From assembly GCA_014904985.1 (NCBI GenBank), contig MU129086.1:48092-106647 (forward strand): 58,556 nucleotides of DNA, given 5' to 3'. Positions 1 through 58,556 of the stretch are shown in pieces. Position 1 is the first letter of the stretch, and each line of letters begins with the position of its first letter. The position numbers were made by a program, and so were the translations under genes. The notes beneath the pieces were generated by a model. The model ran no database searches, had not been told where the DNA came from, and worked only from the letters and a program-made list of their open reading frames with translations. The DNA is from Hydnum rufescens UP504 (taxonomy: Eukaryota > Basidiomycota > Agaricomycetes > Cantharellales > Hydnaceae).

Positions 1-530
1 AGTGGAATGGATTTGCTTGGTGACCCAGCAAGCAATCAATCCAGTTCCTGTTGCTGTGGGGCTGTGGGGATCTAACTCACATTGTAGGGGAACCCTTGAC
101 AAATTTTTTTAAATCTCCAGTTAAATGAAAGCCCTTGACTCCCTCTTTCCAATGGTCCTGGTTGTAATGAAATTGGACCACTGGTTCATGTTTTATGGCC
201 ATTTTTCTCCCTGATGAGCTGGCATCCATATCTCCCCCATTTCTCCATCAATTTCCTTCATTTTTGTACCAATGGATGCAGCCCATTGTGCTCTATCCTC
301 ATCTCTGAGGATAATTATTTTGGTGGCTCCAGTGTGGAGCTGCCTCATATTTCTTGTTTTCAACATCCCTGCCCACCCCCTGCCATGAATTCTTTGTGGA
401 TCATGATGTTTGTACCACCATCCAATCCAGCTTGATCCCCTCTTTCCAAGGAATGTTAGTTCAATAAAATCCAAGCACTCCTTCACATGCTATGGCCATT
501 TTCGTCTCAAATCACTGCTGTATGCCATAT
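1..530. other. No supportable gene
   Basis: Mixed-composition DNA without a recognisable domain. A 97-codon frame on the minus strand (193-486) resembles nothing I know and has no intron-like context, so I do not call it. Confidence 0.5.
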
Positions 531-765
531 ATGGCAATATTATGTAAGATGATGACATAATATTTTATATATGGTAATATCATTATAGTGCTATTACTAT
601 ATATAGTAGTATTACATAAGCATTACATAATACAATTACATAGTTAATTACATAAGATTTCCATATATGGCAATATGCCAGTGAATAATATCACCATATA
701 TGGAAGTATTACATAATCAATTATGTAATCATATTATATAATCTTGCCATATATGGTGTATTCCC
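531..765. repeat. AT-rich short palindromic repeat tract
   Basis: Dense recurrence of the words CATATATGG, GGCAATAT and TTACATAA with their complements, so the tract can fold on itself. Similar words recur at 26630-26725 beside an unrelated gene. This suggests a dispersed AT-rich element, possibly a decayed miniature transposon, but no clear terminal repeats or target duplication can be set. Confidence 0.5.
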
Positions 766-780
766 AATATGGCAATGTTG

Positions 781-1047
781 AGGGTTGTTCATGGGTCTGA
801 TGGTTCAACTCATGAGTCTGATGGTCCAACTCATGAGTCCAGGGATCAAACCCATGGGTCTGGGGGTCAAACTCATGGGTCTGGGGGTCAAACTCATGAG
901 TCTAATGGCCAACTCATGGGTCTGGGGGTCAAACTCATGAGTCTAATGGCCCAACTCATGAGTCTGATGCCCAACTCATGAGTCTAATGGCCCAACTCAT
1001 GAGTCTGATGCCCAACTCATGAGTCCAGGGTCAAACCCATGGGTCTA
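781..1047 (+). repeat. Minisatellite, about 13 units of ~21 bp
   Basis: Tandem units built on AACTCATGAGTCTGATGGCC, alternating with a CATGGGTCTGGGGGTCA variant. Unit length is 20-21 bp. The core ACTCATGAGT is itself palindromic. The array ends immediately before the outer end of the large inverted repeat. Confidence 0.85.
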
Positions 1048-1525
1048 ACATAGGGTATTGCATGGGGTTTTGAAACCCACAGGTTTTGACCCCACGGGGG
1101 AGATCCCCGCAGGGCGGAGGAACAATGTGGACCCATGGCTAAAACCCGCCAAGAACCCACCAACCCTGGCAATATGTACCAAGGGTTTGAATCAGTCCAT
1201 GCTGTAGATTGATAGTTGGTATGGTGCAGTTGTATTACACCAGAACTGCTAAGTTACTAGCTAATATTTTACCTCTGGTGCAGTAACTTACTGTTACCAT
1301 AACTATGTCATTATTTATCACTATTTACTATTATATATACATTGTATAGCAGTAGGGGCTCAGGGAGCTCAGGATGTGGTTGGTTGTTCAGGGGGGGAGG
1401 TTCTAGTACGGGTTTTCATTGTTGAGGGTTTGGTTGGTTGTTCATTTGGGACTTGAGCGGTCTCTGTCTCATGATCTGGGATCAAAGATATATACATCAG
1501 ATTGAAAAATGAAACATACATTCTA

Positions 1526-2594
1526 GTACCACACACCCGCCCCAGCGGGTGTGTGGTACCTTGTTTTATTTCGACGGCGGGGTCTGTATGGGCTTGTGCC
1601 CGGTTTTTCATATGGGGGTCTCGCAGGTGCAGGGGGTTCGGCAGGTGGTGTCAGTCGGATGATCTAGAATAAGTCAAAAGTGATGCAAAAAGGGCAGCTT
1701 GTGCTGCCCTTTTTGCGCCACTTAGATATAGAGAATTAATTTAAAAAAAAAACCTTTTAGTACCACACCTGCTCTAGTGGGTGTGGTACTCGTATTGTGC
1801 TGCTCGTGTCAATCGAGGGGTCCGTATGGGCTCGTGTCCAGTTTTTTGTATGGGGGTCGCATGGGGTTTCGTTCGAATCGATTCACAGGGGTGGGAGATG
1901 ATACCGTGGTCTTGCACGGATTAGGAACATCTAGAGTTTAAAAAAAAAATGTTAGTTGCTTAAGTCATAAAACTGGCACAAAAAGAACTGCTTTTGCTCT
2001 TTTTGTGCGGGTGTATCTACCGAGGGGGGGGAACTCACCTTATATAGTACTGCACACCCGCCGCAGCAGGTGTGTGGTATTCATTTTTGTTTGGGGGGTT
2101 TTCATTTACCAGGTGGGTGTTCATTTTGTGGGGTGCCACAGTGTGGGCATTGGGTCAGGTGTTTGCTCAGGGTATGGATGATGGGGAGACCTATCATAAA
2201 GTAATATGTTAGTTAAAAATAATAATAATAACAGCGCAAAAGAGCAGCTTTTGCTGCTCTTTTTGCGCCGCCATAGGTATTGCAATCAAACAAAAAGTTA
2301 CCTATGTTACCACACACCCGCCATGGCAGGTGTGTGGTACTTGTTCAGCAGGCCATCGTTTGGTGGGTTATCGTCTTGAAAACCGCCATTTGGCATGTTC
2401 TCGTTCCGCGGATTGTTGTTTGGGGGGGTGTTCATTTGCCAGTTCTGGTTCAGGCGATGACGTAGGATAATGTCAGTTAAAAATTAAAACCAACACAAAA
2501 AGAGCAGCTGTTGCTGCTCATTTTGCGTGGATGTATGTAAAGGATAAATACTTACCTCGTATGACCACACACCCGCCGCAGTGGGTATGTGGTC
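1526..2594 (-). other. Minus-strand array of exon/intron hairpin modules (left arm)
   Basis: Five exon-type hairpins with arms like ACCACACACCCGC / GCGGGTGTGTGGT lie near 1526-1559, 1761-1789, 2047-2079, 2308-2339 and 2563-2594. Four intron-type hairpins with arms like CAAAAAGAGCAGC / GCTGCTCTTTTTG lie near 1684-1717, 1976-2007, 2232-2268 and 2495-2527. Read on the minus strand, the exon hairpin sits 5-15 nt before a GTRAGT-like donor. The intron hairpin follows 20-60 nt later, then a CTAAC/CTGAC branch site and a TAG acceptor. Module spacing is about 230-290 bp. Splicing is inferred. Confidence 0.65.
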
Positions 2595-2640
2595 CTGCTT
2601 TCTGTCGTTTGATCCCTCGGTGGTTGTAGAACAACTTTCG

Positions 2641-2924
2641 ATGCCGGCAAATGCCGATATCAAGACCGAGGAAAGTGACTTCAACCAGGCACGTATTGAT
2701 GTGTGGAATTCACCCGATTACAACCTTCCTATCTACGAGCCTGGTCAGGAGGACATTGTCCGCCAAGCTTGTGGTTGCAACCTCTTCTCCACTAATGGAG
2801 AATCTCCTCGATTAATGCACTTTCAGCCATTTGTGAAGCCACGGGTGCTAATATCGATGAGACTTCCAATGCCATTGGCATGGATTCACATGTGGGGCCC
2901 AAATTCCTGGGTGCTAAGCTTACT
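2641..2924 (+). pseudogene. Captured, internally deleted UDP-glucose 6-dehydrogenase fragment
   Basis: Two blocks typical of UDP-glucose dehydrogenase (UDP-glucose to UDP-glucuronate, NAD-dependent, cytosolic) lie side by side. The first (2659-2800) reads ARIDVWNSPDYNLPIYEPG and then NLFST. The second (about 2804-2924) reads [18 protein letters not shown] and then GPKFLGA. In the intact enzyme these are separated by well over 100 residues, here absent, and the two blocks are in different frames. The fragment therefore cannot encode the enzyme. It ends at a GTATGT donor (2925) feeding the plus-strand module array. The divergent arrays start on either side of it. It may have been captured by a mobile element; that is inference. 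Confidence 0.85.
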
Positions 2925-4160
2925 GTATGTTTTTTTTTCTTTTTTCTTTTTTTACTAATGTATTTATTATTCTAGGTCATTGCATTACACTCGATCGACA
3001 GACCCACACGAACCCCCCACCAGCACCTGCCAGAACCGACGACGATGATACCGGAAAAGAGGAGGCACCACACACCTGCTGCGGTGGGGGTGTAGGTAAG
3101 TGTATTTTTTTTCATTCTTTACTAATGTATTTATTATTCTAGGTCACACTCGATCGACAGACCCGCACGAATCCCGCACTGGCACCCGCCAGAACCGATG
3201 ATGATGATTACTGGGGCGAGATACGCAAGCGCATGCAGCCACGCAAGACCCCAATGATCGACTATCTGCCACTAATAAAACGAGGCCTCAAATACGGTGC
3301 CACACACCCGCTTCGGCGGGTGTGTGGCAATATTAGGTGAGTATTTTCTTCATGGGGTGTACCACGATGCCAAAAGAGCAGCACCAGCTGCTCTTTTGGC
3401 ATTGCTTGTATTATTTTTTTACTAACATATCCACTATTTTAGGCTCTTTCTCCCTCCCTGAAACCCTGCCCCAATCAAAGCAGAGACAATGCCTACAGCA
3501 AAATATGGAGTGCGCAGCCACCCAGACCCCAACCCCCGAGTATCAGCGAGCTATAACACGACGACAAATCAGATACAGCACCCACACACCCGCTTCAGCG
3601 GGTGTGTGGTGACATCAGGTATGTCTAATCCCACTGGTGCCAAAAGAGCAGCAGGAGCTGCTCTTTTGGCACCCCTCTGTTTTCTTCTTTTTACTCATAT
3701 TATTTATCATTGTTCTAGGTCCCTTCCCTAAGTGAAAACCCGCCCAACAAGGACACGCACGAGCCCTCAACACAAAATTCGATGCGCAGCCGCCCAAGCC
3801 CTGAGTCTTGAACATGATGATGGACTTAATCTCATAGCACACACCTGCCGCGGCGGGTGTGTGGTAATAGTTGTAAGTTCAACGGCACCCAAAGAGCAGC
3901 AGTAGCTGCTCTTTGGGCACTACTTCTGTTTTTTCTAAAAACTAATGTATTCTTAATCATTCTAGGTGTCCTCCTTGATCCATGAAACCCCATGACAAGA
4001 ACAGAGCCGAGGTCCAAGGTGAAACACGGACCTGCGCAGCCACCTGCAACCCGATATGAACACCCAATCAAAACCCGCGCGAATGCCACCCTATCCTTGC
4101 AGCCACACATTCCTGTTGCCCCTCCTTGCATGAAAGCTCACCCGATGAGAAACATGGCAA
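2925..4160 (+). other. Plus-strand array of exon/intron hairpin modules (left arm and centre)
   Basis: Putative introns are 2925-2975 (GTATGT..CTAATG..TAG), 3095-3142, one starting at 3337 (GTGAGT) and ending near 3442, one starting near 3618 and ending near 3718, and a last one ending near 3965. Exon hairpins lie near 3067-3095, 3299-3330, 3581-3610 and 3837-3864. Intron hairpins lie near 3370-3401, 3637-3673 and 3886-3921. The exon 3143-3336 is open throughout and its hairpin encodes THPLRRVCG. The same peptide recurs in other modules (THPLGRVCG). The first two introns lack the intron hairpin. Confidence 0.65.
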
Positions 4161-4397
4161 GGCCCCCACATGAAATCTGACTTATATTGTATATAATTAT
4201 AATAAAATAAATAAATAAATGTTAAATAATCTTCTGGCCCTCTTACTATGGGCCATATACAGAATAGGATGAGGATATTGTCCCATGGGTTTCCTGTGGG
4301 TTCTCCTCGGGTTTTTTCAACCCTGTCATGTATCCCATGGCTTCTACCCCCGTGAGTCCATGGGGGCGGGTTTTCAACCCCGCGGGGCGGGATGTCC
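3832..4397. other. Asymmetric centre of the inverted repeat
   Basis: Holds one further plus-strand hairpin module (exon hairpin near 3837-3864, intron hairpin near 3886-3921, acceptor near 3965) that has no partner in the right arm. Then follow an AT-rich run (4180-4235) and a G/C-rich stretch with GGGTTTT and CCCCGCGGGG words (4270-4392). The last stretch resembles the outer ends of the arms, so it may be the second terminus of the original element. Confidence 0.6.
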
Positions 4398-4539
4398 TAA
4401 TTAAGTCCATTGTCATGTTCAAGACTCAGGGCTTGGGCGGCTGCGCATCGAATTTTGTGTTGAGGGCTCGTGCGTGTCCTTGTTGGGCGGGTTTTCACTT
4501 AGGAAGGGACCTAGAACAATGATAAATAATATGAGTAAA

Positions 4540-5320
4540 AAGAAGAAAACAGAGGTGCCAAAAGAGCAGCTCCTGCTGCTCTTTTGCACCAGTGGGATTA
4601 GACATACCTGATGTCACCACACACCCGCTGAAGCGGGTGGGTGGGGTGCTGTATCTGATTTGTCGTCGTGTTATAGCTCACTGATACTCGGGGGTTGGGG
4701 TCTGGGTGGCTGCGCACTCCATATTTTGCTGTAGCATTGTCTCTGCTTTGATTGGGGCAGGGTTCAGGGAGGGAGAAAGAGCCTAAAATAGTGGATACGT
4801 TAGTAAAAAAAATAATACAAGCAATGCCAAAAGAGCAGCTGGTGCTGCTCTTTTGGCATCATGGTACACCCATGAAGAAAATACTCACCTAATATTGCCA
4901 CACACCACAAAGCAGGTGTGTGGCACCGTATTTGAGGCCTCGTTTTATTAGTGCAGATAGTCGATCATTGGGGTCTTGTGTGGCTGCATGCGCTTGCGTA
5001 TCTCGCCCCAGTAATCATCATCATCGGTTCTGGCGGGCCAGTGCGGGATTCGTGCAGGTCTGTCGATCGAGTGTGACCTAGAATAATAAATACATTAGTA
5101 AAGAATGAAAAAAAAACACTTACCTACACCCCCACCGCAGCAGGTGTGTGGTGCCTCCTCTTTTCCGGTATCATCGTCGTCGGTTCTGGCAGGTGCTGGT
5201 GGGGGGTCATTGGGTCTGTCGATGTGTAATGCTATGATAGAATAATAAATATTAGTAAAAAAGAAAAAAAGAAAAAAACATACAGTAAGCTTAGCACCCA
5301 GGAATTTGGGCCCCACATGT
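4540..5320 (-). other. Minus-strand hairpin modules (right arm copy)
   Basis: Mirror copy of 2925-3735. Intron hairpins lie near 4556-4590 and 4823-4859, exon hairpins near 4617-4645, 4899-4925 (partly decayed arm) and 5124-5152. Donor and acceptor motifs are retained on the minus strand (for example ACTTACC near 5120 and CCTAGAATAATAAATACATTAG near 5080). Confidence 0.6.
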
Positions 5321-6226
5321 GAATCCATGCCAATGGCATTGGAAGTCTCATCGATATTAGCACCGTGGCTTCACAAATGGCCGAAATGCATTAATCGAGG
5401 AGATTCTCCATTAGTGGAGAAGAGGTTGCAACCACGAGCTTGGTGGACAATGCCCTGTTCAGGCTCGTAGATAGGAAGGTTGTAATCAGGTGAATTCCAG
5501 CATCAATATGTGCCTGGTTAGTCACTTTCCTGTCAGGGTGGACGAGAGCACCAAACAAATATAAACACGGATAAGTCCGACTAGGTCCGGCGTAAGTCCG
5601 GCTTCAGGGAGGAATCCGGGCAAGGCTGAGATAAGAGGAGCGGAGGAGAACAGGAGGAGAGCTCCAGCAGCCCGGAAGGGTCTAGGCGGAGGTGAGTTCT
5701 GACGGTCCTTAAGCTCGAGGAGTCAGCTGGACACACTCGGAACTGTAGTCCGGGTATAGCGGAAATCCTGATTTTCATAGAAGACATAGGAAGTACAAGG
5801 ACAAACCTGTAGTCCAGGGTAATAGCGGAAATCCTGAGAGACCAAAGCTGAGGCCTCTGGACTTCGCCCCCGGACTACTTATACAGGACAGCTATACTAC
5901 GAGGGGAGTGATCATCAAGGTGGAGTGTGATATATATAAAGTCAAGGGGGAGGGTGGTTACAAGGGAGGTGGAAACAGGAACAGGGGAGTGGCCAGGAAC
6001 AAGGACAGGTACTAGCGTGGGTAACTCGGAATCAAAGGAAATGAAAGAGAAATGAAACGTGACAGAACGAACTCGGAAGCAAACGGAAACAAACGGAAAC
6101 AAGAAGAAATAAACTGACGGAGCCCGGAGAGCACCGGAGACAAATCGGAAGCAAACCGGAGTTATCGGAAAAGAAGCGGACGAACCCTGACATTTCCTCG
6201 GTCTTGATATCAGCATTTGCCGGCAT
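5283..6226 (-). pseudogene. Second UDP-glucose dehydrogenase fragment, split by a solo LTR
   Basis: Mirror copy of 2641-2924 in the right arm, with the same internal deletion. It is interrupted between 5530 and 6193 by the LTR, with TTTCC duplicated on both sides where the left arm has a single copy. Sharing the deletion shows that capture and deletion came before the arms were duplicated. Confidence 0.85.
5531..6192 (-). mobile_element. Solo LTR (662 bp), 5-bp target duplication TTTCC
   Basis: Begins TGTCAGGGT and ends ACCCTGACA, the TG..CA ends of an LTR retrotransposon. It is flanked by TTTCC at 5526-5530 and 6193-6197. The empty site exists in the left arm with one TTTCC. On the minus strand a TATAAGTAG box lies at about 5878-5886. 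The stretch after it has two related blocks containing AATCCTGAGA / GTAGTCC. The element closes with TTTGTTTGGTGCTCTC before the terminal TGACA. No internal gag-pol is present, so this is a recombination remnant. It is the same family as 9862-10487. Confidence 0.93.
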
Positions 6227-6266
6227 CGAAAGTTGTTCTACAACCACCGAGGGATCAAACAACAGA

Positions 6267-7480
6267 AAGCAGGACCACATACCCGCTGCGGCAGGTGTGT
6301 GGTCATACGAGGTAAGTATTTATCCTTTACATACATCCATGCAAAAAGAGCAGCAACAGCTGCTCTTTTTGCGTTGGTTTTAATTTTTAACTGACATTAT
6401 CCTAGGTCATCGCCTGAACCAGAACCGGCAAATGAACACCCCCCCAAACAACAATCCGCGGAACGAGAACATGCCAAATGGCGGTTTTCAAGACGATAAC
6501 CCACCAAACGATGGCCTGCTGAACAAGTACCACACACCTGCCGCAGCGGGTGTGTGGTAACATAGGTAACTTTTTGTTTGATTGCAATACCTATGGCGGC
6601 GCAAAAAGAGCAGCAAAAGCTGCTCTTTTGCACCATTATTATTATTATTTTTAACTAACATATTACTTTATGATAGGTCTCCCCATCATCCATACAAGCC
6701 CTGAGCAAACACCTGACCCAATGCCCACACTGCAGCACCCCACAAAATGAACACCCACCCGGTAAATGAAAACCCCCAAACAAAAATGAATACCACACAC
6801 CCGCTGTGGCGGGTGTGCAGTACTATATAAGGTGAGTTCCCCCCCTCGGTAGATACACCCACACAAAAAGAGCGAAAGCAGTTCTTTTTGTGCCAGTTTT
6901 ACGACTTAAGCAACTAACATTTTTTTTTTAAACTCTAGATGTTCCTAATCCGCGCGAGACCCATGGTATCATCTCCCACCCCTGTGAAATCGATTCGAAT
7001 GAAACCCCATGCGACCCCCCATACGAAAAACCGGACACGAGCCCATACGGACCCCTCAATTGACACGAGCAGCACAATACAAGTACCACACCCACTAGAG
7101 CAGGTGTGGTACTAAAAGGTTTTTTTTTTAAAATTAATTCTCTATATCTAAGTGGCGCAAAAAGGGCAGTGCAAGCTGCCCTTTTTGCGTCACTTTTGAC
7201 TTATTCTAGATCATCCGACTGACACCACCTGCCGAACCCCCTGCACCTGCAAGACCCCCATACGAAAAACCGGGCACAAGCCCATACAGACCCCACTGTC
7301 GAAATAAAATGAGGTACCACACACCCACTGGGGCGGGTGTGTGGTACTAGAATGTATGTTTCATTTTTCAATCTGATGTATATATCTTTGATCCCAGATC
7401 ATGAGACAGAGACCGCTCAAGTCCCAAATGAACAACCAACCAAACCCTCAACAATGAAAACCCGTACTAGAACCTCCCCC
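6267..7480 (+). other. Plus-strand hairpin modules (right arm copy)
   Basis: The clearest modules in the window. Putative introns: 6312-6405 (GTAAGT, branch CTGAC at 6391, TAG), 6566-6676 (GTAACT, CTAAC, TAG), 6832-6938 (GTGAGT, CTAAC, TAG), then two more ending near 7210 and 7398. Exon hairpins lie near 6271-6304, 6526-6558, 6791-6822, 7084-7111 and 7314-7348. Intron hairpins lie near 6341-6374, 6599-6632, 6860-6893 and 7154-7190. Exons are about 150-160 nt. Confidence 0.65.
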
Positions 7481-7822
7481 CCCTGAACAACCAACCACAT
7501 CCTGAGCTCCCTGAAGCCTACTGCTATACAATGTATATATAATAGTAAATAGTAGTAAATAATGACATAGTTATGGTAACAGTAAGTTACTGCACCAGAG
7601 GTAAAATATTAGCTAGTAACTTAGCAGTTCTGGTGTAATACAACTGCACCATACCAACTATCAATCTATGGCATGGACTGATTCAAACCCTTGGTACATA
7701 TTGCCGGGGTTGGCGGGTTCTTGGCGGGTTTTAGCATGGGTCCACATTGTTCCTCCCGCCCTCGGGGATCTCCCCTGCAGGGTCAAAACCCGCGGTTTCA
7801 AAACCCGTGCAATACCCTATGA

Positions 7823-8743
7823 TGACCTGGCCCATTTGATAGCTAAAGTCCTCTGCTTTTTCTGGAGATTTTGTGCAAAATCTGGTCTTAATTTATTATA
7901 AACGCATACAAGATTGTCTTCAAGCTGATTCCCAGATGTTGCTGAAGATGATTTCCAAGTTTGATTGAGATATTGTGCAGACATACTGTACCGAAGTGCC
8001 TCCCAGATTCAGGAGGGCACTCATTGTCGTACTTGGACAAAGCAGAGTCAACAGATTGGAGCCAGATGGGAGGAATAAGGGGGAGGTGAGAAGAGGTAAT
8101 CACACTGCCCTCAGCACTAGCTTTGGCAGAGGAGCTGGACACAGAGCTAAGCACTGGCTTTGCTCTGAGTCCAGGGGAAAAGAGTGTGAGGGAGTGGGGA
8201 TCATGGTGAAAGACATAAAGTAGTGACTGGCCAAGTGGCACAGTCACTATCTAAGGAGAGGATGGGGGATCAGTGAGAGGAAGGAGTGTCCTACTCACTG
8301 CTTTCTTGCTAGGGTCCAGAGGTGTTGTCCCAGACTAGGAAAGGCCTAGTATTAGTGGCTACTAGACAGGCCAACCAGATAGGCAAGTAGAAGAAGCAGA
8401 GGCAAGAGGTTTCATGGTTTCTCACTAGGTGACAAAGATCCGGGCAAAGTTAACTATTTGATTCTGTGGAATCTGCCATATATACATGACTTTTGAGTCC
8501 TAACTTAATTATGTAATACACTATATTACACATACTCTCCTTGTTGATAATAGCATCTATTAGGTACTTGTTTGTGCTTGGATCAAAGTCTTTTGTATGC
8601 ATTTCTGGAGTCATAAGGCCTCTGACAATTCCCTTCCAAATATCGGTATAAATGGTGAATTCCCTTTTAATGATTGGTCAGATGGAGTTGCTTCTGTGTG
8701 ATAATATTTGTAGTTTTGTGAGGGAGTTTCAGGTACTGTTGAA
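7823..8743. other. No supportable gene
   Basis: Between the inverted repeat and the gypsy relic. A 119-codon frame on the minus strand (7888-8247) has no recognisable domain. No tandem repeats or hairpin modules are seen. Confidence 0.5.
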
Positions 8744-11700
8744 CTAATGATGCTCCATTTGATTTATATCGATATTGCTGCTGTGGTGGACCTGGATTAC
8801 TTCCTTCAGGTGGTGTTCTCCTGGAGGTATTGCTGATGCTTGAAGAACAAGTTTATTTTGCTCCCATTCCTCATTCATAAGAGCATGGAGAGAAATAGAT
8901 GATCCTGTTGGGTTTCCTTTTTCATAAACCTGAATGTCCATTCCATGATTTCCATCTGTGGCTCCTTCGTATTTGATTTGGGTACCAACTCCTACTAACC
9001 ATGGTTGTCCAAGTAGTATGTCATGACCTTCAAAGCTTCCCTTTTTAACAAAGAAGTGATGATCGAATCTTATCTCTCCTATTTCGATTGGAACATTTCA
9101 ACAGCATCCTATAAGGGGTTCTGGTCCACTATTGATTCCTTGTAATGACCAGTTTTGTCCATTGTAGTCTATTGGGATGTTTAATCTTTTCTGAACCTCC
9201 TGGGAGATAAGGTTTAATTTGGATCCTGTGTCGATCATAAGCACAACATCTTTGGTTCCATTCTGACCTGTGGCTTTAGCTGCAATTTTTCCTGTGTCCA
9301 TGGCAAACAAAGGATTTGGCCCAAGAGAACCAACCAGATTTACTTGTGCTTGGTAATTTTCCTGTGTTTGTGGGATAGATCTTCATCCAAGTCTCTGCCC
9401 ATCAAGGTTCGTATATGGTCATAGTATTCATCTTGTTCTGCTTCATCATCAGAGTCATAATCAGAGGCTTCAGTTGTTGGAAAACGTGGTTTAAAGTGGC
9501 ATGATTAACTGTAAGTGCTCTTGATGTTTAGGATTATAGTCGTGTTTCAGTTTAAGTCCAGCTGCAAATATTTGGCTGCTCCATGTGCTGACCCAAGGAA
9601 GTCTCCAAGTGTTATTCGACTTTTTGATTGAGTACTTTCTTGCTATTTCTTTATCTCACATGCTTCTTGAAATTCTGTGGTCAAACGATATGTTGAGGAT
9701 TCTTTGGATTTGTTTCTCAGGTAGTGCCATTTCTATGTCTATTGTTTCCTCTGGATTGTCCAACCTTTTTAGGAGCAGGTTTTTCTGTTATTGGTTCTTT
9801 TATTACTGAGGAGGGCAATATTCCTGGAGGATGAATTGGCTGCGGAGGATTTTCTGGGCTGTGTCAGGGCCACGCTGTGATGAGAGCACCAAACAAATAT
9901 AAACACAGATGACTCTGACTAAGTCTGGTGTGAGTCCGGCTAAGTCCGGGAGAATCCGGGCAAGAACAAGATAATGAGGATGGGACGGAGAGGCAGTCCA
10001 GCAGCCTGGAAGGGACTAGGCGGAAATGAGCACAGTGGTCCTTAAGCTCACAGAGTCAGCTGGAAGGTACTTGGACTGTAGTCCGGAGTAGAGGCAGAAA
10101 TCCTGAGATTAACATTAAGGGAATAGGTACAGTGAGGCTAACCTGTAGTCCAGAGTAGAGGTGGAAATCCTGAGAGACCAAAGCTGAGTCTCTGGATTTC
10201 GCCCCGGACTACTTATACATAGTTCCTATACTACGGGGGATTGATCGCTTAATGAGAGGTGGTTACAGGGGGGCAGGCACAAGAGGGGGAGCGGGCAGGG
10301 GACAGGAAAGTGGAGGGGACAGGGACAGGGCCAGGGGTAAGTGTGTGGGAACCAGAAGTAAAGGAAACATGGAAATGAAGGGGAAATGAAATGGAGATGG
10401 GGACAAATCGGAAACAGGCCGGAACCAAAACTGGAAACAAACCGGAAACAAATCCGGAATTAACCAGGAAATGGACGAACTCTGACAGGCTGCTTGTTTT
10501 GGTTCTGAGGGTTTTGGTTGATTAACTGGGGTTTTAGCAGGTGTCTGGCCATGTGGGGGTACATCAACATACATTCAATTTTTAGGGCGTTGTGTGGTTT
10601 TATCTCCCATTGGATTGTGACGATTATCTGGTTTACTTGTTTTGGTTGCTGGTGCAGATATAAATGGGCCTGCTGCTATCGCATATGAGTGTGTTCTAAA
10701 TGGTGACAATCCATTTTTGTCAACAATACGAATTGCTCCTGTTGTTTGTTGATGGGTGGATTCCTCCCTAATTCATTTTATGTCATCCACAATGGCTTGT
10801 TTGATCCCTCCCTTTCCAGCTATTCCTCATGGTAGTTGTGTGTCATCCATTTTTACAAGCCTGCCTTCAATGGAGTATTTGATGATTCCTTGACAAACCA
10901 TAGCTTGGGCATCTGGACAGTTCTTCATTCCAACATTATGTGCTCCTGTTTTATCACAGAACCAGCAAAGGGTTGCACCAGCTGATGCATTAGGACCTTG
11001 GGAACAATTGGGCCCAAGTGGTTGATTGTTTGGATAGGTTGCTGGGCTTCCTTGAATCTGTGTTTCTGAATGATGAGGTTGTGTATATGGGTTTGGAGCT
11101 TGCCCCTTTTGCTGTGATTGTGCCATGAATATTTTCATTTCATTAAAGGACTGTGTGAGATCACTGATTTGCTCCATCACATTGCGAAGTCATGGAATGA
11201 TTGTTGGCTTTGGTTTGGTGGATACTTTTTAATGGATATAGGTGATATGGCAACTGGTTCTTCTTCACTTTCACTATCAGAGTCACTGCCTTCTTCTTCA
11301 CTTTCTGAAACTTCTGATTCATCTGAGGAGTCACTGTATCTGCCACATGACCTGGAATAGCTGGGCTTTATTTTTGACTTTTTGGTCTTTGTAGTGGCTC
11401 GTGGTCTTTCCTTATTAAGATGTCTGAAGTTGTAATAAAGATCTTCTTTGAGTATGGTCTTCATTGTGTCATATGCGATGGTACAGTCCAATGGTTTTGT
11501 GTCATCAAATCCTGGAACATAGCGAAATAATGGGAGTACAATCTTCTGGAGATGTCATGGAATCCCTTGCCAGAAAAGGTCATCTCGGTCTCGCTCAGCT
11601 AGGACTTTCTTCTCATCAAGGCATTGTACCTGTGTAATGAATTCGCGATAGTAATCATCCAGATCTGCTTCATTGATAATTCATTCTCTTTTGTTGGCAG

Positions 11701-12145
11701 AAGTCTGCTAGTCGTTCTCGTGTGTATCTTTGTCTTCTGTCTGTCTGTCCATATAGTTTTCTGAGACGGGTTGCTAGAGCTTCAAATGTAGTAGGATTCT
11801 TAACTTCTGGGAGATTCTTCAGCAATTCAGCTTCCTTGTTGCTACAGAATCGAATAATGTTCTTGCATTTCCTGATGATCGTCATAGAGAGCTTTCGTCA
11901 CAGCAGGCTTCATAGTCAAGGAGGAAGTTATCAAGGCGTTTTCCCTTAAAATGCGGAGCATCTCTACCTGTAGGCCATGGCATTGCTCGAGGATTTACTT
12001 TGGCCATTGTTTCTGAATTGGTTGATGTCATTATATTGTTAGATTGAAATGTTTTGGAAGAGGTGAAAGGTGTATCAAAGTGAGAACTATCCCTGTAAGG
12101 ACCACCAGTTATAGAAGAAGGATTGGGAGCTCCGATGACTGTCAA
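8744..12145 (-). pseudogene. Ty3/gypsy-type gag-protease relic, 3'-truncated
   Basis: Minus-strand pieces in order. Gag N-terminus (12145-11882) contains GRDAPHFKGKRLDNFLLDYE. Gag core (11885-11670) contains FEALATRLRKLYGQTDRRQR. An acidic Ser/Glu-rich segment follows (about 11390-11240). A zinc-knuckle-like CWFCDKTGAHNVGMKNCPDA lies near 10990-10900. After the inserted LTR comes a retropepsin-like protease with LMIDTGSKLNLIS (9237-9190; DTG is the catalytic triad). Reverse transcriptase, RNase H and integrase, expected at lower coordinates, are absent. Frame changes and stops show it is dead. Superfamily placement rests on the Gag and protease style and is moderate. Confidence 0.8.
9862..10487 (-). 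mobile_element. Solo LTR (626 bp) inserted in the gag-protease relic, target duplication GGCTG
   Basis: Starts TGTCAGGGCC and ends GAACTCTGACA, flanked by GGCTG at 9857-9861 and 10488-10492. It shares with the LTR at 5531 the blocks GAGAGCACCAAACAAATATA, GTCAGCTGGA, AATCCTGAGAGACCAAAGCTGA and GGACTACTTATAC (TATA box on the minus strand). This is a nested insertion, so the family moved after the gag-protease element was in place. Confidence 0.92.
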
Positions 12146-12710
12146 ATCAAACTCTGGTTCAGCCAGTGTGTAGATGGGAGACTGTATTTCTGTTTTTATT
12201 CAATGGGCTGGTTCGCTCTGATGGTTGATCACTCTCTAACAAGTTGTGTATGGTATTCAGTGATGGTAAGGCGATGGTATGGACTAGCTATAGTCAATGA
12301 TATATCGTGGGATGCTTATGAAAGGCTTATACGTGTTGTATTGAACTGTTTACTGCTATTTGTGTGTACCTATTTGTGTCCTCCTGGTCAAAATGCGATT
12401 CTAAAGAGGGTTCTGGACTAGTTTAAGCTTGATTCAGTGTGTCAATGTATTTCTTTCTTCTTCTGACTTGACTTTATTATTACTCACCTTTCCTTGGATG
12501 TCCAGCAACTCTAACCTTAGGTCCTGCAACTATCCTTGGCTCAGTATTTCGTGTAGAGGGCTTCCAGTGACTTAGTCTTAACAACCTTGTATATGACTTA
12601 GCTCCAGATGGCTTTCAGATCAGTACTCTCTTCAGATGCAAGCAGATTTGTAGACAGTAGTGTATTCCAGTAGTGAGAAGATGATGGGGGGATACAGGAA
12701 AATCTACCAG

Positions 12711-12718
12711 CTTTTATA
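12711..12718 (-). promoter_or_regulatory. TATA box of the presumed gypsy 5' LTR
   Basis: Minus strand TATAAAAG followed by a C-rich start-like stretch, about 570 bp before the first Gag codons. LTR ends and target duplication were not found, so the LTR limits are unset. Confidence 0.45.
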
Positions 12719-12749
12719 CCTTTCTGAAGGTGGCTGTGTTTAAAGAATA

Positions 12750-12943
12750 TGACTCACTCCTAGGTGAGTCATATGTGAGAACAATAGGGTTGTCAAGGAG
12801 GGTGAGTCATTCATAAGGTGGTTGCATGATAGGTGAGTCATTCATAAAGTGGTTGCAAGATAGGTGAGTCATTCATAAACAGAACAAAAGGGTTGCTAAG
12901 AAGGTGTTATCTTTCATAAAGTGGTTGCAAGATAGGTGAGTCA
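12750..12943. promoter_or_regulatory. Cluster of six TGA[C/G]TCA bZIP (Gcn4/AP-1-type) sites
   Basis: TGACTCA at 12750-12756 and TGAGTCA at 12765, 12803, 12834, 12865 and 12937 (7 bp each). The motif is the known binding site of Gcn4-type bZIP factors (amino-acid starvation) in fungi. The cluster lies directly upstream, on the minus strand, of the TATA box at 12711. Function is inferred. Confidence 0.55.
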
Positions 12944-12990
12944 TTCATAAACAGAACAAAAGGGTAGTCAAGGGGGTGTTATCTTTCTTA
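12795..12990 (+). repeat. Short tandem repeat carrying the bZIP sites
   Basis: Units around GGTGAGTCATTCATAAA followed by GTGGTTGCAAGATA, with a longer alternate unit containing ACAGAACAAAAGGGT. The repeat spreads the TGAGTCA motif, so site multiplication arose by tandem duplication. Confidence 0.75.
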
Positions 12991-13067
12991 TCTGTGAGGT
13001 TCTAGAAGTTATTTGTGGCAATGGGAGATGAAATCAAAGGATATTTCCGAGTTTGTGGAGATTAATT

Positions 13068-13600
13068 TGTTTGTAGTCCAGTGGTTAAGATGTTTTTGTT
13101 GCTGGTTGATAATGGGGACAAGTGCATGGGATGGGATTCGATGCAGAAACAACAGTTTGCATCCGTAATAGACGTTCTTGGTATCATTCGATGCGGATTT
13201 TTAACAGCTTTCTGGGCGCGGTGGTTTCGAGCAGATCTGGTGTAAACTGACAGAGAAATTCGTTTTTTACTGATGGGTGTTGATTCTGATAGTAATCTCG
13301 TTCTGTAGAGTTCAGTTTTGATCTGTTCTTCGCGTGCTCAGTACCGTTGGATGCGGATTTTTTATATCTTTCCAGGCGCGGTTGTTCCGAGAGGATTGAA
13401 TGCGAACTGACAGAGAAATTCGTTTTTTACTGAAAATCCCGGATTTTGACAGTAATATTGGTCTGGAGAGTGCATTTTTGGTCCGTTCAACTTGTGTTTG
13501 GTACCATTCGAAAGGTGTGAATCTTGGCTTTCCGAGAGTTATATGGGTGTACCTCTCCGATCAAAACTGATGGAGTAATCGAATGAACTCTGTTTTCATG
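13068..13600 (+). mobile_element. Candidate tRNA-derived SINE with a reiterated body
   Basis: The head has a perfect A-box-like TAGTCCAGTGG at 13074-13084 and a B-box-like GATTCGATGC at 13135-13144, spaced as in RNA polymerase III genes. The body has two good copies of a ~165-bp unit (about 13170-13330 and 13331-13499) and a partial third. The copies share GATGCGGATTTTT, the CTTTC.GGCGCGG block and AACTGACAGAGAAATTCG. No tail or target duplication was found. Confidence 0.5.
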
Positions 13601-13779
13601 CATAGCCGTAATTAATTTCGTAATAGGTCACATGATCATTCCAATGGCTGGGATCAATGGATATTCGCATTTTCTGATACTGGATGTTTTTATCTTCCAC
13701 AGCAGATGTGAACTCCATTTTTCACAAGACAACTCCCTCCCCATGACTCCCCCTTTGCTCCACCATCCAAAATAGTGAA

Positions 13780-13985
13780 TTACTTCTGGCCCTCTTATGT
13801 CCAATGGAGAAGACCCTCAGGGTGACCTATTCCACTTTTTATTAAGGGAACTTGTCCAGAATTGAACAAGGAATAGCATGTAATGTGTCAATCTCCCCTT
13901 TTATCTTGAAATTGGAATATCTCCATCAATTTTGAAGATTTTAACTTCATTTCTTTTTCTCTATATGTCCCTTAAGTCCGAATTT
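13780..13985 (+). repeat. Diverged dispersed repeat, copy 1
   Basis: About 200 bp related to 15955-16150. Shared blocks include GTCCAATGGAGAAGA / TTATTCCACC-like words, AAGGGAA.TTGTCCA, TTGAATATCTCCATCA and TTTTGAAG.TTTTGACATCAT-like words. The two copies flank the RecQ-like pseudogene in direct orientation. Element type unknown. Confidence 0.55.
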
Positions 13986-14384
13986 CTTAGTTTCTATTGA
14001 TTTGAAGTCTGGATTGTATATTAGGTGCAGCTAGCACACAAATTCAGTAGTTCTCCCCCTCCCTTCAGTTTGAAGCTCCTTGAACAGCTGCTGGTCCCTG
14101 GGTGATTTCTCACTACAAAAAGTGAATTCTAACTACACTTTGACTAAGGTCTCAAGAAGAGATTCTTAGGGTGTGGTAATTTGACACAAACACACATTCT
14201 CACTTAATTGCTTGGGCTTTGTTGGCTCACAGCAATTTTCCCCTATTCCAAAAGACCCTTTTCACTCAAGCCTCAACACTCAGATTAATTCTGTGGTTCC
14301 CTCTTTTTTCCACAACTTAATGATGCAGACTGTAGCTGGATTGATCCCTTTCCTTCCTGCTTACAACATGACCAGACACAACTG

Positions 14385-14575
14385 ATTTAGACATGCCTAA
14401 ATCAACCCTTGATATGCCTCTTCAAAATCAATTATTAAGCTCAAGACATCACTAGACACAACTGATTTAGACATGCCTAAATTAACCCTTGATAGGCCTC
14501 TTCAAAGTCAATAATTAAGCTCCAGACATTAGACACAACTGATTTAGGGATGCCTAAATCAACCCCAGAATGCCT
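14385..14575 (+). repeat. Tandem repeat, ~80-87 bp, 2.5 copies
   Basis: The units begin AGACACAACTGATTTAGACA, continue ATGCCTAAATCAACCC and contain GGCCTCTTCAAA and AATTAAGCTC. The first two are nearly identical; the third is partial. Confidence 0.85.
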
Positions 14576-14899
14576 ATCAAATAGTTAAAAAGCCTGGGAG
14601 CAGCACCTGTGGTGGGCACAGATAGGCACACCTATTATAGGGACTTAGAAAATTTTCATCTTCTGAACACTTTTAGCCACTGCCTAGACATGCCTATATA
14701 AAAACCACCTCTTGGGTCATATCCCAATGCAACCAGAACCCACCTAAGAGGTACCTTTTTGAGGGTGCATTAGGTGCATCTTCTGTGACCTTATGTAATC
14801 CTTGTGCCATGACTCCACTCATCAATCACACTAAGGGACTACTCATCATACTCAACTGATTACATAATCAACTCCTCAACTATGAACAACCCTTAACAG

Positions 14900-15575
14900 A
14901 CCCATAGAGTACATTCTGGATGTGGTGTGCTCTGGAATGGTGGCATCTTGAGCTTGTGAAGGATATGAGAGACCTTGTGTTCATCTACAGTTGCTGAGGC
15001 CAACAGCCATGGGATGATTTTTGAATGATTGCATAGCATAAGGACTAATCATCTTAATTAAATGAACTCAGGATGAAATCCTTCACCTCAACAGCCACCC
15101 CAATCATCAATACAGTGGAATTCATCAATGATGATTCTATCAACACTGTCACAGAATGACTGTTGTTTTCACAGAACCCAGAAGTGAGGGTCAATGATCA
15201 ATTCAGGGCCAATAATGACAACATGGTACTCATGATTCTCAATTGCCTAGTGATATGTTAGGTAGTCCTGATTGAGGGGGTTTTTATATATTTGTACACC
15301 TTTAATAAGCCTTGTGTTAGGGTCTCTCAAGTCACAGAGATGGGAGTCAGTTTTAGTCCTGCTGCAACAATGGCCATTTGCTCCCCCAGGTTTTTATGGG
15401 GAACTATTATGAATGTAGTTCCATTCTGGTATAACATAAGTAACCAAAAGGTCAATGTTTTCCCTGAACCAGTTCCAGCAGTGCAAACAAGGAATACCAG
15501 TCAATTGGATCTGTCAATTTTCTGCCTGCCAAAGACAAGCTGGGAGATGATAGTTGGTCTCTGAGTGAAACTGGA
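14900..15575 (-). pseudogene. RecQ-like DNA helicase relic
   Basis: Minus-strand helicase motifs occur in order at normal distances. Motif I is CTAGTGSGKTLTFW (about 15490-15450), followed by a region ending FIIVPHKNLGEQMA. Motif II is IIIDEFHCIDDWG (about 15140-15100). A motif III-like ASATVDEHKVSH follows (about 15000-14965). Stops and frame changes separate them, for example a TGA soon after motif I. RecQ-like helicases are strongly amplified in agaricomycetes, often near mobile elements. The N-terminus may extend to higher coordinates but I could not follow it. Confidence 0.8.
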
Positions 15576-15954
15576 TGTCTTCAATAGTGGGCAGTGGGTC
15601 CATGAATATGACATTGTTGGAAGTGTGTGCATAGGTGGGGAATGGAATACTGAGTTAAGTTTTGTATCCAGTGTAAATAGACTTCAACACAAACAATAAT
15701 GGTGCCAGCCATTGTGGTGGCTTCCCCATGTTGTTTTTTTGGCATAGATGATTATAATCTGGAGATGTGTTTTCAATTTTCTCTGCCAATTATTATTCAA
15801 TTCATGCACAATGACCACTCCCAGAAAGGTGTTAAAATTTTCTATCCAGTGATACAAAGGGCATCTCAAACAATAAAGAACTCAGCATTCTACATACAAA
15901 TCTCCATGTCTCAGGAGAACATCATTCTCCCTTCCAATTTTCAAATATCAAATA

Positions 15955-16150
15955 TTGTCTGGTAGTCTTATATCTGAAGAAGAGGACATTCAGGACAACT
16001 TATTCCACCATTCCTCAAGGGAATCTGTCCAAAGGAAAGGGAGGAACAGCCATGTTATTCCTTATTTCCCTCTTTTGACTTGTAAATTGAATATCTCTAT
16101 CAGTTTTGAAGCTTTTGACATCATCTCTTTTCCTGTACATTCTCCCTATC
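15955..16150 (+). repeat. Diverged dispersed repeat, copy 2
   Basis: Direct-orientation partner of 13780-13985, with the same order of blocks. It ends near a CCTGTACATTCTCCC stretch that corresponds to CTATATGTCCCTTAA in copy 1. Confidence 0.55.
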
Positions 16151-17019
16151 CCCCTGCATGTGGCTCTTTAATGAAAATTTTCAGGGTTGTTTCCCTTTCT
16201 CAGAAAATGTCAAATGGGCTGTGAGCAAAGGCCACTGAGAATCCCTTGTCTTCTTTGAGGATGACACCAAGGGGGAGGTAGATGAGTGATATTCTGCAGA
16301 GCTTCTTTTTATATTTCTATCTACTCAAACCATATTGATTCTGCTGTACCAATATTTCTTTATATTAAAAATTCACTCTCTTCACACTTGAGTCCTAGCA
16401 GACCTCTGGCTTTCCCCCATAATACTGTAACTCAGAGCCTCAGAAAAAAACAGAGGTTCCAATGGGAGATTGCTAAAAGACTGAATTCAGCTGAAATAAT
16501 GATGAGACCAAGTGGGGTCCATTATCTTCTCTGAAAGGATGTCTAATAAGAAGACTTAGACAACTGATTGAGATGTGCCTTTTATACAACTTGTTGTGAT
16601 ACATGATGCCTACAATGGTGTATAGACATCAATGATCCTTGCCAGTCTCCTTGAAAGTCTCCTGACAATATTTTGTGAGTGTTGTCCTTTTAAATCTCCT
16701 GTATCCCCAAATTCACTCTGGATATGAGCCTGGATCAAGCTGGCAGTATGCCCTGTTTCCTTTGCATCCCATGAATCCAAATTCCTCTCACCCCGAATCC
16801 AAATTATGACCACTAGTTTAACAAGCCATAATCAGCAATCTCCTGTACACTTATAAGTGGTCTCAGCACTGACAGCAAAGAAAAACCAGATATTGAACCC
16901 AATGGTGGGGTTGGGTACCCAGGTGACGCTGGAATGAGTGCTTAGACCTCTTGGAGGCAAGAATTAATGACAACCCAAACTGACCAACAATTTAAGTAAG
17001 GGTGCACAGGCCTTGACCC
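16151..17019. other. No supportable gene
   Basis: AT-rich DNA with short open frames only. A 67-codon minus-strand frame at 16610-16813 has no recognisable motif. The 3' untranslated region of the minus-strand gene to the right would fall at its upper end. Confidence 0.5.
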
Positions 17020-20000
17020 CTACATATTTGAGCACCTAACATAACTTGGGTGAGATGGCAATAAGGCTGAGAGTGCAGACTAGACACATTTACCATGAAA
17101 TAATTGAGACACAGGTGAGCAATGGATGAGATTGCAATTGTCCAGGATCATTAGGCTTTGGAATGTTAGATGTGACATACATTATCCTGTGGCAAATGAA
17201 ACTGTAAGGAATGAAATCAGAATGTCAATGTATAAATCCAGGAACCCACAAGCTATGTTGGAAAGATGAGTGGAATGTGTAAGAGTAGGGACCTTACACT
17301 GAGTAGAGGCAGGCTCACATCCTGTGGGGTAGATGCCACTCAGTAAGAGATTGGCAAGAACTCCCAAAGTAAAGGGTAGGAGGTGCAGACTGACCTCCTA
17401 TGTGCACAAATGCACAAAGTAGGACATCAGTGAGCTATGATGCATTTGATTCTAAGAGATCAGGACTTACAGGCTATTTTGTCAATGACATTAAAAGTGA
17501 AAGTGAGGCAATGCATTGTATCATGAGAGATCCACACTTACTTTCTACATTGTTGACACCATTGAAAGACAAATCAGTGAGGGAAAATGCATTGAGTTAT
17601 AAGACATCTGGACTCACAACCTGCATTATCAGTGCCACCAACAGAGGAATCAGCAGTGGTCAATCTATAAAATTCTAAAAGATCTGAACTTACAATCTAC
17701 ATTGTTGATGCCACCAGAAGGTGAACCAGAGCATAACATGAAATTCAAGGACATTCAGACTTACAAACTATGTCATCAATGCCAGTAAAAGAGAAATCAG
17801 CAGAAATCATTACATTGGATTTTGGGGGATTTGGACTTACAGGCTATGTGATCAATGGGCCCAAAAGATGAATCAGCAGGGGGTGATGTGTTGAATTCTC
17901 AGGGATCCAGACTTACAAACTACAATTTCAAATGCCATCAAGAGATAAATCAGCAGGACAATGCAGAAAATTCCAAGACATCTGCACTAACATCCTACAT
18001 TGTCAATGCCACCAACAATGAATCAACAGGGGACACAGGATCAAATTCTAAGCAATCTAGGCTTACTTCCTGCATTGTCAATGTCACCAAAGGATGAATC
18101 AACAAGAGATGATGCATTGAATTCCCTGGGACCTGGGCTTACAGACTATGTTATCAGCCCCCAAAAGATAAATGAGTGGGGGCACAATGCATAAATTTCT
18201 AAGCCATCTGGACTTACATCCTATGTTTTCAATGCCATCAAAAGATGACTTAGCAAGTGACAATGCATCAAATTCTGAGATATGCAGACTTACATGCTAT
18301 GGTGCCAATGCCATCAAAAAACAATTCAGGGGATGATGCCTCAAATCCAAAGTGACTCCAACCTACAAACTATATTATTGATGCCATTACATGATTCATC
18401 AGCACAGGATGATGCATTGAATCATCAGCAATATAAACTTACCAACTACAGTCATCAATGCCACCAAGAAATAAATTAGTGGAGGACAATTTATCAGATT
18501 TTTGAGACAATTGGATTCACCAACTACATTGGCCATGCCACCAAAAGGTGAATCAACTAGGGAAAATGGATCAAATTCTATGACATTTGGACTTACATAC
18601 TATGTTGTCAATGCCATTAAGAGATGGATTAGCAAGGGAAGACATATCAAATTCTAAGACATCTGGACTTACATGCTGTGTTGTCAATGCCATCAAAAGA
18701 CAAATTAGCAAGGGCCAAGGCATCAAATTCCAAGACATCCAGACTTACACCCTGCATTCCAAATGCCATCAAAGGATGAATCAACAAGTGATGAGCCACC
18801 AAATTCTAGGCAACTGGGACTTACTCCCTATGTTGCAATTCCACCAAAAAATGAATAAGCAAGGACAATGCACTGAATTCAAGAGATCCAGACTCACAGG
18901 CTATGTTGGAAATGTTACCAAAAAATGAATCAGTGGGGGATAACACCTTGAATTCTAAGAGGTCCAGACTTACAGGCTATGTTGTCAATGCCAGCAAAAG
19001 ATGAATTACAAGGGTAAAACATCAAATTCAAGACATCTGAACTTACCAACTACATTGTCAATGCCACCAAAAGGTGAATCAGCAAGTGATGATGCATCAA
19101 ATTCTAAGAGGTCTGGACTTACATGCTATGTTGTTGATGGCACCAACAGGTGAATCAGGAGAAGACAACACATCAAATTCATAGACACTAGACTTACTTC
19201 CTATGAAGTCCATGAAATCAAAGGCAAATTGATGGGGAACAATGCATCAAATTTATAGACATCCAGACTTACTTCCTAGATGTCATGCCACAAAAAGATG
19301 AATCAGCATGGGACAATGCATTCAATTTTAAGACATTGGGACTCACTCCCTATGTTGCCAATGTCATCAAAGATGAATTATGGAGTGAAAATACATGAAA
19401 TTCTAAGAGACCTGGACTTACAACCTACATTATCAATGCCATTGAAGGATGAATCAGTGGGAGATAATTCATTGAATGCTAAGAGATCTTGACTTACAAT
19501 CTATGTCACAGATGCCAGAAAAGATGAGTTGGTGAGGACAATGCATCAAGACATCCAGACTCACCAACTATGGGTCAATGTCACCAAATAATGAATCAGT
19601 AGGGGGAAATACATCAAATTCTAAAACATCCAGACTTACACGCTATGTTGTCAATGCCATTAAAGATGAATTAGCAAGGGACAATGCATCAAATCCTAAG
19701 AGATCCAGACTTACAGGCTACATTGTCAATACACCAAAAGATGAATCAGTGGGAAGGTTGTATTGAACTCTTAAATGTTCCAGACTTACAAACTATGTTG
19801 TCAATGACATCAAAGCACAGATCAGCAAAGGACAATATATTGAATTTCAAGAGGTATGGACTTACAAACTACAATGTTGATACCACCAAAGATGAATGAG
19901 CAAGTGACAATGTATCAAATGGTAAGACATTGAGACTTACCAACTACATTGTCAATGCCACCAATACATGAATCAACAAGGGATGATGCTTTGAATTCTA

Positions 20001-23000
20001 ATGGCTCTAAACTTACTGGCTATGTTGTCAGTACCACCCAAATATAAGTCAACAATGAATGATGCCTTTAATTCTAAGAGATCCTTACAAACTACATTGC
20101 CAATGCCATCAAAGGATAAATTGTCAGAGAACATTGCATTAAATTCTAAGCAATCCAGACATACAAACTGCATTGTTGATGCCAGCAAAACATGAGTCAG
20201 CAGGGGATGATGCAACAAACTCTAAGACATCCACACTAACATCCTGCATTGTCAGTGCCAGAAAAGATGAATCAGCATGTGACAGTGCATCAAATTCAAG
20301 GAGATCCAGGCTTACATCCTAGATTGTCAATGCCACAAAGAGATGAATCAGTGCATGACAAGGCATTAAATTCTAAGCAATTGGGACATACTTCCTATGT
20401 TATCAATGCCACCAAAAGATGAATCAGTGAGAGACAATGCATCAAATTCTAAGAGATTCAGACCTGCTGTATTGTCAATGCCACCAAACAATGGGCCTCA
20501 GTCAGTAGAGGACAATGTATCAATTTCTAAGACATCAGACATACATCCTACATTGTTGATGCCACCAAGAGATGAATCAGCAAGGGATGGTGGGTTGAAT
20601 TCTAAAGAGGTCTGGCCTTACAGTCTACATTGTCAATGCCATGAGAACATAGATCAGCAAGGGACAATGCATGGAATTGTAAGAGATCTGGCCTTACAGA
20701 CTACATTGTTGAAGCCACTGAAAGGTGAGCCAGCCAGAGATCATGCATCAATCAGTGCAAGAACTGGACTTACATACTATAGTGATGACACCACACACAC
20801 ACAGATATATCAATCAAGGACCACCCAATGAACAGGGGAAATGCAAACTCACCACCTTGCATTGCCCATGTCATCAAACAATTTATTAGCCAGTGCTCTT
20901 ACATGAAATTGCCAGATATTTCAACATACAACCTACATTGGTGATACCACCAACTGATATATCAGCTAGCACCCATATGTCAAATCATGGGGGACACCAC
21001 TGACATTCTACATTGTCAATGCCCCCAGATGATATGTAACTCAGCCAGTGACCTTGCATCAAATTGTGAGAGACCATGGGCCCACCAGCTACATTATTGA
21101 TACCATCTGTGGGATCAGCCATGACCATACACCAAATCAAGAGGAAGTCAGGCTCACAAACTAGGTTGTCAATGTCACCCAGAAATATCATCCATGAGTG
21201 TGCATCAAGGGAGTAGAGATGAGAACTCACATGCTGCATTATCAATGTCACCAAAAGTATATTGGCCAGTGACCCACATCAAGTTGGGAAGGATCCAAAC
21301 TCACATGCTGCATTGTCCAAGGGGCCCAATGATGTATCAGAGAGTGACTATGCATCAAATTGTGAGAGATCCAACTTACTTCCTACATTGTCCATGTCAG
21401 AGAAAGAAATATCAACCTGCACCCAGGTGTTGAATTGGAGAGCCAACTTACTGCCTATGTTTTCAATGCCATCAGAAGACATATAAGCCAATGGTGATAC
21501 ATTGAATACTACAAAATCCAGACTTACATGCTATGTTGTCAGTGCCAGCAAAGGATGTATGAGCCAAGTGACCACCCATGGATAGTTGGAGATGTGCACT
21601 TACTGCCTATATTATTGATCCCATCCAACAATGTATCAGCCAGCACCCACTGTACTTAGAGGTATCTGTCTGGACATACATTCTATATTGTTGATCACAT
21701 TAAAAGATGTGTTGGCTAGTGACTGATGATAGTGGGGGTTGCAGACTCACATTCTACATTGTGAATACCACCTGATGTATCAGCTATCATTGACCCAGCA
21801 TCAAATTGTGAGAAGCAGCCTACAGGCTTCATGGTGAATGCCACCAGGAGATGAATCAGCCAGCAACCACCCACCAAAGCAAACAAAGAGCTTACATTCT
21901 TGATTGTTGGTGCCATCCAGTGATGTGTCAGCTAGTGTTGCTTCACTGAGGTGGGGAGCTTACATCCTACATCATCAGTACCACCAAACAATGTATAGTA
22001 TTAGCAGTGACAACACCCCAATTGGATCATATCTGAACTCACAGGCTGCAATGGTAATGGCACCAATTGATGAATCAATAAGGGACCATCCATTAAATTG
22101 TGAGAGATCTGGACTTACTGCCTACATTGTCCATGAAGAGAAAGAAATATCAGCCCAGACCTACACATCAAATTGAAAGAGATCCAGACTTACTCTCTAC
22201 ATTGTCCACACCATCAGATGATGGATCAACCAGTGACCATATGCTAACTTATATGAAATGCTGGACTTACATACTACATTGTCCATGTCACTGAGTGAGA
22301 CAGTGGCTAGCAACCACCCATGAATGCTGGGAGATATGGACTTACCTCCTATTTCATTGACCCCATCCAATAATGTATCAGCCACAGACCCCATAATAAA
22401 ATCTCCACACTCACATACTATATTGTGAACATCAAGAAAGATTTGTCAGCCAGTAACCATACACTGAATTCCAAGACATCTGGACATACATCCTATGTTG
22501 TTGATGTGACCAGAAGATGTATGAGTCAGTCACCACACACTGAAGAGTGGGGAAGCAGCCCACATTCTAGGTTGTTCATGCCAAAGGTTCTATTAGCTAG
22601 TGACCACATATCAAACTCTGCAAGTTGCAATCTTACCTCCTATGTGGTCCACATCACCAAGAGATCTATCAACTGGCAATGGATGCAAAGATGGGGGATG
22701 TGGACTCACATGCTATGTTGTCCATGATGCCAAAAGATATACACCCAACAATTTTACATCAAATTCTAAGAGATGCAAACTCACCCCCTGCATAGGGGAT
22801 TCCACCAAGCTGTGTCAGGAAAGGACCATGCATCAATGGGTGGGAGATCAGGACCCACATACTGGGTTCCCAAAGGTACCAAAGATGTATCAGGCAGCTA
22901 TCATGCACTGAATCATTGGAGATCTGGACTGACCAACTACATTGTTGATGCCACCAAGAGGCATGTCAGCCAGTGATTGTGCACCAAATGGTAGCACCTG

Positions 23001-24454
23001 CAGCCATACCTCCTATGATATCAGTTCCATCCAACCAACCAATCATGCATTATATTGTCCAGTTGTCACAGTTACAGCATTCAATACAATCAGGACCTCA
23101 AATCTGCCTGCAAGTGGCATATTCACATACCATGAGAATCCTGAAGCCCATATCTGCATGTAGCTCTGATTCTTCATCTTCTCCAGGCCCAGGGGTTCGG
23201 GCCACAATGGTCCCTGAACATAGTCAAATTATACCATCATCTCATTGATATGGTTTGGGGTGGCACCTTTAGCTTCAAGTTCACGGACTACACATTCAAG
23301 GACTCTGTGAGATAAACATGACTATTATTAGTCACCAGGAATCTGTGGGACACCCACACTCACCGGAATAAAACATAATTGGTATGAATCCGGCGATTTC
23401 TTTTCCAAACCGTGAGGCTGAGCAACAATCTCTGGGTCCCATGAGGAAGTGCATCTAAAGTGGTTTGAAGAAGCCGATTGCATGATGCTACACTCTGCTC
23501 AGTTTCTTCATGCATGCCTTTAAACCATATATTTGAGTGCTAAAATTGCAACTTGGATAAAATATACATACTTCCAACACTGATGAACCCAGCAGGTGGA
23601 TACTGCTGGTTGCGAAATTGGCTCTCGAGTCCGTTAACAAATTCAGCAACTTGCTGCTGCACTTCCGTGGCACAATCAAGGAAATCGGATGGGTTGGCAG
23701 CAGGGCCGAGAACCGCATTCATCACCTTCATCTCTCTTCCATCTAACTTGGTGAAGATCCCGATAACAGGCACTGAATAACACATGGACAAGTATGTAAC
23801 GGAAAGGATCAACTGCTGCAGCCCATGAGCCATACCTGATGCTGTGGATTTGGAGAAGAAACCTGACTCCAGGAATCCAAAGGGCCTGTCATTATCTGTT
23901 GGAATGCAGAGCCTGTACTAATTGATGAGTTGAAGCATGCGGGTATATGAACCTACATGGAAACGCACCAAATTGCATGCAGTTGCAGTGAAGGTGAAGC
24001 TAACGAGCGCTTTCGGATAAACTGCCAGACGGCCTGGACCTCCTCAACCCCTCCCGCCTCGAAACCACCAGAATCGTGGAAAACGAATGCAGGATTTGAT
24101 GCATACGTGATCTCGTCGTCAATATTGTGGATCCCTCGCTAGACAATATGGAAACATAAAGCAAACTGAGTGCTCCTTCACTAGGGTGGCTCTTACTTGA
24201 TCATATCCCCTGGGGACGTCCGTAATCTGAGAGATAAAGGATGAATTAGAAGTGCATCTCCACTGAGCTCGAACACCCATAGTAATTACACGTTTTCCCT
24301 TCCGGGTCACTATAGCCGCGCCAGCAGGGCTATCTGTTAGTCGTTCGAGCAGAGTGGTCTTTCCTGCGTTCGCTGGTCCAAGTATGAGGACCCTGAGGCG
24401 CCTATCTCTGTCTTTGTTGTTGAGTTTAAAATGCTTGAGGATAGATTTCCACAT
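17020..24454 (-). CDS. G-domain GTPase running into ~78 single-codon exons (proposed gene model)
   Basis: The conventional exons (minus strand) are 24454-24290, 24226-24197, 24138-23969, 23912-23836, 23772-23572, 23517-23364, 23304-23267 and 23213-23131 (306 codons). They keep one frame through all junctions. Domains: P-loop LILGPANAGKTTLLERL (residues ~24-40), switch region RGIHNIDDEITYASNP, G3-like HDSGGFEAGG, then AIWLCIPTDNDRPF, and G4 GIFTKLD. This is the cytosolic agaricomycete G-domain family. After 23131 come 78 three-nucleotide exons (first 23012-23010, last 17242-17240), a six-nucleotide one (17186-17181) and a terminal exon 17079-17020 ending in TAG. Most predicted introns are 64-84 nt. 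The acceptor before 23517 is AAG. An alternative end exists: without the 53-nt intron 23266-23214, translation stops at TAA 23231-23229. The GTPase part is firm; the micro-exon part is inference from splice signals and frame. Confidence 0.65.
17181..23015 (-). repeat. Tandem array of 75-76 bp units, each an intron plus three nucleotides
   Basis: Units sit at 17240, 17319, 17395, 17471, 17542, 17618 and so on up to 22859, 22934 and 23010 (position of the free triplet). The minus-strand unit is GTAAGTCCAGA.., branch GCTGATTC or GCTAATTC, then GGCATTGACAACATAG and three free bases. GT is kept in all 78 units. The acceptor is TAG in about 62, CAG in about 13 and AAG in 3. The YAG-to-GT gap is always three bases, although unit length varies from 67 to 87 bp and the rest of the unit is degenerate. 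Confidence 0.9.
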
Positions 24455-25409
24455 GATTGAAGGACTAGGGAGGGAGCAGAAGGTGTGTGCAGAATGTCAA
24501 AAGCCAAGCAAGAGTATTCCTATCCTGTAAACTTGCCTACCGTCTGTCCGAGAAGTACGAACTTTTCCACGGGTGCTTCCTCGAGATAGTGCCTTTCTGG
24601 GGACAATGGTGGTCGAGTCGCCACGCCCTGATCTGTCAACGTCGAACCAGGCAACATCGAGACTCCAAGAGAGGAAAATATCATTGTCTGATTCGTAATG
24701 ATTCGCGTGTTTCTAGGGTCAAGGTCCCTAGGACGCCACTCGTTCATTCAACTGATTTGCAGTATTGCAATGGAAAGCTCCCCAGATTATTCCTGAGCGC
24801 ACTGGATAACAACCCCATTCTGCCTGAGTGATTGGGACGAGATCCCGACCAAGTACGTACCGATCGCCATACTAAACAGAGGCTATGGGCGAGAGATGCT
24901 CGACTTCGCCTTTGTGCCGAGGCCACCTTCACGTGACTGATTCGCGCCTGGATCCCCTAGATTCCACGGTGCGTAGCTCTCTATAGCTTCCATTCTGAGG
25001 AATGAAGCCATGCGCTTGGCATCAGCTTCAGGAGGCAGCAACAATTGAACTGGTGCTGTACTCCATTTGTTGGTCAATAATGCCAAGTTCCTCAGCGACA
25101 CCATTACCCTCATCCGGATACTTCAGCAACCTCTTATACTGTGGATTCCGCTGACTCAGGTACTGGAACTTCGAGCGAAGTTGGGATAGTTCAACTATCA
25201 GCATCGACCAATATTAATTCCACCGCAGGACTCCTCCGCGCTCAGGCCCACTACGACTCTCCCCTGGAGGATTCCAGGTACCTTATGTCATCTATGCCTC
25301 CGTCAGTGCGCTCGGTTCATGGTGCTCGTGGGAAAAGGGACTCACGCATCCTTTCGTTACATTTCACTCATTGTAGAGCATTCACAGTGAGGAGTGGCAA
25401 AGTCTTCTT
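24455..25409. other. No supportable gene; possible remnants
   Basis: Several short open frames exist on both strands (for example minus 25113-24883, with ALLTNKWSTAPVQLLLPPEA). I see no recognisable domain or consistent intron set. The 5' region and promoter of the minus-strand GTPase gene must lie at the left edge; I see no clear TATA box. Confidence 0.4.
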
Positions 25410-25670
25410 AGATCAATGCAGTATTCCGTGTCAAGAACCTCATTGTACGTGCACCTTGCTTCCCCAAATTTCATATTGCTTGATCCCAATGCCTACAGTA
25501 GAGAACGTGCGATCATCATGCACGATATCGATCAAGACTCATTCTCCACGATTCACAAGGATTTGTTGACGGAGATATGGAGAATCTTCGAATGGACCTA
25601 GAGTTCATCAAGAGGAGGAACATAGAAAGGGAGCTCAAAGACAGGCTACGTGCCATTTGGTGCGTGTATC
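25410..25670 (+). pseudogene. Fragment of a second G-domain GTPase
   Basis: Translation gives SRLILHDSQGFVDGDMENLR, then LEFIKRRN and ELKDRLRAIW, followed by a GTGCGT donor at 25658. This is the same G3 region and the same conserved donor after AIW as in the GTPase gene on the opposite strand (HDSGGFEAGG .. HAIW). No P-loop precedes it and no G4 motif follows, so it is a partial copy. Confidence 0.65.
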
Positions 25671-25876
25671 ATTGCGTTTTATTCATTTTACCGACTCGTA
25701 ATTATCAAACACGATCGAGAACTTGATCAGCCTCACCATGAACTCGATCGTTGGCGTTCCTACGAAGGCCGTCGGTCCGGATAGCGACAGCTGAGGGTGC
25801 TGCCGATTCAGAGCAACCAAATATTGGAGGCTGGCTTTTCGCAGCTGGTCGAAGAGGGAGTCTTGGAACAAATATC

Positions 25877-26314
25877 TCAGTGCCGTTTGAGTAGTCTATT
25901 TACTGTTGCTTGTTTAATGTTCACATCCTGATACGATATTTTCCTGTGTCGGGGAACGCAGTCTGGTCGTTTTGGGAACATGCGAGATTCCCCCTCATGC
26001 TTACCGTTTCGTTTCGATAGAATCTTAGGGCCACGCGTTCTCCGGAACCTTTTGATGGCATCCGCCTTGATGGACACATTGGGGTCATCTATGATGACAT
26101 CGTCAATCTCTGGAATTTTAACGACCCAAACCATCAGGGACGTCTTGCACCAGCCGTTGCGATGATTGTTCGAGCACATCGAGTCCTTGGATATAGTGTA
26201 GTATTTTGAGCCCTGACGACACATCTGGTAACGGATCTTACAGGTGAGCGCTCGAATCCTGTAAAAATTGCCCTGTTCTGTAGATCTATATGACAAAGCA
26301 TGATATGGAAACAT
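25877..26314 (-). CDS. Hypothetical protein or exon, unrecognised
   Basis: An open frame of 145 codons with a moderately basic composition (FRRTRGPKILSKRNGKHEGE) and no recognised domain. Neighbouring frames on the same strand (25871-25683; 26590-26408, with YTYYQISKGFGAIIWHGLTG) could be further exons of one gene. I could not build a junction set that keeps the frame, so this is listed only as a candidate. Confidence 0.3.
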   Translation of the reverse strand: MFPYHALSYRSTEQGNFYRIRALTCKIRYQMCRQGSKYYTISKDSMCSNNHRNGWCKTSLMVWVVKIPEIDDVIIDDPNVSIKADAIKRFRRTRGPKILSKRNGKHEGESRMFPKRPDCVPRHRKISYQDVNIKQATVNRLLKRH

Positions 26315-26629
26315 CTCAATGTCAATACCACTATCAAGGTTATGGGTCCCGCGGCTGTTATCCCTGGGGTTCTCCAGCCTTCAGCACGATGTATCCTCCC
26401 AGCTGCATCACTGTGGCACGGGCTTCATGAGCCTATGGAATTTGCCAAAGAATGTGGATGTCCATTGTCCATCATGCTCTGGTGAATCTCCAGTTAACCC
26501 ATGCCATATTATAGCCCCGAAACCCTTCGATATCTGATAGTATGTGTAACCGACATCATCAATTGTGATTGGATCGGGTATCTTTTGCAATCTTGTGCTG
26601 AGGGACAGACTCCTTCCCAGTTGAGGGTT

Positions 26630-26725
26630 ATATGAAAGTTTATGTAATATTTCTATGTCTATAAGCTTGTGTAATCATGCTATATATGGAAGCTTATGTA
26701 ATACTCTTTATATGGCAGCATGAGT
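26630..26725. repeat. AT-rich palindromic element related to 531-765
   Basis: Contains CTATATATGG, AAGCTTATGTAATA, GTGTAATCATG and TTTATATGGCAG, the same vocabulary as the tract near the window start. Probably a decayed dispersed element. 26726-27245 holds no recognisable gene except the 5' flank of the glucanase gene. Confidence 0.45.
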
Positions 26726-27245
26726 GATATCTTTGAAGCTTTTGATTTTCCTGACGTGACCAAGGTGAAAAGTTCTGAATGACTTAGGACAACCAGTTCT
26801 GCTGATTTAATTATTACAGTAATAATATTTGTTTCCGGATGCTGCCCCCACATGTCGGTAACTTCCGTTTGAATGCCGACTGTTGCATCATCCACGAGCC
26901 TGGAGAGTCTGGTTGAGAACTTGCTTTACCAGTGTGGCCTAGCAAGGTTGCTCCATATATATCTCGCGGTACCTTGGATACCTGGTGATATTTTCATTTT
27001 GAATGGGCGGATTGGCTCTGCCCTCTGGGGACTCGGCGAGAGACCCAAAGGTGGGGCTCCATAGATATGGATTGAGACCATCCGAGGGACCCCCGTGGTC
27101 TGATTTTTATAGTAACCAAAGGCCATCCGTCCCTATATCATGTCTCTAATACCTTAATTCTCGCTTCTCCCTTCCAATCGCTCTATTTCGGGGATTCTGT
27201 CGCCTCCCTAATCATCCTAGTCTGTTGTCATCTATAAATACGGAA

Positions 27246-30200
27246 ATGGGCTTCATTCTGGACGTATTTACTCTTTCAGTCCTCCTACAATCCGCTGCCT
27301 GCGCCGCATCCACTTCCGAAGCCTTGAATCGTCAACATACGCCTTTAGACTTGACGCACTATCGGAGGTTGAGAACTAGTTCAGGAAGACTCCATTCCCG
27401 TGCACCCGTCCCCACGGGCTGGAGGTATGTCTGGTATTTATTGTGTGAAGGGGAAATCTCTGCATGGTTCCGACTTGGCCCCTACTCCTTCTAGCGCCAA
27501 AGGATGCTTCACCGATTCGACATCTACTCGAACCTTAGTCGGGTACTCAACTTCAACGCAGACTAATACGCCTCAGGTGTGCCTCAATTCATGTCAGAGT
27601 AGGGGATATGCATACGGAGGCGTTGAATATGGTGGGATCTTCATGCCTGGCTTGCAGTTTTCCACTGTCTTGCTAGTTCTTTGACCACTAAATTTATGCT
27701 TCAGGAGCTCAATGTTATTGCTCCAATAAAATGGTCGTTACTTCCTCCACTGGCCAACCCACTGCAATTGGGGATTGTTCAAAGCCATGCTCGGGAGATT
27801 CCACCCAGTCGTGTGGCAACGCCGGTCGAATAATGATTTACACTTATGCTCCCCCTTTACCATCAGGATGGAGGTCTGCCTACTTTGATGTCTTCGCGAT
27901 AAATCTCAGCTAATTGCCTTTTGTGTTTCCTAACAGTGCTCTTGGATGTTATACAGATGCGCCCTCATTTCGTGCTTTGGCCTCAGTTTCCACAGCATCC
28001 TCGTCAAATATCCCCAATTCATGTATCTCAAATTGTAGCAGTCAAGGATACAGCTTTGCGGGGGTCGAATTTGGAAAAGAATGTTACTGTGGCCAGTCCA
28101 TCGTGGTCTCAACATCGCCATCGTCGGGGCAACTCGCACCATCTGGAGACTGTTCGATGGCGTGTTCTGGATCTCCGGTACAGACGTGTGGGAATGGTAG
28201 TCGCATATTCATTTATACAACATCTTCGACGACTACGACTACGACAACTATGGCCACAACGGCATCCGCTACGCCAACAACTACGACTACCTCCACATCC
28301 TCTCCCGGCGGCAAGGTAGTGGTGGCTCAGTGAGCAGTTCTTGTGCCTTTTTCCTCCCAAATTTAAACCTCTGACTATTGTATCAGCTTCATGGTTGGAA
28401 ATTCCTTTGTGCGTTCCAATCCCTTTTCCCAACTCTCTTCCGAGTTTGGTAAGTCATCGGTGTCTTGGATAGTCCTACAGCCGATCCACTTGGTCTTCTA
28501 ATATGGCGCTTGCCATGGCCGGGGGAATGTAAGTCTCATCAATCCCCCTGGTTGTTCCCTAATGTCTTACCCTAAGGACCCACAGTGACGGATTTGCTCT
28601 CAACGTGGGATCCGACTCATGGTCTTCAAACAGAGTGGCTGATGCTTACGCCGCAGCCATTGGAACACCCTTCAAGCTTTTCTTGTCCCTCGATATGTCG
28701 TGAGTGATACGCCTCTAGGGCTCGTTCCAGGAGTTAAAGTTTCATCATCCAGATCTCTACCCTGTGCCTCGACGGGTGACGCGAAACTTATTCGACAATA
28801 TGTCAACAACTACTCGAATCATCCAAATCAGTTATTCTATCGCGGACAGCAAGTCGTGTCCACATTTTCTGGTTCAGACTGCAAATTCGGCCAGAGCAAT
28901 ATCAATACAGCGTGGAATTATGCTGTCAAGGCCACGGCAACAAAGCCTGTCAGTCTCCTTCTGGATATTTCCCATCGTGGTTCTAGTGCCACCCTAATGA
29001 CTCCATTCCAACTCTGACCTAGATTGCATTCATTCCTGCATTTTTCTCCCCAACTTCTTCCTTTGCCTCGACTACAGTGATGAACGGGGACTTCAACGTG
29101 AGTAAAATGTTTGGATCTCTTCACCATTGAATTCATGACCTCCCGATTTTCTCCGTATAGTGGAATGGAGGATGGCCAATGGTGAGTATTGGCATTGTAT
29201 ATATATTGCGCAAAGACATAATCTCCCCCCATAGGGGGACTACGATATCGATTTTTCAACCGATCAAACGCACATCAATGCGATTGGAGCTAGATACTAC
29301 ATGGCGCCCGTGACCCCAGCGTTCTTTACAGTAAGTACCGTGTCTGATCCGCGGTATATATCTTAACATTTCTCACACGCGTTGTTTGTTAAGCATTATG
29401 GCGCGAATTCCTTCAATAAAAATTGGATTTACCGAAGGTGAGCGAATATGCGTATATTTTGGGTGAGGCGGAAGATTCCTAATTCGTTTGGATCTCTCTT
29501 CCTTATCAGTGATGATTGGTTATACAATTCGCGCTGGGAGCTGTTAATCCAGCACCGAGCCCAGATTGATATAGTCGAGGTGATGCTCTTTCCCTGATTT
29601 TATTTTTGCTTGTCCACTGATATGATTCTCCTTTCGATGGATAGATCATTACTTGGAACGGTGGGCCACTTGACCTTTATTTCTGGCGTCCATACCCTGA
29701 TCACATTTCCCCCTTTAGATTACGGTGAGAGCCACTACATAGGGCCCATCGGACCGGACCAGCCCGGTTCGCAAGCCTGGGTGAATGGCTTTGACCATCA
29801 AGGTGTGTGTCTATCCCTCACATCCTGGTCATCTCGGCGAAGTAGCTGACTGAACTGGTTCTAAAGGCTGGAATATCATGACGAAGTACTACGCGGATGC
29901 GTGGAGGAGTGGGGTGTACCCGACGATCAGCAAGAATCAGATCTTCCTATCTGCGAGACCGCACTCGAAAGCTCTCACTATCAAAGATCCGATAGGGAAA
30001 CCTAACAGCTGGCAATGGGTGGGCAAGCTATTGGCGTTATCTCCTTTCGGGGTTATTGGTTGACTCAGATCATCTGATGGCATCTATCCAGACCGATGAC
30101 AACCTTTACGCAGTCGTATTTGCCACAGGACCTGGGTCATTACAGCTTTCCATAGGCTCATCAAATCGTACAACGGCTATCTCTGCCGGTGTGAATAAGA

Positions 30201-30349
30201 TCAAGCTTCCGCTGAGCCCCGGGTCGCCCACTGCTCTGCTTCGCGATTCTAATGGCAATTTGCTCATTTCATTCTCGCCCAGTGGCTTCACATATGTGAC
30301 CAAAGCAGCTGCTTATAATTTCAATTATTATATGGCGGCATCTCCTTGA
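27246..30349 (+). CDS. Secreted alpha-1,3-glucanase (GH71) with two WSC domains
   Basis: The start ATG at 27246 gives a signal-peptide-like MGFILDVFTLSVLLQSAACA. Two WSC carbohydrate-binding domains follow. The first, about 27500-27870 across two introns, reads GCFTDSTSTRTL..ANCYCSNK-type, then CSKPCSGDSTQSCG. The second, about 27945-28215, reads GCYTDAPSFR..GKECYCGQS..CSMACSGSPVQTCG. A Thr/Ser linker follows (28207-28305). The GH71 domain starts KVVVAHFMVGNS and continues DGFALNVGSDSWSSNRVADAY, FKLFLSLDMS, GDYDIDFSTDQTHINAIGAR, ITWNDYGESHYIGPIG and a C-terminal beta-rich part ending NYYMAASP. Spliced from about a dozen exons. Such enzymes cleave alpha-1,3-glucan (mutan) in fungal walls. The WSC repeats suggest wall attachment. 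No frameshift was noticed. Confidence 0.92.
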
Positions 30350-31524
30350 ACCATTTCTCAACATCCCAAAATACGATGCTCTATAGTAACATCGATGGTT
30401 CTATATATTCGACTTAACTTCACCTCTGAACAAGCATCTGGGCATTTCCGAAGACTGACGTCCCTCGGTTTCCTGTGAGGGCTCTAATAGGGCCGCCACT
30501 ATACTGTAGCGGAGAGAAAGAAGGCGAGAAAAGCTACGGAAGCAAAAAAAATCTGGAATATCATATTTCTCATCCTTCCTTGTTGCTTGCTTTTCTGGTT
30601 CTCTTAATCTTTAACTGTACCATATAAGAAAATGCTCTTCCTCGGGCACAGGCCGTGAAGCTGGTGCTCGCGAGGGGCGCGCACAAGGAGATAAAATTCA
30701 GTTATGATGGCCGCTTTCATTCTCGCAAAAGCCGTCAGCGTGACTCTCGGGCCCAAAGGTCAGACTCCCCCATCACATTTCTCATGTGCTCGTCATTAGG
30801 TTAGGCCAATATCCCACATTCGTGACCGACGGTTACAACTACCGTATGCCGGTGAAATTTGTCCTTGTTTACAGTTTCTTCGCTGTTGGGAATGCCTGAA
30901 TATAATCTTCTCGAGAGTATCTGTCCACCAGAGCAAGTCCAATATGATCATGACCATTTATAGATACAAAATAATTATATGGGAACCCCCTGAATAATCG
31001 GGCTCGGGGTTCTAGAGACGTCACTGGCTCTATTAAGAATCCAAGTCCCAGAACCCCACAATAATTCATGAATATTTACCTGGATAATTCCCGGGGTTTC
31101 CTAGGAACTTGATAGTAGTTTCGTAGATCCAATTACAGTAAAATCTCACAATGCTAGCAATTCAGTGATCCTTGGATAGCTTGTGTGATGACAGTGCATG
31201 AGACATTTACGCTCATGGTCCTACTTAACTTGTTGAGCTTACTCAGCCAGGTGACTATGGTCGGGAGTGGGCGTTGCCGAAAGCAGACGACGGGCTCATT
31301 GCGCAGAGCGTGTCTGGCAATGCTGAGAAGCCGAATGCCAGCTGGAATCTACTTAGGCAACTACGGAGCGTTGAAGAGACTGAACAATAAGACTATGCAA
31401 CCCAGCCTCAACGACGCAGTGGTTTTATGCAATAAAAAGGGAGGGTGGGTAGAAAAAATTTGCGGGTGTGTGGTGCGTGGACGGATGTGACGAGCGAGAT
31501 GAGCGAATTATTGATGAGGACACA
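30350..31524. other. Intergenic, with one gene fragment
   Basis: Apart from the HSP60 fragment (30671-30760), I see only short frames without recognisable domains (for example plus 31185-31490). Confidence 0.5.
30671..30760 (+). pseudogene. 5' fragment of HSP60 (mitochondrial chaperonin)
   Basis: RGAHKEIKFSYDGR is followed, after a frame change and a deletion of roughly eight residues, by ILAKAVSVTLGPKG, the start of the mature HSP60 chain. A GTCAGA donor-like site follows. Nothing of the rest of the chaperonin (about 570 residues in the family) is present nearby. Confidence 0.75.
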
Positions 31525-31599
31525 CTGTTCCTGATGAAGCCGTAGCGTGAAACGCTCGGACTAATGACGTCGGCTCTACTATCGACGGTCCGGGAACAG
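31525..31599 (+). other. Compact 75-nt foldable element
   Basis: Four perfect stems lie almost back to back. Closing stem CTGTTCC/GGAACAG is 31525-31531 with 31593-31599. Hairpin AGCGT/ACGCT with a GAA loop is 31544-31556. A two-part hairpin has CGGAC/GTCCG (31557-31561 with 31588-31592) and CGTCG/CGACG (31568-31572 with 31583-31587). It contains CTGATGA and GAAAC but does not make a proper hammerhead core. Could be a small structured RNA or a decayed repeat; no class assigned. Confidence 0.4.
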
Positions 31600-31975
31600 C
31601 TCGCTTACGTAAGTCATCAAACTAGGTTCGCCCCGAGCTCGGGGAATTCTTAGCTCCATCGGATGTTTCGGCTTGCAGATGGCGCGGTATTACGTGATTC
31701 GGGTTATTCTATTTTTCCATTTATGCGGGTAAAATTACGTCAGACTCAGTTTATCCCAAAGAAGTAAAACCGAGATATTCAAAACTGCTTTCCTCGTGCT
31801 ATGCACGCCAGATTCGTAACAAGGAATTAGAAACTTGATTCCTCGGTTGCCCTAGTAGTGTATAGATCCCATCTAAGAAATCCCGGGCAACAATTATGGG
31901 GGCAAGCTCAACATCCGGCCGTATATAGCCCAACGCCACCCCCCTTGGGCCCCTTCTCCCTCCCCCCTCCCTCTA

Positions 31976-33658
31976 ATGGACCTGGCTGCTCTGCGCAGAA
32001 CAGATCTCGTCATGTCTCTTGTCCTCCCTTTCTGCTGCAATGATGTCAAGAGCCTTTCTCTAGTCTCACGCGACTTTTCGTCATATGCTCGTCCATATCT
32101 TCTTCGCACTCTGAAACCATTTACGACCACCAAGCTCCCATCTCAACCATGTCTCCAACTTTTGCTTTCGCGAGAAGGCTGGGCCCATGCCAATCATGTC
32201 CGGTTAGTCCCCACAGTATACAGTTCATAGTGTGAGCGCTTGACATCCTCATTGTGGACTGGATACGCAGTTCTGTCACCATACACTTGGATGGTCTCGA
32301 TCCCGATTCTCCTTTTTTTTCTCCGGAACATGCTGTCGCAGCAATCATATCCCGCCTTCCTCATCTCCTCCACGTTACTCTGGTGCCACAATTCCAAGTC
32401 ACCACAGGAACGGTCGGCGAACAAAATGCACCAGTGCGAAACTTCGATTACATCGTCAACGCGATGTCTGGTCTGCCTCGCATACGCTCCTTGAATATGC
32501 CGGGTGTGTGGCCAGGGGGCGCACGGCCGGGATGGCGCGCGTTCAGCAAGCAGGGCCCCCCTCCAAAATCTCCAACTTACCATTTCGGACGACTCCAAGG
32601 ACCCTCTCTTCTGTGTGAATATGGTGTCTGGCGCGCCTTTTTTGCGTTCCTTGCGAATACACGAACCTATGAGCGTGGGCGCTATTACCGCCCTTGTGCG
32701 TGCCCTACCGCGACCAGATCGTCTTCGCGAGTTCCATATATCTGTATCAAACGTGTCCGAGTCCAATGATCCATGGCACCAGTTAGGATTCTGGGACGCG
32801 TTATCCGGTCTTGAAGAACTCTACGTTTCGGGGGAGTGGCGGTGGCGTGACTTTGACCACAGTGGCGATTGTGCTCCTCCAAATTGGGATGCTCCATTAC
32901 AAGAGATATCACCACTACTGCCCGATCGACGAGAGGATGATGCGGACTCACGCGTAGGCAAACCTACCACACTGCTCATCTCCTTTCTTCTCTAATGCCA
33001 TCCCCGCTGTTTGCAGTCTTTTTCGCCTTTCCTTCATGCACATCCCTCGTTACGCGTCCTGTATTTCAAGTCCAGTAACCCATGTTTTCCGTGGGGGCGA
33101 GTGGCCCCACCACACTTCCAGAGTCTGCGCGAAGCCTACCAGAACCAGATTCTCATGGACGTGACTCCAGATTCACGGGAGGATTGGATGGTTATGAACG
33201 GGCTCGACGATGATTTCCAGACAGCCTCGTCCTGGCTGAATGAACAGCGACGTACCTGGTTCGTTGGGCGCGAGGTAGCTCGCATCAAGACCTGGGCTCA
33301 AAACGTTCGCGAGCGGGTCGTGCGCAACGCCGTCGCGATGGCGACCATCGCTCCTGCATTGGAGCGAGTACGGTGGATGCCGTACAAGGAGGACATCACA
33401 TCCTGCCCATGGCCCCCTGGGGCAGACTGCGGGGATGGGGATTTTGTTTTTGATATCATCGTGCAGCGCCCTGGCTCCTGTGGTGCCACAACCCAACTCG
33501 CGGCAGATGTTGAGATAGGCGGTGGAATCAGACGTGTTTCCAGGAGCGTTCAGTGTGCGGGCATCGCTTCCCCTCGAGATGCTGCCGAAATCCCATTCGG
33601 TAGCCTCTATAGTGTTGAATGGGCCGCCGAGGAACGCGTGCAATCACCAGTGGCGTGA
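31976..33658 (+). CDS. F-box-like, leucine-rich protein
   Basis: The ATG at 31976 is followed by an F-box-like segment (residues ~10-45: LVMSLVLPFCCNDVKSLSLV, then SRDFSSYARPYLLRTL). Leucine-rich segments follow, such as ISRLPHLLHVTLVP, LPRIRSLNM and LSGLEELYVSGEW, and a C-terminal part reads SLRVLYFKSSNPCFPWGRVA to the stop at 33656. Proteins of this layout are common in agaricomycetes and usually act as substrate receptors of SCF ubiquitin ligases; this is inferred. Introns include about 32201-32269 (GTTAGT..CAG) and one before 33017. Near 32504 the frame changes: either a 43-nt intron (GTGTGT..TTCAG) or a frameshift. Its branch site is not obvious. Confidence 0.75.
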
Positions 33659-34031
33659 GTGTAAAGGTGAGACGTTCCCCATCTTTCCCGTTGTCTTCCT
33701 CTCCATTGACATCGTAATGCTCCATAGATACCCATAGAGGTGCTGGACACCGAGGTTTTTGGAGGCTTGTAGCAGTAGCGTCCCCGACGAATCATAATTA
33801 TAATGATAAAATCGATATTCAGCCTGTTACTATCCCAGAGAGCACTAGGGAACGGATCCAGAGATCCAGCGGAAAGTACATGTACAGGAGAGAATAGAAA
33901 CGACTGAGGACGAGTCCGGTTTGGGCTGAAGGTCAATTGTTTAAATTGAGATCGGAGATAACCTCGGCCGAACCCCTCAAACACTCATCTCTCTCTTCTT
34001 CTCTTCCTTGTCTCCCCTCACATCCTTTCTC

Positions 34032-36690
34032 ATGTCCAACTTGACGGACCCACCTCCAGCAGACCTCCCACCTTCCACGAAAGTCTTTTGCTTCAAGAAT
34101 TCATCAATCGACGAGGTTCTCGAAGATCTCTCCAGGTGATCCACTGCCCTTCTTGCTCGTCCAGAACGTTCCTAATTCGTCCTCACAGTCGATTCATACT
34201 CAATCTTCCCGAAGAAGAACTCGTATCTGTAGAGCGAATCTGCTTCCAAGTAGAGCAGGCGTAAGCTTGCCTTGGTGCCACTTTCCGTCGGAACACGTAT
34301 ACTGACACAGGCATCAACCACAGGCACTGGTATTACGAAGACTATATCCGTGATGAAGAGCCCCGGTTCCCATCACTCCCACTCAAGACCTTCTCTCGCA
34401 TGTTATTCCATTCCTGTCCACTATTAATACATTGGAGCGTCGACCATGACCAGGCCTTCCAGGATTTTATGGACTACAAGACCTCAGTCCCTGTATGCGG
34501 GGCTATCATGCTCAATCCTTCTTGGACCAAGGTCTGTGTCTCGTCTATGGCATGGCTCCTTTGCTACCATTATTATCCTGACGATCGTTCCTGAACCGCC
34601 CAGTGTGTCCTGGTCAAAGGATGGAAGTCTTCCTCTGCTTGGGGTTTTCCCAGAGGCAAGATAAATATTGATGAACCAGAACATGTTTGTGCCGCTCGCG
34701 AGGTCTTGGAGGAAACCGGATACGACATTTCAGACAAGATAATAATGTCCGCTGTTATCAAGATTACTGTCAGGGATCAGCGCACTTCTCTATTTGTTGT
34801 CCCCAACGTACCGGAGGATACCGTATTCGCCACCCAGACGCGGAAAGAAATAAGCGTACGCTCAGTCGTCCTCTAGTTCTTGACACGCCGCTCATGTACA
34901 TCCATACTCTTTGCGTAGAAAATTGACTGGTTCAATTTGACTGACCTTCCCGCCTGGAAGAAAACACGAAGAGCCCCGCGTCGCATAGGTTCTATGCAAT
35001 TTCGTCTTTTGTGGGGTGGGTAACACTGCTGTTCCCCATGACTCATTTGTCTGAAGATGCGATTTTGGTTGCCAGCCCACTGAAAAACGTCATGAGACAA
35101 TTACGTGCCGAAGGATATACACATGTGGATTCACCCTCCCCGGGTCGTCATGGAGATTCATCCATGTCGGCTTCCCATCAAGACGCAGGTTCTAACGAGT
35201 CCCCCATATCCTCATCCTCAAAAGATGCACCTTGGCCCACTGACCCGGCAATTGTCTCAGCCTCGCGACCTCCCGATAAGGATCATCTTTCTCGTCTTCT
35301 TGGTGGTCTTTCATTCTCAAATACCTCGGCCCCGACGGCTGCAAGCACCGTAAGAAATCAAGTCGATGGTGCTCTGCCAACACCACTGGCAACACCATCT
35401 GCTTCAGCCGCTATCAGGAACGATATAGAGCATGCTAGTGGCATCCACATGTCTTCCGCACACACCATTCCATCAAACATCTCGATCGTGCCCCTTTCTT
35501 TTGCTTCGCCGACACCGCCTCAATCCGGGAATTCCCTAAAGTCCTCTGCATTGCCACAGCCATTGAACGAATCGAAGCCCAAGTTTGAATTTATCTCGCC
35601 TTTTGACGCATTCGTTTCGCCTACTATCGCCACTAAACAGTCGGTAAAGCCGTCGTCATCAAAGGCCGAGGGTCGACCTCAAGCCCTCACAGTGGCTTCA
35701 TCTACACCTTCGAGTTTGAAATCCGGGAAGGAGGCAGAGCCCTCGAAAAACAGGTCGGTATCATCTCCAACCCCGCAACGCTCCGGGTTCGTTCCGGACC
35801 ATTTCGTCCCAGCTTCTGTCTCAAGGGCGCAGTTCGCTTCGGGCAAGCGTGGATCGCTGTCATCACAGCCATCTTCGGAGAGCCCATTACATAATGCGAA
35901 ACGACCTTTGATAGCGGAATCGACTGGCCCTGGATCCCCTACAGGGTCAGAGCTCGATCCCAATCGCAGGGCGCAGCATTTCGCTTTGCTCCAGGGTGTC
36001 GCGAGTGATATCATGACCAAGTCACTCCCCAGAACGCACTCCACAGGTTCACCACGCCGTAATGATTCACCTTTCGTTGTTCGACCCCATGCAACCCCCG
36101 AACGCCCACTCATTCCTTCACACATACCCATCTTTTCACATCCTTCACAAGTGCTCTCTTCATTTGCGTCTTTCCGTTCAACACCACCCGCTACCGATCC
36201 TCGCTTCCGCAATTCAGCCCCATATTCTCCGCATCGTAGTGTTATGCCCCATAATTCAGGTGTATTCCCTGGTGCTCCTGTACCATCATCCTATCCTGGG
36301 GCTCCCGCCCCTGGCCCACAACCGTTTATTGGACTAGACACGAAGCAATCCACCGTGCCACTCCCACCTTCTGTATCTATCCCCGTGGCTCCCCCTGCCA
36401 CCCCTATGCAGAGAGGTGAGCTCCTTTCCTTGCTGAATGAGGGGCGGCAACATCCAAATACACCCCCCTTGGCACCATTTGGAGACCCCCAAGCCCGACG
36501 ATCCCAACTTGGATTGGGCCCAGTAGCTCTTGGTCCGCCTGTGCCTGGCCTTGAATCCCTTGAATCTCCGTTTGTTGTGAAACCACCCCCTCCACTAAAT
36601 CGACCGTTTCCTCCACCCTCCTACCAGCCGGCTTTCCCCAACCTCGACCGACACTGCCCGTGTCAAGCTCGCATCTGCTTTCTATTCTGA
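34032..36690 (+). CDS. DCP2: mRNA-decapping enzyme subunit 2
   Basis: The start MSNLTDPPPADLP leads into the Dcp2 N-terminal regulatory domain (EVLEDLSSRFILNLPEEEL, then EQAHWYYEDYIRDEEPRFPS). The Nudix hydrolase domain follows (PVCGAIMLNPSWTKCVLVKG). Its Nudix box G-x5-E-x7-REVLEETGY is complete (around 34660-34727, KINIDEPEHVCAAREVLEET). Box B-like residues lie near LVASPLKNVMRQLRAEGYTH. A long Ser/Pro-rich disordered C-terminal tail fills most of the exon from about 35040. The enzyme removes the m7G cap in the cytoplasm with Dcp1, committing mRNA to decay. Introns: after DLSS, after QVEQA, after SWTK, and two more before 35035. The last residues (after PNLDRH) may differ if a further 3' intron exists. 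Confidence 0.93.
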
Positions 36691-37060
36691 ATCAGCCAGC
36701 TTCCTATCATTAAATCTGTTTTTCTTCTGGACCCGTTACTCTCCTCTGTTTCCCTTGTTCGTTTCTCCCACCCCTTGCTATCGTTGCTCAGTATCACCAC
36801 GCACGTTGTATACGTACTCAATTCAACACTATTATGGCTTGACTGTTAGTAGTAATAGATATCTCTGGCGATCTCGCGTTCATGATTCGCGGATATGGGG
36901 TCCCAACCGTCGATAACCCCGTAATTTCATTGAGGCAATTCACCACGATCCAGCTTCCGGAACGACCCGCGTTATAGAACATGTCCACTTCTCTTTTTTA
37001 GCCTGCACATGGTTGTGCCCCTCTCCACCTAACATCCGCCCACTACCTATCTTATTCGAA

Positions 37061-38540
37061 ATGCTTGGAGGAACGAGCATCAAGGTCTTCTCAGGTAGAG
37101 CTCCCACACCTCACCTTCAGGGTTGCACAATATTCACCTGTGTGCATTTTTTCATCGCTCAGGAACAAGCCATCCAGAAATTGCCGAGCTCATAGCAAAC
37201 AGGTGCTTCGTGTGTGCCTCCCACATTTTGGGGAACCAGCGGGGGTCAAAGGGCCCCTAGACATGGCTCTGACAGCAGCTCTTGTCTTCGTTTGTCTTTC
37301 TCTCACTCAGGATTCGGACTCCCACTCTCAAAGGCGTACGTCACGCGAAATGGAGCGGGCGAAAGTTCTGTTCGCTTGGCCGAATCCGTACGGGACGCGG
37401 ATGTCTACATCGTCAATACTGGATGCGGGCCGCCCGGTCTTTCCGTGAACGTTTCGCTGATGGAATTATGCATCATGATCCACGCTTGCAAGATTGCTAG
37501 TGCGAAGCGGATCACTGCTGTGATCCCTCTCTTCCCGTATGCTCGCCAGGACAAGAAGGACAAGAGTCGGGCGCCTATTACAGCCAAGTTGGTGGCCAAT
37601 ATGATCCAGAATAGTGGATGCGATCATGTCATCGTTAGTTTTAACCCTTACCCTCCCCCTCCCCCCGCCTTTTTTTCCTTTCTTGCCGATAGAATTGATC
37701 TCGCTAATTAACCCCTTACCGCTTTCTGCGTCAGACGATGGATCTACATGCATCTCAGATTCAAGGATTCTTTGATGTTCCTGTGGACAAGTGCGTTTGC
37801 GTTTGTTATTGGACGATTATCTTATCGTTCTGACGAATAATTCGTCCTCGACCCTCAGTGTGAGTTCGTGCCTGGAACCTAGTCCCTTTTTGTCCAGCGT
37901 TCGTTGCTCGCGATGGCTTGCTTACCGTGAATCCTTAGCTCTACGCTGAACCCTCCGCAATCCACTATATCCGACAAAACCTCTCGGTCCGTGACGTCAT
38001 TATCGTCTCCCCCGACGCTGGCGGCGCAAAACGGTGAGTCCAGGGTCCTGGATCGAATAGGGTGATGTGTGCGTGACAACCGCTCTCCGCTTCCTTCTTG
38101 GGCTGGGTCCACAGTGCAACGTCGATGGCAGACCGACTGGGAGTCGACTTTGCACTGTTTCACAAAGAGCGAAAGAAGGCGAACGAGGTCTCGCGCATGG
38201 TGCTCGTCGGACACGTCAAGGATAAAATTGCGATCCTTGTGGACGACATGGCAGATACGTGTGGGACTATCTGTCTGGCGGCCCAGCACCTCTCGGAAGC
38301 GGGGCCGCCAAGGTGTACGCGATCGTTACGCACGGTATCCTCTCTGGGGATGCGCTGAAGAGGATCGAGGCGAGTGGCCTCGAGAAGCTTGTCGTCACTA
38401 ACACGATCCCGCAGCGCGAGAATCAGAGGTTATGTAGCAAGATCGAGGTGATCGATATTGCGTCGGTGCTTGGGGAGGTTATACGCAGGAGTCACTATGG
38501 AGAAAGCGTATCTAAACTGTTCCATGAAGTACCATACTAG
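37061..38540 (+). CDS. Ribose-phosphate pyrophosphokinase, with a 1-nt frameshift as sequenced
   Basis: PRPP synthetase (ribose 5-phosphate + ATP to PRPP + AMP; start of nucleotide, His and Trp synthesis). Blocks in order: [99 protein letters not shown], the PRPP-binding loop [13 protein letters not shown], then [15 protein letters not shown] and a C-terminus ending HEVPY. The frame changes in the GGGG run at 38301-38304: one added G would join LSEAG to AAKVYAIV. The junction before GFGLPL is also unclear, because the obvious acceptor gives the wrong phase. Either two small errors or an inactive copy. Confidence 0.88.
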
Positions 38541-39257
38541 AGGCATGCACAAGTTTTTTTTTTTTTCCTACACAATATCGTGTTATGTTATATTGTGGCA
38601 AGGGTACCACTATCATGAATGCCTGCGCCAAGCTGTTGGCGGAATGAGTCCGCAGCCGATTCCGATCGCTCCCGGCTTACACAAGGACCCATGATAGGTT
38701 GAAATCCTGCACGCTCCCACAGGGAAAATTTTTGGATTTTTGACACCTACTGTATCTAGCACGGTTTCCCGGGAGTCTGGTGCGCCAAATATTTTGGACT
38801 TACCAAAGTATCTAGCGCGGAGTACACCGGGAATTTGCTCAGGTGGATCATGCGCTGCCCCTTCAATGCATAATACAGTGGGCGGACATTGGTTTGACAC
38901 CTACCATTGTTGTTCTTCTGTTGCCATGGCCCCAGCCGGCAAGTTGCCTGTACGAGCGCCAATGGGGCTTGTTCAGGCCCTTTTTTTTTCACGTCTCTTT
39001 CTGCTGTACTCTCGACACCAGGCAGCTTGCGCGTAATGTCCTTCCCCCTCAGGGTGTTGGAATTCGGATCCGATGGGGTGTTAACGGTATGGATGGATGA
39101 CCCCTATTTGGTAATGTGGTAGACGCAAGCGCGCCTGCGCCATTTGGAGGATCCCTCAAGTCCACGAATGGCACCGTGCGCCTTTGCGGGGCATCCTGGT
39201 CATGTTCTCTTAACCTCGTGTTTTTTTTACTATTTTTGTTTCTCTTTTTTGTTCCAG
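38541..39257. other. Intergenic, no gene seen
   Basis: Frames of 70-98 codons occur on both strands without recognisable domains. A pyrimidine-rich stretch with an acceptor (TTCCAG at 39257) belongs to the next gene, whose first exon should lie here. Confidence 0.5.
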
Positions 39258-40003
39258 GTTGTGAACCTAACTATCAGGGGACCTCTTACACACTGCGGTG
39301 TCTGCTCTCCGTCCCCACACATATTTATAGCAGTTATAGGTCCCTCGCTGAATTATACCCCGTCCACGGACACGAGTATAATTCGTACTCAAGCCTCATA
39401 CTTGCTGCATTTGCTTCTCAACTGCTCTCAGACGTTGCCCCAATGTCGGTCAATGATGTCCTTAAACATATTCGCAATCCGGACGGTAACTGGGGCACAT
39501 CCTACCTTGATCCAAATGCGCTCCGCCAGAGGGTGTTGTGTGTTAACTTTTACGCTCACACAAACCTGTTCAACCTGGGAGCAGACGGCCAACCCCCAAC
39601 TAATCATTGGTCTCTATTCCTTCCGCTTTCAGCGACGAACTCCGTATGCATCGACATGGTCCCCTCAGAACCTGACAAACCGGGAATGATTATGATCGAG
39701 TCAAAGGCTCACTCCGTCAGCGACGATAATGTCTTTTTGCTGCAATCGCCGGTCCCCGAGGGGACCACGGTAGCCCAGATCCTAAGCATAATCATCGGTC
39801 TCGGTCGCGATCGTTACACCCCCGCAGCTGTAGGGGAAGGATGCCGCTACTGGTTGTCAGTCATTGCGGGCGATATGTATGAGGCTGGCATCTTGCCTAA
39901 AGAGATGGTGGACCAAGCCCGCTGGGCCCTGGGACAGTTTTGGAGGCACCCTAAAGGTGCTGGATATGTAGAAAGGGCTATGGCGGAAGGTGACTTCTAT
40001 TGA
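39258..40003 (+). CDS. Conserved agaricomycete protein of unknown function (DUF7770-like)
   Basis: Open from an acceptor at 39257 to TGA at 40001-40003. The best-conserved-looking part reads NHWSLFLPLSATNSVCIDMV, then GMIMIESKAHSVSD, VGEGCRYWLSVIAGDMYEAG and ALGQFWRHPKGAGYVERAM. I recall this pattern (CRYW, then an ERPM/ERAM tail) from fungal proteins filed as DUF7770; the label is from memory and unverified. The first in-frame ATG is at 39443, which seems late. An upstream exon before the intron ending at 39257 is likely. Soluble, no signal peptide or membrane segment visible. Confidence 0.6.
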
Positions 40004-41118
40004 TGTGCAATTGTGCTCGTCCTCAGTTCGCTTGTTGTAAGTCTATGATCAACTTTTCACAAGTATGTGATGTGATCCGTGTTGGTCACATCCCAATTCT
40101 AGCGTCTTGGATGCGATCAGTGCGCTAGGAAGTCATTACCTTCACCAGTCCCTTGAGCTCGAGGTCTCGCCAATGATACGCAATCAAATACAGCATTGAC
40201 TTTCCCACCATCCTAATTCAAGACTCGTGACCCCACCACCGAGATTAAATGAGGGGCTTATCCTACAAGCAGCCATGCGATAAATCGTCATTATTAGTAT
40301 CAGAAAAGTAATGATGGCGTGCATACTGTGAAGTCCTCCGCACATGGTTGTGAGTTGGGGGCTCGCTCAAGCCGAAACCTTCGTGATCGATTGCAAACCT
40401 CTAACATAGCATGTTGGGCCCGTTGATAAGGTCCAGAGGGTCCCAGGACAATGAACGGCAAAAAGGCCCAATTACAGGGCCATGCGAATGGTTTTCAACT
40501 ATCCAATTTCGGGCCATAAGTGCTCCAAAGTGTGCCTATGAATGCGCTCCATGATGATTATTGCCCTTGGGAATGGAGTGTCATCGAAGAAAACGAAACG
40601 AGCGGGGACTCGGATGCCTGCTGCAAGGCGAAAATTTCGTATGCAGCTGCTCGACCATCCACATACTTAGCAAGGAGATTTTGAGACAATTCCTTTGTGC
40701 GCTCCTCCTTCGTTGTAAAGAGGCAAGCCGACTGCTCAACAAATGCAACCATCTCTGCATCAGTGTATAATCCAGCGCATCCTCGTCAAAAGTGAGAATC
40801 TACGCCAAAAAAAAAGAGCAAGACAATCGTTTAGAATTTGTTGGAGGGAGAATTGTCAATAGCAAACAACATTATCGTTGTTGCTATGGCTGTCGGAGAC
40901 AGTAGTCAGTCCTCTGAGCTGTCCATCGGTAGCGACCGGCTCTGGCTATAGAAAGCTTTGCGTACGTCCGGATACAAAATGTGACCAGTACTGATAATAA
41001 CCAAGCTACCCCTCCGACAGCTATTATTACATCGAAACCAACCACGTAACTGGAAACAAGAGGCTATCTCGCTGGTGCCTCGGGACACAGAGTGACAGAA
41101 ATCATGTTCACTCGTGGT
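40004..41118. other. Intergenic; one small unassigned frame
   Basis: A minus-strand frame at 40752-40558 (FTTKEERTKELSQNLLAKYV) looks protein-like, but no start or neighbouring exon can be placed. The rest shows nothing recognisable. Confidence 0.4.
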
Positions 41119-41200
41119 GGGGAATTTACACAGTGGTAGTGTGCTCGCTTTGCATACAAATGCCTGCGAGAAGTCGAGGGTTCGATCCCCTCATTCTCCA
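41119..41200 (+). tRNA. tRNA-Ala (anticodon TGC) with a 10-nt intron
   Basis: Acceptor GGGGAAT (41119-41125) pairs with ATTCTCC (41193-41199), with one G-T wobble. D stem ACAC/GTGT. Anticodon stem CTCGC (41144-41148) with GCGAG (41166-41170). The loop is TT-TGC-A, then a 10-nt intron at the canonical position after residue 37. T arm GAGGG-TTCGATC-CCCTC. A oligo-T stretch follows near 41208-41213. The D-arm start is TTACAC where most tRNA-Ala genes have TAGCTC, so the A box is weakened although the D stem is kept by pairing. Confidence 0.88.
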
Positions 41201-44200
41201 AAAATATGTTTTTGTGGCCGTACTTCGGATCCAAACCTATTGTTCCGGCACCTTTTCGCCCGCAATACCCCGGTCCCGGGCGCTTCACTGTTTGGTTCAC
41301 CCCCGAATTAGCAGTGGCAATGATTTCGAGACACATGTTGTGGGTACTATTCTAGCATGCGACGCACAATTGTAGGCTGGCCAGATACAGCCTGCAAAGG
41401 AAAAATCCACTCCTCCTGTTTTTGAAGGTATCCCTGGGAAGACTTCAGGTTGCCACTGCTTCACGTAATGGCCATTTGATCATGAGGAGACCGGAACAAC
41501 TATGGCCCATTCGAAGATGAGCAAATGATACCCATAAATATCTGAAAGGAAATTTTGCCCCCGGACAGAAAGTGTCTTGCCTGGGTCTCTCGACCCATGA
41601 ATGAAGGTACAAGCAGTAGTAGACTTGGCGCGCCTGGGAATTGATCATCCTCCAAACCTTTTGGCATGATAGTGTATTCTCTACAAAAATGAAATGGTAC
41701 CAGAAACAATACAGCACCAATTCAGTTGGCCTCAAAAACTATGGCCGTTCTGACGCGTGACACCAAAAACTTTTTCCATAAAGGCCCCTGGAAAGCTCTG
41801 CATCGCCATGACCAGACACCTGATATTTGAGCCATGAGGAATCGCACGCAAGCCCTTATGAACAGAGTCCTAGCTGGAATCCTCCGACTTCGTCACTATT
41901 CGCAGCACCGCTTGATTCATCGTCCACGAATGGATTCCCACTGCTTCCCCCCTTCCGGCTTTGAGTTACCACTGGACGGCGGATTGTCGCCATGAAATTT
42001 GTAATAAGCAGACTAACCTTTGTAGTCCTCTCATAGCGGCGATATGATGGTTCCCCCTTATTGTGGCTTCCTAGTTTTTTCCGTCTTCAGGGGGAAGTGG
42101 GACGTCCCATGGTTCTTTGAAATCCCGTGGAGCGTGGAGATATAGCCGAGTCGATAAATAAATCTGCAAGGTCCCCACAAGAATGGTGAATTTTCAAGCT
42201 GCGAGTGGGTGAAACCGGGTGAATCTGTGGGCAAATTATTGAATGATCTTTGAGTCTCTGGAGACTCCGAATATATTGGAACACAACCAGTCTTAAATTT
42301 TATTTGGATAAGAATAGTTCTGGAAGCGTGCTGATCAAACCAGCAGCCTCTAAACACATGTACTTGATGCTGCTTGGACAAGGAAGCACACGGGCAGACT
42401 GTCTATGATATCATTGATATGTGGCATTGTATAATCATGATTAGGAAGGGCTCAGTCTATCTCTTATGCTGACATAAGAGATGGTTGGCGATTTGTCATT
42501 GCGGCATCTATCCGGAGTTCCATTTCCGTATGCAGTATCTTGCATTCATATTACTGTATCCCGATTGAATGATTGGAGTTTTTTCACGTGGGGGGTCGGT
42601 GTAATATAATGAAATCAATCGTGGCTCTTCGGAAGCAACTTCAAGTCGTCAAGTGAACCCTAGATGAGGGGTACGTACCCAAGACGGGACTTTTTGTTAC
42701 CATAAAAAGCAATATCCCAGACCTGGAATTAGCCGCGGCGACTTTAGGGCTCCTCAAATCTGTTCTGCGCTATTTCAGTACTGCTATTTCTCCAGTCTAT
42801 GATGCATCAGAATGCAGTGACCTCCATTCTGTATTCGTTACAGGCAGTTTTCTTACATTCTTTATAATGTTTAAGCCCCCTAAATCAGTGAACCCAATAC
42901 CGCCTAGCATAGAGCTCGCAGGGGTCCTAGGTCATGTTGATCTCAATTCGCGCCGAGACTAATTGGCTCCGCCTACTAAAAATAATTTCTACCCCTGGTT
43001 CCGTCTTTTTTCCCCCCCTTGTCCGCGGACGGCTAGGAATACCGAGGACCTAGACTTTTGGTCACTCTCCTGGCCAGTCCCTGCCTTCCACAAGGTTGAC
43101 AATGACCATTGATACAGGGTCGCGACGAGTGTCCACCTTTCTTGGTCGATGTTGGGAGCTTTCACCGATGATTTTTCAAAATAATTGGGGCTTTCCTTCC
43201 TTACCACTCTAGCTCAAGTTTTTTCTCTTCTTTCTTGCCCGGACTTGGTTATAAATCTAGCCGCCACGATCCAAGGAGTTGACCTCGCGGTGCTCACTGA
43301 CAACAAATCTTCAGGAACTCCATCCCTTCACCTTCCATCACCCCCCCCCCCACTCATTTTCCCCCTTCCTCCGGAAACTTCAGCGTGGAGGCGGTTAAGC
43401 CTCTGGGTAGATGCAGAGTTTTTTCAGGTCTGCTGTTTCCAAAAACGGAGTTTCTGCATGAATTTATCAACACCGCCTCTTTCACCACCTCGTTTTCACT
43501 GACACAGTCAGGATGACATCGGTCCCAAATGCTTAAACCATTTCACATTGATCAGCGATGTGCCCCCTTCCCTTCAGGATACTGAACAGCCTCACCGTGC
43601 CTTTCTTCGTGTTCCTGGCGCTCGGGTATTACCAGATCCAAAACAGTATGTACCGAATGGTCATTAGATATTATGCTCACCGTTTCCCTCATGGTTGTCC
43701 TGGAGAGAGGAAAAAAACCTAGCCCCTGTCCGATCTGGTGTCCAATTGAGCACCTTGGCACATCCATGTTATCTACATGCTCGACATGAATAATAGCCGG
43801 GGATTACGATTGTAAACCATGTCTCGCGATATGCGAAGGTCTCTGCCTACCTCATCGAATCCCTTGATACCCAGAGTTCAGTGGTCCATTCTGCGGAGCG
43901 GAATGCCCACCACCAGCCGGAAGTCTGGGCAGAATATTCCTCGCGCGGCTACGAGGATTCCTCCGCCATTTATCATTCGTCCGGCATCATCGTGAGGTGG
44001 ATGTCCATTTGTTTTATCGAGTTGTAAGTGCTGCCCTAATCTTTGAACACGTTCTGAGAAACAATTTGGAAAGTTGGAGCCAATTTGGAGAGCGTTTTAG
44101 TGCAACCTTCGAAAGCGAGCACGTTGAAGATCGTCATCAATCCACGTAAGTGCGTAGAGTGTTTCCTGGTTCCTCGGGAGTATTGGTGTCCGCAATGCGC

Positions 44201-44559
44201 AATGCATATTGAGTAATTTACAATGACGAATCCTCACCTGTGCTAATTGGGTAGGTAGGGTCCCAAGATTTCCCGAGCTTTGTGGCGTTCTGTATATGTC
44301 CGGTGTTACAGGCGTGTGGGACGCGCTCTTGGACCAGAGGTTATCCTGACACGGTTTCGGGGTTCGGGCGTGGCTTGATCGAACGCGGGCCCCGGGCCCA
44401 TTCTCTCGATTAATCTCTCGGGTGAGAATGTGCCCAGCTCCCTTGGGCTGTACGACGCGACGAAAGGATTGGGCGCACGCAACCTCCATCTCATTCAGGG
44501 AGTGCATCGTCTAGCATATTTTATTTCCAGATCCTTGAGGTCATGCAGCGAAAGTTCTG
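41201..44559. other. No supportable gene
   Basis: About 3.3 kb with scattered frames under 140 codons and no recognisable domains or tandem repeats. Homopolymer-rich stretches occur at 43005-43020 and 43340-43352. Possibly old decayed elements. Confidence 0.45.
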
Positions 44560-47500
44560 TACAGCCCCCATCTATGCGGCGGAATTACTAGAATGAAAAA
44601 TCAGAGGTCGCATGCATTTGCCTACGCACCATCCACAAGGTTGGGCATCTACCTGGAGATATAAGCAATCAGTATCCTCCTTCGACCCGTACTTGCCTTT
44701 ACACCTGCTCCTTAATACCGACGAGTAGAGGGCCTCCCTGGAATACGGACTACCACAGCCACCAGCCACGACAGCGCCGTGGGTCGTCGGAGAACCTGAT
44801 GGTCATAAGCAATAGGACCACAGGACATGCCAGGTTAGTCATTCGAATGGCATCAATGGATGGAGCAGATTGATGGATCTCCTCGGCATTAGGAACAGCA
44901 GTGGGGGTCCCACAAGACACCGCTTACGCGTACAATTCTGGCATTCAGGAAGGTGATGAGGTGAACGTGACCTCGAGCCTGGCTCCGAAATGAACAGAAT
45001 GATTTGCGGACTTCAGCACTGTCTCCGCCAGTGGTCATGCAATATATTCAGTACACGCCTCACAGTGGTCACAGATCGGCGCCACATCTGCCTCGGAAAG
45101 GAAAACTCGAAGGTGGGCGCCCTGGTCTTAGTTCCTGCCCAAGATCGAGGGAGATCGGAGATTAGGTCCCCTGGACCACAACCCCCCGGAGAGAAACCTA
45201 GGCGTCCTAGAACCAAACTCTAGAATGAAGAGTTTGATATCTGCTGTGAAATAGTAGAATCAGCTCTTGGAAGAAGCCTGACAGTGTAATGCCCAAGATC
45301 TGCCTCGAACGAATCCCATAATCGACTAGGATGCGCTTCGTATTACCGCAAGTGAGTCGATGGTGGGCAGAAGGACGACTGGGCATACCGCCCAACCAGA
45401 GCTGAATACTCTCATTTTCATAGCAAGAGGCCAAGATCTCTCTAGTGAAATGAGGATGGCCGAGAACATGGCCTTCATCCCCGAGAGTCCCGAAGATGCG
45501 AGATTAATCCTCTGGGCGCACATGGAAACCGTGCCCAGTACAGTGGGCCCTGGGGGAGTAGTTCCGCAGCGAGAAGAAGACCCTCGTCCAAGCGGTGCGG
45601 TAGTGGTCCGCGAGGACGAGGAAAAATTACTGATTGTTTCCTGATCAAGGTAATGCGGCAACCGCCTTCTTGCGGGAACACTCCCATAGTATATGTACTG
45701 AATATATGGCGATCCCTCCGATATGGGGAGCGTGGAAAACCCAGCCCCGGCAGAGTTTGAAGTGCCAGCGTGTTGCTATCAGTCTGGCAGGTGAAACGGT
45801 TGTCACCTCCCTTGGGAGTGGGAGCTTTGTTCATAAATCCGGAAGGATTCGAATCGCCCGGTTTGGATGTGGGGAGTCTGGATATCGGGAGGAAGAAATG
45901 AGGTGCAAAACACGAATGGAGGACAGACAATTGACACGGGAGACATTCGACATAAAAAAGGATTAAACCACTACTCGGGTGCTCGCTTGCAGATTTCAGC
46001 TATCGTCTCCGCTCCGCTGATGTCTACCCAATGTGGGGAATCATAGAAAGTAACATGACGTTACAGCGTGCAATCCAAGACACGAGCTACATGCATGTTC
46101 TGGTGAAGGCCCATGTAAAGAGAAAGAGTGATATATCAAACAACATCTAATTCAGCAAGGTGCAATATGGTTTGTAAGATGCCCCACTCACAAAATCGCA
46201 GAGCAAGCGTTCACGCAACTACATAACATATGCGTCTCGAGGAGGCACCCCAAGAAGTCCAATATGGGCATACAGCAGTTGGTCCTAATATTTCCCTAAG
46301 AGGTGACCCCCACCAATGAGGAAAAACCGAAGCACGATTCATCCCAATCCGAACACTGACCAGGTGACCTGGAAATCCTCTTCGGCGGAGAAGAGCCCTC
46401 AGAATCCAAGATGCCTCTTACGAACAAAGAAAGCGCAGCGCCTGTGGTATTAAGGCGATAAAAGGGACACACCATCCACGATGGTCCACAAAACAGAATG
46501 GCACTCTAGGAAAACCACACGAGCCGAACGGGCTCGCTTACCAACAGGAATACAGATTCTCCTCCCAGAAAAATAAGCGGGGCGAGTAGCTCTTTGACGA
46601 GTCCCTCAAGATAAAGGCCGAGATCATAGAGAGCGATGCAGACGATAGGGCCCCACACAGGTAAATAAACATCATATCCGACGCACAAGCTTTCTTCGCT
46701 ACGTGAGATTTCCAGTCTTGCCGGAGCCAACAAAGGCCGGAACACAGCTTCAGCTCTCATACGGGCAAGAAGGGCTTGGGAGGACAGCACTTCGCAAACC
46801 TACCTCGTGAGATACGATGGGAGTCTCCCACGAGCCGGCCTTTGCCGATCCCTGGGATCCTCAGGAAATCGTTCCTGCTCCCCCATACGCCAATGCACCT
46901 CGTCTATCTTTACACTAGCCCCAGCAGCAGGGAAGAAGATACTGGCTTCCCTACTTCAAGGTTTTCTGCAGACATCCGTCAAATCTCCACTCAATCCAAC
47001 GAGTTTATCGGAGGGCGAGGCTATCATCGAATGCTTGAAGCCTATTTTTATGTAGTGTATCATGCTGCAGGCCTGATCAAACGACTTTCCTCTCACCCAG
47101 CCCACAATCAATTTACCGTACGGTGATTCTGAGCCCAGAGCAAGGATCAAGCTGGATCGTCATGCATTCCATGTTTTGTTACGCATATAAACGCGGCGAT
47201 GAAGGAGGCAACTTGAAGGGATATACTGCTTCTGCTGTTGGTGTTTGTTACCGAGAGGACAGCGATATGACCTGCGTCTCCCGCTTCCACACCACTCTCT
47301 CATCTACACTCCACTCTGTCTGCGCTTAGAAACATTCGCCCCTAAGATATTCCCTGGTAACTTACGGATAGTTAGGGCAAATGGTTCTCAAATAAATTCG
47401 TCCTCTTCATCAATTATGATCCTGACATTGGATGATACGGCTGTGCAATGGAAGTGAGACGGAGCAGAAAACAGTGAGGACAAGTTCAAGACTGCGGTAA

Positions 47501-47900
47501 GTAAACGCTAATTCGCTAAACATTATCGCGCCCTAATCATCCTCGCTACAGGTGTTAAAACGGAGTGACCATAGATACGTGGCAACTGGCGCGTCGAATG
47601 TCGATTTCCCAGGCCTCTTATCATCGGCATCGGAGAAAGAGGAAACGATTAGAACGAAGAGACGTGTCCGATTGCCGTCTTTGATCGAAACACAACTATC
47701 CGCCTGTTGGTTATAGCATTCTGGAATAACAGTGCCCATCGGCATTCTCAATCTTGGATATTCTTGGTCATAACGTTCCGATGCCTGTAGCATTGAGGGC
47801 ATCGCCTCGGTCATCGATGGTTTATCGGATGGCTTGGCACTCGAAGCCAATGCTCAAAGGATTTTGAGGACTTTGCTTCGAGTAAAGTAGACAACGTGAG
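44560..47900 (+). repeat. Segmental duplicate, diverged copy (A)
   Basis: Collinear with 54600-57660, at clearly lower identity. Shared landmarks: a TATA region GAGATATAAGCAATCA near 44660, the orphan-gene core (GTGGTCATGCAA.., CCTAGGCGTCCTAGAAC) near 45030-45215, GAACTCAATGCTCTC-like at 45400, TGATCAAGGTAATGCGGCAACC near 45642, and a downstream block with AAACGATTAGAAC near 47645. Confidence 0.75.
44990..45645 (+). pseudogene. Diverged, broken copy of the orphan gene
   Basis: Retains GFADFSTVSASGHAIYS-like exon 3, the basic GEKPRRPRTKL block (ending in an immediate stop at 45220-45222) and the C-terminal part QPELNTLIFIARG, then AFIPESPEDARLILWAHMET. Stops and frame changes separate them. 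The first exon with MDQLF is not recognisable. Confidence 0.65.
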
Positions 47901-49354
47901 CAATCGCCCTCAAGTATGTTTCGTCCCTCAGGTGAGTGACCCCGTTTCTCATGGTCTGAATACCTACGGCATCGTCATCCATCGCCTGACGCCCCTCGGA
48001 CTTGAAAAGCGCGACCAAGCGATTTCATCATATTATTCTTCGGGATTCCAGTGGCCGTTATATGGAGGCATCCTCTCGACCTCGCAAAGAGAAACGAAAC
48101 AGCCGATCCGGTGACAATGGAGACGAGCTACAGCAGGGAGGACAGACCATAGCTTTGGCTAATCATTACTTTATTCGCATCCATCCTGCTACTGCCGGAG
48201 CTTTGCACATGAGCGGGACTGGGGAATAAATAAGAAGTGGATACGGCAATCGACAGAGTGGAGAGGCTGGCACCCCTGGAGCCGTTCTGGGTGGGATAAC
48301 TTTGAGAGTCTGCACTTGCGGGAGGCGAGGCCTATCCAACGATTGATAATTAAGTGGGCACTAGAATATGATATAAGAATTGGGGAGGTGTGAGCTTGCT
48401 CTGGCTTGCCGTGGAGTGCGGACTGCAGACCACACCAGCAGGCACTTCAACGAGGCCGCCAGTCACAGATAAGCCCATTGTTGGATTCTCGTAGACGAAA
48501 TCACCCAACCCGGTCATATTCCCTCATGGTGCCTAGCCTGTGTGGAATTACAGCCTAGCCGAATACGTGTGTTGGGGGCGTCGAAGTAAAGACCAGCGCG
48601 TCTAGGAGCCAGCTTTAGGAATGGTGACTAATTTAAACCGGCAATTTTGATCTTGACGGTACTGGCCATCGGGTTGAGTCGAGTTGGCCAAGGGGCTTGA
48701 GATCAATCCCTCGAATTGAGGGTTGGATTAGCAAGTGTCCATTCAGTTTGTCACATCGCAGAGGGAAGGCGACTTAACGTAAACTGAACCATTGAGCCTC
48801 TAATCTTGAGACTATTTATTGCTCATAGAAGGGCGAGTTCTAACTCTAGGGACTTGGATGTCACCCCGCGAATGTTCTATAGAAACGCTTTTCGTGCTGG
48901 ACCCTGAAGTGCAGGAGCACAGCAGAGTGCGCTACAGCTCTCCATGCCGTAGGAGGCCGAGACGAGCCGATCCAGAAGAAACAAACGACAGACGGTTGCT
49001 CGAAGAGCGCCACAGATATCATCTTATTCGATGCTCTGCGAAGCTGAACAACCTTACCCAAAGGAGTCGCACTTCGTTGCAGGACGGTGATCTCGAGGAA
49101 GGTGAGTCACACTCCACGCAAATGCAAGGGAGCAACTGGATGAGAATGATTCCGAGTTCATCTAATGAACACCAAAATGAGTGCATGGTTCCGATAAAAC
49201 ATACGGATTCTTCAAACTAGCGGTCAATACAGGAGCCAGCGTGAAATGGGAGACTGTACATGAGGTTTACAGAGATAACAATGTTTGACAGGAGAGAGAT
49301 CTTCAGCTTGATTAATCCTCGAACCCCGAAGTCCTGAGCGAGATGCCAAGATAG
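47901..49354. other. Flank of copy A; one unassigned frame
   Basis: 47900-48110 still matches 57660-57800 weakly. A 133-codon plus-strand frame (48819-49220; Arg- and Ser-rich, SPCRRRPRRADPEETNDRRL) has no recognisable domain and no clear ATG context, and is not called. Confidence 0.4.
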
Positions 49355-50260
49355 TTATTCAGGAATGACTAAGTCTGTTTCGCCCTTCGTGATAGCGGCG
49401 TCCAAAGCCTCTTCGATAGGAGTGTCTCCGCCCACAATGTCAAGGGCCAAGCCATCGCCATCCTGCCGAGTTGCAAGGAGGAACAGCGCCTGTGCAACGT
49501 CATCCCTCTGAATGGAAGGTTGAGCCAAATCGATAAACGGAGATGGTATTGCACCAAATAACACACCGCGATGCGATCGGTCAATGCCGTACGGCCAATG
49601 GAAGCTTTCCCTGTTCCAGGAGAGTCCAGCAAGCCCCCAGGACGAAGGATGGACCATTTGAAAGCAGTCCGTTTCGCCAGATTCTTATCTGCTTCATATT
49701 TCCAATGAAACCAAGTGGCCAGGGATGATCTGATGCTCCTGGATACTTCAAGATCCGCTTCCGTCTACAAAAGCATATTGTGAACGTGTGATCAACTGAG
49801 AGGTTCAGTGTCTACGTACATAATGGGATGGGACATGGTCTGGATGTCGAACATCGATTCCAGAGACAAGGATCAAACGAGGGCGAGAACCATTGACTTG
49901 TTCGATAGCGTCAAATACTTTGAGAGCCCCTTCATAATCAACTTTCTTGGTACGCTCTTGGTCCCCTTTACCGCCGGCCCCTGCGGAGAACACGACAACG
50001 TTCTTGTCGGCAAACTCGTTGGAAAAGGCTGAAATAGGTGAGTCTTCAAGAGACAAAACAAGGGGTTTCGCGCCAACATCACGAATGTCGGAAGCATGAG
50101 ATTCGTCGCGGACGACGGATGTAACAGAGTGCTTCGCAGACGCAAGTAAGCGTGCGAGACGAAGAGCAACCTGTGCGTTGTCATGAGAGAGTAGACGAGT
50201 GATTTTACAAGACAAGCACACCTTTCCATGTCCTCCAATAATACAGACGTTTAGCGACAT
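49355..50260 (-). CDS. NAD(P)-binding, NmrA/SDR-like oxidoreductase
   Basis: The start at ATG 50260 gives MSLNVCIIGGHGKVALRLAR across the first intron (50222-50172, GTGTGC..CGCACAG). This is a Rossmann glycine motif. KHSVTSVVRDESHASDIRDV, LEDSPISAF, NVVVFSAGAGG and LILVSGIDVRHPDHVPSHY follow. The next exon has FHWKYEADKNLAKRTAFKWS, then ILRPGGLLDSPGTG. The last exon joins ALTDRIA to RDDVAQALFLLATRQ across a 65-nt intron (49563-49499) and ends DLVIPE with TAA at 49357-49355. It resembles atypical short-chain dehydrogenases (NAD(P)H-binding, cytosolic); the substrate is unknown. Intact. Confidence 0.85.
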
Positions 50261-51276
50261 CACGAATGTGAGATCAACAATTCGGAATCAAACGTCAGAC
50301 ACGTGACATCAGGTGTAACAGGGCGCTTGTTTGTACTGCAGGCCAAGTGCCGATCCGCTCGAGCTTATGACAGGTTGAACTAATGCAGTTCAAACAAAGC
50401 ATCGTTCCGGCGCTTTGCTGTTTCCCGATTGCATTTCTCGCCTGTTTGTTTGCTTGTGTGCGATGTTCCCTTGGACTCGGAGTGTCTCAATGTCTCTTGG
50501 TTCCCGAGGCTGGACTGCCCCCAGAACAAAACAAAAAAGTTCCTTTGGGCATCTTGACAAGCCTTTGTTCATGATACAAAGGCGTATCTCGGGAGAATAA
50601 CGATCATGCAATTGTATTATTGTTATACGTGTAACGGGCCTTGCTTCGTTCCCATCATATTCCTGGCTGGTCAGACCAACTCAGTATATTCCATGAATTT
50701 CCTGTCCCATACCAGACCTGGATGCAATGAAGAAGCATGGACAAATTCTTCGGGGAAAGGAAATGCGCACCTCGGGCGTGCTTTCGATCAGCCACACCCC
50801 GAAAACTCGAAGACGCATCAGGATAACATTTTGCACAAGGGTACAAACCTCTGGAAACATTGGGATCCTACCTACCCAATGTGCGCAGGTGATCGGACTT
50901 GTCATTCCAAATTATGCAATCTGCGCGCCGAATACAAGTGTTCCGAGCGCCTTCAAAGTCTCACGTACTGTACTTTGCATTACGACCTTCAACATCAGAT
51001 CTCGAGCGCTCCAATATGAAAATCGGCGTTTAAGTTGACAGAATAATTCTCACGAACATGCCCCAAAATTGTGGCAGCAATTCACTCCATAAACAATGGA
51101 CTCGTCCATGATGGCCCGCGAGGAAATTCTGGACAGAAGTCTCTATACATACATTCATTCCCACATCCCTGAGATCGTCCACGAAACTCAGTATATCCAC
51201 TAGTTATAGATGGAGAACCTGGGTTCCCACGCATTTATCTCCACAGCGTCCACGACGTTGGGCAGATTCCTGTAGA

Positions 51277-51284
51277 TATATAAG
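51277..51284 (+). promoter_or_regulatory. TATA box of the intact orphan gene
   Basis: TATATAAG, 49 bp before the ATG at 51333. It is kept at the same distance in copy C (54788-54795) and, diverged, in copy A. Confidence 0.65.
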
Positions 51285-51332
51285 CGATCACTATTCACTT
51301 TCGACCACCTTCACCTTCACTCACTCCTCGAC

Positions 51333-52462
51333 ATGGATCAGTTGTTTCAAGACCCCTTGGAATCCATCCCCTCAGACCTCCAACTCCCGTCGAACCTCGA
51401 ATGGGGCTCTACTGATGGTTATTCAAACTTTGGGGCAGGACCCTCCCTGTCGTACGAGGCACCACCACCACTACCACCACCTACGGCGGCACCATTCCTT
51501 ACTGGGGAACTTTCCTATGAGCAACAGCACGGCTTTACGCACCAGGTTAGCCACTTTCTAGCCAAAAGACAATAATTAATGATGGATGAATCGGTGATGC
51601 AGCCGGACCTGATGTACCTCCCACCGGCATTGGGGACGACGGAAGCCCTGACGTACGCACACAATCCTGATGTCGAGGAAGGAGATAAAGTAAGCAAAAT
51701 ATCGAGCCCATCCCCAAGTGAATAGACTGAAATATGGTTGGGTAGGACACTGACCTTCTCCAATTCTCGGATTTCGGCACTATTGCTGGAACAAGTGGTC
51801 ATGCAACACATTCAGTATGTGCATTCTTCTCAAGGGCCATTGCTCAGGACTGATATACGCCCGGATGGGGCACACAGGTTGCCACCACGCTCGCCTCTGC
51901 GAGCAACCTTAAATTCGAAGAGGCCCCCTCCCGCAAGGGAAAGCCTCAAGGGAAGGAGCCTCAGTCTCGGCGCCCGCCCAAGGTCAAGGGAGGACAGCGC
52001 CCCGGACCGCAACCCACGGGAAACAAACCTAGGCGTCCTAGAACTAAGCTCCACGGCGAAGAGGCCGACATCGCCCGGCAAATCGCACGTCAGCTTTTAG
52101 CAGAGGTCGAACGCTGCGATGAACACCATCTGCCCGAAGTGCATCAACTAGAGTGCGGTCCGTGTTATCGCAAGAGACTTGACCGTGGGCAGAAGGATGA
52201 TCGATTGTATGTCCGACCCGAGCTCAATGCTCTCGTGTTCACTGCAACGTCAGAGGGCCGCGCCCGCCCACCAGACCGGGTCACCACCGATATGGCCCTC
52301 ATCCCCGACAACTTAAACCATGTGCGATCCACCCTCGAAGCGCACATGGGAGCCGTGGGAAACAGGCCGTTGGGACTATTCGCAATGCGAGTGCGAGAGC
52401 CCCCTCGGTGGAAAGTGACGCGGCCGAGCGGTGTAGTAGTGGTGGTGCGTGAGGCAGAATGA
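51333..52462 (+). CDS. Orphan protein, 317 aa, intact copy
   Basis: Four exons: 51333-51545, 51603-51689, 51746-51814 and 51878-52462. All introns are phase 0 and all junctions are GT-AG. The protein starts MDQLFQDPLESIPSDLQLPS: acidic, with a Pro run (APPPLPPPTAAP) and then a GTIAGTSGHATHS segment. Next is a strongly basic block (KVKGGQRPGPQPTGNKPRR, PRTK). The C-terminal domain contains IARQIARQLLAEVERCDEHH, CGPCYRKRLDRGQKDDRLYV, RPELNALVFTATSEG and NLNHVRSTLEAHMG. No known domain is recognised. An acidic N-terminus plus a basic block would suit a nuclear or nucleic-acid-binding role, but that is a guess. Broken paralogues lie at 54866 and 44990. Confidence 0.75.
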
Positions 52463-52784
52463 TTGTTGCCTGATCAAGGTAGTGCGGCAACCACCTCCTT
52501 GTGGGAACACTATCATGTATCATCATTGTAATGTGCTAACAGTATATGTACGCCATGTATCATGATGCCTCTGAATACCCCCGTCGCGACGGCGGAAAGC
52601 CTGATCCCAACAGCCTTGAGATGTTTCCCTTGCAGCACATTCATAACGTGGCGGATTCGAATCACTGTGGGAGAGAAAAAGACGAATAGAAGACGAAGAA
52701 CGGAGACTCAACAAAGGGGAAGGATAAACTACGACTCGGGTGTTCACTGGAAAACTTCACCGATCGTTTGCACTCCACGGATAT

Positions 52785-53144
52785 CTAACCGCCACCCAAC
52801 ATAATGCATTGCGGAAGGGTATTCATCTCCAAAACACAGGGTACACGCAGGATTCTGGGGCAGAAATGGTGACATAGCCATCGAAGAAGCCACATTTCCA
52901 AGTCACGAAAGCGAAATGTGACCGGTAGCTGAATTAGCCCCACCCACATCAGTCGCACAATTCGTTCCATATACGCCTCGAGTTTCAGGAATAAGATGTT
53001 CCACGATACCGATATGGGCATCCACGGATCGACGCTCGTCTCAGCAGGCGTCAATATTTCCGAGGAAGTGATTTTCCTCAACCGGGAAGAAACCCCAACA
53101 GTATCCTGCTCATAACGCCGAAAATTCTTGTTGATGTAGAACAA
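52785..53144 (-). CDS. Small conserved frame within the duplication (copy B)
   Basis: An open frame containing LFLKLEAYMERIVRLMWVGL, FRFRDLEMWLLRWLC and VPCVLEMNTLPQC. The same frame stays open in copy C (56731-56339) and in the inverted copy (58090-58344), with mostly conservative-looking changes. No domain recognised. Could be an antisense frame of something else. Confidence 0.35.
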   Translation of the reverse strand: MFYINKNFRRYEQDTVGVSSRLRKITSSEILTPAETSVDPWMPISVSWNILFLKLEAYMERIVRLMWVGLIQLPVTFRFRDLEMWLLRWLCHHFCPRILRVPCVLEMNTLPQCIMLGGG

Positions 53145-54787
53145 ATCTAGAAGCCCAGGCTGGGCCCACGGAAAAACGACTCATACGCCATGGAAGCAAA
53201 AGGGGTGCAGCATCCGATGCTCATAGAGGACACTCCTGTCAAGCTTTCTCGACTCGCGCCGAGCGCATGTACTCCCGGCCAGAGGATAGAACGGGGAAGT
53301 CTCCATTAGAGAATTCGTATTCGTCTTTCTTGAAGGACGGGTGTGACCGGGATATCTTCACGAGCCTTTCAAGGCAGGGGCGGACGCTGCGAAAATAATC
53401 CCATAAGTAGCATCCGACACTAGAGCTTCCACTCCACAAGGCTAGGAAGGTTAAAAGGTGTCTCAAAGAGCTTGAGAGAGCTGCGCTTTGAAAGGCAGAA
53501 CTCTCACGAACCGCCTATTGCCGAGTCCTGTGGCCGGTCGCCACAGGCATGGATAAAATCGCGACAGATTGTATCGCAACTTACCTCATTTCCGGTCCCC
53601 CAACTCAAGCATGTCTTCTTGCGAACGCACCCCGTCTAACCAATCGGCCCTAACTTCAGTACCGGACGAAGACGATGCTACTGGCAGCCCTAGTGGAAGT
53701 TTTTCTTCGGATCTCAACTTGATCCAGCCAACTGCCGACCAAGTTGAAGAAACGCTGCTTCTAACTCGTGACAGTTCGAACTAGTGGAGTTCAAGCAAAA
53801 TTTCGCTCCGGGGCTTCCCTCGTGTGCGATTTCTATGATCCCTTGGGAATGTCCAACGTTCTCAATGTCTTTTCGTTCCCTGGCGCTGGACTGTCCCAAG
53901 AACAAAAGAAAGTTCCTCCTGTCGAGGGTCCCCCACAACAATTGTCAACCGCGACCACATGAACGGCCGATTCCATACAATACAGGTTGCAGTTCCTTTC
54001 TATGTTTTGGCAGGTCTTGTCCGTGTACACTATGAAGGCGTATCTGTCACGAATATAACGATCACGGAGTATTATTATTGTTAGACGTGCTGTGTGACGG
54101 AGCTTAGCTCCCATCAAATTCCCGGATCGGGTCAACTCAGTAGTGGGTTCCATAAATTGGTTCTCGCCCGTCACTAGCACCCCTGAATGCGATAAGTGTA
54201 AAGACATGCGTACCTAAGCCCAAAGAAGTATGGACAAATACTCCCGGGAATGGAAATGCACACCTCGAGCCTGCTTTCGATCAGCCAAACCCCGAAAACT
54301 CGAAGACGTATCAGGATAATATTTTGCGCAAGGGTACAAACCTCTGGAAACATTGGGATCCTACCTACCCAATTAGTGCAGGTGATCGGACTTGTCATTC
54401 CAAATTTACAATCTGTGTGAGGAATACCAGTGCGCTCGGAGCGCCATCATCAAAGTCCCACGTACTTTGGATGACGACCTTCAACATCATAATGCCCAGA
54501 TCTCGAGCGCTCCGATATGAAAAGTGGCGCTTAAGTTGACAGATTAATTCCCACGAACATGCCCTGAAATTGTGGCAGCAATTCACTCATAAACAATCGC
54601 CATCCACCTCGTGTACATGGCCATGATGGCCGCGAGGAAATTCTGGACAGATGTCTCTATAACATTCATTCCCACATCCCTGAGGTCGCCCACGAAACTC
54701 GGTATATCCACTAGCTATCGGTGGAAAACCTGAGTTCACACGCATTTGTCTGCACAGCGTCCACGAGATTGGGCAGATTCCTGCAGA

Positions 54788-54795
54788 TATATAAG
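54788..54795 (+). promoter_or_regulatory. TATA box of orphan-gene copy C
   Basis: TATATAAG, 71 bp before the ATG at 54866, in a sequence otherwise matching the promoter of copy B with a small insertion (CATCTTCTTCACC). Confidence 0.55.
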
Positions 54796-54865
54796 TGATC
54801 AATACTCCATTTCAATCCGCATTCGCCTTCATCTTCTTCACCTTCACCTTCACCCACTCCTCGAC

Positions 54866-55983
54866 ATGGATCAGTTCTTTCAAGACCCCTTGGAATCCAT
54901 CCCCTCAGACCTCCAACTCCCATCGAACCTCGAATGGGCTCTACTGATGGTTATTCAAACTTTGGGGCAGGGCCCTCCCTGTCGTACGAGGCACCACCAC
55001 CACTACCACCACCTACGGCGGCACCATTCCTTACTGGGGAACTTTCCTATGAGCAACAGCACGGCTTTACGCACCAGGTTAGCCACTTTCTAGCCAAAAG
55101 ACAATAATTAATGATGGATGAATCGATGATGCAGCCGGACCTGATGTACCTCCCACCGGCATTGGGGACGACGGAAGCCCCGACGTACGCTCACAATCCT
55201 GATGTCGAGGAAGGAGACAAAGTAAGCAAAATATCGAACCTATCCCGAAGTGAATAGACTGAAATATGGTTGGGTAGGACCTTGCCCAATTCGCGGATTT
55301 TGGCACTATTGCTGGAACAAGTGGTCATGCAACACATTCAGTATGTGCATTCTTCTCAAGGGCCATTGCTCAGGACTGATATATGCCTGGGATGGGGCAC
55401 ACAGGTTGCCACCACGCTCGCCTCGGCGAGCAACCTTAAAAGCAAAGAGGCCCCTCCCGCAAGGGAAAACCTCAAGGGAAGGAGCCTCAGTCTCGGCGCC
55501 CGCCCAAGGTCAAGGGAGGACAGCGCCCCGGACCGCAACCCACGGGAAACAAACCTAGGCGTCCTAGAACTAAGCTCCACGGCGAAGAGGCCGACATCGC
55601 CCGGCAAATCGCACGTCAGCTTTTAGCAGAGGTCGAACGCTGCGATGAACACCATCTGCCCGACGTGCATCGACTCGAGTGCGGTCCGTGTTACCGCAAG
55701 AAACTTGACCGTGGGCAGAAGGATGATCGATTGTATGTCCGACCCGAGCTCAATGCTCTCGTATTCACTGCGACGTCAGAAGGCCGCGCCCGCTCACCAG
55801 ACCGGGTCACCACCGATATGTCCCTCATCCCCGACAACTTGAACCATGTGCGATCCACCCTCGAAGCGCACATGGGAGCTGTGGAAACAGGCCGTTGGAC
55901 TATTCGCAATGCGAGTGCGAGAGCCCCGTCGGTGGAAAGTGACGCGGCCGAACGGTGTTGTAGTGGTGGTGCGTGAGGCAGAA
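54866..55983 (+). pseudogene. Orphan-gene copy C, broken by single-base losses
   Basis: Aligns base for base with 51333-52462. It has one G fewer after AACCTCGAATGG (about 54937), one C fewer in GAGGCCCC (about 55450), and one G fewer twice near 55880-55895 (GTGGAAAC, GTTGGAC). Each shifts the frame. Splice sites of all three introns remain. The losses all fall in short homopolymers, so they may be sequencing errors rather than true mutations. Confidence 0.75.
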
Positions 55984-56338
55984 TGATTATTGCCTGATCA
56001 AGGTAGTGCGGCAACCACTCCTTGTGGGAACACTATGATGTATCATCGTTGTAATGTGCTAACAGTATATGTACGCCAATGTATCATGATGCCTCTGAAT
56101 GCTCCCGTCGCGACGGCGGAAGGTCTGATCCCAACAGCCCTAAGATGTTTCGCTTGCAGTAGGAGCCTGGTTCTCTCAGCGGTGCAAACTCATTCACGAT
56201 TCGAATCCTGGGGATATCTGGTTAGCGGAAAGAAAAGACGGCAAACGACGAGTAGAGGACGAATAATTAACACAGGAGATCTTCAACATAAAAGAGGAAG
56301 GATAAAACACGACTCAGGTATTCACTGGAGAATTTCAC

Positions 56339-56731
56339 CTATCGTCTGCATTCCCCTGATATCCAACCACCAACCAACGTAGGGAAGTGCGGGAAGGTAT
56401 TCATCTCCAAAACACAGGGTACACCCAGGATCCTGGGGCGGGAATAGGAACATAGCCATCGATGAAGCCACATTTCCAAGTCACGAAAGCGTTGTAGCTG
56501 AATGAGCCTCACCCACAACAGTCGCACAACACGTTCCATATACGCCTCGAGTCGCAGGAATAAGATCTTCCACGATACCGATATGGGCGTGCACCGGTCA
56601 CCGCGACGCTCGTCTCGGCAGGCGTCAATATTTCCGAGGAAACCATTCCCCTCAACCGGAAGCCCCCAAACGACAGTACACCGTTCAGAACGCCGAAAAT
56701 CCTTGTCGATGGAGAAAAATATGGAAGCCAC
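56339..56731 (-). CDS. Small conserved frame within the duplication (copy C)
   Basis: 130 codons: MASIFFSIDKDFRRSERCTV, then LRLEAYMERVVRLLWVRLIQ and ends GGWISGECRR. The C-terminal 80 residues are nearly identical in the inverted copy at 58090-58344, and similar at 52785-53144. Unknown function; whether it is expressed is open. Confidence 0.4.
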   Translation of the reverse strand: MASIFFSIDKDFRRSERCTVVWGLPVEGNGFLGNIDACRDERRGDRCTPISVSWKILFLRLEAYMERVVRLLWVRLIQLQRFRDLEMWLHRWLCSYSRPRILGVPCVLEMNTFPHFPTLVGGWISGECRR

Positions 56732-57869
56732 AGGCTGACCTCACGGAAAACGACTCGTACAACATCGAGGAAAAGGGGTCATAGAGGACACTCTTGGAAA
56801 GCTTGCTCGACTCGAGCCCCGCACGGACTCACAGCCAGAGGATGGAACAGGAAAGTCTCTATTAGAGAAGTCGTGCAGGCGTGATAGGAAAATCTTTACG
56901 AGCCGTTCCAGCCAGGGGGACCTGCGGAAACAATAGGCATCTCATCAGCAGTATCCGATGCACGCACTTTCTCCTCAGATTGAAGGTGCCATAAAGTGCT
57001 TGAGAGAGCTGGGAGACGGGTGATTTCAAATCTCGCGAACCGCCCATTGCCGAGTCTTGTGACCCTGACATACTGTATCTACAATCTCTTCGTTCTACAT
57101 GGCTCTCTCATCTGCTATTCGTCTATGAGTGGAACCAGGAGGCTTTTAATATTCCCTCACAGTTTATAAATAGTTAAGGCAAACGGTTCTCACAAAGCAC
57201 GAATCGATTCGACCCTGTCAAGAATCGCGACCCCGATATTGGAGGATACAGCTGCGAAAATGCGAGTGGGAGTAACAGAAGACCACAAAGACACGTTCAA
57301 GACGGCAGTGAGTACACATTAATTCATTGAACGTTAGTTACTGCATCCTAATCATCGCTGCTCAAGATGTTAAAACGGGATGGTTACAGACGCGTAGTGA
57401 CTGGCGCGATAGATGTCGATCGCCTAGGCCACTATCACTGGAGGAAGAAGAGGAAACGATTAGAACAGAGGAATGCCATGTCCTCCGGCGCGCAATTGCG
57501 GTCTTTGACAGAAACAAAACTGCCTGTATGTCGATTATAGCATTGCCTTCATTTCTGATAGAGATCTGGACCGACAGTATCTATCAGCATTGTCAACCTT
57601 GTGAGGGGTTTAACGACTTTGCTTGAAGCCTTAAAATAGTAGACAATGTGAGTAGTTGTTATCAAGTATGTTTTATCCCTCACCCGATTTCTCAGACTCC
57701 GAATACCTACAACATCGTCGTCCATCATCCAAGGGGTCTCTGACTTGGAAGTGTGGCTAAGCGACGTCATGATATCACTTTCCAGGATGACAATGGAGGC
57801 GAGAAACATTTTTGCGGGGGGACTCATTGGAGAAGGGGGGGAATAGGTGTCTAGTGCGTGTGGGGGCTC

Positions 57870-58556
57870 GAGTTGAGCAAGCTTTCCAAGAGTGTCCTCT
57901 ATGACCCTTTGCCTCGATGTTGTACGAGTCGTTTTCCGTGAGGTCAGCCTGTGGCTTCCATATTTTCCTCCATCGACAAGGATTTTCGGCGTTCTGAACG
58001 GTGTACTGTCGTTTGGGGGCTTCCCAGTTGAGGGGAATGGCTTCCCTCGGAAATATTGACGCCTGCCGAGACGAGCGTCGCGGTGACCGGTGCACGCCCA
58101 TATCGGTATCGTGGAAGTCTTATTCCTGCGACTCGAGGCGTATATGGAACGTGTTGTGCGACTGCTGTGGGTGAGACTCATTCAGCTACAACGCTTTCGT
58201 GACTTGGAAATGTGGCTTCATCGATGGCTATGTCCCTATTCCCGCCCCAGGATCCTGGGTGTACCCTGTGTTTTGGAGATGAATACCTTCCCGCACTGCC
58301 CTACGTTGGTTGGCGGTTGGATATCAGGGGAATGCAGACGATAGGTGAAATTCTCCAGTGAATACCTGAGTCGTGTTTTATCCTTCCCCTTTTATGTTGA
58401 AGGTCTCCTGTGTCAATTATTCGTCCTCTATTCGTCTTTTGCTCGTCTTTTCTTTCCGCTAACCAGACATTCCACAAGGATTCGGATCCTGAATGAGTTT
58501 GCACTGCTGAGGGAACTGGCTCCTACTGCAAGCGAAACATCTTAGGGCTGTTGTAA
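57870..58556 (-). repeat. Inverted copy of 56125-56815, running off the window end
   Basis: Reverse complement of the 3' part of copy C. For example, GGCTCCTACTGCAAGCGAAA near 58519 mirrors 56150, and AGTGTCCTCTATGACCC near 57890 mirrors 56778. Identity is very high. The two arms are separated by about 1.05 kb, and the repeat probably continues past 58556, so a further orphan-gene copy on the minus strand is expected outside the window. Confidence 0.9.

Follow-up and report, generated by a model that had tools for sequence, protein, structure and literature searches.

A GTPase gene followed by an array of single-codon units

The window, i.e. the whole stretch of 58,556 nucleotides analysed here, comes from contig MU129086.1 (assembly GCA_014904985.1) of the hedgehog mushroom Hydnum rufescens UP504, and the gene under study is located on its minus strand (Table 1). 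In silico splicing gives eight ordinary exons in one frame that encode a P-loop GTPase, with the sequences GPANAGKTT, DSGGFE and TKLD, which we take to be the Walker A, DxxG-like and TKxD motifs, and with a GTPase fold in the model. The predicted structure (pLDDT 71) matches IRG, EngB and GIMAP GTPases among many other PDB entries, with low TM scores, and domain searches returned weak GTPase/P-loop matches only, the best being Arf and MMR_HSR1. Neither NACHT/NB-ARC domains nor WD40, ANK or TPR repeats were matched in Pfam by the GTPase and the window's tail, and the array-encoded part of this tail, the one tail scanned, has no Pfam match. At the donor of exon 7 the NCBI model P0015 reads through and then stops. 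The last ordinary exon finishes in phase 0 at the array boundary and the array then continues the frame with ELYGHENDYEYRAPDN...; the same phase-0 continuity is observed in the paralogous locus L039.

Table 1. Features of the GTPase-array gene, in positions of the window
Feature	Position	Strand	Sequence features	Basis
GTPase exon 1	24290..24454	-	start ATG; P-loop GPANAGKTT	in silico splicing; matches NCBI protein P0015
GTPase exon 2	24197..24226	-		in silico splicing; matches P0015
GTPase exon 3	23969..24138	-	DSGGFE motif	in silico splicing
GTPase exon 4	23836..23912	-		in silico splicing; matches P0015
GTPase exon 5	23572..23772	-	TKLD motif	in silico splicing; matches P0015
GTPase exon 6	23364..23517	-		in silico splicing; matches P0015
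GTPase exon 7	23267..23304	-	weak donor gtgcca	in silico splicing
Last ordinary exon (exon 8)	23131..23213	-	phase 0 end at ...GFRILM	in silico splicing
Single-codon exon array (78 exons; 77 introns, 64-78 nt each)	17250..23012	-	codons spell ELYGHENDYEYRAPDNPNNAHAEHHFLNVVYSTDQEDDFFPLFFPRLIVGEEHLPPGGHYLLFHDSEDFPFIVKPEDL	
Predicted six-base exon	17181..17186	-	GATAAT; donor gtatgt	inferred from array alignment
Predicted terminal coding exon	16610..16812	-	...HTASLIQAHIQ...ARIIDVYTPL stop	similar frame in paralogous arrays

The preliminary description of this DNA had placed here an array of 78 units with an invariant GT and a constant 3-base spacing, and this is confirmed: on the minus strand every one of the 78 units has the form (T/C/A)AG-NNN-GT, always with exactly three free bases, the first acceptor TAG starting at 23015 and the last at 17255. 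Its acceptor count (TAG or CAG in about 75, AAG in three) agrees with ours of TAG 62, CAG 13 and AAG 3. Three further statements hold in part. The unit length, given as 67-87 bp, has the lower limit of 67 nt but a maximum of 81 nt. The branch word, placed there at about 25-30 nt before the acceptor, occurs as CTRAY in 47 of the 77 introns when a range of 15-50 nt ahead of the acceptor is considered (shuffled introns average 10.8), and 25 of those 47 have the branch A 30 nt from the intron end, but the word is missing from that range in the other 30 introns. The decay of the rest of the unit is true of the window's old array but not of young arrays, in which the introns are near-identical and the codons differ. 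Since a search of the own genome for GACAAYRTAGNNNGTAAGT, with at most one mismatch allowed, yields 944+517 hits, compared with 13+7 when the pattern is reversed, and since the triplets are free of stops, a chance origin of the window array is excluded.

Beyond the array, GAYNNT followed by a GTRAGT-like donor is found in most of the 14 aligned arrays. A frame like that of the predicted terminal exon is present in 10 of the 14 arrays tested (in one of them with an inner stop) and in L051; its codon-position diversity of 0.160/0.184/0.185 indicates little constraint, L046 is without a stretch of the 3' region, and an in-frame stop occurs in the window close to the predicted terminal exon.

The array family and its reading frame

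The last ordinary exon has 47 matches in the own genome, a number obtained with a query ending at the exon end, which counts copies and cannot reveal tails, and arrays stand behind all 18 of the copies examined. A pattern that itself required a ...CTNATG end retrieved the same exon, open to its end, from each of the 12 arrays to which it was applied, and exon 3 has 59 matches, 50 of them at >=75% identity, one of these 50 being partial with a stop. Parsing of 20 arrays, in which AG plus GT or GC was required of each intron, gave 47 to 155 exons per array separated by introns of ~73 nt; 1362 of the 1449 parsed exons are exactly 3 nt long, and a rough estimate for the genome is some 3,300 single-codon exons. 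Among 1400 array introns 1175 end in TAG, 782 begin with GTAAGT and 1096 contain CTRAY, for which the commonest start lies 33 nt before the intron end, the units having the donor, acceptor and branch-like word of spliceosomal GT-AG introns. CpG is strongly depleted in the arrays (observed/expected 0.00-0.07), which suggests CpG methylation.

The remaining 87 parsed exons are not 3 nt long, and 71 of them belong to five arrays rich in intron indels (L040, L042, L044, L045 and L047), with 0.97-2.6 indels per young intron vs 0.0-0.7 in the other arrays compared, namely those with more than two young introns. There are also 27 parse gaps, where units were missed or broken. The 2- and 4-nt exons were set aside as candidates for true junctional variation, their five arrays being indel-rich, and assembly error is suggested, although the codon-site length excess in these arrays is greater than the excess at intron sites, which counts against plain assembly error. 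The 13 clean arrays were singled out once the exon lengths were known.

None of the 1362 triplets is a stop, against 39.4 expected and a minimum of 22 in 2000 shuffles; in the first 14 arrays there are 0/917 stops in phase, and 3 and 190 of 903 out of phase. When translated, the triplets of one array give a peptide related to those of other arrays; in an alignment of 11 tails, E, L, Y, E, Y and Y do not vary in the opening part. Tandem 76-bp units, near-identical young copies and the depletion of CpG would suit a noncoding satellite or tandem repeat within one long intron, with noncoding triplets and a splice-like sequence owed to descent or to recursive splice points. Against this stand the lack of stops, the frame continuous with the GTPase, the related peptides of the paralogs and the seven database proteins with joined codons described below, which contradict it unless their contigs are artefacts. 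The joined codons, the stop absence and the frame lead us to reject a satellite of this kind, which we regard as extremely improbable, and equally the removal of the whole array as one intron.

Database proteins with joined codons

Seven distinct database proteins, from contigs of 0.9-1.6 kb, have array codons joined in genomic order: 33 in P0027, 29 in P0037/P0038, 11 in P0039, 9 in P0040, 8 in P0041 and 4 each in P0042 and P0043. The window's own gene is represented by none of them. After the last joined codon six of the seven read on into the next array intron, three of them letter for letter with the intron translation (VSPDPY 6/6 in L032; VSVDSI 6/6 in several arrays, L047 included; VGLDVLGFDA 10/10 in L050) and three others with 21/22, 18/22 and 17/21 residues. 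Because these proteins join codons in genomic order and then enter array introns, the single-codon exons are very likely spliced in, and these joins are the strongest evidence for it; they are known from protein sequences, whose contigs presumably derive from cDNA. A search of the genome with exon 8 plus 35 tail residues, which scored only its best candidates, gave 36 matches, each of them ending at residue 20 or 21 of the 55, and a retrocopy or contiguous tail was rejected on this result.

The earlier claim that one-codon exons are spliced in with the frame kept is sustained by these seven proteins, by the stop-free triplets and by the phase-0 continuity with the GTPase. The combinatorial family of peptides foreseen from exon skipping found no such backing: the items bearing on it are P0037/P0038, which are consistent with a join that leaves out two codon exons, then meets a stop and looks mis-spliced, and the predicted NCBI gene model P0002, whose ILM-DY-VSVDSI equals a skip of codons 1-7 if it is more than the predictor's guess. 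Two outcomes had been named as adverse. No case was seen in which the whole array is removed and every triplet lost; reading into unspliced array sequence was observed in part, as 4 of 17 database proteins go from ILM directly into the first intron of the array, and a later intron is entered by six of the seven with joined codons.

Full splicing of an array may be rare, because each of the seven joined-codon proteins ends within the array, and another four end in its first intron. A tail-only search for an end-to-end spliced product did not find one, P0037 alone being returned among 319 candidates. Both observations would agree with codon exons that are real and with splicing that normally fails in mid-array, producing GTPases whose tails differ in length and terminate in a retained intron, while the remainder of the array is rarely or never translated. 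We consider this unlikely, if worth weighing: the proteins returned are predicted ORFs, which by construction end at the first retained intron, the absence of stops and the mostly exact 3-nt spacing extend along entire arrays, and the likeness of the last codons (VESMDL, PEDL) in many paralogs points to translation to the end, shared descent also contributing.

A variable tail probably encoded one residue at a time

We have high confidence in the reading that the array continues the GTPase frame, the 78 triplets very likely being true one-codon exons between introns of 64-78 bases. The spliceosome would remove the array introns one by one, through the whole array within one transcript, and the frame would then enter a conserved C-terminal exon. 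The encoded tail has a conserved first part of ~35 residues, a middle that is variable in length and sequence, and often the conserved end VESMDL or PEDL; in a predicted structure the 33 codons of P0027 fall in blocks whose mean pLDDT is 38-52, most of the segments being <50.

In near-identical young units codon position 1 differs in 63% of pairs, position 2 in 62% and position 3 in 2.3%, and the flanks in about 2.7%, the hypervariability being sharply bounded to two bases; codons differ in 88% of pairs already at one mismatch per 146 intron bases (25 pairs). Homogenised units with hypervariable codons are present within a single genome. Such figures could come from a dedicated process rewriting the two bases after the acceptor in middle units, but this is distinctly unlikely, since copied blocks retain their codons, with 0/40 position-1/2 differences at 1.5-2.4% intron divergence in the conserved part of L047 and 0/22 at 0/864 in L042, and since homogenisation of introns together with diversifying selection, a combination described for fungal WD repeats (PMC2873952), would give a similar pattern. 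The copied blocks also disfavour intrinsic hypermutation of every unit. Purifying selection alone on homogenised introns is disfavoured as well, the middles of close paralogs (first-part DNA 2-3% divergent) having diverged beyond alignment by eye, and single-base codon differences, 95 synonymous vs 363 nonsynonymous, carry no purifying signal on residues.

Under the preferred reading of one-codon exons, 76-bp units are probably gained, lost and homogenised as the middle evolves, each gain or loss altering the protein by one residue without risk to the frame, and selection would favour new residues there; fungal NLRs offer an analogy, which makes it probable that the protein senses something variable, e.g. 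nonself. In its furthest form this reading makes a single residue the genetic unit of the domain: recombination among the intron copies on either side of each codon would add, delete or swap single residues with the frame unharmed, and ~47 GTPase genes would diversify a recognition segment with ~eighty splicings per mRNA, a tentative proposal that we put a little short of an even chance.

An array of single-codon exons was not found in the open PMC literature, most subscription papers and preprints lying outside this scope, and to that extent the earlier impression that a domain encoded one residue per exon is undescribed is borne out. Introner elements are near-identical introns occurring many times in one genome, inserted in many unrelated genes; the Hydnum arrays also hold many near-identical introns in one genome, but in the DNA covered, namely array regions and two other GTPase stretches, the tandem unit consists of an intron with one codon and follows the genes of one family. 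Drosophila homothorax reportedly has a 3-bp exon, and human RPS24 is said to have three microexons in a row, which are consecutive as in Hydnum but number three in one human gene and do not form a tandem array of one unit. Exons of 1 nt are described for Arabidopsis APC11 (PMC4674806) and Fusarium CYP621A (PMC12940212); with homothorax these cases indicate that spliceosomes, those of fungi among them, can include exons of 1-3 nt, but their tiny exons are isolated between ordinary ones, in contrast to the arrays of Hydnum. The micro-exon genes (MEGs) of Schistosoma mansoni (PMC10526429) have 10 to 20 exons of 6-81 bp (3-81 in the abstract), mostly 15 bp, and introns of 0.1 to 5 kb. They share with Hydnum many consecutive tiny exons with lengths mostly in multiples of three (1362/1449 of 3 nt here), but each Hydnum array follows a GTPase, comprises 47 to 155 parsed exons that are almost all 3 nt long, and has introns averaging about 73 nt. 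Podospora HNWD/HET-E receptors combine a GTP-binding NACHT domain with near-identical WD40 repeats (PMC2873952); a nucleotide-binding domain followed by a homogenised tandem array, few hypervariable codons and expansion/contraction are common to both systems, whereas the Podospora unit is an exonic WD40 motif and that of Hydnum an intron plus one codon, with no WD40 or NACHT match and a GTPase of another kind.

Until now exons of 1-6 nt have been isolated rarities, and here ~47 genes would carry tens of consecutive one-codon exons. Since the NCBI models of the GTPase-array family that were inspected all lack the ELYG array start, present annotation misses these exons, a class of coding sequence that has been overlooked. 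The arrays test how the spliceosome defines exons too short for any exonic signal, and whether splicing can stay accurate over about 80 consecutive events, and their one-codon units would offer protein evolution one residue at a time.

Gene structure and genomic copies

In all 78 units of the window array an AG acceptor and a GT donor enclose exactly three bases, the acceptor being TAG in 62, CAG in 13 and AAG in 3. Of the 77 introns, 47 contain a CTRAY word where a branch site would lie, against 10.8 after shuffling. A GTG codon exon with the unusual AAG acceptor lies at the same place in the window array and in the arrays of L032, L034, L036, L038 and L039.

Features of the window
Feature	Coordinates	Strand	Details
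Codon-exon array	23015 to 17250	minus	78 units, mean ~75 bp
Ordinary GTPase exons	24454-23131		eight exons
21-bp tandem repeat	789-1046		12.5 copies
80-bp tandem repeat	14366-14565		2.5 copies, 89% matches
ORFs	27900-30350	plus	cysteine-rich WSC-like stretch and Ser/Thr-rich stretch; presumably a secreted enzyme gene

The array is preceded by a GTPase gene, whose ordinary exons form a single open frame of 306 codons ending in phase 0 at ...GFRILM; exons 1-7, when spliced, agree with the NCBI protein P0015 (Hydnum rufescens UP504). The paralog L039 has the same structure with 350 codons, seven ordinary introns of 54-63 nt and array introns of 62-80 nt. All 12 arrays that were searched contained the last ordinary exon (exon 8), the search pattern itself demanding the ...CTNATG end; this exon was not seen in the stretches around the arrays L044 and L037, the latter bordered by N. 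In the own genome it gave 47 matches (E up to 0.26), and an array stands behind all 18 copies examined, those in the window and in the other stretches read. When exon 8 followed by 35 tail residues was searched against the same genome, 36 of 36 matches stopped at residue 20 or 21, none of them extending into a contiguous tail.

Exon 3 has 59 genomic matches; 50 reach at least 75% identity, and one of these is partial and contains a stop. Within 4.5 kb of sequence at L051, a GTPase further removed (exon 3 identity 77%), there are 12 unit-like sites whose exons are 3 nt long, and the remote L052 (41%) shows no unit-like sites in 2.5 kb and has normal CpG. Remote copies with 37-53% identity in exon 3 are G000 C70 (L052), C273, C133, C59, C80, C185 and C55, of which those other than L052 may preserve the ancestral gene. 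A paper on mycorrhizal genomes reports the sequencing of H. rufescens, the genomes of that study being assemblies of Illumina data, PacBio data or both (PMC7550596). Across the 539 contigs (63.2 Mb) of the own genome, GACAAYRTAGNNNGTAAGT gave 1461 matches with at most one mismatch, against 20 for the reversed pattern; 606 of the 1362 units of the parsed arrays match it, and extrapolation from this share puts the genome-wide number of units roughly at 3,300.

Codon reading and probable splicing of the triplets

The parsed set comprises the window array and nineteen others, twenty in all (L042 being joined from two stretches and L037 a 13-unit fragment). It contains 1449 exons, of which 1362 are exactly 3 nt long; in 13 arrays classed as clean after the fact the figure is 886 of 898. 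The 87 remaining exons, 71 of them in L040, L042, L044, L045 and L047, include parser misplacements or true 6-nt exons, and 27 gaps mark one or more missed or broken units. The 2- and 4-nt exons of those five young arrays are likely due to assembly error, because the same arrays have many intron indels. The indel excess is greater at the codon itself than in the introns.

None of the 1362 triplets is a stop; shuffling the columns of each array gives an expectation of 39.4 (lowest of 2000 shuffles, 22), or of 36.8 when position 1 alone is shuffled. The out-of-phase readings of the first 917 joined triplets contain 3 and 190 stops per 903. Different arrays spell related peptides, e.g. ELYGHENDYEYRAPDN, ELYGCENDYEYKASDN, ELYGRENDYKY and ELYGNE.LYEYGPDN, many of them ending in VESMDL or PEDL. 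Diversity in homologous exons is 0.27, 0.21 and 0.19 against mostly 0.3-0.55 in intron columns, several splice-site columns being equally low. Single differences between homologous codon exons show no purifying bias (95 synonymous, 363 nonsynonymous).

A profile of the GTPase end with tails returned 17 proteins from 613 candidates. Eight contain joined codon exons and represent seven distinct sequences, P0037 and P0038 being identical; in four ILM runs directly into the first array intron, three are NCBI models that depart from the frame at ILM or close to it, and the last ordinary exon is missing from two. A search with the tail only recovered P0037 alone among 319 candidates. The longest run, in P0027, joins 33 codons (ELYGLEDLYEYKTPQAHNLENENEEQHQLETVY), followed by P0037/P0038 with 29, P0039 with 11, P0040 with 9, P0041 with 8, and P0042 and P0043 with 4 each. 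Their source contigs measure 931 to 1641 bases, and those of P0027 and P0038 could not accommodate the introns of the genomic arrays. Residues past the last joined codon translate the genomic intron at that position: VSPDPY in L032 (6/6), VSVDSI in several arrays (6/6), VGLDVLGFDA in L050 (10/10), and others at 21/22, 18/22 and 17/21; L047 spells ELYGCEKYY and then a read-in identical to that of P0040. The joined codons, the short contigs and the intron-matching read-ins make it very likely that runs of single-codon exons are spliced, each protein covering part of an array. P0027 exceeds L032 by three codons (TPQ), so its source is another copy or a relative.

The SRYHID ending of P0037/P0038 would, judging from the protein letters, fit a join omitting a GTG and a TAT exon and using an AG eight bases further on. 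An exon resembling the AAG-acceptor GTG exon of the paralogs seems skipped in these proteins. The NCBI model P0002 reads ILM-DY-VSVDSI, like codons 8-9 and intron 9, and is either a guess or artefact of the predictor or a possible case of exon skipping, with ILM joined to these two codons.

Hypervariable middle and CpG depletion

Behind its conserved first part, the middle of the tail varies in length and sequence. Among 1596 pairs of units within arrays (at most 3 differences over 70 flanking bases; 1263 pairs from L038, L046 and L049) the codon is changed at position 1 in 63%, at position 2 in 62% and at position 3 in 2.3%, flank differences being about 2.7% per site, a value limited by the pair filter, with single columns up to 14%. 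Of the 12 pairs identical over 146 intron bases, 42% have different codons; of the 25 pairs with a single mismatch, 88% do. Neighbouring units are not clearly more alike, because codon identity is 0.11-0.30 at all distances (chance 0.10). Between L045 and L049, and L038 and L045, the first-part DNA differs by 2-3% and the middles are not alignable by eye.

Many-unit blocks are duplicated inside the L047 and L042 arrays with their codons, and duplication in L047 extends to a portion of the conserved first segment; in these two arrays position 1 and 2 differences fall to just 15-26%. A targeted mutation process rewriting the middle codons is unlikely, since codons are retained in the copied blocks (differences 0/40 in L047, 0/22 in L042). 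The best fit is unit turnover combined with homogenised introns and selection that favours new residues, a mode described for the WD repeats of Podospora (PMC2873952).

In each of the 20 arrays (the window at 17000-23000 and L031-L050) the introns have a CpG observed/expected ratio between 0.00 and 0.07; the GTPase side has 0.24-0.96, mostly 0.5-0.96 (18 arrays, with short stretches in L045-L050), and downstream DNA 0.01-0.08 where measured, except 0.29 in L031. Thus half of each gene, array and downstream part, looks heavily methylated or otherwise purged of CpG. The third codon base is C in 3 of 1362 triplets, a near-lack likely resulting from loss of methylated CpG, as such a C precedes the GT donor; a change from NNC to NNT is always synonymous.

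Predicted terminal exon and possible function

A predicted exon of 6 nt, in most cases GAY NNT, reappears across 14 aligned arrays. L051 and 10 of the 14 arrays tested have a terminal open frame ending in IIDEYTAL or similar, interrupted by an inner stop in one of the 10, the window copy having a stop upstream of its likely acceptor; from the sequence, the array is predicted to join this terminal exon. The predicted GTPase structure (pLDDT 71) resembles GTPases such as IRG, EngB and GIMAP, among others, though TM scores are low. The gene family has many copies in which a nucleotide-binding domain is followed by a variable array, and so recalls fungal recognition receptors, by analogy and not by membership.
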